The position numbers were made by a program, and so were the translations under genes. The notes beneath the pieces were generated by a model. The model saw only the letters and a list, made by a program, of their open reading frames with translations. It was not told the DNA's origin and did no database searches. A stretch of 64,000 nucleotides of DNA, taken from positions 62,001-126,000 of the forward strand of contig QMVG01000001.1 of assembly GCA_003660975.1 (NCBI GenBank). The letters are read 5' to 3'. This document shows, one piece after another, positions 1 to 64,000 of this stretch. This DNA comes from Microcaldota archaeon (GTDB taxonomy: Archaea > B1Sed10-29 > B47-G15). Position 1 is the first letter of the stretch, and each line of letters begins with the position of its first letter.

Positions 1-14
1 AAAGTAATTTAACT

Positions 15-1142
15 ATGATTTATGCTTTTGTGTTCGGTAAAAACTGGAAGCTCAGCTTGGCTGAAATTTTGTCGTATTTTGAATATAGGGAAATAAAGTG
101 GTCATTTGTGGATTTAAGCAAAAAAGCAATCGTGGTTGATACAGAAATCTCCCCACAGGACACCATAAGTGATTTAGGTGGCACGCTTAAGATAGTAAAA
201 ATTGAAAAGCAATTCCCTTTTGCTGAATTGTTTAGCCAAGATTTTGGGGACTGGACAGAGAGGCCAATAAGCGTATATGGTTCGTATAAGCTTCTTCATA
301 ACATAAGAAAAGTATTTAACATTGTCCCGAAAGACAAGGTTCTCTCTCACACAGAGATTATTTCCAAGGGCTTGAAAGAATCAGCCCTTATTTTTGGACT
401 TAAAACTTGTTACTGGGGGAAGACTGTGGCAGTAAGCAACCCTTTTGGGTTCAAAAAAAGAGACATTCAAAAACCTGCCCAAAGAACAAGATTAGCCATA
501 TCTCCATCAAGAGCAAGGATATTGTTAAATTTAAGCCAGGCGAAAGAAAATGTCTTGGACCCCTTTTGTGGTGTTGGGACCATAGCAGTTGAGGCGATAT
601 TCCATGGGATTAAAAGGGTATATATAAGTGATTACGACAAAGAGGTATTGAAAGATGCTGAGAAAAATGTTAGGTGGGCCAAAAAAGTGGCAGGCTCAAA
701 TGCAAAGGTAATCATAAAACACTGCGACGCGAGAAAAATTTCTGAATGTTTTTCGAAGGTAGAGGCAGTTGCAACAGAACCTGATCTTGGTGTAAGTTTA
801 AAAAGAAGGCCAAGTAAAGCAGACGCAAGACAGATAATATTATACTTAAAACCTCTTTACAAAAAGTTCATGAATAGCCTGCGTGATTGTTTAGAGTTGG
901 GGGGAAGAGTGGCAATTACATTGCCTTGTATAAATTCAAAGTCAGGCAAGGTGTATGCAGGTAAATTCTTTCTGGGTTATGAGCTAGTAGACCCTTTTGA
1001 AAGCATAGCTCAGAGATACAGGGAGTTCTTAAAGTTAGATGGAAAGACAGTGCTTGATGAGGAAAGGGAAAAAGGCGTTAAAAGAAACGTCATAAGAGAG
1101 TTTTGTGTGTATAGGTTGAGAGAAAAAGCAACAAAAAAATAA
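15..1142 (+). CDS. Trm11/TrmG10-like tRNA guanine-N2 methyltransferase
   Basis: A 375-residue SAM-dependent methyltransferase of the Trm11/TrmG10 type, which probably methylates a guanine in tRNA. The Rossmann core starts near residue 180 with the SAM motif DPFCGVGT (D182). The catalytic motif IV, usually DPPYG in archaeal TrmG10, reads TEPDLG here (254-259), so the target or chemistry may differ. The N-terminal 170 residues fit a divergent THUMP-type RNA-binding region. The ATG lies 14 nt from the window edge and the frame stays open upstream, so a longer start cannot be excluded, though MIYAFVFG looks like a natural N-terminus. PEP synthase follows after 42 nt. The fold is clear; the exact substrate is inferred. 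Confidence 0.75.
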   Translation: MIYAFVFGKNWKLSLAEILSYFEYREIKWSFVDLSKKAIVVDTEISPQDTISDLGGTLKIVKIEKQFPFAELFSQDFGDWTERPISVYGSYKLLHNIRKVFNIVPKDKVLSHTEIISKGLKESALIFGLKTCYWGKTVAVSNPFGFKKRDIQKPAQRTRLAISPSRARILLNLSQAKENVLDPFCGVGTIAVEAIFHGIKRVYISDYDKEVLKDAEKNVRWAKKVAGSNAKVIIKHCDARKISECFSKVEAVATEPDLGVSLKRRPSKADARQIILYLKPLYKKFMNSLRDCLELGGRVAITLPCINSKSGKVYAGKFFLGYELVDPFESIAQRYREFLKLDGKTVLDEEREKGVKRNVIREFCVYRLREKATKK

Positions 1143-1184
1143 TAAACATAAAGCGTTTATTATATGGAAAGGAGAGTGAACGTC

Positions 1185-3467
1185 ATGTCTGAATTCATAA
1201 AGTTTTTTGATGAGCTAAGTAAAGAAGATGTTTCCCTTGTTGGTGGAAAAAACGCAAACCTGGGTGAGATGATAAGCAAGGCAAACGTGCCTGTGCCTTT
1301 TGGTTTCGCTATAACTGCCAAAGCATATCAATACTTTATCGAAAAAAACAACCTATATAGCAAAATCTCTGTTGAAATGAAGAGGTTAACTGACATTAAT
1401 GACACTAAAACACTACAAAGCGTGGGTAAAAACATCAGGGAAATGATTGAAGGAGCAGATATACCAGAGGATTTAGAGCAAGAGATAAAAGAGAGTTACC
1501 GAAAACTAGCAGAAAAAATAGGCATTGAAAAGCCCTTTGTTGCTGTAAGGTCAAGTGCAACAGCGGAAGATTTGCCAGGTGCTTCTTTTGCTGGCCAGCA
1601 GGAAACATATTTAAATGTCAGGGGAGAGGAAGAACTAATAGAAAAAACAAAAAAGTGTTTTGCATCTCTCTTTACAGACAGAGCTATTTTTTACAGGATA
1701 GAGAAAGGTTTTGATTGGAGGAAGGTCAGCCTCAGCGTAGGCGTTCAAAAAATGGTTAACTCAAAGGCCGCTGGTGTGATGTTTACCTTGGATGTAAGAA
1801 ATGGAGATACAAGCAAAATAGTTATAGAAGGGGCTTGGGGGCTTGGAGAGTACATTGTGCAAGGCACTGTGACCCCGGACCACTGGCTTGTTGATAAGGA
1901 AACAATGAAGATAGTTGAGACAAAGATAAGTGATAAGCCAATTATGCTGCTTAGAGCCCCTGGAGGGGGCAATATAGAACAAACAGTTATGGAGGATATG
2001 AGAAGAAAGCCCTGCTTGACTGACGAGCAGGTAATAGAGCTGGCTAGGTATGGCAAGCAATTAGAAGAACACTACCAGCATGCGGAGGATATTGAATGGG
2101 CCTTGGATGCTGACGAAAACAAATTATATATTATACAATGCAGGCCTGAAACCTTCTGGTCAGAAAGAAAAGGCACAGAAGCAAAAGTAATCACAAAAGC
2201 AGAGGCAGTGCTAACTGGTTTGGCTGCTAGCCCTGGCGTTGGCATAGGAGCAGTCAAGAAGGTGATCGAGCTCAGAGATTTGAGCAAGGTTCAAAAAGGA
2301 GATGTGCTGGTAACTAAAATGACCACTCCTGATATGGTGCCTGCGATGGAAAAAGCATCTGCTATAGTAACTGATGAGGGGGGAAGTACAAGTCATGCTG
2401 CTATTGTCTCAAGAGAGCTCGGAATTCCCTGTGTTGTCGGGACTGGGGAAGCTACAAAGAAACTTAATGATGGAGAGATAATCACTGTTGACGGAAGTTC
2501 TGGTAAAGTTTATTTGGGGAAGCTGGAAATAGAGGCAAGAGAAGAGGAGGACTACTCTAACTTACCTGAAACAAAAACCAAGATATACGTGAATTTAGGC
2601 ATACCAGGCATTGCGGAGAAGATAGCTAAAAGGCCTGTTGACGGAGTAGGGCTCATGAGAGAAGAATTTATTCTTGCAACATACGTAAAAGAGCACCCCT
2701 TGGCACTGATAGAGCAGGGAAGACAGCAGTTTTTCATAGATAAGCTGGCAGAGGGAATAGAGAAGGTAGTTAAGGCATTTAACCCGCGACCTGTGATCTT
2801 GAGGTTCAGTGACTTCAAAACAAACGAATACAGAGAGCTGAAAGGCGGTGAGAAATTTGAACCGCATGAAGACAACCCCATGCTTGGGTGGAGAGGCTGT
2901 TCAAGATATGTCTCTCCGAAATACAAAGATGCATTTGTGCTTGAACTGGAAGCTGTAAAAAAGGTAAGGGCAAAAGGTTACAAGAACCTTTGGGTCATGT
3001 TGCCATTTCCAAGAACAGTAAAAGAGGTTGTTGAAGTTGAGAAAATAATGGAAGAGCATGGACTGAAAAGAGGAGAAGACCTAAAGCTAATCCTGATGGC
3101 TGAGATTCCATCCAACATATTTTTAGCTGATAAGTTTAGCGAACATTGTGATGGCTTTTCAATAGGAAGTAATGACTTAACACAATTAATACTCGGTGTT
3201 GACAGAGATAGCGAAATACTTGGAAAGATGGGCTATTTTGACGAAAGGAATGAGGCAGTCCTAAGGGCAATTGAACACCTGATAAAAACAGCGCACGAAA
3301 AGGGAAAGATTGTAGGCATATGCGGACAGGCGCCGTCAAACTATCCAGATTTCGCGAGGTTCTTAGTGAAGTGTGGCATTGACAGCATTTCTGTAAATCC
3401 TGATGTAATCGCAAAGACGAGGAGGATAGTGGCAGAGGCAGAAAAAGAGTTAGGCAGAGGGCTCTAA
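1185..3467 (+). CDS. ppsA: Phosphoenolpyruvate synthase
   Basis: Converts pyruvate and ATP to PEP, AMP and phosphate, the entry step of gluconeogenesis; it may run in reverse in archaeal glycolysis. Three domains are visible: an N-terminal ATP-grasp (GGKNANLGEM, residues about 14-23), a central swivelling domain with the phospho-histidine in GGSTSHAA (H404), and a C-terminal TIM barrel ending in SIGSNDLTQ and the catalytic cysteine in GICGQ (C713). At 760 residues it is close to the family length. An ATG 21 nt upstream is in frame, but GGAGAGTGA sits right before the ATG at 1185, which I take as the start. Its last 18 nt overlap the convergent hydrolase gene. Enolase, further along the window, acts in the same pathway. 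Confidence 0.93.
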   Translation: MSEFIKFFDELSKEDVSLVGGKNANLGEMISKANVPVPFGFAITAKAYQYFIEKNNLYSKISVEMKRLTDINDTKTLQSVGKNIREMIEGADIPEDLEQEIKESYRKLAEKIGIEKPFVAVRSSATAEDLPGASFAGQQETYLNVRGEEELIEKTKKCFASLFTDRAIFYRIEKGFDWRKVSLSVGVQKMVNSKAAGVMFTLDVRNGDTSKIVIEGAWGLGEYIVQGTVTPDHWLVDKETMKIVETKISDKPIMLLRAPGGGNIEQTVMEDMRRKPCLTDEQVIELARYGKQLEEHYQHAEDIEWALDADENKLYIIQCRPETFWSERKGTEAKVITKAEAVLTGLAASPGVGIGAVKKVIELRDLSKVQKGDVLVTKMTTPDMVPAMEKASAIVTDEGGSTSHAAIVSRELGIPCVVGTGEATKKLNDGEIITVDGSSGKVYLGKLEIEAREEEDYSNLPETKTKIYVNLGIPGIAEKIAKRPVDGVGLMREEFILATYVKEHPLALIEQGRQQFFIDKLAEGIEKVVKAFNPRPVILRFSDFKTNEYRELKGGEKFEPHEDNPMLGWRGCSRYVSPKYKDAFVLELEAVKKVRAKGYKNLWVMLPFPRTVKEVVEVEKIMEEHGLKRGEDLKLILMAEIPSNIFLADKFSEHCDGFSIGSNDLTQLILGVDRDSEILGKMGYFDERNEAVLRAIEHLIKTAHEKGKIVGICGQAPSNYPDFARFLVKCGIDSISVNPDVIAKTRRIVAEAEKELGRGL

Positions 3468-4178
3468 TATCTCTACTTTTATGTTTGGGTCTCCAGCTGC
3501 TACCCTCTGCTTGAACAAAGTAAGATTTGCTGTCAAACCTATGCTTCCGTAGTGCATCGGGATAACAATTTTAGGTTTTATCTCTACAGCTGCTTCAGCT
3601 GCCTCGGTCTCGTTCATTGTATATGTGCCTCCAACAGGCAGCAGAGCAATATCTATGTTTTGAAGTTTGGACATCTCTGGAATCTTATCAGTATCACCAG
3701 CTTGATAGATGTTAACCCCGTTAATGTTTATTACGAAGCCAAGCCAGCCATTTTCCTTGGGATGGAAATTTTTATCTATGTTGTATGCAGGCAGAGCTGT
3801 TATTGAAACCCCCATGATGTTCAAAGTATCCCCAGGTGCCATGAACCTTATATCTCCTCCAAGCTCTGTCAACTTGTCGGCACAGTCCTTTGTAGTCACT
3901 ATTACTGTGTTGTCTTTCTTCAGCTTCTTCACGCTCTCAGGATCACAGTGGTCATAGTGGCTATGTGTTATTAATATCAAGTCGGCCCTATCGTTATGGT
4001 CTGAGATGTTATACGGATCGGTGGCGATGGTCAGGTCTCCCGACTTTATAATGAAACTGGCATGGCCCAACCACTTGACCTCAACTCCTTCATATATCAT
4101 AGCAATTCCCTCCTCTTTTTCAAAGCAACCAGCAAAGATCAAAAAGGTAATGATGATTGCAATAGCAACACTTTTCAT
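3450..4178 (-). CDS. Metallo-beta-lactamase-fold hydrolase (UPF0173-like) with lipobox
   Basis: A 242-residue zinc-hydrolase-fold protein with the metal motif HSHYDH (H72, H74, D76, H77), an AGD motif near residue 160 and a late HYGS histidine; the substrate is unknown. Relatives are usually cytosolic and start near MIYEGVEVKWLGHA. Here the frame continues 26 residues upstream with a hydrophobic stretch ending in a lipobox (IFAGC, C18), suggesting a lipoprotein outside the membrane. A TATA-like stretch about 30 nt before the first ATG (around 4205-4218) supports the long form as a near-leaderless mRNA. Yet GAGGAGGG lies 7 nt before the internal ATG of residue 27 (complement near 4100), an excellent site for a short cytosolic form. 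Both products may be made. Confidence 0.8.
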   Translation of the reverse strand: MKSVAIAIIITFLIFAGCFEKEEGIAMIYEGVEVKWLGHASFIIKSGDLTIATDPYNISDHNDRADLILITHSHYDHCDPESVKKLKKDNTVIVTTKDCADKLTELGGDIRFMAPGDTLNIMGVSITALPAYNIDKNFHPKENGWLGFVININGVNIYQAGDTDKIPEMSKLQNIDIALLPVGGTYTMNETEAAEAAVEIKPKIVIPMHYGSIGLTANLTLFKQRVAAGDPNIKVEILEPSA

Positions 4179-4266
4179 CTGTTATCTTATATGTCTTTTG
4201 ACTTATTTTTTAATTTCCCAAAAGCACTAGGTTTTTATAATGAGCATGTAATAAAAATACAAAGAA

Positions 4267-4339
4267 AGTCCCGTAGTCTAGTGGCCAAGGATTCGGGGCT
4301 CTGGACCCCGAGACGGCGGTTCGAATCCGCCCGGGACTA
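4267..4339 (+). tRNA. tRNA-Gln(CUG)
   Basis: A 73-nt cloverleaf. The acceptor stem AGTCCCG/CGGGACT has the A1-U72 pair usual for archaeal tRNA-Gln. The anticodon stem CGGGG/CCCCG encloses the loop CTCTGGA with anticodon CTG. The T-arm carries TTCGAAT, and the discriminator is A. CCA is not encoded and there is no intron. A repeat-rich stretch begins 2 nt downstream. Confidence 0.96.
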
Positions 4340-4341
4340 TT

Positions 4342-4469
4342 GTCCGTTGCGCCGGACCAACGCATGGGATCTTCGATCCCATATGCTGTGATTGGCTTTG
4401 AAAAAGCCGCGTGCGGCTTGCGGACATGGGATCTTCGATCGTCCGTTGCGCCGGACCAACGTATGGGAT
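4342..4469 (+). repeat. Paired direct and inverted repeats behind tRNA-Gln
   Basis: A 29-nt direct repeat (4342-4370 and 4441-4469, 28 of 29 bases identical) with a 99-nt period. Each copy contains the hairpin GTCCG-TTGCGC-CGGAC. A second repeat, ATGGGATCTTCGATC, occurs at 4364-4378 and 4426-4440, and the first copy folds as GGGATC-TTC-GATCCC. Between them lies GC-rich sequence with a GCCGC/GCGGC pairing. The unit has the order A-B...B-A and ends 7 nt before the start codon of the next gene, so it may lie in that gene's leader. No coding potential is seen. Confidence 0.75.
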
Positions 4470-4475
4470 GAGAAT

Positions 4476-4991
4476 ATGAGAAGGAAAAAGAAATTTACGG
4501 TAAAGCCCTTAAAAGAATACGATGCGACAAGGAAGGAATTGGAAGCTTTTTTTAGAGGAGCCAGGTGGTTTGACAGCTTGAGCAAAGCTGAAAAAGAAAA
4601 GGTCTTGGACGAGGTTATGAGAGATCCAAAAAACAAATGGCTTATAGAGGAGATGAGAAAAGCAGTTATTGACAAGGCAGCTTTGAAGGAAGAGCTATTA
4701 AAAAAAGCAAAGGAAGAGGAAAAGGAATTTGCTAAAAATGAAAAAGCTGCAATGGAATTGGTGAAAAGGCTAGAAAAAGAGGAAGAGATTAGATATAGAA
4801 TAAAAAAAGACCCCTGGTTTTTAGAAAAGGAATTTGAAAATTCCATCATATATCAGCAATTAAACAGCAGGGGAAGGGAGAAATTTATAAAGTGGCTGGA
4901 GAAAAATCCACACAAAGTAATAGAATTAGAAGAGAAAAAGGCAGATATAGAGGATGTTGTTATTGATTTTCTAAAAGAAACAAACAAATGA
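4476..4991 (+). CDS. Charged coiled-coil protein of unknown function
   Basis: A 171-residue protein very rich in Lys and Glu, with a long predicted alpha-helical region around residues 55-115 (runs such as KAKEEEKEF) and no signal peptide, membrane segment or cysteine motif. I do not recognise the family. The frame is open 28 codons further upstream, but that part runs through the repeats behind tRNA-Gln; the ATG at 4476, with GGGATGAG just before it, is the better start. tRNA-Val begins 1 nt after the stop codon, so the two may share a transcript. Probably cytosolic. Confidence 0.65.
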   Translation: MRRKKKFTVKPLKEYDATRKELEAFFRGARWFDSLSKAEKEKVLDEVMRDPKNKWLIEEMRKAVIDKAALKEELLKKAKEEEKEFAKNEKAAMELVKRLEKEEEIRYRIKKDPWFLEKEFENSIIYQQLNSRGREKFIKWLEKNPHKVIELEEKKADIEDVVIDFLKETNK

Positions 4992-4992
4992 G

Positions 4993-5065
4993 GGGCCCGT
5001 GGTCTAGCGGTTAGGACACTGCCTTCACACGGCAGAGATCAAGGGTTCAAATCCCTTCGGGCCCA
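4993..5065 (+). tRNA. tRNA-Val(CAC)
   Basis: A 73-nt cloverleaf with acceptor stem GGGCCCG/CGGGCCC, anticodon stem CTGCC/GGCAG and loop TTCACAC giving anticodon CAC. The T-loop is TTCAAAT and the discriminator A; CCA is not encoded. It starts one base after the stop codon of the preceding gene. The last 17 nt of its 3' half plus flank recur in altered form at 5222-5240, behind a set of hairpin repeats. Confidence 0.96.
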
Positions 5066-5240
5066 TTTTTGCAAGCTTTTTTCACAGTTATCACAGAAAA
5101 AAGCTTATTTTTGCTTAAGCTTTTTCCATAGTTTTCACAGAAAAAAGCTTAGGTCGAAGACCATGACCCCATGGCATTTATTTCGCTTAAGCCTTTAGCG
5201 TAGCGATAATAGAAAAGGCTTAAATTCCTTCGGGCCTATT
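5066..5240 (+). repeat. tRNA-Val-associated hairpin repeat element with duplicated tRNA 3' end
   Basis: Non-coding. It holds three related hairpins: 5071-5107 (AAGCTTTTTT...AAAAAAGCTT), 5113-5151 (TTAAGCTTTTT...AAAAAAGCTTA) and 5181-5225 (CTTAAGCCTTT...AAAAGGCTTAA). Between the second and third is the small palindrome GGTC-GAA-GACC (5152-5162). The third hairpin is followed at 5222-5240 by AAATTCCTTCGGGCCTATT, which matches the true tRNA-Val 3' end at 5049-5067 at 17 of 19 positions. A similar unit, with its own tRNA's tail, lies behind tRNA-Thr at 18.3 kb. This resembles an insertion at a tRNA 3' end with duplication of the target. Confidence 0.7.
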
Positions 5241-5270
5241 GTCTGTTTTGTTGGAAAGATCAAGACATAG

Positions 5271-5282
5271 ATTTTATATATC
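5271..5282 (+). promoter_or_regulatory. TATA-box promoter of the Lrp gene
   Basis: ATTTTATATATC is centred about 26 nt before the ATG at 5303. Archaeal transcription starts about 25 nt after the TATA centre, so the lrp mRNA is probably leaderless; no ribosome binding site is seen before the ATG. Confidence 0.55.
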
Positions 5283-5302
5283 CACTGCTTCTAAATTAGA
5301 GC

Positions 5303-5761
5303 ATGGCAAAAGAGAACATAGTGGATGAATTAGACATAAAGATACTGAAAGAGTTGCGAAGGGATGGTAGGTTGTCATTTAGGCAGCTTGCTAATAGGTT
5401 AAATGTGGCAACAGGTACAATACAAAAAAGGATAAAGCGCATGGAGGACCTTGATATAATAAGGGGCTACCATGTTAGCATTGACTTTGAAAAGTTGGGT
5501 TACAAAATCACGGCTGTTGTGGGCGTGATAGGCAACCAGGAGAGCATCATAAAGCTGGAAGATAAGCTCAAAAAAATGAGCAACGTGATAGGGCTGTATG
5601 GTGTTACTGGAGAATACGACCTCCTTATTGCAGCTAAGTTCAAAACAATAACTGAATTAAATGACTTTATAAGGAAGCACTTTAATATTAAGGGAGTAGA
5701 CAAAACAGTAACTTTCATAGTGCTACAAACAGTCAAAGAGGAACGTGGTCTCTTTGAGTGA
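5303..5761 (+). CDS. Lrp/AsnC-family transcriptional regulator
   Basis: A 152-residue regulator with the standard two parts: a winged helix-turn-helix at about 8-60 (DELDIKILKELRRDGR, then NVATGTIQKRIKRM as recognition helix) and a RAM ligand-binding/oligomerisation domain at about 68-148 that includes the conserved GVTGEYDLL stretch. Such proteins form dimers to octamers and often sense amino acids. It ends 8 nt before the TrkH start, so it may be co-transcribed with the potassium system, although no evidence shows that it regulates those genes. Confidence 0.92.
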   Translation: MAKENIVDELDIKILKELRRDGRLSFRQLANRLNVATGTIQKRIKRMEDLDIIRGYHVSIDFEKLGYKITAVVGVIGNQESIIKLEDKLKKMSNVIGLYGVTGEYDLLIAAKFKTITELNDFIRKHFNIKGVDKTVTFIVLQTVKEERGLFE

Positions 5762-5769
5762 GGGGTAAT

Positions 5770-7224
5770 ATGTTTAATTTCAGCATAGAGGATGCAAATG
5801 TTGTTATGAGGGTGTTTGGGCAGGTAATGATGTATTTTTCTCTTGCTTTTGTTTTTCCTCTGGCTGTGGCCTTGCTGTATGGAGAAGGATTGAAAGGAGT
5901 TTTTATGTATGCCCTTCCAGCTATGCTGTCTTTTTTTCTCGGCTTCTGCATTTACAAATGCATTAAAAGCAAAGTAGAGGTAAAGAGCATACATGCAATG
6001 ACTGCTATAACACTTATATGGATAGTCCTGCCTCTAATAGGTGCTCTGCCTCTCGCTTATTATGGTTTGGACTATGTAGATGCGTACTTTGAAAGCGTGT
6101 CTAGCCTAACCACTACAGGCCTAACAGTTATCAACTCGCCAGACGTTCTGCCAAAAAGCATCATATTCTGGAGAAGTTTTGAAGGTTGGATAGGAGGAGC
6201 AGGCATAGTGGTGCTCGCTCTGATAGGTATATTTCATTATGTCAGTGCAGCTCGGCTTATGGAGGCAGAGGGCAGGGAAGACAGGTTAAGACCTAGCATA
6301 CTGCATACTGTTAAGAGAATCTGGTGGATTTACGGCATATTGACAGGAATAGGTGTTATTCTTTTGCTCTCCTCCCACCTCTCTGTTTTTGATGCTGTGA
6401 ATTACTCTATGAGTGCCATAAGCACAACAGGCACACAAATGAAAAATGAGGGAATTATGGGGCTCAACAATTTAGGCATGGAAGTGGCCCTTATGGTAAT
6501 CATGGTAATGGGTGCGATGTCATTTGCGGTTCACCACAGATTCCTGAGCGGAGACATAAAAGCGTATTTCAAAGACGTTGAGGTGAAAACCTTTTTTGTT
6601 TTCGCTGTTCTAGGCATTCTACTACTTATTCCGTCATTTTCAAGCATAAGCTATTACGGAAATCAAGCCCTGAGACACGCCTCATTCTATACGATAAGTG
6701 CCCTCACAGCAGGGGGCTTTGAGTCCATGCCTAGAGGTTTGTTCAATGACTATAGCAAGTTAATACTCTCCATATTGATGTTCATAGGTGGAGCTGCTGG
6801 TTCAACTGCTGGAGGTATCAAATTAATAAGGGCATATGCCTTCCTTAAGATAATCTATTGGCGCATTAAGAGCATGACACTTCCAAGCAACGCTTATTTC
6901 CCAAAGAAAATAGCTGGTCAGGAAATTAATGAAAAGCAAATGGGTTTCATAACAACGTTTATAATATTGTATTTCATAGCTATAATAATAGGCAGCATTG
7001 TCATAATGCTGACTGTTCCAAATGCAAGTGCAATGGACGCTGTGTTTGAAGTCACCAGTGCACAAGGCAATGCAGGTATCAGCATTGGCATAACATCGGC
7101 AAACATATCCAAGATTGCTAAAATTAGCCTTTGTGCTAATATGATTGTGGGCAGGATAGAGATAATACCTTTGATGGCTGCTCTTGCATTTATACTGAAA
7201 ATCAAAGTAAGGAGGAATAGATGA
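5770..7224 (+). CDS. trkH: TrkH/KtrB-family potassium uptake membrane subunit
   Basis: A 484-residue polytopic membrane protein forming the K+ pore of a Trk/Ktr system. Four pore-loop repeats can be read from their glycine-containing filter motifs: LTTTGLT, ISTTGTQ, LTAGGFE and AQGNAGIS. The hydrophobic segments between them fit four M1-P-M2 units. A GTG at 5758 that overlaps the lrp stop is in frame, but GTGAGGGGT just before the ATG at 5770 makes that the likely start. The trkA gene follows with a 4-nt overlap, so the two are probably translated together. Confidence 0.93.
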   Translation: MFNFSIEDANVVMRVFGQVMMYFSLAFVFPLAVALLYGEGLKGVFMYALPAMLSFFLGFCIYKCIKSKVEVKSIHAMTAITLIWIVLPLIGALPLAYYGLDYVDAYFESVSSLTTTGLTVINSPDVLPKSIIFWRSFEGWIGGAGIVVLALIGIFHYVSAARLMEAEGREDRLRPSILHTVKRIWWIYGILTGIGVILLLSSHLSVFDAVNYSMSAISTTGTQMKNEGIMGLNNLGMEVALMVIMVMGAMSFAVHHRFLSGDIKAYFKDVEVKTFFVFAVLGILLLIPSFSSISYYGNQALRHASFYTISALTAGGFESMPRGLFNDYSKLILSILMFIGGAAGSTAGGIKLIRAYAFLKIIYWRIKSMTLPSNAYFPKKIAGQEINEKQMGFITTFIILYFIAIIIGSIVIMLTVPNASAMDAVFEVTSAQGNAGISIGITSANISKIAKISLCANMIVGRIEIIPLMAALAFILKIKVRRNR

Positions 7225-7874
7225 TGTATATTATAATAATTGGTGCTGGAAAGGTTGGCTACCACCTGACAAAAATTCTATTAGAAGAGGGACATGATGT
7301 AGTAGTCGTTGACAAGGATGGTGATGTTTGTCATGAAATCGCCACTGAGCTGGAGTGTGTTACTATAAGGGGCGACGGCACTAAACCGAGAATTTTAGAG
7401 GAAGCAGGCATATATGAAGCAGATGCCATTGTTACATTAACTGGCTCTGATGAGACAAACTTAATCGCATCCTTGACAGCAAAGCAGATGGGCGCCAAGT
7501 ATGTAGCTACAAGATTGGGAGCACTGCATTACGATGAAGAGATACTAAAAAAGCTAGGTCTTGACCTTGTCATATATCCTGAAGCAGCTGCTGCAGGATA
7601 CATAGCAGAGCTGATTACCAAACCAGATGTTTTGGACCTGGCTTTCATAAGCAGGGGAGATGCTGAAATACTTGAGCTGGAAGTGAAACCAAAGTCGAAG
7701 ATTGCTGGCAAGGAGATCTCTGAAATAGAGCAACCCCAAGGCACAGCAATCATTGCGATAATTGAAAAGGGGCGGCTTGTAATACCAAAGCCTAGCAGAA
7801 AGATAAAGGCAGGAGACAAAGTATTAATACTGGCAAAAAAAGAAAAGGTCAAAGAAATAAAGAAGATGATATGA
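7221..7874 (+). CDS. trkA: TrkA potassium uptake regulatory subunit
   Basis: The cytosolic gating subunit for TrkH. It has an N-terminal RCK/Rossmann domain (GAGKVGYHL near residues 8-16; the acidic end of beta-2 is VVVVDKD) that binds NAD(H) or nucleotides, and a C-terminal TrkA_C domain at about 140-217 (VKPKSKIAGKEISEIE). At 217 residues it is a single-RCK form. Adjacent ATGs at 7221 and 7224 are both possible starts. It overlaps trkH, which fits one two-gene transport operon. Confidence 0.93.
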   Translation: MMYIIIIGAGKVGYHLTKILLEEGHDVVVVDKDGDVCHEIATELECVTIRGDGTKPRILEEAGIYEADAIVTLTGSDETNLIASLTAKQMGAKYVATRLGALHYDEEILKKLGLDLVIYPEAAAAGYIAELITKPDVLDLAFISRGDAEILELEVKPKSKIAGKEISEIEQPQGTAIIAIIEKGRLVIPKPSRKIKAGDKVLILAKKEKVKEIKKMI

Positions 7875-7898
7875 AGCAAGAACAGGGTGGTAGAAGAA

Positions 7899-8351
7899 AT
7901 GACAGATAGAATTTTGTTTGATGCAAAAATAGGAAACTGGGTCTGTATAAAAAAAGGCATAATTGACCAAGACACAGAGGCAATGGAAGTGGCCCGCTTG
8001 CTGGCGAGCATTCATGACTCAATGGACAGAAAGATATGGGAGTTTGTGGGAAAAGAGATTAACACAGAGGAGTTAGATAAAATAGCTTATGAAATAACAG
8101 GTGCCACATACAACGAAAAGAAGAAAAGCTGGGAGCTTAAAGGAAGGAAAACTGAGCAGCAAATTGCCTCTGCCCTTGCAAAGCTAAACTCTCCTGCAAC
8201 CACAAGAAAAATAAATGTAAAGGGAAAGCAAGCCCTTGAAATAGCAAAAGCGTATTTAACAAGAAAAGTACTTACTTTGCTTGGTTTCAGGATAGAGCTG
8301 GACCCAAAGATAGTAGAGAAATATATAGAGGAAAAGTCAAAATTAGCATGA
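7899..8351 (+). CDS. Conserved hypothetical protein (possibly DUF2666-like)
   Basis: A 150-residue soluble protein without signal peptide or membrane segment. The N-terminal half (FDAKIGNWVCIKK, then EVARLLASIHDSMDRKIWEF) loosely recalls archaeal DUF2666 proteins; this assignment is from memory and weak. The rest is mixed helical and Lys-rich. A GTG at 7887 is in frame; I prefer the ATG at 7899, preceded by GGGTGG. It follows trkA by 24 nt and may be part of that operon. The function is unknown. Confidence 0.6.
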   Translation: MTDRILFDAKIGNWVCIKKGIIDQDTEAMEVARLLASIHDSMDRKIWEFVGKEINTEELDKIAYEITGATYNEKKKSWELKGRKTEQQIASALAKLNSPATTRKINVKGKQALEIAKAYLTRKVLTLLGFRIELDPKIVEKYIEEKSKLA

Positions 8352-8356
8352 TTTTT

Positions 8357-8431
8357 GGGGCTATAGGGTAGTCTGGTCCATCCTCCCGGCTTTGGGAGCC
8401 GGGGACCCCAGTTCAAATCTGGGTAGCCCCA
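8357..8431 (+). tRNA. tRNA-Pro(UGG)
   Basis: A 75-nt cloverleaf. Acceptor GGGGCTA/TAGCCCC, anticodon stem CCGGC/GCCGG, loop TTTGGGA with anticodon TGG, T-arm CCCAG-TTCAAAT-CTGGG, discriminator A, no intron. It serves as a good template for the intron-bearing tRNA-Pro(GGG) at 57 kb, which has the same mature length. Three tRNA-Pro isoacceptors (UGG, CGG, GGG) are in this window. Confidence 0.96.
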
Positions 8432-8437
8432 TCATAA

Positions 8438-8522
8438 GCGGGGGTGCCGGAGCCTGGAAAACGGGCAGGACTTAAGATCCTGTGGCTTAGTGCCTACGAG
8501 GGTTCAAATCCCTTCCCCCGCA
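8438..8522 (+). tRNA. tRNA-Leu(UAA)
   Basis: An 85-nt class II tRNA with a long variable arm (GTGGCTTAGTGCCTAC region). Acceptor GCGGGGG/CCCCCGC, anticodon stem CAGGA/TCCTG, loop CTTAAGA with anticodon TAA, discriminator A. It lies 6 nt after tRNA-Pro(UGG), so the two are probably processed from one transcript. Confidence 0.96.
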
Positions 8523-8537
8523 TAGGCAGGAATTTTT

Positions 8538-9377
8538 ATGAAGCTTATCTACTCCAAGAAATGTGAGGAATATTGGTCTGAAGGCCACCCAGAATCACCT
8601 GATAGGACTAGGATAATCCACGAGCACTTGAAGGAAAAGGGCTTCAGTTTCACAGAGCCAAAGCAAGCAAGTGATAGAGACATCTTGAAAGCACATAGTA
8701 AGAGCTTGATAGAAAGCATAAAAAATAACAGTTTTTTTGACTATGACACGCCCAACATAGAAAATATTTATAACTATGCAAAACTATCGGCAGGGGCTGC
8801 TATCACAGCTGCGAAGCTCAGTAAGGATGAATTTGCTTTTTCTCTCATGAGACCACCAGGTCATCACGCTGGAAAGAACAGCCTTGGCGGTTTTTGTTAC
8901 CTAAACAATATCGCCATTGCTATAAAGGGCTTAGGGGAAAGGGCTGCAATACTGGATATAGACCTACACCACGGCAATGGAACGCAGGACATTTTTATGA
9001 GAGATAAAAATGTCTTGTATGTCTCCCTCCACAGGGGAGATATCTATCCTGGCACAGGCCATGAGAGCATTGAAAATTGTATCAATTACCCTTTTTACGA
9101 AAGAGTTGGAGAGAAGGAATACTTAAGAACAGTTGATGAAGCAATAAAAAAGATTAAGGAATTTAATGCTAAAGTAATAGGCATCTCCCTGGGCTTTGAC
9201 ACATATAAAAAGGAATTTCTGGCAGGTGACAGGGGCATGAACTTAGAGCTCTCAACATACAAGGAAATAGCAAAAAGGATAAAGCAATTGGAAATTCCAA
9301 GCTTTGCTGTATTGGAGGGAGGATACCATGAGGATCTCGGTCTTTGCGCAGAGAAGTTTTTGGAGGTTTGGGAATGA
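8538..9377 (+). CDS. Histone deacetylase-family (AcuC/HDAC-like) deacetylase
   Basis: A 279-residue zinc deacetylase of the arginase/HDAC fold. The catalytic signatures are intact: RPPGHHAG with the tandem histidines near residues 113-120, DIDLHHGNGTQ with the zinc-binding Asp and His, GFDTY with the third metal Asp, and the late glycine-rich GGYHEDL. Natural substrates in archaea are uncertain; candidates are acetylated lysines of chromatin proteins or of enzymes such as acetyl-CoA synthetase, which is also in this window, or small acetylated amines. The stop overlaps the thymidylate kinase ATG (ATGA), so the two are translationally coupled. Confidence 0.9.
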   Translation: MKLIYSKKCEEYWSEGHPESPDRTRIIHEHLKEKGFSFTEPKQASDRDILKAHSKSLIESIKNNSFFDYDTPNIENIYNYAKLSAGAAITAAKLSKDEFAFSLMRPPGHHAGKNSLGGFCYLNNIAIAIKGLGERAAILDIDLHHGNGTQDIFMRDKNVLYVSLHRGDIYPGTGHESIENCINYPFYERVGEKEYLRTVDEAIKKIKEFNAKVIGISLGFDTYKKEFLAGDRGMNLELSTYKEIAKRIKQLEIPSFAVLEGGYHEDLGLCAEKFLEVWE

Positions 9378-10027
9378 TTATAGTGTTTGAAGGTATAGAT
9401 GGCTCTGGAAAAAGCACCCAATTGAAGCTTTTAAAAAATAAGCTCGAATCAAATGGCAAAGAAGTAAAGGTTTACAAGTTTCCAACACACCAAAACAGCA
9501 GGATTGGGCAGATGATTGATAAATACCTAAGGGGAGAGATGGGAAGCATAAAGCAGATCCCGCCTGAACTGCCCAGCTTGTTGTATGCAGCTGATAGGTA
9601 TCAGTTTAAGTACTTGTTTGAAAAGGAGAGGAAAGATTACATAATACTGCTTGACAGATACTACATTTCAAATTTGGCTCACCAAGGAGGAAAGTTTAAA
9701 GGCAAGGAGAGAGAGGAAATGTTGGCGTGGTTGGAAAACCTTGATGCAAGGATGCCACAGCCTGATTTAGTGCTCATATTTGACATAAGCCCTGAAAAGG
9801 CGATTGAGTTAATTGAAAGGAAAAAAAGAAGAGAATATCTTAATGAGAAAAAGAAAGACATTCACGAAGAGGATATAGAACACCTTAGGAACACGAGGGA
9901 GACATATCTTGAACTGGCAAGCATGAAAGATTGGCCTGTTATAAATCTGCTTGATGAAAAGGGCAAGATAAAAAGCATTGAGGAAATTGCTGATGAAGTG
10001 TGGAAAATTGTTTCTGCGTACTTGTAA
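9374..10027 (+). CDS. tmk: Thymidylate kinase
   Basis: Phosphorylates dTMP to dTDP. The 217-residue protein begins MIIVFEGIDGSGKST, an N-terminal P-loop with GSGKST at about 10-15. It has DRYYISNLAHQG (the DRY/H motif around residues 95-106) and a Lys/Arg-rich lid near ERKKRREY. An upstream in-frame ATG at 9344 lies inside the deacetylase gene; the ATG at 9374, with GGAGG 8 nt before it and the conserved N-terminus, is preferred. tRNA-Thr begins 1 nt after the stop. Confidence 0.93.
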   Translation: MIIVFEGIDGSGKSTQLKLLKNKLESNGKEVKVYKFPTHQNSRIGQMIDKYLRGEMGSIKQIPPELPSLLYAADRYQFKYLFEKERKDYIILLDRYYISNLAHQGGKFKGKEREEMLAWLENLDARMPQPDLVLIFDISPEKAIELIERKKRREYLNEKKKDIHEEDIEHLRNTRETYLELASMKDWPVINLLDEKGKIKSIEEIADEVWKIVSAYL

Positions 10028-10028
10028 T

Positions 10029-10102
10029 GCTTCGGTAGCTCAGCTTGGTAGAGCGCGTGCTTGGTAAGCACGAGGTCGCGGGTTCAAATCCCGTCCGAAG
10101 CT
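10029..10102 (+). tRNA. tRNA-Thr(GGU)
   Basis: A 74-nt cloverleaf: acceptor GCTTCGG/CCGAAGC, anticodon stem CGTGC/GCACG, loop TTGGTAA with anticodon GGT, T-arm CGGG-TTCAAAT-CCCG, discriminator T as in other archaeal tRNA-Thr. It starts one base after the tmk stop and is followed by a T-run (TTTTTT) that could end transcription. Confidence 0.96.
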
Positions 10103-10141
10103 TTTTTAATATTATTGCACATTAGTATAGTGGTGAAAAAA

Positions 10142-10783
10142 ATGGCAAGGAAAATGGCAAGCAAAATAACTGTTAAGGTAAGTGAAAAAACATTCAGAAA
10201 ATTAAGGGCTGGCAGAAATATCTCAGAACAGGTAAGGGCTGCTTTGGAAAGGTTGAAAGAAATAGGGCCTGAAGAGCTTAAAAGAATGACAGAAGGCGCA
10301 GTGGGAAAGGAAAAGATAACTGTGAAGCTTCCTGAAGAAGAGTACGCCATGCTCAAGAGCCTTTCAGAGGAAACTGGAATGACTGTCTCAGCGATAGTCA
10401 GGGCGCTGTTAAATAAAAAAGAAGAAAGCACAGGCAGAAAAGAGGTTAAAGCAAGACATAAAAGAGGCAAAGAGGAGATATACGAGGAGATAATAGAAAA
10501 ACTCAATGAGCTAAAGCAATTAGAGGCTATTGAGAAAAGGAAAAAGGAAGGAAGGCCTGTTTTTGTTATAGAGGAGAAAAAGCAACCAAGCCTTGAAGAT
10601 TACAAGGCAGTTGAGAACAGCTTAAAAAAATGGGAGGAGTCACTGTCTAAAAAGAAAAGGCTGAGCAGGCGAGAAGAGCAAGTGCTTGAAATGCTGAGAG
10701 ACCCTGAAAAAAGAGCTGAGCTGGTAAGGCGCAATATAAAGGCAAGGTTAAGGGGAAGAAGTGGGAAGAAAATTGTTTACTGA
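10142..10783 (+). CDS. Protein with two ribbon-helix-helix-like segments and a charged tail
   Basis: A 213-residue basic protein. Two segments look like ribbon-helix-helix (CopG/Arc-type) DNA-binding units: KITVKVSEKTFRKL...ISEQVRAALERL at about 6-42 and KITVKLPEEEYAMLKSL...TVSAIVRALL at about 59-92. The remaining 120 residues are Lys/Glu-rich helix and probably coiled coil. The frame is open back into tRNA-Thr, but the ATG at 10142, preceded by GGTGAAAAA, is the start. Its last 36 nt overlap the convergent DUF429 gene. Two RHH units in one chain could act as a built-in dimer; the operator and target are unknown. Confidence 0.65.
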   Translation: MARKMASKITVKVSEKTFRKLRAGRNISEQVRAALERLKEIGPEELKRMTEGAVGKEKITVKLPEEEYAMLKSLSEETGMTVSAIVRALLNKKEESTGRKEVKARHKRGKEEIYEEIIEKLNELKQLEAIEKRKKEGRPVFVIEEKKQPSLEDYKAVENSLKKWEESLSKKKRLSRREEQVLEMLRDPEKRAELVRRNIKARLRGRSGKKIVY

Positions 10784-11518
10784 TTGATATAAGTATGGGA
10801 CCACGATATGCCCGCTTTTTAGGTCTCCGAATACTTTGCTCTTTTTCCCTCCCCAGTACCAATGGAAATAAGCGAGGTAATTGCATAGAAGAGCATCAAG
10901 CAGGTCCTCTTCATTCTTAAGAGACCTGCCAATTGCCTTGCTTTCTTTCAAAAGCTCTTTTGGGACAGTAAAGGGGGGCTCGCTGTCTGCCAAAGAGGCC
11001 AGTGCTTTTTTATACTTATCTAATTCCTTCCACCTATATTCATACGTCCTTCCCTTTCTGGCCTTATATTCAAGAATTTTATCCAAAGAAAACAGCTCAA
11101 CTATGGCAGGATGCGGAAAAACCTCAAAAAGGACTCTTGTTTTGGACCGTGGCTTAGCATATGGGTTTTCTTCAAATCCCTCTCTTTTTAATAACTTAAC
11201 TATTTCCTCTCCCCTAAGCTTGCCCTGGCCGTATTTTTTTAATATCTCTCTGTTCGCAGGATAGCAGCCAGCGTGTTTTGACCTGAAAAGCCTTGTGATA
11301 AGCTTGTCAACAGGTCGCGAGCCATTTGCATTGGGCACTGTGAGTGGAGCATCTATGGCAATCCAACATGCCTTGTTGCTTATTTCTTCCATTACGGTAT
11401 TAACAATCTCCTCATCTGACTTAACAAGAGCTAGCTTAACAACCTCTCCTCCTTTTGATATGCTTATACCTGTATTATTCCTCGGAGACCAAGCTAGGTC
11501 TATGCCCACAAAAAACAT
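10748..11518 (-). CDS. DUF429-family predicted nuclease (RNase H-like fold)
   Basis: A 256-residue protein starting FFVGIDLAWSPRN, the usual first strand of DUF429 proteins, where GIDLAW supplies the first acidic residue. IAIDAPL near residue 53 gives a second, and EEDLLDALLC near residue 215 a third. This arrangement predicts an RNase H/resolvase-type fold with metal-dependent hydrolase activity, but no substrate is established for the family. Read from the complement, the ATG is at 11518. It overlaps the RHH-like gene tail to tail. Confidence 0.75.
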   Translation of the reverse strand: MFFVGIDLAWSPRNNTGISISKGGEVVKLALVKSDEEIVNTVMEEISNKACWIAIDAPLTVPNANGSRPVDKLITRLFRSKHAGCYPANREILKKYGQGKLRGEEIVKLLKREGFEENPYAKPRSKTRVLFEVFPHPAIVELFSLDKILEYKARKGRTYEYRWKELDKYKKALASLADSEPPFTVPKELLKESKAIGRSLKNEEDLLDALLCNYLAYFHWYWGGKKSKVFGDLKSGHIVVPYLYQSVNNFLPTSSP

Positions 11519-11560
11519 AATAATATATTAACTAAGATAGAATAAAAATAAGCCTGTAAA

Positions 11561-11635
11561 GCCGGCGTAGCTTAGCCTGGTTAGAGCGCTAGACTCATAA
11601 TCTAGAGGTCGCTGGTTCAAATCCGGCCGCCGGCA
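11561..11635 (+). tRNA. tRNA with CAU anticodon (elongator Met, or Ile2)
   Basis: A 75-nt cloverleaf: acceptor GCCGGCG/CGCCGGC, anticodon stem CTAGA/TCTAG, loop CTCATAA with anticodon CAT, T-arm GCTGG-TTCAAAT-CCGGC, discriminator A. The anticodon stem lacks the three G-C pairs of initiator tRNA, so it is elongator Met or the Ile2 species whose C34 is modified to agmatidine; sequence alone does not settle which. I favour elongator Met. Confidence 0.9.
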
Positions 11636-11643
11636 TATTATAT

Positions 11644-11674
11644 CTTTCTTGCAAAAGCCACTTTTGCTAGAAAG
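11644..11674 (+). repeat. Inverted repeat behind tRNA-Met
   Basis: CTTTCTTGCAAAAG (11644-11657) and CTTTTGCTAGAAAG (11661-11674) pair at 13 of 14 positions around a 3-nt loop. It could be a transcription or processing signal for the tRNA. It is followed at once by the AT-rich TTTTTATATAAAAAG. Confidence 0.6.
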
Positions 11675-11676
11675 CT

Positions 11677-11691
11677 TTTTATATAAAAAGC
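11677..11691 (+). promoter_or_regulatory. TATA-box promoter of the surface-protein block
   Basis: TTTTTATATAAAAAG, nearly palindromic, lies about 58 nt before the first surface gene's start codon; with a start site about 25 nt downstream this leaves a leader of about 30 nt containing the site GGGGGTG. Confidence 0.5.
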
Positions 11692-11742
11692 CCATCTAAA
11701 AGAACAGAGGCAATAATTAATTGGGGTAGTGGGGGTGCTTTG

Positions 11743-12687
11743 TTGAAATCCGGAAAAATATTTATTATGCTTCTTCCAATCGTCTTATTATTTATGCTGC
11801 TTTTTTTGCTGCCAACGGTAATCTCTGACACTGCAACAGCCCGTGTAGACGTGGGCAACACTGCCCCAACAATAAGCAACGTTAAGTTAATCGACTGGGG
11901 AACAGCTGATGATAACCAGATAGGAGATAGCATGACAGGGCACGAATACAACTACAGAGTGGCATGCAATTTCACAGTTACTGACATTAATGGTGTTTCT
12001 GACATAAAGGTGCCAGAGGCCAATTTAACAATAACAGGGATATATGCAGCAGACGATGCTGACGTGCACTACTCAAACAACTCGTGCATATACAATTACA
12101 CATCTGGAACAAATGAACTGACTTTCTCCTGTTTGTTTAGAATTCAGTACTATGCTGATAATGGCACGTGGAAGTGCCACGTAGCTGTGCAGGACCAAGG
12201 GGGAAGCAGAGACAATGCAACAGACACTGCAAAGCTTGTAGCTCTTACTTCTGTTGTTGTAAACACAAGCTCACCTCCTTATGACGTGCTTGACTTCGGC
12301 TCCATGGCTGCTAACTCAAATAGCAGCTCTGCCAATTCACTCAAGATAATTAATATAGGAAACACCAATTTAGACATCCAGATTTCAGGCACAAATATGA
12401 CAAATACCACATTGTCTACACATTTCTTCGTTGAAAATATAACATACAACAGAACATATTATGTAGAAACAAAAAAAGGGAGCAAAACAGCAAATCCAAA
12501 CACGGTGCCTAGACGGCTTCAAGAATCCTCATATACCTGGGACATAAACATAAGAGACAGAGATGATGCAGATTCAGACTTTACCGTAGCCAACAAGACG
12601 GCTCAGTTTAGAATAATAATACCTGCTGGCCAGACAGCTGCACTTTACAGGAACACAATAACGGTAAATGGCCAATATGGTGGTTAA
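11743..12687 (+). CDS. Secreted glycoprotein-like surface protein, copy A1
   Basis: A 314-residue protein that starts with TTG; TTG codons at 11740 and 11743 are adjacent, and GGGGGTG ends 5 nt before the second. The N-terminus is a strong signal peptide or anchor (about 25 hydrophobic residues) ending TVISDTATA. The exported part is rich in N-glycosylation sequons (NFT, NLT, NNS, NYT, NGT, NTS) and has four cysteines in the N-terminal half whose context recurs in the later paralogue (CNFT, NNSC, FSC, WKC), probably two disulfides. Beta-rich, with no C-terminal anchor. I recognise no named family. It is the first gene of the A-B-A-B-C block and may be an envelope or fibre subunit. Confidence 0.75.
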   Translation: MKSGKIFIMLLPIVLLFMLLFLLPTVISDTATARVDVGNTAPTISNVKLIDWGTADDNQIGDSMTGHEYNYRVACNFTVTDINGVSDIKVPEANLTITGIYAADDADVHYSNNSCIYNYTSGTNELTFSCLFRIQYYADNGTWKCHVAVQDQGGSRDNATDTAKLVALTSVVVNTSSPPYDVLDFGSMAANSNSSSANSLKIINIGNTNLDIQISGTNMTNTTLSTHFFVENITYNRTYYVETKKGSKTANPNTVPRRLQESSYTWDINIRDRDDADSDFTVANKTAQFRIIIPAGQTAALYRNTITVNGQYGG

Positions 12688-12696
12688 GAATAAAAA

Positions 12697-12710
12697 ACAT
12701 TAAATACATA
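12697..12710 (+). promoter_or_regulatory. TATA-like box before copy B1
   Basis: CATTAAATACATAG is centred about 26 nt before the ATG at 12729, so B1 can have its own nearly leaderless transcript in addition to read-through from A1. Confidence 0.4.
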
Positions 12711-12728
12711 GCTTAATATGTGAATACA

Positions 12729-14006
12729 ATGGATAGGTACACCCTCTTTGCTATACTCTTTTCGATAGCTTTGCTTAACAGTGCTTATTCTCTGGCGTCC
12801 AGCGTGAGCCCATCATCAATAATAATAAACAATGCTTTAAAAGGGGGCGAAATGTTTAGAGAGTTAAACGTGGGAAACCCAAACCCCATTAATGTAAATG
12901 TCTCGCTGCAAGTTAGAGGAGACATCCAAAATTTCGTGTTTTTGAATGAAACTGCTTTTGTCTTATCGCCAAGAGAAGTGAGGACAGTAAAGCTCACAAT
13001 AAAGCCATCAAAAGAGACGCCTATTGGATATTACAAAGGAGATGTGCTTGTATCAGTATCTGAAGCAGGTGCTGAAGGCCCTTCAGGCACTGGTTCTAAG
13101 ATAATGGTTGGTGTTGTTTCTCTCATTGAGGTAAACGTAACAGGTGAGGAGAGAAAAGCCATAGAAGTCCTATCAGCCAGAATAGAGAGAACAGAATGGC
13201 CGATTCCAACAACGCTGCGCTACAGGGTTCACAACACAGGAAACGTCTATGTTAAGCCATATCACGTGCTTAATATTTACAAGATAAGCCAGCTGACAGG
13301 AGTAAGAGGCAGGTTGGCAAAAACAATCAGCGCTGAAGGAGAAAGTGTTATGCCTGCAGAGTTCAAAAATATTATTGATATAGTCCCTGTCTCTGACCTG
13401 GAAGCAGACAGATATGATGTTAACCTAAAAATCTACACAGACAAGTTCTCATATGAAAGGGGAGAAAAGGCAGTGTATGATAAAAATATGAGCCTCTATA
13501 TCCTGCCAAAGGGCAGCTTGAGTATGTCTGGTGAAATAAGAGACACGTATTTGGAGTATTCAAAGGTTGGATACCCAGTCAAAGTAACTGCTGAATTTAT
13601 TAACACAGGAGATTACGCTATTTCTGTTCAGTTAATCGTTGACTTATATAAAGATGATATTCTCATGTCAAACCTGAAAAGCGAGGAGATTGATGCAAGC
13701 CCAGGAAAAGCCATAAACATAAGCTTGTATTACACTCCTTTACAGGCAGGAACATATGTACTTAAGATTAGGGCGAAATACTGGGTAAACACAGGCAGGG
13801 AGAGGATAGGAGCCAAAGAAACAGATATAATTGAAAGAAAGATTGAGGTAGAAGGAGAAGCTTTTCCTATTGTGTATGTGTCTATTGCTATAATTGTACT
13901 GCTGACATTGTCCTACTTGCTTGTAAGAAAAAAGACAAGCAAAAAAAGAGGGAAAATTGCGAAAACAAGGAAGAGAGGAAAATATTTAAATAAGAAAAAG
14001 ACATAA
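12729..14006 (+). CDS. Membrane-anchored Ig-like surface protein, copy B1
   Basis: A 425-residue protein with an N-terminal signal peptide (cut near AYSLAS), two or three beta-sandwich-like domains, one C-terminal transmembrane helix at about 380-400 (YVSIAIIVLLTLSYLLV) and a very basic cytoplasmic tail (KKTSKKRGK...). The first domain begins SPSSIIINNALKGGE...VGNPNPINVNVSL and reads like an Ig-type bacterial or archaeal cell-surface domain. This signal-Ig-Ig-helix-Lys tail layout resembles that of WxL-interacting proteins in Gram-positive bacteria, but only as an architectural analogy. A GTG at 12720 is an alternative start. It pairs with A1 and is paralogous to the gene at 14981. Confidence 0.75.
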   Translation: MDRYTLFAILFSIALLNSAYSLASSVSPSSIIINNALKGGEMFRELNVGNPNPINVNVSLQVRGDIQNFVFLNETAFVLSPREVRTVKLTIKPSKETPIGYYKGDVLVSVSEAGAEGPSGTGSKIMVGVVSLIEVNVTGEERKAIEVLSARIERTEWPIPTTLRYRVHNTGNVYVKPYHVLNIYKISQLTGVRGRLAKTISAEGESVMPAEFKNIIDIVPVSDLEADRYDVNLKIYTDKFSYERGEKAVYDKNMSLYILPKGSLSMSGEIRDTYLEYSKVGYPVKVTAEFINTGDYAISVQLIVDLYKDDILMSNLKSEEIDASPGKAINISLYYTPLQAGTYVLKIRAKYWVNTGRERIGAKETDIIERKIEVEGEAFPIVYVSIAIIVLLTLSYLLVRKKTSKKRGKIAKTRKRGKYLNKKKT

Positions 14007-14020
14007 GCAGATTAGGCGAG
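13981..14020 (+). promoter_or_regulatory. TATA box and TTAGGCGAG motif before copy A2
   Basis: AATATTTAAATAAG (13981-13994), inside the end of B1, is followed by TTAGGCGAG at 14012-14020, three bases before the A2 ATG. GGCGAG may serve as a weak ribosome binding site. The same TAGGCGAG octamer occurs in the L3 and S13 leaders. Confidence 0.4.
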
Positions 14021-14023
14021 TTT

Positions 14024-14944
14024 ATGAGAGCAAGAGCTTTTATTATTACCCTGTTTCCTTTGATTCTGATATTGCTGCTTTTCATTCAACCTTTCTTAAG
14101 TGATGTGTTGACAGCCAAGGTCAGCATAGGCAATGCCAAGCCACAAGTCACGAACGTGCATGTTGATGAAGCGCATGCTACTTCTCCTGACAATACAATA
14201 CAGATTGCTGCGCATAATTACAGGAATGAAGTTTGGTGTAATTTCACTGTTACTGATAACAACGGCGTTTCAGACATAAAAACACCAAAGGCTAACCTTA
14301 CAAGGGTGGGAACAAGCCAGTACGCTGCTGATGACAGCGATGTGCACTATTCAAACAATTCGTGCACATATAATTACACGGTCAATGGCAACACGCTTGA
14401 ATTCAGATGTATCTTTTGGGTAAGCTACTGGGCAGATAACGGAACCTGGAGTTGTAATGTCTCTGTGCCAGACAGCCAGACTGTGAACAACTCAGAATAT
14501 GACAGAGCGAATCTCAGCGGAGTCATCGGAATAGAGGTAAATGAATCTGAGATCTCATACGGAACTCTTGCTGTTGGTCAAGACAGCCCAACCTCTGTAT
14601 CAACTACTATTTACAACACAGGAAATGTAATGATAGATGTAAGGGTGAATGGAACGCATATGAATGACACACCTGCCATGACTAACCTGCTTTATGTCGG
14701 AAATCAGACATACAATATCTCAATGTATCCAGGTGCATGGGGTGGCACTGGCTCTGCACAACTGACAAGAAGTCCTGTGACAGTCAGCAACTTCAACCTT
14801 GATGATAGAGAGAGTACTGATGGTGATAGCAACCCCTTCATCATAGTAAACAAGACCTTAGAATGGAAGATTAGAATCCCTTCAGGGCAGGCATCTGGCA
14901 GCTACTCTGGAAGTGTCCAGATAGATGGTGTTTATTCACCATAA
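14024..14944 (+). CDS. Secreted glycoprotein-like surface protein, copy A2
   Basis: A 306-residue paralogue of A1. Shared blocks include NGVSDIK.P.ANLT, YAADD.DVHYSNNSC.YNYT and ADNGTW.C, with the same four N-terminal cysteines (CNFT, NNSC, FRC, WSC) and many N-glycosylation sequons. It has the same kind of hydrophobic N-terminus (LFPLILILLLFIQPFLSD) and no C-terminal anchor. The C-terminal half is more diverged but keeps TGNV/IGNTN and a closing IRIPSGQ/IIIPAGQ strand. Together with B2 it forms the second copy of the duplicated pair. The function is unknown; an exported structural subunit is the likeliest reading. Confidence 0.75.
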   Translation: MRARAFIITLFPLILILLLFIQPFLSDVLTAKVSIGNAKPQVTNVHVDEAHATSPDNTIQIAAHNYRNEVWCNFTVTDNNGVSDIKTPKANLTRVGTSQYAADDSDVHYSNNSCTYNYTVNGNTLEFRCIFWVSYWADNGTWSCNVSVPDSQTVNNSEYDRANLSGVIGIEVNESEISYGTLAVGQDSPTSVSTTIYNTGNVMIDVRVNGTHMNDTPAMTNLLYVGNQTYNISMYPGAWGGTGSAQLTRSPVTVSNFNLDDRESTDGDSNPFIIVNKTLEWKIRIPSGQASGSYSGSVQIDGVYSP

Positions 14945-14950
14945 GTAAGC

Positions 14951-14964
14951 TTTTTATTAAATAG
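14951..14964 (+). promoter_or_regulatory. TATA-like box before copy B2
   Basis: TTTTTATTAAATAG is centred about 24 nt before the ATG at 14981, which predicts a leaderless B2 transcript. Confidence 0.4.
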
Positions 14965-14980
14965 CTCCTAAAAGATAAGC

Positions 14981-16207
14981 ATGAAGATAAAAGTTATGCT
15001 TATTTCTGTGCTTCTTCTTGCATCTGCTTACGCTATAGGCATAAGCATAAGCCCTGTTGATCACACGATGCGAAATGTGTTAAAGGGCGAGAGAAGTTTT
15101 ATTGAGTATTATATAGGAAACCAAAACCCGTACAATATAACTGTTTCTGTTGAAGTAAGGGGAGAAATTGCAGATTTTTGTTATGCAAACCAAAGCCAGC
15201 TTGTGATAGCTCCAAAAGACATTGGCAAAGTGAAAATTATAATAAACCCGAGCAATGAGACTGCTTCTGGCCTATATAAAGGAGAGGTCTCTGTGGCAAT
15301 TAAAGAGATTGGAAAAGAAAAAAACAAAAGCGCTGGGAGTGGGGCCTCTATAAAGCTCGCAGCCACATCACGCCTTAACATTGAAATAACAGGTGAAGAA
15401 ATTAAAAGAATGGATTTTGCCGCAGGGATTCGCTTAAGCCAAACAGAGTTCCCATTACCTGCCTTGCTGGAATTTACAACAAAAAATACAGGCAATGTGA
15501 GGATCAAGCCATATATAATTTTAGAGGTATATAGCATAGACCCCTTTACCCTAGGTCCAGGGCGCTTGGTGAAAACATACAGTTTTGAAGCCGATATGAT
15601 AATGCCCCAGGAGGGAAAGAGAATAAGCAAAAAAATAGACATAAGCGACTTGCAGGCCAAAAACTATTCTTGCATTTTGAGGATTTATCCAGACATTATG
15701 TCATATAGGACAGGTGAAAAAGCTGCCATGGAGCTGTCGCTGTCTCTCATCATATACCCTAGGGGAACATTCAGCATCATAGGAAAGCTTAGCAATTTAG
15801 AGATAATTGCTTCTGATGTAGGCAACCCAATGAAGATAAGCGCTGATTTTGAAAATCTTGGAAAGCAAATACTGGATGCAAAACTGGTAGCAGAAATATA
15901 TTTCAACGATGTACTAAAAGCAGTTGTTGAAAGCAAAGCCCTTGAATCAAGGCCTGAAGAAAAGATCAAGCTCATTGCTTATTATACTCCTGACAAGGCA
16001 GGATTATTTAAGATAAAAGCATATGCATTGTATGGTATTAAGCAGAGCAATGTTGTTGAAAAAGAGGTTTACGTTGGCGGTAGGGAAAACATTATCTTCT
16101 ACACAGGTATTGTGCTGGCTTTGGCTGTAGTTTTTATATTTCTATATAAATTACTGGTAAAAAAAAGAGAGACAAGTAAAAAGAGCAGAAAGCCTAAAAA
16201 ACATTAA
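14981..16207 (+). CDS. Membrane-anchored Ig-like surface protein, copy B2
   Basis: A 408-residue paralogue of B1 with the same order: signal peptide (ends about residue 18, SAYAIG), Ig-like domain (ISPVDHTMRNVLKGE...IGNQNPYNITVSVEVRGEI), middle domains with the shared FTTKNTGNVRIKPY/VHNTGNVYVKPY block, a C-terminal membrane helix at about 370-390 (IIFYTGIVLALAVVFIFLY) and a Lys-rich cytoplasmic tail. Shared motifs with B1 along the whole chain show a tandem duplication of the A-B pair. It may anchor or assemble the A proteins at the membrane (inference from co-duplication). Confidence 0.75.
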   Translation: MKIKVMLISVLLLASAYAIGISISPVDHTMRNVLKGERSFIEYYIGNQNPYNITVSVEVRGEIADFCYANQSQLVIAPKDIGKVKIIINPSNETASGLYKGEVSVAIKEIGKEKNKSAGSGASIKLAATSRLNIEITGEEIKRMDFAAGIRLSQTEFPLPALLEFTTKNTGNVRIKPYIILEVYSIDPFTLGPGRLVKTYSFEADMIMPQEGKRISKKIDISDLQAKNYSCILRIYPDIMSYRTGEKAAMELSLSLIIYPRGTFSIIGKLSNLEIIASDVGNPMKISADFENLGKQILDAKLVAEIYFNDVLKAVVESKALESRPEEKIKLIAYYTPDKAGLFKIKAYALYGIKQSNVVEKEVYVGGRENIIFYTGIVLALAVVFIFLYKLLVKKRETSKKSRKPKKH

Positions 16208-16223
16208 CTGTTTAAAAAGCACT

Positions 16224-18203
16224 ATGTATGAAAAAATTGTTTTCATATTTCTTTTTATTACAATTGCTTTTAGCACATCTTATGCCTCTGTTTTACCTTC
16301 ATATGTAGATATCTTGGCAAAGCCATATTGTACTATAGTGCAGAACCCTTCTGTGTTATACATTAATGGAAATCCAGGTAATGCCCGTTCAGGGATAATT
16401 ACCTTCTCTTCACATGGCCCGTGCTTAAACCCTTCTGTAATAAATTTAAGCACATCCAGTCCTGGTTGGGGCCCTATAACACTTAACCAGAGCAATCTAA
16501 CAATATCTGCTGGTGAGGAAAAAAATATCTCCTACTCATTTACTGTTCCAGATGTGGGCAATTGGATAGGTTATATCTATGGTAACGAAAGCAGACCTGG
16601 GGGAAACAGGACAAACACAACCATATATGTAACATCTACTGCACCATCGCCACCGTCAGGAGGCGGTGGAGGGGGCGGAGGAGCTGCTGCTCCCTCAAAA
16701 CCAAAGTATGCAGTAAAGATAGTCTCGATAATTCCTTCAACAGTCACTGTAAATTCAGGCGAAGCCTTCCAAACAGTTGTAAGTGTTGAGAACATTGGGA
16801 AGAAAAACTTAAGCTCACTCATTTTTAACATTCAAAACCTTCCATATGGTTGGGAAGGAGATAGCATAAATGTTGGAGACCTTGCTGTTGGTGAAAAAAA
16901 AGACTTTAAGGTTTATATAAGAAGTTATCCCACAGCAAAAGGAAACTATACGCTATTGTTCTATGTTGGTAATGATGAAGCAGAGGATACAGATGAAATG
17001 CACGTTATTGTCAAGGAAAGTAAAGTTCCAAATGTGCAGATAGAAATAAAAACAGACAAGGAAAAATATGTTGCCAATGAAAGTATGAAAATAAACATAA
17101 CGTTCAAAAACATTGCTGCTGTTGCTGTTGAGGATGGCAATATAACAGTAAGCTTTGCTGATGAAGTGATAAGACAACTAAAACACATAACACTGAGACA
17201 GGACGGGCAACTGTTTTTACCCATCACACACAAAGCAGGAGAGAGCGGTAGGAAGGAAATAAAAGCATGCATAGCGGATGAGACGAGCGGTTACAAAAGC
17301 TGTGCATTGAAAAGCATTGAAATTTTGGAAAATCCAATGCCAGTGATTTCCAAGCATGCATTGAAGGAGATAAACGGGACTGTGAGCAAGGTCATTGTAA
17401 CAATAACAATAAGTAATAAATGGAAAGCATTTAGAAATATCTCTGTTGTGGACAACATTCCGAAATCTCTGGCACATTCTGCTGATGAGATTCATTTCAT
17501 AACGACTTACAATAGCATAATAAATCCAGACCCCACTGTCCTGTGGCTTATAGATTCTTTGGAACCTTGGCAAACAGCAGTCATAGGTTATGAAATAAAA
17601 AGACCCACTGAAGAAATATTGGGGATAGAAAGCCTTCCTGCGGTGAATGTCTCTCTTTTTGACCCTGTTGAGGGCAGGAAAGTTTTCACAAATGCCACTG
17701 CGATAATATCTGTAGAGTATACTGGCATAGTCACTGTTTGCTATCCGAACAGGGACTTGCCATTGCTGATAATGAGCGTGATAATCCTACTAATACTATT
17801 GGGCTTGAAGGTTTTCAAGTTCCACACCTATTATGAATTAATAATTCCAATTCCATTATTTGTTTCAATTCTGCTTATTCTTATGAACACCTGTATGTTC
17901 TGGGCTTTCCTAATCGTATTGGTCGCGTCAGTTATATTCTTGGTCTACCAGATAATCCTCAAGTATGTAATGCACAAGGAAAAACCAGACGAAATTATAA
18001 GGAAATACAATGAATACATGGAAGCTGTTGGAAAACTGGAGAGATTAAGGAGAGAATATGAAGAGCAGATTCAAAGCGCGATAGAAGCTGTTAAGAAGGC
18101 CAAACAAAAGCAGATAGATGAAACGAGGATTAAAGCACTGCTGGAAAGTTCTGGCTTTACAAAGGACGAGATAGAAAGAATTTTAAGTGAAGCAAATAAA
18201 TAA
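16224..18203 (+). CDS. Large surface protein with Gly-rich linker, three membrane helices and cytoplasmic coiled coil (C)
   Basis: A 659-residue protein ending the surface block. In order: signal peptide (1-21), a Cys-containing N-terminal domain (about 22-138), a hinge of Pro/Ser and eight glycines (141-160), several Ig-like repeats of NEW3/CARDB/DUF11 type (for example SVENIGKKNLSSLIF and ITISNKWKAFRNISVVDNIP), three hydrophobic segments at about 512-532, 538-556 and 557-580, and a cytoplasmic Glu/Lys-rich coiled coil (about 590-640) ending in a short helical motif. It starts 16 nt after B2, so it is probably co-transcribed with it. The layout suits a membrane hub linking the outside array to the cell interior. 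The function is unknown. Confidence 0.7.
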   Translation: MYEKIVFIFLFITIAFSTSYASVLPSYVDILAKPYCTIVQNPSVLYINGNPGNARSGIITFSSHGPCLNPSVINLSTSSPGWGPITLNQSNLTISAGEEKNISYSFTVPDVGNWIGYIYGNESRPGGNRTNTTIYVTSTAPSPPSGGGGGGGGAAAPSKPKYAVKIVSIIPSTVTVNSGEAFQTVVSVENIGKKNLSSLIFNIQNLPYGWEGDSINVGDLAVGEKKDFKVYIRSYPTAKGNYTLLFYVGNDEAEDTDEMHVIVKESKVPNVQIEIKTDKEKYVANESMKINITFKNIAAVAVEDGNITVSFADEVIRQLKHITLRQDGQLFLPITHKAGESGRKEIKACIADETSGYKSCALKSIEILENPMPVISKHALKEINGTVSKVIVTITISNKWKAFRNISVVDNIPKSLAHSADEIHFITTYNSIINPDPTVLWLIDSLEPWQTAVIGYEIKRPTEEILGIESLPAVNVSLFDPVEGRKVFTNATAIISVEYTGIVTVCYPNRDLPLLIMSVIILLILLGLKVFKFHTYYELIIPIPLFVSILLILMNTCMFWAFLIVLVASVIFLVYQIILKYVMHKEKPDEIIRKYNEYMEAVGKLERLRREYEEQIQSAIEAVKKAKQKQIDETRIKALLESSGFTKDEIERILSEANK

Positions 18204-18232
18204 AAAGTTAAAAACAGAAAAGAATAGGACAT

Positions 18233-18304
18233 GCCTCAGTAGCACAGCGGTAGTGCGGCCGCCTTGTAAGCGGCAGGTCGAGGGTTCGAATCCCTCCTGA
18301 GGCT
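18233..18304 (+). tRNA. tRNA-Thr(UGU)
   Basis: A 72-nt cloverleaf: acceptor GCCTCAG/CTGAGGC, anticodon stem GCCGC/GCGGC, loop CTTGTAA with anticodon TGT, T-loop TTCGAAT, discriminator T. Its 3' end and flank (18289-18308) recur at 18382-18401 behind a hairpin element. Confidence 0.95.
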
Positions 18305-18401
18305 TTTATGGCCGGAGGCCATAACTTTGAGGCTTCAGTTTCGCTTAAGCATTTACCATAGGCAATAACAGAAAAGGCTTAAATCTCTCCTGAGGCTTTT
18401 A
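18304..18401 (+). repeat. tRNA-Thr-associated hairpin element with duplicated tRNA 3' end
   Basis: Non-coding. In order: palindrome TTATGGCC-GGA-GGCCATAA (18306-18324), about 15 nt of spacer, then TTTCGCTTAAGCATTTACC...AATAACAGAAAAGGCTTAAAT (18340-18384), whose ends pair. Finally comes a second copy of the tRNA-Thr 3' end (18382-18401, one or two bases different from 18289-18308). The middle part closely matches the third hairpin behind tRNA-Val (5181-5225), yet each copy carries the tail of its own tRNA. Confidence 0.7.
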
Positions 18402-18538
18402 ACTATATCTATAAAGCCCCAAACCATAAATGGGCCTTTCAGCAGAGGTTCTGAGCTCTGATTGGACAAAACATGACTACAAAGCCAACAACCAAAAGGC
18501 TTTTAAATTACAATCTTTTTTAATATATGCATAGTATC
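18402..18538 (+). other. Non-coding stretch with small hairpins before the NYN gene
   Basis: It contains GCCC-N12-GGGC (near 18415-18435), CAGAG-N8-CTCTG (near 18443-18460) and AAAGCC-N11-GGCTTT (near 18480-18503), then an AT-rich TATA-like stretch TTTTTTAATATATGC (18516-18530). No open frame and no C/D-box pair are seen. Confidence 0.45.
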
Positions 18539-18574
18539 CCCGTGTTTGCCTGGGGCAACCCGGGCAACCACGGG
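18539..18574 (+). promoter_or_regulatory. GC-rich hairpin just before the NYN gene start
   Basis: CCCGTGTTTGCC (18539-18550) pairs with GGCAACCACGGG (18563-18574) with one mismatch. An alternative stem TTGCC-TGG-GGCAA (18546-18558) is possible in the same sequence. It lies 4-7 nt before the TTG/GTG start codons and could control access to them. Confidence 0.45.
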
Positions 18575-18578
18575 CTGT

Positions 18579-19235
18579 TTGGTGATTGGTATCAAACCAT
18601 CCGCAATCCTGTTGATAGACTCTTCTAATTTTTATCATTCACTCAAAGAACAGAATGACCTCCCTTTTGATGCAGAACAGTTTGCTTTGTTAGTTAAAGA
18701 GCTAAATAAAAAATTTGATCTAAAAAAAATTAATTTTTATGATGCTATGAAAAACCGTGCTAAGGACCCAATAGGTTACTCAAAACAACAACGCTTCCAT
18801 AGCCGTTTGAGGAAAGCAATTCCGAATATCGAGATAAAACACTTAAAACTGAGGTATGTTAGAAGCATAAGTAAAGAAGAGGCATTCAAAATCTCTAAAG
18901 AAATTGGGATTCCATCAAATCTCAAAGACAAGCTTTATTTATTCCTAAAGAAGCTTGGGGTAGTAAAACTTACTAGAGAAAAAGGTTTAGATGTTTTAAT
19001 AGTTATAGATGCTTTGGAAGCGCACAGAAGTGGAAAATATGACAATATAATCCTCTTATCTGGGGATTCTGACTTTGTTCCAGCAGTCAAATTCATGCAA
19101 AATGATGGAGCCAAAGTCATCAATTTACATGCTTATTCCGGTAGCTCGAATGAATTAAGGGAGACTTGCTCTAGTCACATACTCATAGACATTGACGCTA
19201 ATGGGAGTGTCAACCTGAAAAGCTACAAGACATAA
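18579..19235 (+). CDS. NYN-domain (PIN-like) predicted ribonuclease
   Basis: A roughly 218-residue protein with the NYN/LabA-like pattern: AILLIDSSNFYHSL near the N-terminus (first Asp), GLDVLIVIDAL in the middle and IILLSGDSDFVPAVK near residue 160. These give the acidic residues of a metal-dependent RNase fold. The start is uncertain: a TTG at 18579 and GTG at 18582 are closest to the conserved strand; a TTG at 18546 lies inside the GC-rich hairpin. No strong ribosome binding site is visible. Base use is more AT/Lys-rich than its neighbours, and near-identical 22-nt palindromes flank the locus, which suggests a cassette. The target RNA is unknown. Confidence 0.75.
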   Translation: MVIGIKPSAILLIDSSNFYHSLKEQNDLPFDAEQFALLVKELNKKFDLKKINFYDAMKNRAKDPIGYSKQQRFHSRLRKAIPNIEIKHLKLRYVRSISKEEAFKISKEIGIPSNLKDKLYLFLKKLGVVKLTREKGLDVLIVIDALEAHRSGKYDNIILLSGDSDFVPAVKFMQNDGAKVINLHAYSGSSNELRETCSSHILIDIDANGSVNLKSYKT

Positions 19236-19299
19236 TTTTTTTAGTGAAAAAGTAAGAACCTTAAACATTGTACGCTTCATTTCCTAAAAACTATATATG

Positions 19300-19321
19300 T
19301 TTTATGGCCGAAGGCCATAAC
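19300..19321 (+). repeat. Palindrome matching the one behind tRNA-Thr
   Basis: TTTTATGGCC-GAA-GGCCATAAC differs from 18304-18325 by one base (GAA versus GGA). It lies between the convergent NYN and acetyl-CoA synthetase genes, 5 nt from the latter's stop, so it might also act as a two-way terminator. Confidence 0.65.
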
Positions 19322-19325
19322 CTGA

Positions 19326-21065
19326 TTACTCATCAGCCAGTGTTGACAAGTCGCCTGTTGGAAGACCGAGTTCTTTTGCTTTCAACACGCGCCTCATTAT
19401 TTTTCCTGACCTGGTCTTGGGCAGCTTGTCTATAAATTCTATTTCCTTTGGTGCTGCATGTGCTGCCATGTGGGTCTTAACAAATGCCATAAGTTCTTTT
19501 TTCAGCTCTTCGCTTGCCTCATAGCCCTTGTTTAAAACAACGAAAGCCTTTATTATTTCTCCTTTTATTGGGTCTGGCTTTCCTATAACACCTGCCTCGG
19601 CTACAGCAGGGTGCTCTATCAAGGCACTCTCAACCTCAAAAGGACCTACTCGCTCCCCAGCAGTATTTATGATATCATCAACCCTGCCCTGAAACCAAAA
19701 GTAGCCTTCTTCATCCATATACGCACTATCTCCAGAAACATACCAATCAGCTATGAAGTAGTTCTTAAAACGCTCTTCGTTGTTCCATATGGTTTTCATC
19801 ATACTTGGCCAACCTCTTTTCAAGGCCAGGTTTCCTATTGTTAAAGGGGGCAATTCATTTCCGCTGTCATCTATTATAGCTGCTTTTATCCCTGGGAATG
19901 GCTTTCCCATAGAGCCTGGCTTTATAGGCATTGATGGGTAATTGCAAATCATTTGTGAACCTGTTTCAGTCATCCACCACGTGTCGTGAATGGGCAATCC
20001 CCAGACCTTCATGGCCCACCTTATCACTTCTGGATTCAGAGGTTCTCCAACAGAATATATCAAACGCAGAGAGGAGAAATCATACTTAGCAACCTTTTCA
20101 TCTCCTGCGGCCATCAGCAACCTAAAGGCTGTTGGGGCGCTGTACCACACGGTTACTTTATATTTCTCTATTGTGCTATACCATGCATCAACGTTGAATC
20201 TTCCTCCACGTATGACAGAGCTAATTCCATTGAGCCATGGGCCATACATACCATAGGAAGTTCCTGTAACCCAGCCTGGGTCAGCAGTGCACCAGTAAAT
20301 ATCTTCATCATGTAAGTCCAAAACCCACTTTGCAGTTATGTAATGAGAAATCATCGCTCTCTGTGCATGTAAGACTCCTTTCGGTTTTCCAGTTGAACCA
20401 GAGGTATAATGCAAAATGAGAGGGTCTTCAAGATCAAGCCAAACAATGTTAAAATCATCAGGTGCATCTTCCATCTCTGCTTTATAGTTAATCTCATTGT
20501 CTTCTATCTCCTCTTCATCACCCACCATAAAAACATATCTCAAGTCAGGTAACTTTTCCCTGGGAATCCTCTTTCTCATTTTTGGGATGCTGATTATTGC
20601 AATTGCTCCTGCGTCGAGCATCCTGTCCTTCACTGCCTCCTCCATAAAAGCTTCAAAAAGAGGCATTGGTATTGCTCCTATCTTATGGATTCCCATAAAA
20701 GCAACATAGAGCTCGGGGCTGCGAGGCATAAAAACAGCAACCCTATCTCCCTTTTTTATTCCATACTTTTTCAACACATTTGCAAACTTGTTCGATAGGA
20801 GGGATAAATCTCTGAAGCTGTATGACTCTTCTCTCTTATCTGAAGTGTAGTAAAGGGCTATTTTGCTGCCATCCTTATTTGCGTGCTTGTCTATTGCTTC
20901 ATAAGCCATATTTACTTTTCCTGTCTTATACCATGAGAAATCTTTTTTAATTTCTTCCCAATCAAAGTCTTTATACGCTCTCTCATAGTCCTCCATATGT
21001 GGTTTCAGTCTAAGCATTTCCTCTGTCTTGAATATCTTCTCAACCTCGTGAGCAGCTTTTTCCAT
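19326..21065 (-). CDS. acsA: Acetyl-CoA synthetase (AMP-forming)
   Basis: Makes acetyl-CoA from acetate, ATP and CoA through acetyl-AMP. The 579-residue protein has the adenylation motifs in order: TSGSTGKPKGV (ATP loop), TWWMTETG, SGDSAYMDEEGYFWFQGRVDD (core/hinge) and the C-terminal PKTRSGKIMRR containing the catalytic and acetylation-prone lysine. The frame extends 14 codons further to a TTG, but the ATG at 21065, preceded in the complement by GAAGGTGATGGG, is the better start. A related short-chain acyl-CoA ligase cannot be excluded. It diverges from the small unknown gene at 21163 and shares a palindromic promoter with it. Confidence 0.88.
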   Translation of the reverse strand: MEKAAHEVEKIFKTEEMLRLKPHMEDYERAYKDFDWEEIKKDFSWYKTGKVNMAYEAIDKHANKDGSKIALYYTSDKREESYSFRDLSLLSNKFANVLKKYGIKKGDRVAVFMPRSPELYVAFMGIHKIGAIPMPLFEAFMEEAVKDRMLDAGAIAIISIPKMRKRIPREKLPDLRYVFMVGDEEEIEDNEINYKAEMEDAPDDFNIVWLDLEDPLILHYTSGSTGKPKGVLHAQRAMISHYITAKWVLDLHDEDIYWCTADPGWVTGTSYGMYGPWLNGISSVIRGGRFNVDAWYSTIEKYKVTVWYSAPTAFRLLMAAGDEKVAKYDFSSLRLIYSVGEPLNPEVIRWAMKVWGLPIHDTWWMTETGSQMICNYPSMPIKPGSMGKPFPGIKAAIIDDSGNELPPLTIGNLALKRGWPSMMKTIWNNEERFKNYFIADWYVSGDSAYMDEEGYFWFQGRVDDIINTAGERVGPFEVESALIEHPAVAEAGVIGKPDPIKGEIIKAFVVLNKGYEASEELKKELMAFVKTHMAAHAAPKEIEFIDKLPKTRSGKIMRRVLKAKELGLPTGDLSTLADE

Positions 21066-21105
21066 CCCATCACCTTCAAAGTAATGTCTATATCTTGCCA
21101 ATTCC

Positions 21106-21119
21106 AAATATTTAAATAT
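21106..21119. promoter_or_regulatory. Palindromic TATA box shared by acsA and a divergent gene
   Basis: The core ATATTTAAATAT (21108-21119) is a perfect palindrome. Its centre lies 48 nt from the acsA ATG (complement) and 50 nt from the ATG at 21163. Start sites 25 nt away in each direction would leave leaders of about 23 nt with good ribosome binding sites (GGTGAT and GAGGTTGAT), so it could serve both genes. Confidence 0.6.
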
Positions 21120-21162
21120 GTCATTTGAACAGTATATTAGAACGTTGAAAGAGGTTGATTTT

Positions 21163-21498
21163 ATGATAAGAATATATAAAATAAATGCTGATAGGAAATC
21201 AGAAGTAAAGAAAATTCTTGAAACACCTGACCACGTAGAAAATGGAAAGATGGTTATAAATGAATTTGCTAGGAATGGCTATGAGTTCAGAGATGCATCT
21301 GGTCTCGGCCTGAACGAAGACGCAGCGTATCTTTACATAGACGCAGACGAATCCTTCTTTGAAAGAAATGAAAAATTAATTATGCTTGAAGGCGTAAAGA
21401 AATTGGAAGGAGAGGAGTTCAACAAAATAAAGGACATATTTGAACAGCAGTCTAATAGTGTTGCTGCTGGTGTTGGAGCTATCTTTGGGGACATGTGA
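21163..21498 (+). CDS. Small conserved-looking protein of unknown function
   Basis: A 111-residue acidic soluble protein (MIRIYKINADRKSEVKKIL...YLYIDADESFFERNEKLIM...VAAGVGAIFGDM). I do not recognise the family. An in-frame ATG at 21118 lies in the TATA box; the ATG at 21163, preceded by GAGGTTGAT, is the start. The stop is directly followed by tRNA-Pro(CGG), with no spacer. Divergent transcription with acsA from a shared promoter suggests joint expression. Confidence 0.7.
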   Translation: MIRIYKINADRKSEVKKILETPDHVENGKMVINEFARNGYEFRDASGLGLNEDAAYLYIDADESFFERNEKLIMLEGVKKLEGEEFNKIKDIFEQQSNSVAAGVGAIFGDM

Positions 21499-21573
21499 GG
21501 GCCCGTGGGCTAGTCTGGTCTATGCTTGGGGCTTCGGGAGTCCCAGACCTGAGTTCAAATCTCGGCGGGCCCA
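21499..21573 (+). tRNA. tRNA-Pro(CGG)
   Basis: A 75-nt cloverleaf: acceptor GGGCCCG/CGGGCCC, anticodon stem GGGGC/GTCCC (one G-U pair), loop TTCGGGA with anticodon CGG, T-loop TTCAAAT, discriminator A. It begins on the base after the preceding gene's TGA, so the mRNA and tRNA probably arise from one transcript cut by RNase P. Confidence 0.94.
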
Positions 21574-21618
21574 TATCCCCAAAAGCATTTTTAAATAAAA
21601 AACGCTAAATAGAATAGC

Positions 21619-21711
21619 CCCGTGGTAGCATAGTGGTAGTGCGCCCGGCTGTAGTTCTCTGCCAAGTGAGCAGTCACCGGGAGATCGCCGGTTCAAATCC
21701 GGCCCACGGGA
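21619..21711 (+). tRNA. tRNA-Tyr(GUA) with a 21-nt intron at 37/38
   Basis: The acceptor CCCGTGG/CCACGGG has the C1-G72 pair typical of archaeal tRNA-Tyr. The anticodon stem is CCCGG (21644-21648) and CCGGG (21677-21681). The loop reads C-T-G-T-A-G, then an insert of 21 nt (21655-21675), then A38. Removing the insert leaves 72 nt. The insert has a CTGC/GCAG pairing consistent with a bulge-helix-bulge splice substrate. T-arm GCCGG-TTCAAAT-CCGGC, discriminator A. Confidence 0.92.
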
Positions 21712-21713
21712 TT

Positions 21714-21786
21714 GCCCCGGTAGTCTAGTGGTCTAGGATTCGGCCCTGTCGAGGCCGAGACCCGGGTTCAAATCCCGGCTGGGGCG
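21714..21786 (+). tRNA. tRNA-Asp(GUC)
   Basis: A 73-nt cloverleaf: acceptor GCCCCGG/CTGGGGC (one G-U pair), anticodon stem CGGCC/GGCCG, loop CTGTCGA with anticodon GTC, T-arm CCGGG-TTCAAAT-CCCGG, discriminator G. Two bases separate it from tRNA-Tyr. Confidence 0.96.
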
Positions 21787-21811
21787 TTTGTTTAAAACAT
21801 TAACCGATACG

Positions 21812-21825
21812 AATAAATATTAGAA
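21812..21825 (+). promoter_or_regulatory. TATA-box promoter of the RNA polymerase operon
   Basis: ATAAATATTAGAAA lies about 62 nt before the rpoH start. The implied leader of about 35 nt contains GGAAGGGGT, a strong ribosome binding site. Confidence 0.5.
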
Positions 21826-21879
21826 AGGAGAAAAAATTTTAGATACCTGATTTTCTCATTTTGTTAGGAAGGGGTCACT

Positions 21880-22113
21880 TTGAAGGAAGAACTTATAATT
21901 GGGCATGAGCTCGTGCCTAAACACGAAATAATGAAAAAAGCAGAAGTAGAGCAATTGTTAAAAAAATACGGTTTAAGTATAGAGCAGTTGCCAAAAATCT
22001 TGGAAGACGACCCTGTTGTGAAGGCAATAGGAGCAAAAAAGGGTCAGGTATTGAGAATCATAAGAAAAAGCCCCACGGCAGGAGAAAGTATCTACTTTCG
22101 CGTTGTAATATAA
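21880..22113 (+). CDS. rpoH: RNA polymerase subunit H (Rpb5 C-terminal homologue)
   Basis: A 77-residue subunit matching the archaeal RpoH length. It shows the conserved HELVPKHEIM near residue 9 and the late DPVVKAIGAKKGQVLRIIRKS stretch (split motif of Rpb5). It starts with TTG, placed by GGAAGGGG 6-10 nt upstream. It is first in the operon H-B''-B'-A'-A'', the usual archaeal order, and sits in the jaw of the polymerase near downstream DNA. Confidence 0.95.
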   Translation: MKEELIIGHELVPKHEIMKKAEVEQLLKKYGLSIEQLPKILEDDPVVKAIGAKKGQVLRIIRKSPTAGESIYFRVVI

Positions 22114-22123
22114 GGGTGATAGT

Positions 22124-23596
22124 TTGTACTATTGGGATGTTGTTGACGCGTATTTCAAAGACAGAAGTATAGTAAAGCAGCATATAGACTCATACAACGA
22201 CTTTGTAAATAACAGGATTCATAACATACTGCAGGAAATAGGTGACATAGAAACAAATAAAGAAGGATGTATCTTAAGGCTTTATAAGCTAAGGTTGGAA
22301 AAATCAGTTGTCACAGAGGCAGATGGTTCTAAGAGACCTATACTTCCCCTAGAAGCAAGGTTAAGAAACCTTACATATTATGCCAGTGTCTTTGTCGATA
22401 TGGGCCTCATCGAGGATGGCGTTGAAAAAGACAGAGTGGAGGTTTACATAGGTAGGCTGCCAGTAATGGTAAAAAGTGACCTCTGCCATTTAAGCGGTAT
22501 GACAAGGGATGAATTGATAAAAGCAGGAGAGGACCCTGATGACCCTGGTGGGTACTTCATAATAAACGGTTCAGAGAGAGTATTAATTTCTGTTGAGGAC
22601 TTAGCGCCGAATAGGGTAATAATCTCAAAAGAGAAAAAGAGCGGTAAGGACCTTGTCATAGGAAGGATATTTTCAACACAAGGAGGCTTTAAGGCAAAGA
22701 TAGCTATAGAGAGAAACAGCCAAGGGCAGATATACATAAGTTTTCCTGCGAGCCCGAAAAACCTGAACCTATTTATAGTGTTGAAAGCACTAGGGCTTGA
22801 AACAACAGAAGATATGATAAATGCGCTCCACATAAGAAATGAGGAAGTCATAAATGATATTTTGTTAAACGTTGAGGGAATTGAGGAAGTTACGACAGAG
22901 GAGGCTCTCCAGTATATAGGAAAAAGGGTGGCTGCTGGGCAGCCAGAAGAATACAGACTAAACAGAGCAGAATACATTATTGAAAATTATCTTTTGCCGC
23001 ACATAGGTCTTGAGAAAACAGACAGGATAAAGAAAGCGTATTTCTTGATGAACATGCTTGAAAGGATAATCGCAGTGGCAAAAGGTTATAGAGACGAGGA
23101 AGACAGGGACCATTATGCCAACAAGAGGATAAAGATATCAGGCAATTTGATGGAGGAATTATTCAGATACGCAATGAACTACTTTGTCAAGGACATCAAG
23201 TATCAGGTAGAGAGAGCATATGCCAGAAACAGAAAATTGCAGATAAAAACGTTAGTAAGACCAGATGCACTGTCTGAGAGGATAAGGTTTTCAATGAGCA
23301 CTGGACAGTGGGTTGGAAGAAGGCAGGGTGTGTCTCAACTTTTAGACAGAATGAGCTATATGGCCACCATAAGCCACTTAAGAAGGGTAAACTCCTTGCT
23401 TTCAAAGACACATCCCCACTTTGAGGCCAGAGACTTACATCCAACACATTGGGGAAAGATATGCCCAAATGAGACACCAGAGGGACCTAGCTGCGGTCTT
23501 GTCAAAAACCTTGCAATGGGTTGCACTATTTCAGCAAGGAATATACCAGGTCTTGAGGAAGAACTGAAACAAATGGGAGTTACAATAAAAAGGTGA
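22124..23596 (+). CDS. rpoB2: RNA polymerase subunit B''
   Basis: The N-terminal half of the second-largest polymerase subunit, 490 residues, with the lobe, protrusion and fork. Recognisable stretches include the GGYFIINGSERVL region near residue 143 and, near the end, RDLHPTHWGKICPNETPEG. The TTG start at 22124 is preceded by GGGTGAT. It ends 4 nt before the B' start. Splitting of the subunit is found in many euryarchaea and their relatives and helps to classify the genome. Confidence 0.96.
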   Translation: MYYWDVVDAYFKDRSIVKQHIDSYNDFVNNRIHNILQEIGDIETNKEGCILRLYKLRLEKSVVTEADGSKRPILPLEARLRNLTYYASVFVDMGLIEDGVEKDRVEVYIGRLPVMVKSDLCHLSGMTRDELIKAGEDPDDPGGYFIINGSERVLISVEDLAPNRVIISKEKKSGKDLVIGRIFSTQGGFKAKIAIERNSQGQIYISFPASPKNLNLFIVLKALGLETTEDMINALHIRNEEVINDILLNVEGIEEVTTEEALQYIGKRVAAGQPEEYRLNRAEYIIENYLLPHIGLEKTDRIKKAYFLMNMLERIIAVAKGYRDEEDRDHYANKRIKISGNLMEELFRYAMNYFVKDIKYQVERAYARNRKLQIKTLVRPDALSERIRFSMSTGQWVGRRQGVSQLLDRMSYMATISHLRRVNSLLSKTHPHFEARDLHPTHWGKICPNETPEGPSCGLVKNLAMGCTISARNIPGLEEELKQMGVTIKR

Positions 23597-23600
23597 AATT

Positions 23601-25415
23601 ATGCTTGGTACAAGTGTTTATCTAAACGGAAAATTAATTGGTTTTCACAATAATCCTAAAGATTTGGTTCAAACAATTAGAGACAGAAGAAGAAATGGCA
23701 AACTTCCTTATGAGGTGACGGTGGCATATTATGAGGATAGAAATGAGGTTTATATAAACGCTGATGAAGGGCGGGCACTAAGACCTCTGATAATCGTAGA
23801 AAAAGGCAAGCCAAAACTCACAAAGGAACACATAAAACTGCTCAAAGAGGGAAAATTAAGCTTTGATGACCTTGTAAAGAACGGCATAATAGAGTACCTT
23901 GATGCTGAGGAAGAGGAAAATGCATACATAGCGATAACAGAGGATGAGCTAACAGAGGAGCATACTCATCTGGAGATTCACCCAGCATTGATTTTGGGGG
24001 TTTGTTCAATAATTTCACCATATCCTGAACACAATTCAGCCCCAAGGGTTCCGATGACTTCTGCTATGATAAAGCAAAGCCTTGGTCTTTATGCGTTAAA
24101 TTACAGGCTGAGAACGGACACCCAGTCCCACATAATGTATTACCCTCATGTGCCAATAGTAAAAACAAAGTTCCACAAAATAGTTGGTGCTGAAGGCAAA
24201 CCTGCTGGGCAGAACTTCATAGTGGCAATTATGCCATACAGGGGGTATAACATAAACGATGCAATTGTTCTGAACAAGGCCAGTGTTGAGCGCGGCCTTG
24301 GAAGAACTGTTTACTTTAGAACATATGAAACCCAGGAAAGGAGATATCCAGGAGGACAGAAGGACAAATTTGAAAGGCCAAAACCAGAGATTTCAGGCTA
24401 TAGGGGTGATGAAGCTTACAGGTTCTTGGACGAAAATGGTATCATAGAGCCTGAATTTAAGGTTAATGGTGGTGATGTAGTAGTTGGGAAAACATCGCCT
24501 CCTAGGTTCCTTGAAGAAATTGGAGAGTTTGGAGGCATGATTGAAGAGAAGCGAAGAGAAAACAGCTTGGCAATAAAGCAGGGAGAGAGCGGATATGTTG
24601 ATCTTGTATTAATAACAGAAAGCGAAAGTGGAAATAGATTGGTAAAGGTAAGAACAAGAAAGGAAATGGTGCCTGAAATAGGGGACAAATTTGCTGCCAG
24701 GCATGGTCAAAAAGGAGTTGTTGGTTTACTAGTGCCTCAAGAAGACATGCCATTCAGCCAAAGTGGGATAATTCCTGACATGTGTATGAATCCGCATGCT
24801 ATTCCTTCTAGGATGACAGTTGGTTATTTATTAGAGGCTCTCGGAGCAAAGGTTGGAAGCCTTGCAGGCAGGCATATTGATGGCACTCCTTTTGACAATG
24901 AAAAGGAGAGAGACCTCAGAGAAGAGTTAAAAAGGTATGGTTTCAAACCAAACGGCACTGAAATATTATATGACGGTGTGACAGGAGAGAGAATAAAAGC
25001 AGAAATTTATGTTGGTGTGATTTACTATCAAAAATTGAAGCACTTGGTTTCAATGAAAATGCATGCAAGGGCAAGAGGACCAGTGCAGATTCTGACAAGG
25101 CAGCCAACAGAAGGACGTGCCAGGGAAGGAGGCTTAAGGTTTGGAGAAATGGAAAGAGATTGCCTGATAGGACATGGCACCTCTATGTTGCTGATGGAGA
25201 GGCTCCTAGAAGAGTCTGACAAGGTCACTGAAATGGTTTGCCCAAGATGTGGGATAATAGCAATAAATGACCAGATAAGAAAGAAAGCATACTGTCCAGT
25301 TTGCGGCTCTACAGAAGTTTATCCGATAGATATGAGCTATGCGTTTAAGCTCTTGTTAAATGAATTGATATCTATGGGCATACTTCCAAAGTTAAACCTA
25401 ACAGACAAAGTTTGA
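23601..25415 (+). CDS. rpoB1: RNA polymerase subunit B'
   Basis: The C-terminal half of the second-largest subunit, 604 residues, including the hybrid-binding domain (GYNINDAIVLNKASVERGLG), the GDKFAARHGQKGVVG motif that contributes to the active centre, and the C-terminal clamp zinc ribbon with C547, C550, C565 and C568. The start follows B'' after 4 nt with GGTGAAATT as ribosome binding site. A' begins 10 nt after the stop. Confidence 0.96.
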   Translation: MLGTSVYLNGKLIGFHNNPKDLVQTIRDRRRNGKLPYEVTVAYYEDRNEVYINADEGRALRPLIIVEKGKPKLTKEHIKLLKEGKLSFDDLVKNGIIEYLDAEEEENAYIAITEDELTEEHTHLEIHPALILGVCSIISPYPEHNSAPRVPMTSAMIKQSLGLYALNYRLRTDTQSHIMYYPHVPIVKTKFHKIVGAEGKPAGQNFIVAIMPYRGYNINDAIVLNKASVERGLGRTVYFRTYETQERRYPGGQKDKFERPKPEISGYRGDEAYRFLDENGIIEPEFKVNGGDVVVGKTSPPRFLEEIGEFGGMIEEKRRENSLAIKQGESGYVDLVLITESESGNRLVKVRTRKEMVPEIGDKFAARHGQKGVVGLLVPQEDMPFSQSGIIPDMCMNPHAIPSRMTVGYLLEALGAKVGSLAGRHIDGTPFDNEKERDLREELKRYGFKPNGTEILYDGVTGERIKAEIYVGVIYYQKLKHLVSMKMHARARGPVQILTRQPTEGRAREGGLRFGEMERDCLIGHGTSMLLMERLLEESDKVTEMVCPRCGIIAINDQIRKKAYCPVCGSTEVYPIDMSYAFKLLLNELISMGILPKLNLTDKV

Positions 25416-25425
25416 GGAGAGTTAG

Positions 25426-29122
<3,697 letters not shown>

Positions 29123-29127
29123 TGCAT

Positions 29128-29436
29128 ATGGATGTTAATTCAGCAATAAAAAGGATATTAAAAACAGGAAAAGTAGTATACGGCTTTAATCAAAGCCTAA
29201 AGAAGATAGCGAATAAAAAAGTTAAATTGATGATAATCTCAAAAAATATACCTAAAGAGCTAAAAGATAAAATAGAGTATTACTGTAAAATAAGTGGTAC
29301 CAAAATATTCACATATCCAGGCAGCTCTCTGGAACTCGGAGAGGTATGTGGAAAGCCTTTTTTGGTAAGTAGCCTAGCAGTCCTCGATGAAGGAGATGTA
29401 GACATAACAGAACTGGTAAAGGAGAGCAAAACATGA
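29128..29436 (+). CDS. rpl30e: Ribosomal protein L30e
   Basis: A 102-residue L7Ae/L30e-fold RNA-binding protein of the large subunit, with KVVYGFNQSLKKI near residue 15 and the closing SSLELGEVCGKP...VLDEG segment. Three possible starts (GTG 29119, ATG 29122, ATG 29128) overlap or follow the A'' stop; GTGAT placed before 29128 decides for the last. It lies between A'' and NusA as in most euryarchaea. Confidence 0.94.
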   Translation: MDVNSAIKRILKTGKVVYGFNQSLKKIANKKVKLMIISKNIPKELKDKIEYYCKISGTKIFTYPGSSLELGEVCGKPFLVSSLAVLDEGDVDITELVKESKT

Positions 29437-29846
29437 TAAAACTTTCAGCGACTGAACTCGAATACATTAACTTTTTTGAAAAGAAAACGAAGGCAGTAAT
29501 AAAAGATTGCATCCTGAACAGAGAAAATGGAGACATAACGATAATAACTAAAGAGGGAGATATAGGCCTTGTCATCGGAAAGAAAGGCAATGTTATCAAG
29601 CGTCTGAAAAAAGAATTGGGAAAGGAAATTCATGTGTATGAGTATTCTGATGACCCTGTTCAGCTTATAAAAAACCTCTTGTATCCAATAAATGTTGAAA
29701 AAGTTGAAATCAACGACAAGATAGCCACAGTGCATACGTCCCAAGAGGAAAGGAAAAGGGCAATAGGAAGAAATGGCAAAAAAATAAATATGGTAAAAGA
29801 GATAACAAGAAGATATTTTGATATTGAAGACATCAGAGTGGTTTAA
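29433..29846 (+). CDS. nusA: NusA-like transcription factor with KH domains
   Basis: A 137-residue archaeal NusA: two KH domains only, without the S1 and acidic domains of bacterial NusA. GxxG loops are visible as VIGKKGNVIKRLKKELGK at about 50 and AIGRNGKKINMVKE at about 110. It probably binds nascent RNA during termination or antitermination. It overlaps the L30e stop by 4 nt. Confidence 0.94.
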   Translation: MIKLSATELEYINFFEKKTKAVIKDCILNRENGDITIITKEGDIGLVIGKKGNVIKRLKKELGKEIHVYEYSDDPVQLIKNLLYPINVEKVEINDKIATVHTSQEERKRAIGRNGKKINMVKEITRRYFDIEDIRVV

Positions 29847-30275
29847 ATGCCTGGAGAGTTTGCTGCAAGGAAACTGAAAAGAGATAGGCAGAGGTTTCGC
29901 TGGAAAGACGTTCACTATGTCCAACAGATGAGAAGAAAATACAAAAAGCTTAAAGATCCCTTAGAGGGAGCACCGCAAGCAAAAGGGATAGTAATAGAAA
30001 AAGTTGGTAGGGAACAGAAACAGCCTCACTCTGGAATAATCAAATGTGTTAGAGTTCAGTTGGTGAAGAATGGCAAGGTTGTAACTGCCCACCTACCAAG
30101 AGACAAGGCAAAGGACTATGTTGACGAACATGATGAGGTCCTGATCGAGGGACTTGGAGGCTCTCAGAGGGGCGCTATAGGAAGCATGTGGGGAATTAAG
30201 TATAGAGTAGTCAGCGTAAATGGCATTAGCCTTGAACAGCTGCGCACAGGAAAGAAAGAAAAGCCGAGGAGATAA
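29847..30275 (+). CDS. rps12: Ribosomal protein S12
   Basis: A 142-residue decoding-centre protein of the small subunit. It shows the conserved [19 protein letters not shown] and the late [11 protein letters not shown]. The start ATG directly follows the nusA stop codon. Operon order NusA-S12-S7-EF2-EF1A-S10 matches the archaeal str-type cluster. Confidence 0.95.
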
Positions 30276-30284
30276 GTGGTTTTC

Positions 30285-30881
30285 ATGGATAAGGTTTTTG
30301 GAAAATGGGATTCAAATGTAAAGGTGAATGACCCTGGTTTAAAGAGATATATAAACTTAGATCCTCGCTATGTTTACCACACACAAGGCAAGCAGGCAAG
30401 CATAAAATTTGGCAAAAGCAAAGTTCACATTGTTGAGCGCTTGGTGAACACACTAATGAGAGGCGGGACTGGAAGAAAAATAGGTGGGAAAATAATAAGA
30501 GATAGAAAAGGTTGCGGAAAAAAGGCGAAAATGTATAGGATAGTTGAGGAGGCCTTTGATGAAATATATAAAAGAACAAAGAAAAACCCTCTGCAATTAT
30601 TGGTTCAGGCAATCGAAAACGCAGCTCCAAGAGAGGAAACTACAAGAGTAAAGTACGGAGGGATAATAAATCTTATTCCTGTTGATATTTCTCCTCAAAG
30701 AAGGGTCGATCTGGCATTGAGGAATATTGGAAAGGCAGTTGCTATGCGCTCCTTTGACAGCAAGAAAAGCGCTAAGAATGCCCTTGTTGAGGAAATTATT
30801 TTGGCAAGCAACAATGATCCACAGTCCCATGCTGTCTCAAGAAAGATAGAAATAGAGAGAATGGCCAAGAGTTCAAGGTGA
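30285..30881 (+). CDS. rps7: Ribosomal protein S7
   Basis: A 198-residue small-subunit head protein. Typical parts are [16 protein letters not shown] near residue 50, the helical [18 protein letters not shown], and the C-terminal [26 protein letters not shown] at 30276 is in frame, but the ATG at 30285 behind AGTGGTTTTC follows the local start pattern (see EF-2). Confidence 0.95.
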
Positions 30882-30886
30882 TTTTC

Positions 30887-33076
30887 GTGGGAAGAATTGA
30901 AAAGATGGCTGAAAAAGTTAGACAATTAATGGATAAACAGGAATCAATTAGGAATATAGGCATAGTGGCACACATTGACCATGGAAAAACAACAATGACG
31001 GATAACCTAATAGCTGGAGCAGGTCTAATGAGTGAAGACCTCGCAGGTAAAGAACTTGTTATGGATTCTTATGAGCTGGAAGCTGAGAGAGGAATAACAA
31101 TTATGGCTGCGAACATCAGCATGGTCTATAATCATGAAAACAAAGAGTATCTAATAAATCTTATAGATACTCCGGGACACGTTGACTTTGGAGGAGAGGT
31201 AACAAGAGCTATGAGGGCTGTTGATGGGGTTGTCGTTGTTGTCTGTGCTGTTGAAGGTGTCATGCCTCAGACAGAAACAGTATTAAAACAAGCCCTAAAA
31301 GAAAAAGTAAAGCCTATTTTATACATCAACAAGGTAGACAGGTTAATTAACGAACTGAAAGTTGATGAAAAACAGATGCAGGAAAGGTTTATTAAAATAA
31401 TAAATAGAGTGAATGAATTGATAGGTAGATACGCTCACCCAGAATTTAAAGAGAAATGGAAAGTGAAAGTTTCTGATGGAAGTGTGGTGTTTGGAAGTGC
31501 TTATAACAATTGGGCCATAAGTGTCCCTCTTATGCAGAAAACAGGTATAGGCTTCAAACAGATTTACGAGTATTCAAAGAATGAGCAGCAAAAGGAATTA
31601 GCAAAGAAGATACCTGGCTATCTGAGTGTCGTTGATGCTATAATAAAGCATTTGCCAAACCCCAAAGAAGCTCAGAGGTACAGAATACCCCACATATGGA
31701 AAGGAGATGCTAATTCAGACATAGGAAAGGATATGATAGAGTGCAATGCAGATGGAAAAACTGTCATTATGATAACAAGCATAGATGTTGACCCACATGC
31801 AGGAGAAATTGCTACTGGCAGAGTTTATTCTGGAAAAGTTAAAAAAGGCGATAAGCTATATTTGATAAACTCAGGAAGAGAGAATACAGTCCAGCAGGTT
31901 GCTATATACATGAACACAGGCAGAGTGCAAATGGAAGAGATACCTGCTGGCAATATAGCGGCAATAAGTGGTCTCAGAGACGCATATGCTGGTGAGACAG
32001 CAGCGGTAGAGAAAATAGAGCCTTTTGAATCAATAAAGCATTACTCTGAGCCAGTAATGACCAAGTCGATAGAGGCAAAGAATCCGAAGGATTTGCCACG
32101 ATTAATAGAGGTGCTGAGACAAGTAGCAAAAGAAGACCCCACCGTAAAAGTAGAAATAAACGAGGAAACCGGCGAGCACCTTGTTTCTGGCATGGGAGAG
32201 CTACATCTGGAGATTGTAGAACACATAATCCAGCACGATAAGGGTGTAGAAATAACAACAAGTAGGCCTATAGTGCTTTACAGGGAAACTGTAACAAAGC
32301 CGGGCAAGATGGTTGAAGGAAAATCCCCTAACAAGCACAATAAATTCTATTTAACTGCAGAACCTATGCCTGAGAATATTTACAAGGCCATAATTGAGGG
32401 AGAGATACCAGAAGGAAAGCCGAAAAATCCAAAGGAGTTGGCTCAAAAGCTCAGAGAATATGGAATAGATAAGGAAGAGGCCAAGAAGGTCTGGGACATA
32501 TACAACCACAACATGTTTATAGATGTCACAAAGGGCGTTCAGTACTTAAATGAAACAAAAGAATTAATAATACAGGCATTTGAAGAAGCTATGAGAGAAG
32601 GGCCATTAGCCCAAGAGAAATGCACAAAGGTTATAATAAAATTACACGATGCTAAGCTCCACGAAGACGCGGTACACAGAGGACCCTCTCAAGTTATACC
32701 TGCGGTGAAAAGGGCTATTTTGGCTGCTATGCTCTACGCTGATGCCCAATTAATGGAACCAAAACAAAAATTATTTATAAACGTTCCACAGGAATATATG
32801 AATGCTGTAACAAAACAGATACAGGGCATGAGAGGACAGATCCTGAACATGGAACAGGACGAGGACCACCTAACCATTGTGTCAAAAGTGCCCGTGTCCA
32901 AGACCTTTGGTTTTGCAGCAGAGATTAGGTCTGCAACACAAGGCAGGGCGATGTGGAGCACAGAATACGCAGGATATGAATTGCTACCAAGAGAATTGCA
33001 GGAGGAAACAATAAAACAAATAAGAGAGAGGAAAGGTCTTGGAAAGAGAAAAACAGCTGAGGGATTCCTTGAATAA
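30887..33076 (+). CDS. fusA: Translation elongation factor EF-2
   Basis: The GTPase that drives translocation; 729 residues. G motifs: AHIDHGKTT (P-loop), DTPGHVDF and NKVD; the domain IV tip reads [12 protein letters not shown], with H597 the likely diphthamide site, so diphthamide synthesis genes are expected elsewhere. GTG at 30887 is preferred: GGTGAT lies 3 nt upstream, and the resulting N-terminus ([10 protein letters not shown]) aligns with the GRREKMVEKV type of other archaea. An ATG at 30905 is a shorter alternative. Confidence 0.96.
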
Positions 33077-33102
33077 AATAATACTTATGGAGGTGTAATG
33101 CA

Positions 33103-34371
33103 ATGGCAGATAGGATACACATGAACCTTGTGTTCATAGGACACGTTGACCACGGAAAGTCAACTACAGTTGGTAGGCTCCTTTTGGATTCTGGAGCCAT
33201 AACAGATGCTCAACTTAGGAAGTTGAAGGAAGAGGCCGAGAAGCTCGGAAAACCTACGTTTGAGTTTGCCTTTGTCATGGACAAGCTAAAGGAGGAAAGA
33301 GAAAGAGGAGTTACAATAGACGTAATGCACAAAGACTTCAAAACGCAGAAGTATTATTTCACAATAATCGACGCACCAGGCCACAGAGACTTCGTGAAAA
33401 ACATGATTACAGGGACAAGCCAGGCAGATGCAGCAGTTTTGGTAGTGTCTGCTAAAGAAGGACAGCAGGAGCAAACAAAAGAACACGCTTTTCTCGCAAA
33501 GACATTGGGAGTAAAGCAGATGATAGTGACCATAAACAAAATGGACACGGTAGACTATGCCGAATCCAGATTTAACGAGGTTAAAAATGACGTATCAAAG
33601 CTTTTGAAAACAATCGGTTACAACATTGAGAAGGTCCCATTTGTCCCAATAAGCGCATACAAAGGAGACAACGTTGTAAAGAAATCAGAGAACATGGCAT
33701 GGTACAAGGGCAAAACACTTATAGAAACGCTTGATGACTTAGAACCGCCAGAGAAGCACACTGATAAGCCCCTTAGACTGCCTATACAGGATGTCTACAA
33801 TATTACTGGAGTGGGCATGGTTCCTGTAGGTAGAGTAGAAACAGGAGTACTAAAAACAGGGGACAAAGTGATAATAATGCCTTCAGGAGCGGTTGGTGAA
33901 GTAAAGAGCATTGAAATGCACCACCAACCAATGCAGCAAGCAGAACCAGGAGACAACATTGGCTTTAACCTTAAAGGCGTTGACAAAAAAGCAGTAAAGA
34001 GGGGAGATGTAGTGGGACATCCAGAGAACCCCCCAACAGTTGCGGAAGAATTCACAGCGCAAATAGTGGTGTTGAATCACCCAACTGCAATAACCGTTGG
34101 TTATCAGCCAGTTATTCACTGCCATACAGCACAGGTTGCTTGCAGTGTTACTGAGATAGTCAAGAAAATAGATCCAAAAACAGGACAAGCATTGGAGGAA
34201 AAGCCAGATTTCATAAAGACAGGGGATGTGGCAGTTGTAAAGTTCAAACCAACAAGGCCAATGGTAGTAGAGAGATCGCAGGACTTCCCACAGCTGGGAA
34301 GATTTGCAGTCAGGGATATGGGAAGAACGATTGCAGCAGGCATGGTGATAGATGTAAAGAAGAAGGCCTAA
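33103..34371 (+). CDS. tuf: Translation elongation factor EF-1A
   Basis: Brings aminoacyl-tRNA to the ribosome; 422 residues. GHVDHGKST (about 11-19), DAPGHRDF and NKMD give the nucleotide site; beta-barrel domains 2 and 3 follow, ending [11 protein letters not shown]. The ATG at 33103 has GGAGGTG about 8 nt upstream; another ATG at 33098 is out of frame. A pyrimidine-rich tract follows the stop. Confidence 0.97.
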
Positions 34372-34393
34372 CCCCTCTTTCTCCCTTTTTCTC
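34372..34393 (+). terminator. Pyrimidine-rich tract after EF-1A
   Basis: CCCCTCTTTCTCCCTTTTTCTC is nearly pure C/T. Archaeal termination often happens at T-runs without a hairpin, so partial termination before S10 is possible; the S10 start lies only 16 nt further. Confidence 0.35.
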
Positions 34394-34408
34394 ATTATGG
34401 TGAAAAGA

Positions 34409-34723
34409 ATGACGCAGATTGCGAGTATAAAGCTAATAAGCCCTGATTACAAGAAGTTAGAAGAAGTGTGCAATGAGATAAAATCAATAGCCTCAAAAAC
34501 GGGAGCCAAGGTATCAGGACCTATCCCTTTACCTACCAAAAAACTTGTTGTTCCAACTATGAAAAGCCCTTGCGGTGATGGTAGTGAGACGTATGAACAC
34601 TGGCAGATGAGAATCCACAAGAGGCTGATAAACATACAGGCTGATGAAAGGACACTTAGGCAAATAATGAGAGTTCAGGTGCCAGATCAAGTACACATAG
34701 AGATCGAATTGAGAAATGCGTAG
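34409..34723 (+). CDS. rps10: Ribosomal protein S10
   Basis: A 104-residue small-subunit head protein ([17 protein letters not shown], then [13 protein letters not shown] and [11 protein letters not shown]). The ATG at 34397 is in frame, but GGTGAAAAGA lies directly before the ATG at 34409, giving the family's usual N-terminus. It is last in the polymerase/elongation factor cluster; a TATA-like AATAATTTATACG for the next tRNA lies 30 nt on. Confidence 0.95.
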
Positions 34724-34777
34724 GCAAACGCTTTTTTATATCTCTTATTAATAATTTATACGCCTAGAAATATCTAT

Positions 34778-34859
34778 GCCGGGGTGGCAGAGTGGTAATG
34801 CGCACGCCTTGAGAGCGTGTGCCCTTCGGGGCATGTGGGTTCGAATCCCACCCCCGGCG
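34778..34859 (+). tRNA. tRNA-Ser(UGA)
   Basis: An 82-nt class II tRNA with variable arm GTGCCC-TTCG-GGGCAT. Acceptor GCCGGGG/CCCCGGC, anticodon stem CACGC/GCGTG, loop CTTGAGA with anticodon TGA, T-loop TTCGAAT, discriminator G as expected for Ser. A TATA-like ATAATTTATACG lies about 22 nt upstream. Confidence 0.96.
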
Positions 34860-34894
34860 TAAGCTTTTTTATCTTCGCTTGTTATTACTTAGTT

Positions 34895-35596
34895 ATGTCA
34901 CTGAGAGCCAGAAAAAAACTTGAAGACATAGAAAAAAGAGAGAGGGGAAAGAAAAAGGAGGAATGGCTGAAAAGATGGAATGACTACAAAGCAGAGAAAA
35001 GGAAAAGCAAGGAAACAGAGATATTTCTAATAACTCATCCCTTGGCCCATTCTAGGCACTTTAGTAAAAAAGAGAAGGAAAGGATGCTAGAGGTATACAG
35101 ATATGACGTTGAGAGAGCTATGAGTAATGAAAATGCTATTGTTGTCATGCAAAATGTGCCACAGGAACTTAGGGAGGAGGTTAAAAGGCTTAGGTTTAGG
35201 GATAAATTTTTTACGTTGGATGAGATAAAAGAGGGCAAGGTAGCTGTTGGAAAAAACGCAAAGCTTATTGTAAGGGGAGAATATATGGACATATGTGCCT
35301 CAACAGAAGCAGGATTCATTGCTGCTAAATTTGGCCTAAAACCTGAAAATGTTAAGTTTGAGATAGATGAAGCTTATGTTGCAGATGATGTAAGGCACTA
35401 TGCAATACATTTGAACTCAAAACAAGCTTTCAACAATTTTCTAAAGGGGTTCCTGCTTGGAAAAAGGAGAATGAGTAAAAAAGAATTAGAAAGGTTAAAA
35501 AGCAACTGGGAGAGGATATTTGACATAGAACATGGGCTCCACAAGAAGAGATTATGGCTTGCCCATGAAAAGGCAAGGAGGAAAAGGAATGTTTGA
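34895..35596 (+). CDS. Unknown protein encoded before archease and RtcB
   Basis: A 233-residue basic, soluble protein without a family I recognise. It has a Lys/Glu/Arg-rich helical N-terminus (1-45), a central mixed region with THPLAHSRHFSKKEKE near residue 48 and RGEYMDICASTEAGFIAAKFGL near residue 128, and a basic C-terminal helix (KSNWERIFDIEHGLHKKR). The start ATG at 34895 lies about 27 nt after TATA-like CTTTTTTATC, so a leaderless message is likely; upstream in-frame codons fall in tRNA-Ser. It overlaps archease by 8 nt, so the three genes are probably one operon, suggesting a link to RNA ligation or tRNA processing (inference from context). Confidence 0.7.
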   Translation: MSLRARKKLEDIEKRERGKKKEEWLKRWNDYKAEKRKSKETEIFLITHPLAHSRHFSKKEKERMLEVYRYDVERAMSNENAIVVMQNVPQELREEVKRLRFRDKFFTLDEIKEGKVAVGKNAKLIVRGEYMDICASTEAGFIAAKFGLKPENVKFEIDEAYVADDVRHYAIHLNSKQAFNNFLKGFLLGKRRMSKKELERLKSNWERIFDIEHGLHKKRLWLAHEKARRKRNV

Positions 35597-35996
35597 AACC
35601 TTTGAGCATAAGGCAGACATTGGTGTTAGGGGCATTGGAAAGACAATTGAGGAGGCTTTTGAGGAAGCAGCTAAAGCCATGTTCTCAATAATGTTTGACA
35701 TAAATTGCATTGAAAAAAAGGAGAAAGTAACATTGAAATGCAATGGAGATGATTTAGAGATGTTGCTTGTTGAGTGGCTTAATACCTTGCTTGCTGAAGC
35801 AGACCTAAGAGGCCTTGCATTTTCTGAATTCAGGGCAAAGATAGAGCAGAACAGTTTAAAAGGTGAGGCATATGGTGAAAAGTTAAATGTAAAGAAACAC
35901 AAAGCAAAGACAGAGGTCAAAGCAGCCACGTATTCAAATCTCAAGGTTTATGAGGATAATGGAAGATGGATTGCTGAGTGTATCGTAGATGTATAG
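35589..35996 (+). CDS. Archease (RtcB activator)
   Basis: A 135-residue archease, which speeds RtcB guanylylation and turnover during tRNA ligation. MFETFEHKADIGVRG contains the conserved metal-binding Asp, and the C-terminus WIAECIVDV holds the closing acidic residue. The ATG at 35589, behind GGAGGAAAAGG, is the start; longer in-frame starts fall in the preceding gene. RtcB follows after 9 nt. Confidence 0.93.
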   Translation: MFETFEHKADIGVRGIGKTIEEAFEEAAKAMFSIMFDINCIEKKEKVTLKCNGDDLEMLLVEWLNTLLAEADLRGLAFSEFRAKIEQNSLKGEAYGEKLNVKKHKAKTEVKAATYSNLKVYEDNGRWIAECIVDV

Positions 35997-36005
35997 GTGA
36001 AGACT

Positions 36006-37436
36006 GTGGACCCATCATTATTTAAAAAAATAAGTGAATATGAGTGGGAAATTGAAAAGCAGGGAGAGATGAACGTAAAGGCCAAAATATTTGCCTCAGA
36101 AAACTTGCTTCTGAAAATGGACGAAAAAGTAAAAGAGCAATTGATGAATGTAGCTTCCTTGCCTGGCATTGTAGAAGCTGCAATGGCAATGAGTGATGCC
36201 CATTGGGGTTATGGTTTTCCCATAGGCGGCGTGGCTGCGTTTGACGGAAATGAAGGGGGAGTGCTAAGTGTTGGAGGGGTTGGCTTTGATATAAACTGCG
36301 GTGTGAGGACCATGTCAACTAACTTATCAGTAGATGACATAAAAGGAAAAGAAGAGATTATTGCAGATGCTCTTTTCAAAAATGTTCCTGCTGGTTTGGG
36401 AAGTACTGGAAAAATTAAGCTAAATCTCTATGGCATTGATGAGGTGCTCAGAGGAGGAGCAGAGTGGGCTGTTGATAAGGGTTATGGGATCCCGGAAGAT
36501 TTGAATTTCATTGAAGAGAATGGAAAAATGGAAAACGCTGACCCCTCAAAGGTCTCGGATATGGCAAAAAAGAGGCAATTTAAAGAAGTTGGAACCTTGG
36601 GAAGCGGCAACCATTACCTAGAGGTTCAGGTTGTAGATAAGATATATGATGAAAAACTGGCTAAAAAACTTGGATTTTTTGAAGGGAAGGTCATGGTATC
36701 ATTCCACACAGGGTCAAGGGCATTGGGGCATCAAATAGGCATGGATTACTTGAAAATATTGGCCCATGCCTCCAAGAAATATGGGATAAAAATTAGAGAT
36801 AGGGAGCTTGTCTGTGCTCCTATCAGCTCAAAGGAAGGTCAAGATTACTTTGCTGCTGTAAACGCAGGTATGAATTGTGCATTCGCTAATAGACAGGTGA
36901 TAGCACATCTTGTTAGGGAAAGTATAGAAAGCATAATACCACACGCAGAAGTAAAAACATTCTACGAAATAGGACATAACACCTGCAAGGTTGAAAAGCA
37001 TGTAATAGATGGTAAGGAAAGAAGCTTGTATGTTCACAGGAAGGGAGCTACCAGGGCTTTTGGTCCTAAAAGAAAAGAAATTCCAAAGGAATACAGGGAC
37101 ATGGGTCAACCTGTCTTAATAGGGGGAAGTATGGGCACATATTCATATATACTGCTTGGCACAGAATTGGGTATGAAAAAGGCATTTGGTAGTGCGTGTC
37201 ATGGTGCTGGAAGGAGCAAATCAAGAAGGCAGGCAAAAAGAGAACAGCGCGGTGAAGAGGTCATAAGAAAACTAAAGGAAAGAGGCATTGTTGTAAGATA
37301 TCATTCTGCTTCAGGTGTCGCGGAAGAGGCTCCTGAGGCATATAAAGATGTTGTTGAAGTTGTTGATAGCATAGCAAACGCAGGCCTTGCAAAGAAGTTA
37401 GTAAGGTTGAGGCCAATAATAAATGTGAAAGGATAA
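36006..37436 (+). CDS. rtcB: tRNA-splicing ligase RtcB
   Basis: Joins tRNA exons with 2',3'-cyclic phosphate and 5'-OH ends using GTP and manganese; 476 residues. Metal and catalytic residues are visible in DINCGVRT, GSGNHYLEVQ, HTGSRALGHQ and CHGAGRSKSR (H399, the guanylylated His). There is no intein. A GTG at 35997 touches the archease stop, but GGTGA precedes the GTG at 36006, which I take as the start. Two intron-containing tRNAs in this window (Tyr, Pro) are likely substrates. Confidence 0.95.
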   Translation: MDPSLFKKISEYEWEIEKQGEMNVKAKIFASENLLLKMDEKVKEQLMNVASLPGIVEAAMAMSDAHWGYGFPIGGVAAFDGNEGGVLSVGGVGFDINCGVRTMSTNLSVDDIKGKEEIIADALFKNVPAGLGSTGKIKLNLYGIDEVLRGGAEWAVDKGYGIPEDLNFIEENGKMENADPSKVSDMAKKRQFKEVGTLGSGNHYLEVQVVDKIYDEKLAKKLGFFEGKVMVSFHTGSRALGHQIGMDYLKILAHASKKYGIKIRDRELVCAPISSKEGQDYFAAVNAGMNCAFANRQVIAHLVRESIESIIPHAEVKTFYEIGHNTCKVEKHVIDGKERSLYVHRKGATRAFGPKRKEIPKEYRDMGQPVLIGGSMGTYSYILLGTELGMKKAFGSACHGAGRSKSRRQAKREQRGEEVIRKLKERGIVVRYHSASGVAEEAPEAYKDVVEVVDSIANAGLAKKLVRLRPIINVKG

Positions 37437-37444
37437 AAAGAAAT

Positions 37445-37565
37445 CTTTATAAATAATACAGTACAAAATACTAGGCGAGTTATTATTTTTGTGACTCCTT
37501 TTGTCCGGCGTTGGGGGCCAAAGGCCTTTCTTGTTCAATGTTATTGATTTTCAATGTGATAAACA
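37445..37565 (+). promoter_or_regulatory. Promoter and structured leader of the large ribosomal operon
   Basis: TATA box CTTTATAAATAATA (37445-37458) is followed by ACTAGGCGAG (37470-37479), at the expected start site. Then come CTCCTTTTGTCCGG (37495-37508), the mini-palindrome GGCC-AAA-GGCC (37517-37527 region) and about 37 nt to the L3 ATG. The TTTATAAATAA box, the ACTAGGCGAG motif and the CTC-TTTGTC-GG stretch recur before S13. Confidence 0.55.
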
Positions 37566-38555
37566 ATGGGAAAACGTAGTGGACCTAGAAGGGGAAGCTT
37601 GGCTTTCTACCCACGAAAGCGGGCTTCAAGGATTTACCCTACTGTTAAGACAGTAAAAGCAGATGGTGAGACAAAGCTTCCTGTTTTTGCTGGATACAAA
37701 GCAGGTATGACGCATATCATTGCTCTGGACACCTATCAGAATTCTCCAACATATGGCCATAAAATAAGCATACCTGTAACTATTGTTGAAACTCCTCCTT
37801 TAAGAATATTCGGTATAAGGCTTTACAAAAGCAATGATTATGGTGCTCTTAATTGCATTGGAGAATTACTTAGTGAGAAATTAGAAAAGGACCTTGGGAG
37901 AAAGATAACGCTTCCGAAAAAATATGACATTAAAAAAAGAGAGGAAGAAATAACAAAGGAGTTGAACGATGCTAAAAGCATCAGAGTCATGGTGCATACA
38001 CAACCAAGAAAGATAGGGCTCAAGAAAAAACCAGAGCTTTTTGAGATCCCTTTGCTTGGGAATACAATAGATGAGATGTGGAAATTCGCTAGAGAAATGC
38101 TTGGAAAAGATGTGGATATTTCTTCTGTGTTCAATGAGGGTGATTTTGTTGATGTTGTAGCTGTCACAAAAGGCAAGGGAACACAAGGCCCTGTGAAGAG
38201 GTTTGGCATCAAAATACAACCAAGAAAGAACAAGGGACATAGGAGATTCCCTGGAGCTATAGGGGCGTGGACTCCTTCCAGAGTTCTCTGGACGGTTCCG
38301 ATGCAAGGTCAGATGGGCTTCCAAAGGAGAACTGAGCTGAATAAGAGAATACTGAAAATCGGAGATAAGCCTGAAGAGATAAATCCAAAAGGAGGCATCC
38401 CGCACTATGGTCTTATAAGAGCTTCGTATGTTTTATTGCAAGGCAGTATCCCAGGCCCCAAAAAACGCTTGGTTGTGTTCAGAAAAGCAATAAGGCAAAA
38501 TAAAGAAAAGCCTATGCCCTCAATACTTGAAATCTCTTTGGAACCTAAGCAGTGA
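37566..38555 (+). CDS. rpl3: Ribosomal protein L3
   Basis: A 329-residue large-subunit protein near the peptidyl transferase centre, of the long archaeal/eukaryotic type (RSGPRRGSLAFYPRKRA at the start; the loop GHRRFPGAIGAWTP; RRTELNKRILKIGD). It is the first gene of the operon and has a leader of about 90 nt. It overlaps the upstream in-frame extension of L4 by 4 nt only if L4 starts early. Confidence 0.96.
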   Translation: MGKRSGPRRGSLAFYPRKRASRIYPTVKTVKADGETKLPVFAGYKAGMTHIIALDTYQNSPTYGHKISIPVTIVETPPLRIFGIRLYKSNDYGALNCIGELLSEKLEKDLGRKITLPKKYDIKKREEEITKELNDAKSIRVMVHTQPRKIGLKKKPELFEIPLLGNTIDEMWKFAREMLGKDVDISSVFNEGDFVDVVAVTKGKGTQGPVKRFGIKIQPRKNKGHRRFPGAIGAWTPSRVLWTVPMQGQMGFQRRTELNKRILKIGDKPEEINPKGGIPHYGLIRASYVLLQGSIPGPKKRLVVFRKAIRQNKEKPMPSILEISLEPKQ

Positions 38556-38560
38556 TCTTT

Positions 38561-39367
38561 ATGAAAGCGAAAGTTTACTCATTGGACGGCCAGGTAAAAA
38601 AGGAGATAGAACTCCCTAAGGTATTTAATGAGAGTGTTAGGGATGATCTCATAAGAAGAGCTGTCCATGCTTTGCAGACTCACAGGCTCCAGCCCAAAGG
38701 CAGCTATCCCTTAGCAGGTCTGCAAACATCTGCAGAGTACATCGGCAGAAGGAGGGCGTTTAGGTCTGGGGCGACGAGAGGCATTTCGCGATTGCCTAGA
38801 GAAAAGTTAGGCGGAGGAGGTCTTGGAGAGGTTAAAAGAGTGCCCCATGCTAAGGGAGGAAGGAGGGCCCATCCACCTAAGGTAGAGCGCATCATCTATG
38901 AAAAAATAAACAAAAAAGAGCGAAAAAAGGCCTTGGCTTCTGCCGTTGCAGCAACTGGAAAGTTGGAACTTGTTAAGGAAAGGGGGCATAAGGTAGACGA
39001 AAAGAAGGGACTGCCACTGATTATAGAAAGCGGGATTGAAACTGTGAAGAAAAGTAAAGATGCGCTGAATGTTTTGCTTGCTTTGGGTTTGGCCAAAGAA
39101 CTTGAAAGAGCCTCAGAGAAAAAAATAAGAGCAGGAAAAGGCAAAACAAGAGGTAGAAAGTATAAGAGAAGGAAAGGGGTTTTGGTCGTCTTGAGCAATA
39201 AAGAAGCGCTGAAAGCCTTTAGGAATATCCAAGGTGTTGATGCTGAACTTGTTGAGAACTTGAATGTGGAATTGCTTGCCCCTGGCGGACAAGCTGGGAG
39301 ATTGACAGTTTTCAGTGAGAATGCTCTTAAAAAGTTAGATAAGGTCTGTGGTTTAAATGGTAGTTGA
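38561..39367 (+). CDS. rpl4: Ribosomal protein L4
   Basis: A 268-residue protein lining the exit tunnel. The tunnel loop RRRAFRSGATRGISRLPREKLGGG is recognisable near residue 65. The ATG at 38561 follows AGTGATCTTT, the pattern seen at other starts in this operon. Its end overlaps the L23 start by 11 nt. Confidence 0.95.
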   Translation: MKAKVYSLDGQVKKEIELPKVFNESVRDDLIRRAVHALQTHRLQPKGSYPLAGLQTSAEYIGRRRAFRSGATRGISRLPREKLGGGGLGEVKRVPHAKGGRRAHPPKVERIIYEKINKKERKKALASAVAATGKLELVKERGHKVDEKKGLPLIIESGIETVKKSKDALNVLLALGLAKELERASEKKIRAGKGKTRGRKYKRRKGVLVVLSNKEALKAFRNIQGVDAELVENLNVELLAPGGQAGRLTVFSENALKKLDKVCGLNGS

Positions 39368-39605
39368 GTATCCTTTGTTAACAGAAAAGGCAGTTGCTTT
39401 AATCGAAAAAGAGAATAAAATAGTGTTTATAGTAAATGACAAAGCGGCAAAGAGAGAAATCAAAGATGAAATTGAAAGACTGTATGATGTGAAGGTAGAG
39501 AGAGTTAATGTATTGAAAAGTATAAAAGGAAGGAAAAAAGCATATGTGAAACTTGCTGAGCCATACAAGGCTTCTGATTTAGCAACTAAATTAAAGATTA
39601 TATAA
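39357..39605 (+). CDS. rpl23: Ribosomal protein L23
   Basis: An 82-residue protein at the tunnel exit, which contacts signal recognition particle and translocon. YPLLTEKAVALIEKENKIVFIV at the start and KSIKGRKKAYVKL near the end are typical. It overlaps L4 by 11 nt in another frame. Confidence 0.94.
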   Translation: MVVEYPLLTEKAVALIEKENKIVFIVNDKAAKREIKDEIERLYDVKVERVNVLKSIKGRKKAYVKLAEPYKASDLATKLKII

Positions 39606-39614
39606 GTGGTGTGC

Positions 39615-40325
39615 ATGGGAAAGCCGTTAATATCGCAAAGAAGAGGCAAAGGAAGTATCTCGTTTAGGGCACCTTCTCACCGCTTCAAAGTAGATTTGAA
39701 ATACAGAGATTATGATGATAAAACGATGAGGGCAGAGATAGTTAATTTTATAGACGATCCTGGCAGAACGGCGATACTGGCACTTGCCCAGTATGAGGAC
39801 GGAGAAAGAAGGGCATTGCTTGCTCCAGAAGGGATGGTAATAGGGCAAATTATAGAGGACGGCCCATCTGCTAAAGCAGAAATAGGCAATGTAATGCCTT
39901 TGATGCAGATTCCTGAAGGCTTTCCTGTGTTCAATATAGAAAGAAGTCCTGGAGATGGCGGGGCACTTGTCAGAAGCTCTGGTGCCTGCGCATTCATAAT
40001 AAGCAAAGATAAGAAAACAGCAACGATAAAACTGCCTTCTGGCAAAACAACCAGAGTTAACCTTAAATGCAGGGCCACTATTGGTTGTGCCTCCGGAGGT
40101 GGGAGGTTAGAAAAACCACTGCTCAAAGCAGGAAAAGGCCATTTCAAAAACAAAGCAAGAGGCCATTGGTATCCAACAGTGAGGGGCGTTCATATGAACC
40201 CTGTTGACCACCCATTTGGCGGAAAGCAGCACCACGGAGCAAAAACCAAGAAAGGGAAGGGTGGCGCTCCAGGTCAGCATGTTGGTAGTTTTGGGGCCAA
40301 GAGAACTGGTCGTAAGAAGAGGTAA
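39615..40325 (+). CDS. rpl2: Ribosomal protein L2
   Basis: A 236-residue core protein of the large subunit. The conserved C-terminal RGVHMNPVDHPFGGKQHHG contains the histidine linked to peptidyl transfer. GTG at 39606 is in frame, but the ATG at 39615 behind AAGTGGTG gives the standard MGKPLISQRRGKG start. Confidence 0.96.
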   Translation: MGKPLISQRRGKGSISFRAPSHRFKVDLKYRDYDDKTMRAEIVNFIDDPGRTAILALAQYEDGERRALLAPEGMVIGQIIEDGPSAKAEIGNVMPLMQIPEGFPVFNIERSPGDGGALVRSSGACAFIISKDKKTATIKLPSGKTTRVNLKCRATIGCASGGGRLEKPLLKAGKGHFKNKARGHWYPTVRGVHMNPVDHPFGGKQHHGAKTKKGKGGAPGQHVGSFGAKRTGRKKR

Positions 40326-40329
40326 TTGA

Positions 40330-40722
40330 ATGGCAAAGCAATTTACATACAAAGGCAAAACAATAGAAGAACTGAAACAGATGTCCTTAGATGATTTTGT
40401 AAAGCTATTACCAAGTGATCAGAGAAGAAGTTTCAGGAGAGCCAACTTTACAGAAAAATACAAAAAATTAATGAAAAAGATAGAAAAGAATAAGGGCAAG
40501 GACAAGCCAGTAAGAACCCATTATAGAGACATCATAATCACTCCTGAGATGGTCGGGGCTAAACTGGGCATTCACAATGGAAAGGAATGGGTTGTTGTTC
40601 AGATAACAGAGAAAATGCTTGGCCATAGGTTGGGGGAATTTGCGATTACGCGAAAGAGAGTCATACACTCTGGTCCTGGTATAGGAGCTACGAGAGGCAC
40701 CAAATTTGTCTCTGTAAAGTAA
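40330..40722 (+). CDS. rps19: Ribosomal protein S19
   Basis: A 130-residue small-subunit head protein of the long archaeal type. The conserved region RTHYRDIIITPEMVG...HNGKEWVVVQITEKMLGHRLGEF is present. It starts 4 nt after L2. Confidence 0.95.
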   Translation: MAKQFTYKGKTIEELKQMSLDDFVKLLPSDQRRSFRRANFTEKYKKLMKKIEKNKGKDKPVRTHYRDIIITPEMVGAKLGIHNGKEWVVVQITEKMLGHRLGEFAITRKRVIHSGPGIGATRGTKFVSVK

Positions 40723-40731
40723 GGTGAAGAT

Positions 40732-41166
40732 ATGGCGTACTCATATCAAGGCGATTGGGAAAAAACAGGCAAGGCGATGCTTAGGGACGCCAATGTATCT
40801 TGGAAAGATTGCAATGAAGTGTGCTACGCCATTAGGAATAAAAATGTAGACAAAGCTTTGAAATACCTGGATCGCGTTTTAAAAAAGCAGGACTTTATTC
40901 CATATAGGAGGTATCACAAGAAAAAGCCCCATAGAAAAGGAGGAACTCCTGGTGGATGGCCTATTAAGGCAGTAAAGCTTGTAAAGTCTGTTTTGGAAAA
41001 TGCGAAAGCAAATGCAGAAAATAAGGGCTTGGATGCTAACAAGCTGAAAATAGTTCATTCAACAGCCTACAAAACCATAACTCTTGAAAGGACCAAGCCA
41101 AAAGGCAAGGCGATTGCCCACAATATAGACCTGGCAACAATAGAGATAGTAGTTAAAGAGGTTTGA
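40732..41166 (+). CDS. rpl22: Ribosomal protein L22
   Basis: A 144-residue tunnel protein: AMLRDANVSWKDCNEVCYAI near the start, the basic loop YHKKKPHRKGGTPGGWP and the closing IAHNIDLATIEIVVKEV. GGTGAAGAT precedes the ATG. Confidence 0.95.
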   Translation: MAYSYQGDWEKTGKAMLRDANVSWKDCNEVCYAIRNKNVDKALKYLDRVLKKQDFIPYRRYHKKKPHRKGGTPGGWPIKAVKLVKSVLENAKANAENKGLDANKLKIVHSTAYKTITLERTKPKGKAIAHNIDLATIEIVVKEV

Positions 41167-41168
41167 TT

Positions 41169-41849
41169 ATGATAGAGAAAAATTTCATCAGTGACAGTAT
41201 CAAAAGAGAAAAGGCGAAGGATTTTATAAGGAAAGAAATGGCAAAAGCAGGCATTGTTGATGTGCATATACAAAGGACCACCTTAAACACAAGAATAATA
41301 ATATCAGCCGAGAGACCAGGTATAATAATAGGAAGAAAAGGTAGGGGAATCCTTGAACTAACACAGACTATTGAAAGGGACCTAGGAATTCAAAACCCAC
41401 AAATAGAGCTTGTGGATATTGGAAACCCAGATCTAGAACCGAATGTAATAGCCATGTGGATAGCCAGGATGCTTGAGAGAGGGTATAAGGCAAAAAAAGT
41501 AATGCAGAGGGCACTTTACAGAATCAAAAAAGCGAATGCCATGGGAGCAGAAATAATAATAAGAGGCACTATGCACAAGGGAATAAAATCTAGGCAGGAA
41601 AGAGTGGTGTTCGGTTACCTTAAAAAAGCCGGTAATGATACTAAGCACGTAAAAGAAGCCAAAACCCAGGCAAAACTAAAACAAGGCGTACTTGGAATAA
41701 CTGTTAGAATCGTGCCTCCTGACGTTATATTTGCTGATAAAATTAATATCGCGGAAATAATAAGAAAGGGAGAAGAAAATAAAACGGAGGATAAAAATGG
41801 CAATAATCAGGAAGAAAGAACTGAGAAGCATGGGGAAAGCAGAGCTTAA
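41169..41849 (+). CDS. rps3: Ribosomal protein S3
   Basis: A 226-residue KH-domain protein at the mRNA entry site, with GRKGRGILELT at about 60 (KH GxxG loop) and RAYxI-type helical parts. The last 20 residues form a charged, disordered-looking tail that overlaps the L29 gene by 53 nt in another frame. ATG at 41169; an earlier in-frame ATG at 41163 overlaps L22. Confidence 0.95.
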   Translation: MIEKNFISDSIKREKAKDFIRKEMAKAGIVDVHIQRTTLNTRIIISAERPGIIIGRKGRGILELTQTIERDLGIQNPQIELVDIGNPDLEPNVIAMWIARMLERGYKAKKVMQRALYRIKKANAMGAEIIIRGTMHKGIKSRQERVVFGYLKKAGNDTKHVKEAKTQAKLKQGVLGITVRIVPPDVIFADKINIAEIIRKGEENKTEDKNGNNQEERTEKHGESRA

Positions 41850-42003
41850 GGAGAAACTTGAGCAATTAAGAGCAGAGCTCAGAAGAGAAAAAGGAGCAGT
41901 TGCTAGCGGGACAAAGGCAGAGAATCCGGGAAGGATAAAAGAAATAAAAAGAACAATCGCTAGAATATTAACAATCCTTCGTGAAAGAGGTGCTGAAGAG
42001 TAG
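41797..42003 (+). CDS. rpl29: Ribosomal protein L29
   Basis: A 68-residue helical protein at the tunnel exit (LRSMGKAELKEKLEQLRAEL and IKRTIARILTILRER). GGAGGATAAAA inside the S3 gene acts as its ribosome binding site. The 53-nt overlap with S3 is the longest same-strand protein overlap in the operon. Confidence 0.94.
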   Translation: MAIIRKKELRSMGKAELKEKLEQLRAELRREKGAVASGTKAENPGRIKEIKRTIARILTILRERGAEE

Positions 42004-42309
42004 ATGGGTGAAATTTGTCCTGTATGTGGCCTTCCAAAGGAACTTTGCGTTTGCAAAGAGATAACTAAAGAAAGCGCTAAAATAAAGATAAGCACTGAGA
42101 GAAAGAAGTTCAAAAAGTACATGACGATAATAGAGGGCTTTGATGATGGAGCAGATATCACTGCAATAGGCAGAGAGTTCAAGAAGAAACTTGCGTGTGG
42201 AGGCACAATAAAAAATAAGCGCATTGAACTACAAGGAGACCATAGGGAAAAAGTAAAACAAATGCTACTAGAAATGGGTTATGATGAAAAACAAATCGAA
42301 GTGTACTGA
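42004..42309 (+). CDS. Translation initiation factor aIF-1 (SUI1)
   Basis: A 101-residue SUI1/eIF1 homologue that monitors start-codon choice. The N-terminus carries the zinc-type CPVCGLPKELCVC seen in archaeal forms; the core YMTIIEGFDD...KKLACGGTIKNKRIELQGDH is typical. It begins directly after the L29 stop and overlaps rnp1 by 29 nt. Confidence 0.94.
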   Translation: MGEICPVCGLPKELCVCKEITKESAKIKISTERKKFKKYMTIIEGFDDGADITAIGREFKKKLACGGTIKNKRIELQGDHREKVKQMLLEMGYDEKQIEVY

Positions 42310-42592
42310 AGCAGAAATATTGATGGGAGAGCTCATAGGAAGACAAGTTCAAATAATAAAGAGTTGCCAACGTAACCTAATAGGTAAACAGGGAAAAATC
42401 GTTGATGAAACAATGAAGCTGTTAACAATAAGAGATGGCAGGAAAGAAATTAAAGTTCCAAAAAGCGTTTGTGTCTTTCGTTTTCAATGCTCTGAAGGGA
42501 GCATTGATATTGATGGAAGAAAACTAGCGTATAGGCCTGAGGAAAGGATAAAGAAGCACTGGAGGAAGTTTAATGGAAAAATGCACAGATAA
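42281..42592 (+). CDS. rnp1: RNase P protein component 1 (Rpp29/p29)
   Basis: A protein of about 100 residues with the p29 Sm-like barrel: [27 protein letters not shown] near the start and [11 protein letters not shown]. It supports tRNA 5' processing. Several starts are possible (ATG 42281, 42284 and 42323); the first overlaps aIF-1. Its end overlaps S17 by 20 nt. The position between aIF-1 and S17 is standard in euryarchaea. Confidence 0.9.
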
Positions 42593-42869
42593 GAACTGCC
42601 CCTTTCATGGGAAGCTAAAGGTAAGGGGCGCAAGCATAGAGGGGGTTGTGGTTAGCGATAAAGCTAAAAACACTGTTACTGTGGAAAGGGAATATCTGCA
42701 ATACATACCGAAATATGAGAGGTATGAAAGAAGAAAAACCAAGGTTCATGCTCACAAACCTGCTTGTATGAAGGTTAAGGTTGGAGATAGAGTCATAATA
42801 AGAGAGTGCAGGAAAATAAGCAAAACAAAGTCGTTTGTAGTAACTAAAGTCTTGGGTGAAAAGAAATGA
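42573..42869 (+). CDS. rps17: Ribosomal protein S17
   Basis: A 98-residue OB-fold protein of the small subunit. [32 protein letters not shown] and [34 protein letters not shown] are diagnostic. Confidence 0.95.
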
Positions 42870-43264
42870 GAGCAATACAAGCTCATATGACTGGCGGTTT
42901 AAGTATTGGTTCAAAAGTGAAGTGCGTGGACAATTCAGGAGTTAAAGAACTGAAAATCATTGCCAAAGAGGGATACAAAGGCAGAAGGAGGAGAAGGCCT
43001 GATATTGGTGTTGCTGACGTCTTTGTCGCATCAGTCATAAAAGGCAAGGTAAGGATGAGAAAGAAAAAGGTGCGGGCTGTCATCGTTAGGCAGAGAAAAG
43101 AGTATAGAAGGGCAAGTGGAGAGCGTGTTAAGTTTGAGGATAATGCTGCAGTTCTCATCAATGAAAAAAACGAACCAGTGGCAAGTGAAATAAAAGGAGC
43201 AATTGCTAGGGAAGTTGCTCAGCGCTTCCCAAGGATTGCTACGATTGCTAAAATTGTTGTGTGA
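42866..43264 (+). CDS. rpl14: Ribosomal protein L14
   Basis: A 132-residue large-subunit interface protein: [18 protein letters not shown], the [11 protein letters not shown] segment and [15 protein letters not shown]. It overlaps S17 by 4 nt. Confidence 0.95.
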
Positions 43265-43269
43265 TGTTT

Positions 43270-43623
43270 ATGGTGATTAGCAGAAAGCCAAGAAAAAAGA
43301 GGCAGGCAGTTGCCAATGCAAAAATGCATTTGAGAAGGAAATTAATAAAGTGCACGCTAAGCAAGGAATTGAGGGAAAAATATAACAGGAGGAACATAAC
43401 TCCAAGAAAAGGGGATGAAGTAAAGGTCATGAGAGGGAAATATAAAGGTAAGACAGGAAAGGTTATCAAGGTAAGTTATTCACTGGGCAAGGTTGGGATT
43501 GATTCAATAACGAGAAAAAGAAAAAACGGCAAGGAAGTTCCTATATTATTGCAGCCATCCAATCTGATGATAACTTCTCTTGATGAAAGTGACAAAAGAA
43601 GGAGAGTAATGTTGAAGAAGTGA
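43270..43623 (+). CDS. rpl24: Ribosomal protein L24
   Basis: A 117-residue protein with a KOW motif (KVMRGKYKGKTGKVIKV at about 60-76) and an N-terminal basic helix. ATGs at 43264 and 43270 are both in frame; GTGATGTTT before 43270 matches the common start pattern. Confidence 0.94.
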   Translation: MVISRKPRKKRQAVANAKMHLRRKLIKCTLSKELREKYNRRNITPRKGDEVKVMRGKYKGKTGKVIKVSYSLGKVGIDSITRKRKNGKEVPILLQPSNLMITSLDESDKRRRVMLKK

Positions 43624-43627
43624 TAGA

Positions 43628-44350
43628 ATGGCGAGAATGGGAGAGAAAAAACAGTTGAAAAAATTGGCAAGTCCGGTATCCTGGCCTATTCAAAGGAAAG
43701 ATAAAAAGTGGACTGTTAAGCCATCTGCTGGGGCATATCCAGCAAAAGAAGCGATCCCCATAAAAGTAGTTATACAGGACATATTAAAACTGGCTGACAG
43801 GAGTAAGGAAGCTGTCTCCATTCTTAAAAAAGGCATGGTTTTGGTTGACGGTAAGCCTGCAAAGGACAAAAAACTGCCTGTTGGGCTTATGAGTATAATT
43901 AGCATCCCAAAACTCGGAAAGCATTACAGAATATTTTACACCGAAAAAGGAAAGATAACACTCAATGAGATCAAAGAAAAAGAAGCTAGTAGCAAACTGT
44001 GCAAGATAAAGAACAAACACAAGATTAAAGGAGGAAAAATACAGCTAACTCTTCATGACGGTAGAAACATTATTGTTAAAAGCAACGATTACAAGACAGG
44101 CGATGTTCTGGAAATAGAGGTGCCTAGTCAAAAAATAAAGAAACATTATGCTCTCAAAAAGGGCAATCTGGCTTTAATCACAGGTGGAAAGCACTCTGGA
44201 GAGATAGGAAGAATAGAGGAGATTCAAAAAGGCACTATAAACAGAGAGCCTACAGTTGTGATAAAAACCAAGGAAGAGACACTAATTACTCCAAAGCGCT
44301 ATGTTTTTGTTATAGGAGAGGAAAAACCTGTAATAAGCTTGGGTAGATAG
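43628..44350 (+). CDS. rps4e: Ribosomal protein S4e
   Basis: A 240-residue archaeal/eukaryotic small-subunit protein with an S4-like domain (VLVDGKPAKDKKLPVG near residue 75) and a C-terminal KOW segment (ALITGGKHSGEIGRIEEI). It starts MARMGEKKQLKKLASP; GTGATAGA precedes it. Confidence 0.95.
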   Translation: MARMGEKKQLKKLASPVSWPIQRKDKKWTVKPSAGAYPAKEAIPIKVVIQDILKLADRSKEAVSILKKGMVLVDGKPAKDKKLPVGLMSIISIPKLGKHYRIFYTEKGKITLNEIKEKEASSKLCKIKNKHKIKGGKIQLTLHDGRNIIVKSNDYKTGDVLEIEVPSQKIKKHYALKKGNLALITGGKHSGEIGRIEEIQKGTINREPTVVIKTKEETLITPKRYVFVIGEEKPVISLGR

Positions 44351-44352
44351 AT

Positions 44353-44844
44353 ATGATAAGCATTGAGAAGGTCACTGTGAATATGGGTGTAGGAGCATCT
44401 GGAGAGAGGCTGGAACAGGCGAAAAAACTGCTAGAAAATATTACTGGTCAAAAGCCCTTGGAGACTGTAACGCAGAAGAGGATTCCAAAGTGGGGAGTAA
44501 GAAAGAATATGAAAATAGGTGTAAAGGTTACATTGAGGGGCAAGAAAGCTTCAGATTTTCTGAACAAGGCATTGGATGCTGTTGGAAGAAAGATAAGCAA
44601 AAGAAGCTTTGACAAGGAGGGAAACTTCGCCTTTGGAATTAAGGAATACATTGATCTGCCTGGAGTTAAATATAATCCAGACATAGGAATGTTCGGTTTT
44701 GATGTTTGTGTCACGCTTAAAAAATGGGGATACAGGTTAAAGGAAAGGAAAAGGGAGAGAAAGAAAGTACCTAGAAAGCACAGAATATCAAAAGAGGAGG
44801 CCATCAGTTTCGTTAAAGAAAAACTTGGCGTGGAGGTAGTTTGA
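44353..44844 (+). CDS. rpl5: Ribosomal protein L5
   Basis: A 163-residue 5S rRNA-binding protein: [22 protein letters not shown] at the start, [24 protein letters not shown] and [16 protein letters not shown]. It overlaps S14 by one base. Confidence 0.95.
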
Positions 44845-45017
44845 TGGAAAAAAAGAAAATAGAGAAGAAGTACAAGTGGCCCAAAAGAGGGGAAGAAGAT
44901 AGAGTGTGTCAGTTCTGTGGTAGGAAGGATGGCTTGATAAGAAAGTATGGTCTTAATATGTGCAGACAGTGTTTCAGAGAAAAGGCAAGCAAGCTTGGAT
45001 TTAAAAAATACAATTAG
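44844..45017 (+). CDS. rps14: Ribosomal protein S14 (zinc type)
   Basis: A 57-residue S14/S29e-type protein with four zinc-binding cysteines in CQFC (22, 25) and CRQC (40, 43), ending [11 protein letters not shown]. The ATG overlaps the last base of L5. It is a complete and expected member of the operon between L5 and S8 despite its small size. Confidence 0.95.
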
Positions 45018-45025
45018 GTGTTCGT

Positions 45026-45409
45026 ATGGACAATTTAGCAAACGCTTTGATAAACATAAAAAATGCAGAAGCAATAGGAAAAAAAGAGTGTATAATAAAG
45101 CCAGCTTCAAAAATAATAAGGGAAATATTAAAGATAATGCAAGCTGAAAATTACATTGGAAACTTTGAATATATCGAAGATGGAAAAGCAGGCATTTACA
45201 AGGTGTCCTTAATAGGAAAGATAAATGACTGCAAAGCAATAAAGCCCAGGTATTCCGTATCTGTTGATGAAATAAGAAAATGGGAAAGAAGGTACCTGCC
45301 TGCACGTGGCTTAGGCATTCTAATTATAAGCACACCAAAGGGCATAATGACCCATAAGGAAGCTTTCCAGCTAAAAACGGGTGGTAAGTTATTGGCTTAT
45401 GTTTATTAG
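45026..45409 (+). CDS. rps8: Ribosomal protein S8
   Basis: A 127-residue rRNA-binding protein. [30 protein letters not shown] at the start and [20 protein letters not shown] at the end are typical of archaeal S8. GGTGTTCGT precedes the ATG. Confidence 0.95.
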
Positions 45410-45418
45410 AGTGATATT

Positions 45419-45946
45419 ATGGTTTACGAAATTGAAATACCAGAAGGCACAGAAATTGAAGTAAAAGGGAATTTGGTAAGAGTAAAAGGGCCAAAAGGAG
45501 AGTTGGAGAAAGCCATGGATTTAAAGTTTATAAAAATAAAAAAAGAAGGGCAAAAATTACAGGTTGAAGAAACACAGAAAAGAGCAAAAGCAATGGCAGG
45601 CACTGTGGCTGCCCACATTAAAAATTTAATAAAGGGGGTAAATAGCGGCTTTGCATATAAGCTAAAGGTATGTTATTCTCACTTCCCAATAACTGTGACC
45701 GTTGAAGGAGATAAAGTTGTAATAAAGAACTTCCTAGGAGAGAGAGCTCCGAGGTTTGCTAAAATCCTTGATGGTGTGACTGTTGAGGTAAAAGGCCAAG
45801 AGATCACAGTTTCATCAATTGATATTGAAAAAGCAGGCCAAACAGCTGCCAATATTGAACAGGCAGCAAGGGTGAAGGGAAGAGACATAAGAGTCTTCCA
45901 AGATGGCATTTACATAACCGAAAAACCAAATAAGGTGAAAAAATGA
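45419..45946 (+). CDS. rpl6: Ribosomal protein L6
   Basis: A 175-residue protein with the duplicated L6 fold: [13 protein letters not shown] near 24-36, [30 protein letters not shown], and a second repeat with [22 protein letters not shown]. It overlaps L32e by 4 nt. Confidence 0.95.
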
Positions 45947-46296
45947 AAAAGAAAAAGCCGACATTCAAAAGGCAGGGCGCCCACAGGAAGAAAAGAGTTG
46001 CTAAAAAAGGGTGGAGAAAACCAAGAGGCATTTATTCCCATCAGAGAGATTCATACAAATTTGCTGGAGCAAAGCCAAAGGTTGGCTACAAAAATGATAG
46101 AGACTCTCGTGCTATTCACCCTTCTGGGTTAAAGGAGATACTTGTCCATAATGTTAAAGAGCTAAAAGTTGCTGAACCGAATAAAAACATAATAAGAATA
46201 GCATCCACAGTTGGTAAGAAGAAAAGGAGAGAGATAGTGGAAGCTGCTGAAAAAATGAAACTCAGGGTGATAAATCCAGGCGTTGAGAAAAAGTGA
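45943..46296 (+). CDS. rpl32e: Ribosomal protein L32e
   Basis: A 117-residue archaeal/eukaryotic protein: [23 protein letters not shown] near the start and [28 protein letters not shown] in the middle. It sits between L6 and L19e as usual. Confidence 0.94.
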
Positions 46297-46301
46297 TGTT
46301 T

Positions 46302-46739
46302 ATGGAGCTCAAAAAGGTTAAAGAACTGGCTGCCAAGGTCCTGAAAGTAGGAAAAGACAAGATAATAATAGTTGACAAAGAAAAAGCAGCTCAAGCGATG
46401 ACAAGGGAGGACATAAGGGCATTGGTAAAGCAAGGAGCGATAAAAAAGAGAAAAGCAAATGAAGAAAGTAGAGGAAGGGCAAGAAAATTGATGGAGCAAA
46501 AAAAGAAAGGCCTCAGAAAAGGCAAGGGTAGCAGGAAGGGAACAAAAAAAGCGAAGATAGGTGAAAAAACAGAGTGGTTGACCAAGGTAAGGGCATTGAG
46601 GAAGAAACTAAAAGAGATAAAACCGAAGCTAAAGGAAGGCAACTACAGAAGGTTATACAGGATGATTAAAGGAGGATACTTCCGAAGCAAAGCCCATCTC
46701 ATGCTATACGTGAAAGAGAAAGAATTAATAAAGAAGTGA
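46302..46739 (+). CDS. rpl19e: Ribosomal protein L19e
   Basis: A 145-residue protein: the helical start KKVKELAAKVLKVGKDKIIIV, the basic RGRARKLMEQKKKGLRKGKGSRKGTK and the C-terminal YRMIKGGYFRSKAHLMLYV. ATG at 46302, preceded by GTGATGTTT. Confidence 0.94.
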   Translation: MELKKVKELAAKVLKVGKDKIIIVDKEKAAQAMTREDIRALVKQGAIKKRKANEESRGRARKLMEQKKKGLRKGKGSRKGTKKAKIGEKTEWLTKVRALRKKLKEIKPKLKEGNYRRLYRMIKGGYFRSKAHLMLYVKEKELIKK

Positions 46740-46743
46740 TAAA

Positions 46744-47256
46744 ATGGCACACAAAACAATATACAAACTCAGAAGGAGAAGGCGCAGAGAGGGAAAGACC
46801 AATTACAGAAAGAGATTGGCATTGATAAAATCAAAAAAGCCGAGGTTGGTGGCAAGGGTACTAAGCAGGTCAGTAGTAGCGCAGATTGTAAGCTACAGAC
46901 CAGAGGGAGACGCAACCATTGTTAATACAACTTCGTTGGAATTAAAAAATTATGGGTGGAATGGACATAATGGAAATATAGCTGCAGCGTATCTGACTGG
47001 CTTTCTTTGCGGAAAGAAGGCATTGAAAAAAGGAATCAAAGAAGCCATTCTAGACATAGGGCTTCATACACCTGTGAAAGGCTCAAAAGTATTTGCTGTG
47101 TTAAAGGGCGCTGTTGATGCTGGCTTAAAGATCCCACATGATGAAAAAACACTACCTAGCGATGAAACTGTAAGAGGAAAGACCATAGAAAAATATAGAG
47201 GAAAAAGTTTGAATGTTGACAGTGTTATTAAGGAAATAGAAAACAAGGTGAAATAA
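46744..47256 (+). CDS. rpl18: Ribosomal protein L18
   Basis: A 170-residue 5S rRNA-binding protein: [26 protein letters not shown] and [27 protein letters not shown] are diagnostic. Its TAA shares a base with the S5 ATG. Confidence 0.95.
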
Positions 47257-47900
47257 TGGCTACACAAGGCAAAGCGAATGTTGATGAGAAAGAAGAATGG
47301 ATTCCAAAAACTGAATTGGGCAGAAAGGTAAAAAACGGAGAGATAACAAGCATAGAACAGATATACCAACAGGACAAAGCGATACTGGAGCCAGAGATAA
47401 TAGATACTTTACTGCCTGATTTGAAAGATGAAATACTAGACATAAAAATGGTGCAGAGGACCACAGATTCCGGGAGAAAAGGAAGATTTAGAGTGGTGGC
47501 TGCTGTTGGCAACAAAGATGGTTATGTTGGCGTTGGAATAGGAAAAGCTACAGAGATAAGAAGCGCTATTGGAAGAGCTATCAGAAATGCAAAGAAAAAT
47601 ATAATTCATATACGCAGAGGTTGTGGAAGCTGGGAATGTGGCTGTGGGGAGAATCACTCCATTCCGTTTAAAGTTTCAGCTAAATATGGCTCTACGAGTA
47701 TAGAGCTGATGCCTGCTCCAAAAGGCACTGGCTTGGTAGCAGGACGAACTGCTAAGAAAGTTTTGGAACTGGCAGGAGTAAGGGATGCCTGGTCAAAAAG
47801 CAGAGGGCATACATCCACAAGGTTCAACTTTGCTTTTGCTACATTGAAGGCACTAGAGAAGACAAGAAGAAAGAGATTTGAAAGGGTGAAAGAATTATGA
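47256..47900 (+). CDS. rps5: Ribosomal protein S5
   Basis: A 214-residue small-subunit protein. [24 protein letters not shown] is the double-stranded-RNA-type part, followed by [21 protein letters not shown], the archaeal insert. It overlaps L30 by 4 nt. Confidence 0.95.
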
Positions 47901-48349
47901 AGGTGGCAGTAAGAGTTAGAAGCGGCATAGGTATGAAGCCAGACGCCAGGAAGACCCTTGAATCTCTTAAATTAAAAACTGTTAACAACTGTATAATTGT
48001 AAATGAAAAGAAAATCCACAGCAACATGCTTCAAAAAGTAAAAGACTACATCACTTGGGGTGAGATTGAGAAAGAAACGCTGAAGAAAGTTCTGCTCAAA
48101 TGGGCCAGAACGCTCAAGGGCAAAAAGCTTGATGAGCAATATTTTAAGGAAATTAAAATGAGTATAGATGACATAGTAGATAAATTGTTTAAAGATGAGG
48201 TTTCAATGAAAGACCTGGGTCTTAAAGTCCCAATACGGCTGCATCCTCCAAGAAAAGGCTACGAAGGGATTAAAAGACCTTTTACTATGAAAGGGGCGCT
48301 CGGTTATAGAGGAAAGGCAATGGATGAGCTAATAAAAAGAATGATATGA
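47897..48349 (+). CDS. rpl30: Ribosomal protein L30
   Basis: A 150-residue long-form L30 (archaeal L7-type): [22 protein letters not shown] near the start and [26 protein letters not shown] at the end. Confidence 0.94.
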
Positions 48350-48357
48350 GTGGTATT

Positions 48358-48771
48358 ATGGTATTGAGGCATAAAAGAAAGATAACAAAAAAGAGGGGAA
48401 TGAGAACACCAGGTACTGGAAATACTAAGAATAAGAGAGGGAAAGGAAGCAGAATGGGCAACCCGCACAAAAAAAGCAAAGGAGGGGGCTCTAGGAATTT
48501 CTTACACCTGGTAAAGTATATGCCTGAAAAACTACATAAAAGAGGCTTTAAGAGACCAAACAGAAAAAAATACAAAGCGATAAACCTATCAGAATTAGAG
48601 AAGATGGGAGAGACTGAGATAAACCTATTGGCATTAGGATACCATAAAGTATTGGGAAAAGGAAAAATCACAAAGCCTTTAAAGATAAAAGCACTTATGT
48701 TTAGTAAAACGGCCAAAGACAAAATCGAAAAGGCAGGAGGACAGGCCATAGAAATTGGTGGTAATAAATGA
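48358..48771 (+). CDS. rpl15: Ribosomal protein L15
   Basis: A 137-residue large-subunit protein: RKITKKRGMRTPGTGNTKNKRGKGSRMGN at the start, then GFKRPNR and LGKGKITKPLKIKALMFSKTAKDKIEKAGG. ATG at 48358 behind GAGTGGTATT; it overlaps the secY start by 4 nt. Confidence 0.95.
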   Translation: MVLRHKRKITKKRGMRTPGTGNTKNKRGKGSRMGNPHKKSKGGGSRNFLHLVKYMPEKLHKRGFKRPNRKKYKAINLSELEKMGETEINLLALGYHKVLGKGKITKPLKIKALMFSKTAKDKIEKAGGQAIEIGGNK

Positions 48772-50147
48772 ATGTAATGGCATTTAAGGGACTTGTCAAC
48801 ATTCTTCCAGAGGTTGAGGTCCCGAAAGTGAAGCCACCGCTGAAAAAACGCCTGCTATGGACCTTTGCCACTCTTTTAATCTTTGCTTCTCTAACACTCG
48901 TAGAACCAATAGGTATGACAAGAGCAGCGCAACAAGCAGGCTTCCTGCAAAACATACAACTCATAACTGCTTCAAACATGGGAACACTTGCAACATTAGG
49001 TATAGGGCCTATTGTTATGGCTTCTATCATTCTACAGCTTTTGAATGGAGCAGGACTTTTGCAATTTAACAGAAATGACCCAAAAGAGAGGGAAGTTTTC
49101 CAAGGCCTTCAAAAATTCGTTGCAATTCTTTTCAGCTTTTTTGAAGCAACAGTTTACGTGATTAGTGGTTTTATCCCCAGTATCCCTGGTTTTTGGCCAA
49201 TGTTTTTCCTTATACTGCAGCTCGCATTAGGTGGCATAATTGTAATGTTCCTTGATGAAGTGGTGTCAAAGTATGGTATAGGCTCTGGTGTTGGCTTATT
49301 TATCGCTGCTGGAGTCAGCTTCAGAATATTTTGGAGAGCCTTCGCGTGGGTTCAGCAGTCTGGTCAGTTTGTTGGACTTGTGCCACAGCTTCTACAAGGG
49401 TTCTTAAATGGAAACATACCTGAAAGCGCCCTCTTTCCTCTAATATCCACTATTATTGTTTTCCTCATTGTCGTCTATGCAGAGTCAACCAAGATTGAAA
49501 TCCCCCTGACCTTTGGGAGAATAAGAGGCTTCGGAGCAAGATATCCTTTAAAGTTTTTCTACGTGAGCAACATCCCGGTAATATTCTCAGCAGCGCTTTT
49601 TGCTAATGTGCAACTCTGGGGCATAGCATTCCAGAACATAGGCATCCCTATCTTTGGAACCTTTGTTGGTAATCAGCCAACACCAGGAGGTCTTGCTTAT
49701 TATTTACAAGCGCCTTATGGACTTTTAGCTACTCCCACTCAGATAGGCATTACACTGGGCAATGTAGACCTTATTCTTAGAATCATCATATTTTCAGTCG
49801 CCATGATTATCATGTGTGTTGTCTTTGGTAAATTTTGGGTTGAGATGAGTGGCATGGGGGCAAAGCAGGTAGCTCAGCAAATGCAGAGCGTTGGGCTCCA
49901 TGTCCCTGGTTTTAGAAGAGATCCAAGAGTGTTGGAACAGGTCTTTAACAGATATATTCCAACGCTGACAGTTGTTGGCAGCGCCTCTGTTGGCATTCTG
50001 GCTGTCCTGGCTGACTTAACTGGGGCTCTTGGAACTGGAACAGGAATACTGCTTACTGTTGGCATCCTCTACAGAATGTATGAGGAACTAGCAGCTCAAG
50101 AGGCATTTGAGATGATGCCTGCTCTAAGGACTATACTTGGTGGTTAA
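48768..50147 (+). CDS. secY: Protein translocase subunit SecY (Sec61 alpha)
   Basis: The membrane channel of the Sec translocon; 459 residues with about ten hydrophobic helices. The plug and first helix region reads SLTLVEPIGMTR; the cytoplasmic loops include GFGARYPLKFFYVSNIPV and the late GMGAKQVAQQMQSVGLHVPGFRRDPR, typical of archaeal SecY. Start ATG at 48768 follows GGTGGTAATAA. It probably exports the surface proteins of the 11.7-18.2 kb block. Confidence 0.96.
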   Translation: MNVMAFKGLVNILPEVEVPKVKPPLKKRLLWTFATLLIFASLTLVEPIGMTRAAQQAGFLQNIQLITASNMGTLATLGIGPIVMASIILQLLNGAGLLQFNRNDPKEREVFQGLQKFVAILFSFFEATVYVISGFIPSIPGFWPMFFLILQLALGGIIVMFLDEVVSKYGIGSGVGLFIAAGVSFRIFWRAFAWVQQSGQFVGLVPQLLQGFLNGNIPESALFPLISTIIVFLIVVYAESTKIEIPLTFGRIRGFGARYPLKFFYVSNIPVIFSAALFANVQLWGIAFQNIGIPIFGTFVGNQPTPGGLAYYLQAPYGLLATPTQIGITLGNVDLILRIIIFSVAMIIMCVVFGKFWVEMSGMGAKQVAQQMQSVGLHVPGFRRDPRVLEQVFNRYIPTLTVVGSASVGILAVLADLTGALGTGTGILLTVGILYRMYEELAAQEAFEMMPALRTILGG

Positions 50148-50720
50148 ATGACTATACACATTATTGTCGGAGTGCCTGGGGCTGGAAAGAGCTTCGTGCT
50201 TGGAAAAGCTCTAGAAGGGCATGAGGGAAAGTACAAGGTGCTAACATTTGGCACTTTGATGCTTGAAATGGCAAAAGAAATGGGCCTCGCAGATGACAGA
50301 GATAAATTGAGATATTTGCCAAAAGAGAAAGTAGATGAAATGAGGTTAAAAATCGCTGAGAAAATTGCTGCAGAAGAAAAGGATGTAATTCTTGACACAC
50401 ACGCAAGCATGAAAACACCGCAGGGATATGCTCCAGGCCTTCCGTTTGAGGTGCTGGAAAAGTTAAAACCAAAAACAATAATAATTATAGAGGGAAGAGC
50501 AGAAGAGATAATGGAGAGAAGGAAAACAGACCAAGAGAAAGGATTGAGAAATAGAGCTGATTTCGGGAATGAAAAAGACATAGAAGAGTGGCAGAGGATA
50601 AACAGAGCCTTTGTTGCTGCTTACTGTGCAAAAGCTGGGAGTAATTTGGTCATTATCTTAAATGAACAGGGGAACGCAGATGAAGCTGCCAAAAAATTGA
50701 GGGAGGTATTAGATATATGA
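50148..50720 (+). CDS. adkA: Archaeal adenylate kinase
   Basis: Interconverts AMP+ATP and 2 ADP. A 190-residue archaeal AdkA-type enzyme (not bacterial Adk): P-loop GVPGAGKS at 8-15, VILDTHASMKTPQGYAPGLP near residue 82. It directly follows secY, the common euryarchaeal order SecY-Adk-DUF106-L34e-Cmk. Confidence 0.94.
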   Translation: MTIHIIVGVPGAGKSFVLGKALEGHEGKYKVLTFGTLMLEMAKEMGLADDRDKLRYLPKEKVDEMRLKIAEKIAAEEKDVILDTHASMKTPQGYAPGLPFEVLEKLKPKTIIIIEGRAEEIMERRKTDQEKGLRNRADFGNEKDIEEWQRINRAFVAAYCAKAGSNLVIILNEQGNADEAAKKLREVLDI

Positions 50721-51148
50721 ATCCTATTGCTTTTGAGGTTATAGTCATTGCTTTTATTGTTTCTGTGCTTACAAGCACAATAAGCAAGATATTGGTGGAT
50801 CAAAAGAAAGTAAAACAAATCCAAAAGCAAATCAAAGAATTCCAGAAAAGATACAAGGATGCTCAGCAGAGGAAGGATAAGGAATTGCTTAAAAAATTGG
50901 AAAAGGAACAAGTAGAGATAATGAAACTATCAAAGGACTTATTTGTAATGAATTTTAAACCCACCCTTATCACGATAATACCTATAATTCTTTTATTCTG
51001 GTTCTTGAACAATAGATATACAAATGCAGGTGTGGTAGCCCACCTGCCATTGCTGGGCATTCCATTGTCGTGGTTTTGGCTATATATTATAGTAGCCATA
51101 GGTGTGGGGATGCTATTTGAGCTGGTATACAGAATAATTAAAAGGTGA
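50717..51148 (+). CDS. DUF106/EMC3-TMCO1 family membrane protein (Oxa1 superfamily)
   Basis: A 143-residue membrane protein with an N-terminal helix (8-26), a cytoplasmic Lys/Glu coiled coil (about 30-75) and two further hydrophobic segments (about 80-97 and 115-137). This matches archaeal DUF106 proteins, considered relatives of YidC/Oxa1 insertases. Its place next to secY supports a role in membrane-protein insertion. Confidence 0.88.
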   Translation: MNPIAFEVIVIAFIVSVLTSTISKILVDQKKVKQIQKQIKEFQKRYKDAQQRKDKELLKKLEKEQVEIMKLSKDLFVMNFKPTLITIIPIILLFWFLNNRYTNAGVVAHLPLLGIPLSWFWLYIIVAIGVGMLFELVYRIIKR

Positions 51149-51153
51149 GGGTG

Positions 51154-51465
51154 ATGACCAAACCAAGCCTTAGGAACAAGCGACTGAGTAAAAAAGTTCG
51201 CAGAACGCCTGGTGGGAAGTTAAAGTCTACCCACAAGAGAAGAAAAGGGAAATACGCAAGCTGTAAAATCTGCGGTGCTAGAATACAGGGAGTAAGGTTG
51301 GACAAAGGAAAACTAAGAGGCAGTGGGAGAGTGTTTTCAAAAGAGCTATGCCATGATTGTAGCTCTAAGGTAATAGAGTATAGGACAATGCTGGAGAACA
51401 AAGCAATAGAGCAATCAGAGATTCCAATGAAGTATATCAAATATGTAGGTGTTGGTCAGAAATGA
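51154..51465 (+). CDS. rpl34e: Ribosomal protein L34e
   Basis: A 103-residue protein with a zinc pair CKIC/CHDC and the basic start PSLRNKRLSKKVRRTPGGKLKSTHKRRK. ATG at 51154 with GGTGAGGGTG before it; an ORF start at 51145 overlaps the DUF106 gene. It overlaps cmk by 4 nt. Confidence 0.94.
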   Translation: MTKPSLRNKRLSKKVRRTPGGKLKSTHKRRKGKYASCKICGARIQGVRLDKGKLRGSGRVFSKELCHDCSSKVIEYRTMLENKAIEQSEIPMKYIKYVGVGQK

Positions 51466-52028
51466 TAGTCACAGTTTCCGGACTGCCCGGAGCAGGTAGC
51501 ACTTCTCTGGCACGGGACCTTTCTAAAGTCTTTAACTGGAAACTGATAACCATGGGAGAGATGTTTAAACAGATGGCCAAAGAAAAAGGTCTGAGCTCTG
51601 GGCAGGAAGGTTCTGCTACGCTGCTTCTTGAAAAACAGAAAAAAAACAAAAGCTTTGAACGCTTTCATAGAGAATTTGACAAAATGCAAAAGAAAGCTGC
51701 TAGGAGATATAAGAACTGCATAATTAACGGAAAGTTAAGTGCTTTCGTGATAAAAGATGCAGATGTCAGGATATTCCTAAAAGCAAATGAGAGGATAAGA
51801 GCAAAAAGGATTGCAAAGAGAGAGGGGGTATCGTACAGAAAAGCATTGAGAGACATTAGAAGAAGGGAAAAAATAGAAAGAAGAGAATGGAAGAGGATTT
51901 ACAATGTAGATTATGCCGCTGACCTTTACGCTTATGATTTGGTAATGGATACTTCGTATCATAAAATAAAGGACAGCACAGACATTGCGGTTATTTTTAT
52001 AAAAGCAATAAGGAGGAGTAAAAAATGA
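51462..52028 (+). CDS. cmk: Cytidylate kinase
   Basis: Phosphorylates CMP/dCMP; a 188-residue archaeal-type Cmk. The P-loop reads GLPGAGSTS, the lysine-free form usual for archaeal Cmk, followed by ITMGEMFKQMAKEKG. The C-terminal DLYAYDLVMDTSYHKI is typical. It overlaps L14e by 4 nt. Confidence 0.92.
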   Translation: MIVTVSGLPGAGSTSLARDLSKVFNWKLITMGEMFKQMAKEKGLSSGQEGSATLLLEKQKKNKSFERFHREFDKMQKKAARRYKNCIINGKLSAFVIKDADVRIFLKANERIRAKRIAKREGVSYRKALRDIRRREKIERREWKRIYNVDYAADLYAYDLVMDTSYHKIKDSTDIAVIFIKAIRRSKK

Positions 52029-52249
52029 CGCTGTTTGAAAAAGGAAGGGTTTGTGTAGTCAACAAGGGAAGTGATGCAGGAAAGACAGTAGTTGTAAAGG
52101 AGAAAATAGACGAACACTTTGTTGTAATTGTTGGGGATAAAGTAAAGGAGAGAAGAATCAATATAAAACACCTGACACCTACTGCAAAAACCGTAAAAGA
52201 GATCCCACAGGCAAAGAAAGCCATTAAGAAGGAAAAGGCTAAAAAATGA
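52025..52249 (+). CDS. rpl14e: Ribosomal protein L14e
   Basis: A 74-residue KOW-like protein: FEKGRVCVVNKGSDAGKTVVV and RRINIKHLTPT. It overlaps Cbf5 by 4 nt, as in other archaeal genomes. Confidence 0.92.
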   Translation: MTLFEKGRVCVVNKGSDAGKTVVVKEKIDEHFVVIVGDKVKERRINIKHLTPTAKTVKEIPQAKKAIKKEKAKK

Positions 52250-53106
52250 AGCTGGAAAGCGGTTTGATTCTGGTTGACAAAGCAAAAGGCCCAACAAGCC
52301 AACAGCTTAGTTTATGGCTAAAGGACATATTAAAGAAGAAAGTGTGCCATGTCGGAACATTAGACCCGTTTGCTTCAGGCATACTTCCGATCCTTTTTGG
52401 CAAAGGAATAAAGCTGCAGGAGTACATGCAAAAGCACAGGAAGGAGTATCATTTCATTGTGGAGATGGAAAGACCTATACCTCGTGCAGACCTGGAGAGC
52501 GTTTTGAAAGAGTTTGAAGGCAAAATTTACCAGAAACCACCGAAAATTAGCGCAGTTGCAAAGCGCCTGCGCACAAGAAAAATATACTATCTGGAATTGC
52601 TTGAGCTTGAAGGTAGATACGCATTGCTGAAAATGGGCTGCCAACACGGCACATATGTGAGGAAGTTGGTTGATGACCTGTCAATAATCTTAGGTCTGCC
52701 AATGAGATTACTTGAATTGAGAAGGACAAAAGTAGAGCAGTTTTCAGAAAAAGACGCTGTAATACTGCAAAAAGTGGTTGATGCGATAAAGCTTTTTAAT
52801 GATGGCTTTGAAGATGCCATAAAAGGAGTCGTTAAACCTTTGTCAGAGGGGGTAAAGCACCTCCCATCTGTTAGTGTTAAGGAAAGTGCTATTAAAAGTA
52901 TAACAAATGGCATGCCTATAGCAGCGCCTGCTATTGAATCCATGAAAGGAGACATAAGAAAAGGCAGGCCTGTTGCTGTATTCTCAGGTAATGATTTGAT
53001 AGCAATGGGAATTGCTTTAAAGGACAGGGAAGAAATAAGTGCCTTAAAAAAAGGCCTTGTCGTGAAAACTGATAAGGTTCTGGTTGAAAGAAAGATTTAT
53101 AAATAA
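52246..53106 (+). CDS. cbf5: tRNA/rRNA pseudouridine synthase Cbf5 (TruB family)
   Basis: A 286-residue pseudouridine synthase; archaeal Cbf5 works in H/ACA ribonucleoproteins and on tRNA U55. The catalytic Asp is D40 in HVGTLDPFASG. KISAVAKRLRTRKIYYLEL and HGTYVRKLVDDLS follow; the C-terminal 80 residues form a PUA domain. It is somewhat shorter than typical Cbf5 (about 330). It ends the large ribosomal operon. Confidence 0.93.
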   Translation: MKLESGLILVDKAKGPTSQQLSLWLKDILKKKVCHVGTLDPFASGILPILFGKGIKLQEYMQKHRKEYHFIVEMERPIPRADLESVLKEFEGKIYQKPPKISAVAKRLRTRKIYYLELLELEGRYALLKMGCQHGTYVRKLVDDLSIILGLPMRLLELRRTKVEQFSEKDAVILQKVVDAIKLFNDGFEDAIKGVVKPLSEGVKHLPSVSVKESAIKSITNGMPIAAPAIESMKGDIRKGRPVAVFSGNDLIAMGIALKDREEISALKKGLVVKTDKVLVERKIYK

Positions 53107-53204
53107 CATAAATCAGAATAGAAGCAATTGTTTTTGAGAAAAAACTAGGCGAGCCGTAAAGGCCATGACCTCTAGCCAATGAATCTCATTTGTCTGGTGA
53201 AACA
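53096..53204 (+). promoter_or_regulatory. Promoter and leader of the S13 operon
   Basis: TATA box TTTATAAATAA (53096-53106) lies at the end of cbf5. ACTAGGCGAG follows at 53144-53153, then CCGTAAAGGCC and CTCATTTGTCTGG (53185-53197) right before GGTGAAACA and the ATG. The first and last motifs recur in the L3 leader. Confidence 0.55.
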
Positions 53205-53717
53205 ATGGCAGAATTTAGAGGCCGGTTAAGGATTGTAGGCAAAGATGTAGATGGCAATTTGCCTCTTCCGAAGGCATTAGCAAAGATAACTGGAATAGGA
53301 AGCAATCTAGCTGACAGCATTTCAATAGTCGCTTCCAATGTGATGAAGATAAACAAATTGGAAAAAATAGGCAATCTTACAGACGAGCAGGTTGAGATTT
53401 TAGAAAAAATCATTACAAACCCACTTGAATATGGTATCCCTGAATGGGCACTTAACAGAAGAAAGGACCCATTCACAAATGAGACCAAACACCTGGTAGA
53501 AGTTGACTACAAGCTTCAGAAAAAAGTAGACTCTGAACATGAAAAGGAGATAAGGTCATATAGGGGAATAAGGTACATGTTTAACTTACCTGTCAGAGGA
53601 CAAAGGACAAAAACGACCCACGGGCAGAAAGGTAAAACTATTGGAGTAAGCAGAAAGAAACAACAGCCGGCTAAGAAAAAGAAGCAGCAATCAGGAGGGA
53701 CAAAGAAAAAGAAGTGA
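53205..53717 (+). CDS. rps13: Ribosomal protein S13
   Basis: A 170-residue head protein: FRGRLRIVGKDVDGNLPLPKALAKITGIG at the start and RSYRGIRYMFNLPVRGQRTKTTHGQKGK. A Lys/Gln-rich tail of about 25 residues follows. ATG at 53205 behind GGTGAAACA. Confidence 0.95.
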   Translation: MAEFRGRLRIVGKDVDGNLPLPKALAKITGIGSNLADSISIVASNVMKINKLEKIGNLTDEQVEILEKIITNPLEYGIPEWALNRRKDPFTNETKHLVEVDYKLQKKVDSEHEKEIRSYRGIRYMFNLPVRGQRTKTTHGQKGKTIGVSRKKQQPAKKKKQQSGGTKKKK

Positions 53718-53722
53718 TGTGA

Positions 53723-54367
53723 ATGGGAGACCCTAGAAGATTTAGGAAGAAATATGAAAGCCCAAAACACCCATGGGAGAAAAGCAGGATTGAGGAAGAG
53801 AACAAAATAAGAAAGGAATATGCTTTAAAAAGCAAAAAGGAAATTTGGCGGGCGAAGACAATTATAAAAAAGTACAGACATCAAGCCAGGCAATTGGTGG
53901 GGTTGCCAGCAAATGAAAGGGCTGAAAAAGAGAAGAAGCTTATTGAGAAACTACAAAAGATTGGTTTGCTCGGAAGCTCTGCAACACTTGACGATATTCT
54001 TTCACTTAAGGTTGAGGATTTGTTAGAAAGAAGGTTGCAAACAATTGTATGGAAAAAGGGGCTTGCTAGAACAGCGAAACAGGCGAGGCAGTTTATAGTG
54101 CACGGCCACATTGCTGTAAATGGAAGGAAAGTAACTGTTCCTGGGATGATAATAGACACAGAGCTTGAAAAGAAAGTCACATGGTACAAAAAACCAATAA
54201 TAACAGAAACTGCGAAAATAGAAACAATCGAACCAAGCGAGACGATAGAGAAGATAGCCGAGGAAGCTGGAGAAACTGAGCAAGAGAAAGAAGCAGCAGA
54301 GGAAATCTTAAAGACTTCTGGAAAAAGCGAAACTATAAAACACATTGCAAAAGAAGGTGGGAAGTAA
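53723..54367 (+). CDS. rps4: Ribosomal protein S4
   Basis: A 214-residue primary rRNA-binding protein: [22 protein letters not shown] at the start and the S4 domain [25 protein letters not shown]. An acidic C-terminal extension of about 45 residues (Glu/Ala-rich) is longer than usual. Its TAA overlaps the S11 ATG. Confidence 0.95.
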
Positions 54368-54750
54368 TGGAACACTGGGGCATAGCACATGTTTATTCAT
54401 CAAAGAACAATACTATAATTACTGTTACTGATCTCACTGGAGCCGAAACCATAGCCAAGTGTTCTGGCGGTATGGTAGTGGACAGCGACAGAAAAGAGGG
54501 CAGCCCGTACGCCGCGATGATGGCTGCTCAGAGGGTTGCGGAGATATGCAAAAGCAAGGGAATTGTAGGCCTTCATATTTATGTGCGGGCTCCTGGAGGA
54601 CATAAGAGCAAGATACCTGGCCAGGGGGCTCAGGCAGCGATAAGAGCTCTCGCCAGAAGCGGTTTAAGGATAGGTAGAATTGAAGATGTAACTCCAATAC
54701 CACATGACACCACCAGAAAACCAGGGGGTAAGAGAGGTAGAAGATTATGA
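54367..54750 (+). CDS. rps11: Ribosomal protein S11
   Basis: A 127-residue platform protein: [24 protein letters not shown], then [30 protein letters not shown] and the typical end [11 protein letters not shown]. Confidence 0.96.
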
Positions 54751-55532
54751 AGATAGAGATACTGGAGTCAAAAGGCAATACGATGAGGTTTATACTAAGC
54801 AACGCGCCTCTATCACTTGCTAATGCACTAAGAAAAACCCTTTTAACTGAAATTCCTTGTTTAGCTATCCACGAAGTAGACATATTTGAAAACAGCTCTG
54901 TGGTCTTTGACGAGTACATTGCTCATAGGTTGGGGCAGATACCACTAATAACTCCAAAAACATATATACAAAGCCCGAGAGAGGTTATTTTTTCTTTGGA
55001 GGCAGAAGGCCCGAAAATGGTTTACACGAAGGACTTAAAAAGCTCTGACCCAAAGGTGAAGCCAGTTTATGACAACATGCCTCTTATCCAGTTAGGCAGG
55101 GGGCAGAGAATCCGTTTGGAAGCAAAAGCAGTAATAGGTAGAGCAAAAGACCATGCAAAATGGCAGGCATGCATTGTTCATTATATAATGAAACCAGAAA
55201 TAAAGATAAGGCAGAGCAAGATAAAAGACCCTAAGATCTGTGCACAAGCTTGCCCGAGAAAAATATTGAAAGTGTCAAAGGGCAAATTAGAGGTGACTGA
55301 TGAAACAAAGTGCATCTCCTGCATGGAGTGCGTAAAAGCTTGTGGAGAGGATGCTATAGAGGTAAAGCACAGCAACAAGGACTTCATATTCACTGTTGAA
55401 TCGTTTGGGAATATGAAGGTAAAAGAGCTGCTCAATGAAGCATTCAATGTGCTGAGCCAAAAGCTTGATGACTTCAGCAAAGAATTAAAGTCATGCGGGG
55501 ATGCCGGAGCCAGGTCAAACGGGCAAGGTTGA
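54747..55532 (+). CDS. rpoD: RNA polymerase subunit D with ferredoxin-like domain
   Basis: A 261-residue alpha/Rpb3 homologue that nucleates polymerase assembly. The N-terminal dimerisation fold ([24 protein letters not shown]) is followed by a ferredoxin-like insert with C165 and C169, then C189, C192, C195 and C199. By ferredoxin logic C189/C192/C195 plus C169 can hold one [4Fe-4S] cluster, while the second site lacks ligands. The natural C-terminus appears to be FSKELK; the last 13 residues ([13 protein letters not shown]) are read from the tRNA-Leu gene, whose anticodon loop supplies the TGA stop. Confidence 0.95.
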
Positions 55533-55580
55533 GGGCCTTGTGGCTTAGTGCCTGCGCGCGTTCAAATCGCGTTCCCCGCA
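55495..55580 (+). tRNA. tRNA-Leu(GAG), overlapping the rpoD 3' end
   Basis: An 86-nt class II tRNA: acceptor GCGGGGA/TCCCCGC, anticodon stem CAAGG/CCTTG, loop TTGAGGG with anticodon GAG, long variable arm, T-loop TTCAAAT, discriminator A. Its first 38 nt lie inside rpoD on the same strand, and the rpoD TGA (55530-55532) overlaps the anticodon loop. RNase P cleavage at 55495 would remove the stop codon from rpoD mRNA. Confidence 0.94.
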
Positions 55581-55599
55581 TCAACTTTGGTGGTATGAA

Positions 55600-55938
55600 A
55601 TGAAAAGAGGTACGACAAATCCGATCAAGAAAGCGCTTATAGTTGAACTGGAAAGGAGCAAAAGACCTGTATGGAAGGTCATAGCTGAAAAGCTGAGAAA
55701 ACCTAGGAGAAAATCCATAAAAGTAAATCTATGGAAAGTAAATAAGCTTACATCAGATGGAGACACAGTGATAATACCTGGAAAGGTGTTAGGAATGGGA
55801 GAGGTAGAACACAACGTTACAGTTGCTGCATTTTCCTTCTCAGAGTCAGCCAGAAAAAAATTAGGCAAAAAGGCAATAACAATAGCCGAATTGCTTAAGA
55901 AAAATCCGGAGGGAAAGAACATTAAAATAATACAGTGA
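55600..55938 (+). CDS. rpl18e: Ribosomal protein L18e
   Basis: A 112-residue L15-superfamily protein: KRGTTNPIKKALIVELERSKRPVWK and VIIPGKVLGMGEVEHNVTVAAFSFS. It lies between tRNA-Leu and L13 in the standard S13-S4-S11-RpoD-L18e-L13-S9-RpoN order. Confidence 0.95.
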   Translation: MKRGTTNPIKKALIVELERSKRPVWKVIAEKLRKPRRKSIKVNLWKVNKLTSDGDTVIIPGKVLGMGEVEHNVTVAAFSFSESARKKLGKKAITIAELLKKNPEGKNIKIIQ

Positions 55939-55943
55939 TGCTC

Positions 55944-56372
55944 ATGAAAGTAATTGATGCTGAAAACGCCGTGCTTGGAAGATTATCCACATATGTTGCT
56001 AAAGAAGTGCTGAAAGGAGAGGAGATAAGAATAGTAAATGCTGAGAAAGCGATAGTAACAGGCACAGACAAGAAGAGCATTTTGGAAAGGTATAAACACA
56101 AGATGAATCTGAGAAATATCGCCAACCCGAGAAAAAGCCCTAAATTCTCAAGAAGGCCGGACATATTGGTAAGAAAAACTGTATGGGGAATGCTCCCTCA
56201 CAATAAAAGAGGCAGAGAAGCCTACAAAAGAGTGAAAGTTTACTTAAAAGTGCCAAAAGAATTGGAGAAAAGTGAAAAGAAAAAGATTGCACAGTTTAAA
56301 GAGAAAGAAAGAAAGGTAAGAAAAATGACTGTTCTTGAAATTTGCAAGGAACTTGGATGGAGGCCTGCATAA
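55944..56372 (+). CDS. rpl13: Ribosomal protein L13
   Basis: A 142-residue protein: VIDAENAVLGRLSTYVAKEVLKGEE and VRKTVWGMLPHNKRGREAYKRVKVYLKVP. ATG at 55944 behind AGTGATGCTC; earlier in-frame ATGs overlap L18e. Its stop and the S9 start share a base (TAATG). Confidence 0.95.
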   Translation: MKVIDAENAVLGRLSTYVAKEVLKGEEIRIVNAEKAIVTGTDKKSILERYKHKMNLRNIANPRKSPKFSRRPDILVRKTVWGMLPHNKRGREAYKRVKVYLKVPKELEKSEKKKIAQFKEKERKVRKMTVLEICKELGWRPA

Positions 56373-56797
56373 TGCCAAAGAAGATGAAAGTTGTAATCAC
56401 AAAAGGAAGGAAAAAGATGGCGATGGCAAGAGCCAGGGTAAAGAAAGGCTTGAGTTCAATAAAAATAAATGGTAAGTCCTTGGATGTTATAGAACCAAAA
56501 CTAGCAAGGCTTGTCATAGAAGAGCCATTGATAATTGCAAAAGAGCTTCTTGGAGAAAAGGTCTTAGACTCGCTGGACATAGATGTTAATGTGAGTGGTG
56601 GAGGGGTAATGGGCCAAGCATATGCAGTTAGGACTGCCATAGGAAAGGCCTTAGTCCAGTGGACAGGCAGCGAAGATTTAAAGAAAAAATATTTAGAATA
56701 TGACAGAACGCTTATAATTGATGATGTTCGTGTAAAAGAACCAAAGAAGTACCTTAGGAAAGGTGCTAGGGCAAAACCAACCAAATCATATAGGTGA
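56372..56797 (+). CDS. rps9: Ribosomal protein S9
   Basis: A 141-residue head protein: VVITKGRKKMAMARARVKKGLSSIKING and GGGVMGQAYAVRTAIGKALVQW, ending KPTKSYR, whose last residues reach the decoding site. The ATG at 56372 gives the standard N-terminus. Confidence 0.95.
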   Translation: MPKKMKVVITKGRKKMAMARARVKKGLSSIKINGKSLDVIEPKLARLVIEEPLIIAKELLGEKVLDSLDIDVNVSGGGVMGQAYAVRTAIGKALVQWTGSEDLKKKYLEYDRTLIIDDVRVKEPKKYLRKGARAKPTKSYR

Positions 56798-56801
56798 GAA
56801 C

Positions 56802-56996
56802 ATGTTAATACCAATACGTTGCTTTTCGTGTGGAAGACCGATTGCCCAACACTGGGAAGTATATAAAAGTAGGATTGAAAAGGGCGAAGATCCTGGCAAG
56901 GTACTTGATGACCTTGGAGTGCACAGTTACTGTTGTAGAAGGATGTTCATAGGACATAGAGATATAATGCCGAAGCTCCTAGATTATAGCATATAA
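56802..56996 (+). CDS. rpoN: RNA polymerase subunit N (Rpb10)
   Basis: A 64-residue zinc-bundle subunit: PIRCFSCGRPIAQHW (C7, C10) and YCCRRMFIGH (adjacent cysteines near 44-45), the diagnostic CxxC...CC pattern. GGTGAGAAC precedes the ATG. tRNA-Pro begins on the next base after the stop; an rpoK gene, often next, is not here. Confidence 0.96.
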   Translation: MLIPIRCFSCGRPIAQHWEVYKSRIEKGEDPGKVLDDLGVHSYCCRRMFIGHRDIMPKLLDYSI

Positions 56997-57111
56997 GGGG
57001 CCATAGGGTAGCCTGGTCCATCCCCCCAGCTTGGGGTGCTGGTAACCCGAGTTCAAAAAGAGGGGCCCCACTCAGGAGAGAGGACCTCTCTTGAAAATCT
57101 CGGTGGCCCCA
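56997..57111 (+). tRNA. tRNA-Pro(GGG) with a 40-nt intron in the T-loop
   Basis: Acceptor GGGGCCA/TGGCCCC, anticodon stem CCAGC/GCTGG, loop TTGGGGT with anticodon GGG. The T-stem CCGAG (57047-57051) and CTCGG (57099-57103) are separated by 47 nt instead of 7. Removing 57058-57097 restores TTCAAAT and a 75-nt tRNA identical in layout to tRNA-Pro(UGG). The insert's edges pair (TTCAAAAAGAGG with CCTCTCTTGAA), giving a bulge-helix-bulge-like substrate. Runs of A leave the exact splice sites uncertain by a few bases. It starts right after the rpoN stop. Confidence 0.9.
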
Positions 57112-57125
57112 TCACGTGATAACTT

Positions 57126-58361
57126 ATGAAGATTGACAAGATAGAGCTTAAGCCTGCATACGACTCCAGAGGAAGACTTACTGTTGAGGCGGTCGTCTAC
57201 TCTGGTAAAAAATCTGCTTCTGCAAAAAGCCCGCACGGCACCAGCAGTGGCAGCTACGAAGTGGAACACCTCCCAGAAGGGGAAATAAGCATAGCAGAGG
57301 CAAAGCGAGCTTTACTTCCACAATTACTGAACAGAGAATTCCAAAAGCAGAGCGATATTGACGAAGCAATGAAGAAAATTGATGGGAGCCAGAACTTGTC
57401 TAGGTTTGGAGGTGCAGTCATACTAGCTATCTCCCTCGCTGCAGCAAAGTTGGCAGCAAAATTGGAAAAAAAGCAGTTGTTTGAGTACCTCAGTGACTCT
57501 GAGCAATATGCGATGCCATACCCTCTTGGCAAGTGTATAGGTGGTGGGGTTCATGGCAGAAAAAATTCTCCAGAGATACAGGAATTTCTCGTGCTGCCTC
57601 TTGGAGCAAAGAACATAAGGGAAGCTATAAGTATCAACAATGACGTTCATAAGAAGACGCTTGAAGAGATATTGAAAAGGTATCCAAAATTTGACAAAAA
57701 GCTTGATTTTGAGGGTGGTTGGAATCCCCCCATTAGCAATGAAGAGGCCCTTGATGTACTAACAGCCGCTGTTGAGCAGATTTCGGATGAAAGAAATGCG
57801 GACATTAGAATTGGCATTGATATGGCAGCTAGTGAATATTTCAATGGCAGGTATTATGTATACAAAAGAGAGAAACAAGAATTTAATAAAAAGGAGCAGT
57901 TTGAGTATGTAAGCAAGCTGATAAAGGATTACAAGCTGTTTTATGTTGAGGACCCTTTTGAGGAGAATGACTTCAAAAATCATGCAAAACTGTCAAGGAA
58001 ATTTAGAAATACTTTAATAGTGGGAGATGACCTGTTTACAACAAACAGCAAGAGATTAAGAGAAGGCATAAAGGAAAAGGCTTGCAATGGCATCATAATA
58101 AAACCAAACCAAATAGGCACTGTTACTGACACATACAAAACAGTTAAACTGGCAAAAAAACATTCATATGTTCCTGTCATATCACATAGGTCTGGTGAAA
58201 CCGATGATGCTAGTATATCTCACATGGCAGTTGCTTGGAATATCCCAATAATCAAAATAGGGATTTTAGGAAGAGAAAGGATTGTCAAATTAAAAGAATT
58301 GGTGGAGATTGATAGATACCTTAAAAAGGTGGGGATGAATAATATTTACTTAAAAAATTGA
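57126..58361 (+). CDS. eno: Enolase
   Basis: Interconverts 2-phosphoglycerate and PEP; 411 residues. Metal and active-site parts: IGIDMAASEYF, YVEDPFEEND, VGDDLFTTN, IIKPNQIGT and SHRSGETDD, then IKIGILGRERIVK with the second catalytic lysine. The mobile loop near residue 38 reads PHGTSSGSYE rather than PSGASTG, a mild departure. Enolase followed by S2 and MEMO is a common archaeal arrangement. Confidence 0.94.
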   Translation: MKIDKIELKPAYDSRGRLTVEAVVYSGKKSASAKSPHGTSSGSYEVEHLPEGEISIAEAKRALLPQLLNREFQKQSDIDEAMKKIDGSQNLSRFGGAVILAISLAAAKLAAKLEKKQLFEYLSDSEQYAMPYPLGKCIGGGVHGRKNSPEIQEFLVLPLGAKNIREAISINNDVHKKTLEEILKRYPKFDKKLDFEGGWNPPISNEEALDVLTAAVEQISDERNADIRIGIDMAASEYFNGRYYVYKREKQEFNKKEQFEYVSKLIKDYKLFYVEDPFEENDFKNHAKLSRKFRNTLIVGDDLFTTNSKRLREGIKEKACNGIIIKPNQIGTVTDTYKTVKLAKKHSYVPVISHRSGETDDASISHMAVAWNIPIIKIGILGRERIVKLKELVEIDRYLKKVGMNNIYLKN

Positions 58362-58364
58362 AGG

Positions 58365-58386
58365 CCCCTCTTGCTTTTTGAAGGGG
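58365..58386 (+). promoter_or_regulatory. Short inverted repeat between enolase and S2
   Basis: CCCCT (58365-58369) pairs with AGGGG (58382-58386) around a T-rich loop (CTTGCTTTTTGA). It could be a weak terminator or part of the S2 leader; the S2 ribosome binding site GAGAGGTG follows at once. Confidence 0.35.
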
Positions 58387-58402
58387 TAGAGAGGTGAAAA
58401 AT

Positions 58403-59050
58403 ATGGTTGAAAAAAACGAAGAACTCTTGGTGCCGGTAGAAAAGTACCTGGAAACAGGTGCACATATTGGCAGCAAATATCGCTCTGGTGATATGAAGAA
58501 GTTTATTTACAAGTGCAGAAACGACGGTCTCTGTGTGCTGGACATAACAACACTTGACAGAAGGATAAGAATAGCTGCTAATTTCATATCTCAGTACCCG
58601 CCAGAGAAGGTCTTGGTTGTTGCTGGGAGAACCTATGCACAGAAACCTGCCAAAAAGTTCTCAGAGCTTGTTGGCACGAAATGTGTTGTAGGGAGGTTTG
58701 TTCCAGGAACATTAACAAACCCAAACAACGAAAATTTTATTGAACCAGAGCTTGTTTTCGTTGGAGACCCTCCAGTAGACAGGCAGGCAATAAAAGAAGC
58801 AGTCAAAGCAAGAGTGCCCGTAATAAGCCTATGTGATACAAGCAACAGCTTAAAAAACATAGATCTGGTAATTCCAATGAACAATAAAGGAAAGAAAGCA
58901 CTGGCTTTAGTTTATTGGTTGCTTGCCAGAGAGGTTTTGCTAAAAAGAGGGAATATAAAAAGCTATAAAGAGTTTAATTATAAGATAGAGGACTTTATGT
59001 CTGGATATGAGGATAGAGGTGAGAAGAAGGTCAGAGGGCGTAGAAAATGA
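58403..59050 (+). CDS. rps2: Ribosomal protein S2
   Basis: A 215-residue small-subunit protein: LLVPVEKYLETGAHIGSKYRSGDMKKFIYKCRNDGLCVLDI at the start and FVPGTLTNPN...EPELVFVGDPPVDRQAIKEA. GTG 58394 is in frame; ATG 58403 behind GAGAGGTG is preferred. It overlaps MEMO by 4 nt. Confidence 0.95.
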   Translation: MVEKNEELLVPVEKYLETGAHIGSKYRSGDMKKFIYKCRNDGLCVLDITTLDRRIRIAANFISQYPPEKVLVVAGRTYAQKPAKKFSELVGTKCVVGRFVPGTLTNPNNENFIEPELVFVGDPPVDRQAIKEAVKARVPVISLCDTSNSLKNIDLVIPMNNKGKKALALVYWLLAREVLLKRGNIKSYKEFNYKIEDFMSGYEDRGEKKVRGRRK

Positions 59051-59847
59051 AACGCTTTCCAGCTGTAGCAGGCCAGTTTTATCCCCATGATGCTGCTGAG
59101 CTGGAGGCTTTTGTAAGGAAAGTGATGGAGCAGGCGTTTGTAGAAGCACGGGAGAGACCAGTAGCTCTTATATCTCCACATGCAGGTTATATCTACTCTG
59201 GACAGACTGCAGCATATTCATATAAATTGCTCTCTGCGTTTGATTTTAAAAACGCCATAATTATATCCCCAAACCATACAGGGCTTGGAGTTCCTGTTTC
59301 TATATTTCCAGAGGGAGAGTGGATAACCCCCTTGGGAAGCCTGAAGGTAAATGAGGAGATAGCAAAGAAAATCGCTTCCTCATTTAAGGCAGATGTGGAA
59401 GCACACCTTATGGAGCATGCCGTTGAGGTTCAGCTTCCATTCCTGCAGGCCATCAGGAAAGATGTAAAAATAGTCCCAATTACAGTAATGGACCAATCTC
59501 TTGATACAATGAAAGAATTGGGAAAAGTGCTTGCCAGTTGCCTAAACCCGAAAACAGATATTGTGATAGCAAGCACTGACTTCTCGCATTATATCCCTGA
59601 TGATGAGGCCAGAGAAAGGGACTCAAAAGCAATATCAGCGATAGAGAGGCTTGATGAAGACTTACTCTATGAATACCTGAAAAAATATGATATTTCTATG
59701 TGTGGCTATGGTGGCGTTGCAGCAGCAATGCTTTATGCAAAGGAGAAGAACGCCAAAAAGGCCAAGTTGCTTTATTACGACACATCTGCAACTGCTTCGG
59801 GGGATAAATCAGCTGTTGTGGGATACGCTGCCATGTATATGTATTAG
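59047..59847 (+). CDS. MEMO1-family protein
   Basis: A 266-residue MEMO homologue with the LigB/extradiol dioxygenase fold. Likely metal ligands are the histidines of SPHAGYIYSG (near residue 43) and SPNHTG and the cysteine of SMCGYGG. Archaeal members have no proven reaction; the family is often found beside S2 and isoprenoid genes. It is translationally coupled to S2. Confidence 0.9.
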   Translation: MKRFPAVAGQFYPHDAAELEAFVRKVMEQAFVEARERPVALISPHAGYIYSGQTAAYSYKLLSAFDFKNAIIISPNHTGLGVPVSIFPEGEWITPLGSLKVNEEIAKKIASSFKADVEAHLMEHAVEVQLPFLQAIRKDVKIVPITVMDQSLDTMKELGKVLASCLNPKTDIVIASTDFSHYIPDDEARERDSKAISAIERLDEDLLYEYLKKYDISMCGYGGVAAAMLYAKEKNAKKAKLLYYDTSATASGDKSAVVGYAAMYMY

Positions 59848-59875
59848 AAGAGCTATGGCTAAAAAGGGATGTAAA

Positions 59876-61072
59876 ATGAAGGACATAATATTAAAGCACG
59901 CACTAAGAAATGCCGTGCTGCACGGGGGTAAGGCCAATGTCAACGCTGTTCTCAATAAGGTCTTGGGAGAGCTTGAAAAAAAAGACATAGCACAGGTAGG
60001 CAAGCAAGTGAAAAAGGTTGTTGAAGAAGTAAACAGAATGTCTGTTAAAGAGCAAAGGGAAAAACTTTTGGAGATGTGGCCCAATGCTCTTGAGAAGAAG
60101 GTTGAGGATAAGAAAGCTTTGAAACCGCTCCCAGGAGACACGAGCCATGTTGTGCTCAGGATAGCTCCAAATCCAAACGCTCCTCTTCATCTCGGAGCAT
60201 CAAGGGGCGTAGTGATAAATGGAGAATATGCAAAGCTTTACAATGGGAAATTTATCTTAAGGCTTGATGACACAGACCCCTCTATAAAAAAACCGCTGCC
60301 TGAAGCATATGAATGGATTCCAGAAGATGTCAGGTGGCTCGGCTATAACGATTTTGAACTTGTTATAGCAAGCGATAGGATGGAGATATATTATGAATAT
60401 GCAGAGAAGCTTATTGATATTGGGGGAGCATATACCTGTACCTGCCCAAGAGAGCGCTTTGCTGAGTATAAGAGAAAAGGCATTGAATGCCCTTGCAGAA
60501 AGAAAGAAAAAGAGCAGGTAATAAAAGAATGGAAAGACATGCTTGCAGGGAAATATAAAGAAGGGGAGATTGTGCTAAGAGTAAAAACAGACATGAAGCA
60601 TAAAAATCCAGGCCTGCGGGATTGGGTTGCATTTAGAATAAAGAAAGGTGAACATCCGAGGCAGGGAAACAAGTACATTGTGTGGCCTATGCTTGATTTT
60701 CAGTCAGCGATAGATGACCACTTACTAGGAATAAGCCATATCATAAGGGGAAAGGACCTAATGCACTCAACATTTAAGCAGAAATTGCTCTATGAAAAAT
60801 TTGGATGGACGTATCCGACAACCTTGTATTGGGGAAGAGTCAAGATTCACGAATTCGGCAAAGTCTCTAGTTCTGAAATAAGAAAAGGCATTGAAGAGGG
60901 AAAATATAGTGGCTGGGATGACCCACGCTTGCCCACATTGAGAGCGCTAAGAAAGAGAGGCATAAAAGCAGAGGCCATAAGGGAATTCTGGCTTGATATA
61001 GGTCTCAGCGAGAGGGACATATCAGCGTCAATGCAGATACTTGAAGCTATAAACCGAAAATATAATAAATGA
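59876..61072 (+). CDS. gltX: Glutamyl-tRNA synthetase lacking the anticodon-binding domain
   Basis: A 398-residue archaeal-type class I GluRS. HLGA of the HIGH motif lies at H105 and KVSSS (KMSKS-type) at 329-333. The chain stops about 70 residues later at EAINRKYNK, where other archaeal GluRS (about 550 residues) continue into two beta-barrel anticodon-binding domains. L7Ae starts 70 nt on, so there is no room for a frameshifted remainder. A start at ATG 59855 (7 residues longer) is possible; GGGATG before 59876 favours the shorter. Archaea use GluRS for both tRNA-Glu and tRNA-Gln, so loss of anticodon reading could matter for specificity. Confidence 0.88.
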   Translation: MKDIILKHALRNAVLHGGKANVNAVLNKVLGELEKKDIAQVGKQVKKVVEEVNRMSVKEQREKLLEMWPNALEKKVEDKKALKPLPGDTSHVVLRIAPNPNAPLHLGASRGVVINGEYAKLYNGKFILRLDDTDPSIKKPLPEAYEWIPEDVRWLGYNDFELVIASDRMEIYYEYAEKLIDIGGAYTCTCPRERFAEYKRKGIECPCRKKEKEQVIKEWKDMLAGKYKEGEIVLRVKTDMKHKNPGLRDWVAFRIKKGEHPRQGNKYIVWPMLDFQSAIDDHLLGISHIIRGKDLMHSTFKQKLLYEKFGWTYPTTLYWGRVKIHEFGKVSSSEIRKGIEEGKYSGWDDPRLPTLRALRKRGIKAEAIREFWLDIGLSERDISASMQILEAINRKYNK

Positions 61073-61095
61073 ATATGTAGAGAATATATGCAAAG

Positions 61096-61113
61096 CTCAT
61101 TCTTATGAATGAG
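61096..61113 (+). promoter_or_regulatory. Hairpin in the L7Ae leader
   Basis: CTCATTC-TTAT-GAATGAG, a perfect 7-bp stem, lies 32 nt before the L7Ae ATG and its site GGAGGTG. L7Ae represses its own translation through a kink-turn in some archaea, but this hairpin lacks an evident kink-turn, so a plain processing or termination role is equally possible. Confidence 0.4.
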
Positions 61114-61144
61114 AATATGCCAATGAAACGGAGGTGTATTCGAC

Positions 61145-61534
61145 ATGACGGCAGTATATGTTAAGTTTGAAGTTCCAAAAGAGATGCAAAATAAAGTTTA
61201 CGAGGCTGTTGAAAAAGCACGAGATACGGGAAAAATAAGAAAAGGTGTCAATGAAACTACAAAAGCGATTGAAAGAGGCACAGCTAAATTAGTTGTCATA
61301 GCTGGTGATGTTGAACCACCAGAGATTGTTGCACATCTGCCTCTGCTTAGTGAGGAAAAAAAGGTTGATTACATCTATGTTGACAGTAAGAAGGAGTTAG
61401 GCATGGCCTGCGGCCTTCCTGTTGCCACATCTGCAATGGCGATTGTTGAGGCAGGGGATGCAAAAGAACTAATTAAAGAGATAAACAAATTTCTGAGCAG
61501 CGTGAGAAAACAGGGTGAGAAGAGTGGAGAATGA
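61145..61534 (+). CDS. rpl7ae: Ribosomal protein L7Ae
   Basis: A 129-residue kink-turn-binding protein of the ribosome, box C/D and H/ACA particles and RNase [37 protein letters not shown] and [13 protein letters not shown] are diagnostic. Strong ribosome binding site GGAGGTG. It overlaps S28e by 11 nt. Confidence 0.96.
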
Positions 61535-61733
61535 GGGCGTTGCCGCGCAAGTTGTTGAGATAATAGGAAAAACAGGAGTATATGGAGAGATACATCAGGT
61601 AATGGTTAAACTTTTGGAGGGCAGAGACAAGGGAAGAATTATGAGAAGGAATGTAAAAGGTTCTGTTAGGGTTGGTGATGTCCTAATATTACTTAACCCA
61701 GAAACAGAAGCAAAACCAATAAAGGCGAGGTAA
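61524..61733 (+). CDS. rps28e: Ribosomal protein S28e
   Basis: A 69-residue OB-fold protein: [49 protein letters not shown] at 61524 behind GGGTGAGA gives the family length; another in-frame GTG is at 61515. Confidence 0.94.
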
Positions 61734-61737
61734 TCAC

Positions 61738-61920
61738 ATGGTCAAGTGTAGCTTTTGTGGAAAGGAGATTCCAAAAGGTACTGGAAAGATATACGTTCTA
61801 AAAGATGGAACTGCATATTATTATTGTTCTTCGAAATGCGAAAGGAATCACTTGAAATTGAAAAGAAAACCTGCGAAAACGACATGGGTAAAGAAAGCTA
61901 AAAAGGAGGGCAAAGAGTGA
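61738..61920 (+). CDS. rpl24e: Ribosomal protein L24e
   Basis: A 60-residue zinc-binding protein: VKCSFCGKEIPKGTGKIYVLKDG (C4, C7) and YYCSSKCERNHLKLKR. It ends overlapping the NDK start by 4 nt. The order L7Ae-S28e-L24e-NDK-aIF5B is conserved in many euryarchaea. Confidence 0.95.
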   Translation: MVKCSFCGKEIPKGTGKIYVLKDGTAYYYCSSKCERNHLKLKRKPAKTTWVKKAKKEGKE

Positions 61921-62510
61921 TTGAAAGAACCTTCGTGCTCATAAAACCAGACGCAGTGCAAAGAGGAATTGTTGGCCAAATAATAGAGCGCTTTGAAAGG
62001 GTTGGTTTAAGGATAGCTGCCCTAAAACTTGTATGGCCTACAAAAGAGATAGTTGATGAACACTATCCAAATGTAGAACAGTGGTTGAGAAGCGTTGGTG
62101 AAAAAGCATTAAAAGGTTACGAAAAACAGGGAAAGAAAGTTGAAGAAGACCCAATAGAAATAGGTAAGAGGGTTAAGAGGATGCTTTTGGATTACTTGAC
62201 ATCTGGACCTGTTATTGCAATGGTGCTTGAAGGAAATCACGCTGTAAAGCTTGTAAGGAAGATAGTTGGCCCAACAGAGCCTCTTGAGGCTCCTCCTGGC
62301 ACAATAAGAGGAGATTTTACAAAGGACAGTTACGTCAGTGCTGACACGCTTGGCCGTTCTGTGAGGAATATTATTCATGCGTCTGACTCAAGGAAAGAGG
62401 CAGAAAGAGAGATAAGAATTTGGTTTTCAGAGAGCGAGATAATAGATTATGAAAGACCAGATATTTACGTCATACTCGGCAAAGATTATAAAAAGTTGAA
62501 AAAAGAATAG
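61917..62510 (+). CDS. ndk: Nucleoside diphosphate kinase, extended form
   Basis: Transfers phosphate between nucleoside di- and triphosphates through a phospho-histidine (H154 in NIIHASDS). At 197 residues it is about 45 longer than usual. Extra sequence lies after DEHYPN (residues about 44-80, WLRSVGEKALKGYEK...), before the active His (KDSYVSADTL) and at the C-terminus (DYERPDIYVILGKDYKK). All core motifs (TFVLIKPDAVQRG, SGPVIAMVLEG, APPGTIRGDF) are intact. The GTG start overlaps the L24e stop. Confidence 0.92.
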   Translation: MIERTFVLIKPDAVQRGIVGQIIERFERVGLRIAALKLVWPTKEIVDEHYPNVEQWLRSVGEKALKGYEKQGKKVEEDPIEIGKRVKRMLLDYLTSGPVIAMVLEGNHAVKLVRKIVGPTEPLEAPPGTIRGDFTKDSYVSADTLGRSVRNIIHASDSRKEAEREIRIWFSESEIIDYERPDIYVILGKDYKKLKKE

Positions 62511-62524
62511 AATATTAGTAAAAA

Positions 62525-62546
62525 GGCCCTCGGCCAAAACTGAGGG
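62525..62546 (+). promoter_or_regulatory. Alternative hairpins in the aIF5B leader
   Basis: GGCC-CTC-GGCC (62525-62535) and CCCTC-N10-GAGGG (62527-62546) overlap and exclude each other; GGG...TTTTTCCC follows. They could be a terminator for NDK or control aIF5B expression. Confidence 0.4.
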
Positions 62547-62578
62547 AACTAATTTTTCCCTCTCAAACAGGTGTAGAT

Positions 62579-64000
62579 ATGCCTATAAGAAGCCCAATAA
62601 TATGTGTCTTGGGACATGTAGACCATGGAAAAACCATGATATTGGATAGGATTAGAGGCACTGCCATAACTGCAAAAGAGGCAGGAGGCATAACCCAGCA
62701 CGTGGGGGCTTCGTTTATACCAAAGGCTGTTATTGAAAGTAAGTGCAAGGACCTATTAGAACAGTATAAGTTCAAGCTGAGAATACCTGGCCTGCTTTTT
62801 ATAGACACGCCGGGCCATGAAGCTTTTACCACATTAAGGAAAAGAGGCGGAAGCATTGCAGATTTGGCTGTTTTGGTCATAGACATAAGCCAAGGCATAC
62901 AACCTCAAACAATAGAAAGCATAGATATCCTCCGTTCCTATAAGACTCCCTTTGTAGTCGCTGCCAATAAGATTGACTTAATAGATGGATGGGAAGCCCA
63001 CGAAAATGCCTGCTTTATGAAAAGTTTCCAAAAGCAAAGGGATTTTGTGAAGGAAAACCTTGACAAAAAGATTTACGAAATAATCGGGCAGCTTGGAGAA
63101 AGGAATTTTGACTCAGAGAGGTTTGACAGGGTGAAGGATGTCACGAAGGAGGTGCTCATAATCCCAGTAAGTGCGAAGACAGGTGAAGGTATAAAAGAGC
63201 TGTTGATGTTCCTGGCTGCCTTGTCTCAAAAATTCATAAAAGACAGATTAGAGATATCACCTGAATCTGCCGCAAAAGGCACTGTTCTTGAGATAAAGGA
63301 AGTGAAAGGCCTTGGAACAACAGCTGATGCTATAATATACGATGGGTGCATAAGGGAAGGAGACACGGTGGCCATGGCCTCGATTGATGATGTCGTGATC
63401 ACAAAGATAAGGGCATTGCTTGAACCAGCACCCCTTGAAGAAATAAGAGACAGTAGCAGAAAATTTAAGCGTGTGGCAATGGTTGTGGCTGCTGCGGGTG
63501 TTAAGATTGCTGCGCCAAATCTTGAAAAGGTGGTTGCAGGCAGTCCTTTAAGAGTCGTAAAGGAGAATATAGATGAGATTGTTGACGAAATAAGAAAGGA
63601 GATTTCTTCAGTGATTGTGAATGAGGAGGGCGAGGGAGTAATTGCAAGAGCAGATACACTAGGCAGCCTGGAGGCCATGATAAATCTGTTTTCAAAGGAA
63701 GGAATCCCCATATCAAGTGCCAATATAGGAATGCTCACTAAACTTGACTTAACGAAGGCAGAAACGATGAGGCAAAAAAACAGATACTTGGGTGTCCTTT
63801 TTGCTTTTAACGTGGCTGTACCCCGTGAGATAGAAGAAGAGGCAAAAAAACAGGGCATTAAAATCTTCTGCTCTGATGTTATTTATAAATTAATAGAGGA
63901 CTATAAAGAGTGGTTGAAAGAGGAGAGAGAGAAAGAAAAGATGGAGAGACTAAAAAAATATATACTGCCTGCGAAGATTAAAGTATTGCCTGGCTTTATA
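62579..64000 (+). CDS. infB: Translation initiation factor aIF5B (IF-2), partial at window end
   Basis: The first 474 codons of the GTPase that joins ribosomal subunits. It starts RSPIICVLGHVDHGKT (P-loop), with DTPGHEAF, NKID and SAK motifs, then domain II (KGTVLEIKEVKGLGTTADAIIYDG) and part of domain III. The frame stays open to the last base, so the C-terminal domains lie beyond the window. GGTGTAGAT precedes the ATG. There is no intein in the visible part. Confidence 0.95.
   Translation, partial: MPIRSPIICVLGHVDHGKTMILDRIRGTAITAKEAGGITQHVGASFIPKAVIESKCKDLLEQYKFKLRIPGLLFIDTPGHEAFTTLRKRGGSIADLAVLVIDISQGIQPQTIESIDILRSYKTPFVVAANKIDLIDGWEAHENACFMKSFQKQRDFVKENLDKKIYEIIGQLGERNFDSERFDRVKDVTKEVLIIPVSAKTGEGIKELLMFLAALSQKFIKDRLEISPESAAKGTVLEIKEVKGLGTTADAIIYDGCIREGDTVAMASIDDVVITKIRALLEPAPLEEIRDSSRKFKRVAMVVAAAGVKIAAPNLEKVVAGSPLRVVKENIDEIVDEIRKEISSVIVNEEGEGVIARADTLGSLEAMINLFSKEGIPISSANIGMLTKLDLTKAETMRQKNRYLGVLFAFNVAVPREIEEEAKKQGIKIFCSDVIYKLIEDYKEWLKEEREKEKMERLKKYILPAKIKVLPGFI

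Follow-up and report, generated by a model that had tools for sequence, protein, structure and literature searches.

A T-loop intron framed by a strict bulge-helix-bulge in the tRNA-Pro(GGG) gene of an archaeon with a single, apparently alpha4-type, splicing endonuclease

The archaeal DNA considered here, a stretch of 64,000 nucleotides referred to as the window, holds a gene for tRNA-Pro(GGG) that is interrupted in the T-loop by an intron of 40 nt (Table 1). This gene is the sole tRNA-Pro(GGG) candidate recognised in the genome for the codons CCC and CCU, which account for 106 of the 231 Pro codons counted over 13 genes of the window. Very probably, the tRNA is spliced from the intron-bearing precursor by a single tRNA-splicing endonuclease (EndA) of the alpha4 type, together with the ligase RtcB and its partner archease. 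The precursor would fold into a canonical bulge-helix-bulge (BHB) on top of the T-stem, the alpha4-type EndA would cut after positions 57057 and 57097, because it reads the BHB rather than the position within the tRNA, and RtcB with archease would join the exons into a tRNA of 75 nt whose T-loop has the normal sequence UUCAAAU. Transcription of the precursor, assembly of the tetramer, cleavage and ligation are all events that we infer from sequence.

The tRNA gene starts one base past the stop codon of an RPB10-like ORF, and its end is separated by 14 bases from the gene for enolase. On reading of the sequence, the acceptor stem (GGGGCCA/TGGCCCC) is complete and a D-arm is present; the anticodon stem is CCAGC/GCTGG, and the two halves of the T-stem are 47 nt apart. 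Deletion of nucleotides 57058-57097 yields a 75-nt tRNA with T-loop TTCAAAT and a complete cloverleaf with all stems. Its alignment with the Pro(UGG) and Pro(CGG) genes from this genome is gap-free, column for column, as is that with the Pro(GGG) genes that other archaea have without an intron. The insertion point lies between tRNA positions 59 and 60, at the junction 57057|57098. An initial annotation had described a tRNA-Pro(GGG) with a T-loop intron and, after removal of the intron, a match to Pro(UGG); the 75-nt spliced form and its alignment bear out both statements. Elsewhere in the window (22124-25415), RNA polymerase B is seemingly split into two adjacent ORFs, one of 490 aa (Rpb2 domains 1-3) followed by one of 604 aa, which appears to be a euryarchaeal-like trait, the assignment being made from a scan of the 490-aa ORF only.

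Table 1. Features of the tRNA-Pro(GGG) locus, its splice motif and the candidate ligation genes (positions in the window).
Feature	Position	Strand	Evidence
Archease, RtcB partner, adjoins RtcB	35532..35996	+	PF01951, E 3e-45
RtcB tRNA-splicing ligase, candidate exon ligase	35997..37436	+	PF01139, E 6e-164
rpoN (RPB10)-like ORF, directly upstream	56802..56996	+	Sequence reading alone, no family-library scan
tRNA-Pro(GGG), interrupted	56997..57111	+	Sequence reading, exon alignment, 88.3 bits with Pro model R1
5' exon, tRNA positions 1-59	56997..57057	+	
Anticodon GGG, loop TTGGGGT	57033..57035	+	
BHB outer helix, T-stem 5' strand CCGAG	57047..57051	+	
Central helix, exon strand UUCA	57052..57055	+	
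5' bulge AAA, predicted cut 57057/57058	57056..57058	+	BHB cut rule
Intron, 40 nt, position 59/60 (T-loop)	57058..57097	+	
Inner helix, 5' strand AGAGGGG	57059..57065	+	7 contiguous pairs
Inner helix, 3' strand	57085..57091	+	
Central helix, intron strand UGAA	57092..57095	+	4/4 pairs; covarying pairs in relatives
3' bulge AAU, predicted cut 57097/57098	57096..57098	+	
3' exon: U60, T-stem 3' strand, acceptor 3' strand, A73	57098..57111	+	
BHB outer helix, T-stem 3' strand CTCGG	57099..57103	+	
Enolase, directly downstream	57126..58361	+	TIGR01060, E 3e-113

Standard tRNA finders lose an interrupted gene of this kind, so that such genomes look devoid of tRNA-Pro(GGG). ARAGORN misses the gene, as does the Rfam tRNA model at its gathering threshold and even at E<=10; a covariance model for tRNA-Pro (R1, composed of eight rows with the spliced window gene among them) finds it. 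An intact Pro(GGG) elsewhere in the genome, which according to the initial annotation would, with this copy unexpressed, speak against its reading, was looked for, and none was found at any threshold tried in an assembly that is fragmented and 89.7% complete, such that a second Pro(GGG), or a second endonuclease subunit, could be missing from it.

The junction is a strict hBHBh' motif, i.e., a central helix of 4 bp and two 3-nt bulges, which extends across the exon-intron boundaries. BHB cuts fall behind the second base of each bulge, and with this rule the 4 + 2 exon bases and U60 add up to exactly a 7-base T-loop, as they do at 37/38 in the anticodon loop. Sequence alone leaves the cut position uncertain by as much as 3 nt (AAA/AAAA); the intron boundaries proposed initially are the sole choice that places canonical cuts in both 3-nt bulges, and the BHB suggested at these ends is confirmed in its strict form. 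In the unconstrained minimum-free-energy (MFE) fold of the precursor (-24.8 kcal/mol), the junction is open, as a 6x6 loop; the BHB form is found at -23.2 kcal/mol, 1.6 kcal/mol above the isolated MFE. When the intron was shuffled, the fraction that reached 4/4 central pairs and an inner helix of at least 4 bp was 0.0001 (mononucleotide) to 0.002 (dinucleotide).

A profile search of the ~90% complete assembly identified one gene with PF01974. The encoded EndA of 172 aa is composed of an N and a C domain (PF02778 and PF01974), matches TIGR00324 and has as its full-length PDB match 1A79, the M. jannaschii EndA, to which it is closest. The catalytic Tyr, His and Lys are conserved in the alignment with 1A79, in which residues 16-171 of the M. 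jannaschii row come from the PDB match. Apart from this single 172-aa gene, neither a second EndA subunit nor a three-unit fusion (~390 aa) was found in the genome; EndAs of epsilon size (387-405 aa) occur in other genomes examined. Gene number and length point to an enzyme of the alpha4 type that would assemble as a tetramer. Among 19 genomes sampled from the class to which the archaeon belongs, 15 (including its own) have one endA gene, one (G001) has two, and three incomplete genomes have none; wherever endA was recovered in the class, it is a single gene of the alpha4 type, save in the genome with two. As judged from sequence alignment, the EndAs of the class have no CSL/ASL-like insertion relative to that of M. 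jannaschii; the EndA tree is too weakly resolved for dating the gain of the introns. The two EndAs of G001, a genome of the same order, are paralogs (L149, L150), in one of which the catalytic His is replaced by Asn, and this pair is possibly an independent origin of a heteromeric enzyme.

According to reviews, enzymes of the alpha4 and alpha'2 types are confined to canonical BHB motifs (PMC4033280), alpha4 enzymes being described as strict to BHBs "at the canonical position" (PMC4090602), and diverse introns are carried by species whose enzymes have CSL/ASL loops (PMC6379350; PMC12397907). The narrow alpha2 enzyme of Haloferax cuts strict BHBs in pre-rRNA and a 5'UTR (PMC7714728), which implies that position is not the limit and that the window intron fits a narrow enzyme. 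Because its motif is strict, this intron is most likely handled by the alpha4 enzyme. The initial annotation had held that an alpha-beta or epsilon endonuclease is needed; once the endonuclease was typed, as that annotation had proposed, this part of it was not supported, since the one PF01974 gene appears to be of alpha4 type and the motif is a strict BHB, which narrow enzymes cut outside anticodon loops too. The need for an alpha-beta enzyme was rejected. The RtcB/archease pair that had been noted as a possible source of the ligation activity was recovered in the window by family matches to both.

Introns in the T-loop (59/60) are found in the Pro(GGG) genes of five relatives in the class (G002, G006, G010, G015, G018) and in Pro(CGG) of two of these (G002, G006); G004 and G009 have T-loop introns in many tRNA isotypes. 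The order rpoN - tRNA-Pro - eno and the intron site are common to the window and G006, and G002 has the same intron site with tRNA-Pro beside eno. Pro(GGG) is interrupted instead at 37/38 in G005 and near 32/33 in G011, and it is intronless in six genomes (G003, G008, G012, G013, G014, G016). An alignment of eight T-loop-intron pre-tRNAs (six genomes, two tRNA-Pro types), built by MAFFT without a fit to structure, forms all 192 pair cells (24 pairs each), with two-sided changes at 11 of the 24 pairs; in the controls, pairs form at 87% in shuffles and at no more than 55% when slid. Within the exon-intron central helix of these precursors, A-U, G-U and G-C occur at the fourth pair and U-A and U-G at the second, and the intron cores have no obvious sequence in common. 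In the Pro(GGG) intron of G006, contiguous pairing of the inner helix is limited to 1 bp, and the introns of G010, G015 and G018 (11-12 nt) are essentially bulge-helix-loop.

In 1.26 Mb of DNA, both strands included, 28 sequences satisfied a detector that demanded a T-stem, an acceptor, U8, AG in the D-loop and a central helix paired at 4/4; among them are numerous isotypes from G004 and G009. One of the 28 is a gene already in the set, read a second time, and the set is biased because the loci were fetched by similarity. A relaxed T-arm detector gave 63 matches; since many of those with 0-3 central pairs are due to chance or to 3'-end duplications, only 4/4 cases were counted, at the possible cost of missing genuine relaxed introns. 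Beyond the class, introns occupy the T-loop site of tRNA-Pro in G234, in G185 and G030, which have one alpha-type EndA each (open frames of 179 aa and 206 aa), and in five genomes with a fusion EndA of 387-405 aa (G024, G086, G196, G247, G264), for some of which the exact intron position was judged by eye and could be off by a few bases. Such introns inside and outside the class make the T-loop of tRNA-Pro a recurrent site. In genomes that we take to be of a Methanothermobacter-like genus, the orthologous Pro gene, which lies next to rpoN, is interrupted by introns of the anticodon loop. D-loop insertions are seen in tRNAs of G017 (L137) and G008 (L143), with a single alpha4-type EndA per genome.

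Compatible with splicing by the alpha4-type enzyme, although rather unlikely, is a descent of the T-loop introns from small elements whose insertion sites are the T-loops of tRNA genes; if the insert restores the 3' end, the tRNA would stay intact, and if it does not, the insert must be spliced out. In the genome of the window, Thr-UGU, Ala-UGC, Val-CAC and Val-GAC are each followed by an element of 75-165 nt and, after it, by a 12-19 nt copy of the tRNA's own 3' end that starts near A58/A59; these would be att-like insertions at nearly the site of the intron. The Pro(GGG) intron has, however, no visible similarity to these elements. Near-identical T-loop inserts in several tRNAs of G009 (27 matches counted in the genome) also agree with such an origin, but G009 and G004 are also explained by recombination between conserved T-arms or by reverse splicing.

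The elements behind the four tRNAs (window 18233-18397 and 4993-5238; L006, L014) have modules of the form TAAGC..TTT...ACAGAAAA..GCTTA. The inserts of G009 (GAAGGGTTGCACCCTTTCTAAACCTGC...; L202, L206, L209, L212, L223, L228, L229) are found in several isotypes, and some tRNA genes of this genome, whose one EndA is of the alpha4 type, seemingly combine an anticodon intron with introns in both the D-loop and the T-loop. Closely similar T-loop introns in Pro(UGG) and Pro(CGG) of G004 (L204, G004:C36 1501-1700; L092) suggest spread between isoacceptors.

Removal of the T-loop intron by a broader enzyme, containing a diverged second EndA subunit that is absent from the assembly or unrecognised by PF01974, is improbable. 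The ~90% completeness of the assembly would allow for such a subunit, the altered paralog of G001 indicates that heteromers can arise in this order, and some introns of the relatives, being relaxed or without an inner helix, are not expected to be cut by narrow enzymes. Yet exactly one PF01974 gene is present in 15 of the 16 class genomes with any match (the present one included), and the strict window motif needs nothing broader. A disrupted, non-functional copy, replaced in function by another gene, is highly improbable and was rejected: although the assembly is incomplete and Pro(UGG) might, from general knowledge, read CCC/CCU by wobble, the acceptor, D, anticodon and T stems are all intact, the insertion exactly frames a BHB, relatives use the same site with compensatory changes, and the search gave no second Pro(GGG) at the thresholds tried. 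Retention of the insert was considered and rejected, as was a role of the intron as a C/D-box host, for which it is too short.

According to the published rule, intron diversity co-evolved with (alpha-beta)2/epsilon2 enzymes, the broad-specificity endonucleases to which noncanonical tRNA introns are generally tied. The window intron obeys the strict rule for alpha4 enzymes; its relatives strain it. On a wider reading, which is plausible but against which we would lean slightly, alpha4 EndA without a specificity loop processes many noncanonical tRNA introns across the class (in the T-loop, the D-loop and at 32/33, with as many as three in one gene and with some that measure 11-12 nt and have no inner helix), the co-evolution rule fails for the whole lineage, and the T-loop inserts spread as a mobile family. 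Current rules fail to predict the many T-loop introns in relatives with the same kind of enzyme, and the published rule needs changing if alpha4 removes their relaxed and 11-12 nt introns. The strict, relaxed and 11-nt introns of the relatives, all alongside one type of enzyme, are natural substrates on which position and motif are separable in tests.

A more elaborate arrangement is seen in G004:C1 (L092, 1374-1716), where tRNA-Pro(CGG) of 75 nt is assembled from three exons (1374-1414, 1597-1616 and 1703-1716). Within the 182-nt anticodon intron of this gene lies a further tRNA-Pro, which is permuted, its 3' half (1449-1462) preceding its 5' half (1501-1561); the halves join at 59/60 to give 75 nt with anticodon loop TTAGGGA, and an 11-bp helix is present between the flanks. 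This may be a permuted tRNA gene inside the intron of another tRNA gene; its splice motifs are non-canonical, and an assembly error is an alternative.

The 59/60 site, BHB introns and the alpha4 EndA are each already known; an alpha4 EndA together with a 59/60 intron in tRNA-Pro of a small-genome archaeal class was not found in the literature searched, which comprised papers outside subscription. The noncanonical 59/60 introns of Thermoproteales and others (PMC4090602) are likewise of BHB type and placed between positions 59 and 60, but occur mainly in lineages with (alpha-beta)2 or epsilon2 enzymes, whereas a single alpha4-type EndA is found here and Pro isoacceptors are the recurrent host genes. 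The M. jannaschii system, i.e., alpha4 EndA (1A79) and 37/38 introns, is alike in enzyme type and strict hBHBh' motif, which resides there on the anticodon stem and here on the T-stem. The multi-intron tRNAs of Methanothermobacter and Methanopyrus (PMC4033280) are also examples of noncanonical introns outside Thermoproteota, but these are located in the anticodon loop, and no T-loop site is seen there. The permuted tRNAs of Thermofilum pendens (PMC3218864) share the 59/60 junction and the BHB logic, and are to be compared with the G004 locus; in contrast, the window gene has a simple cis intron and the normal exon order.
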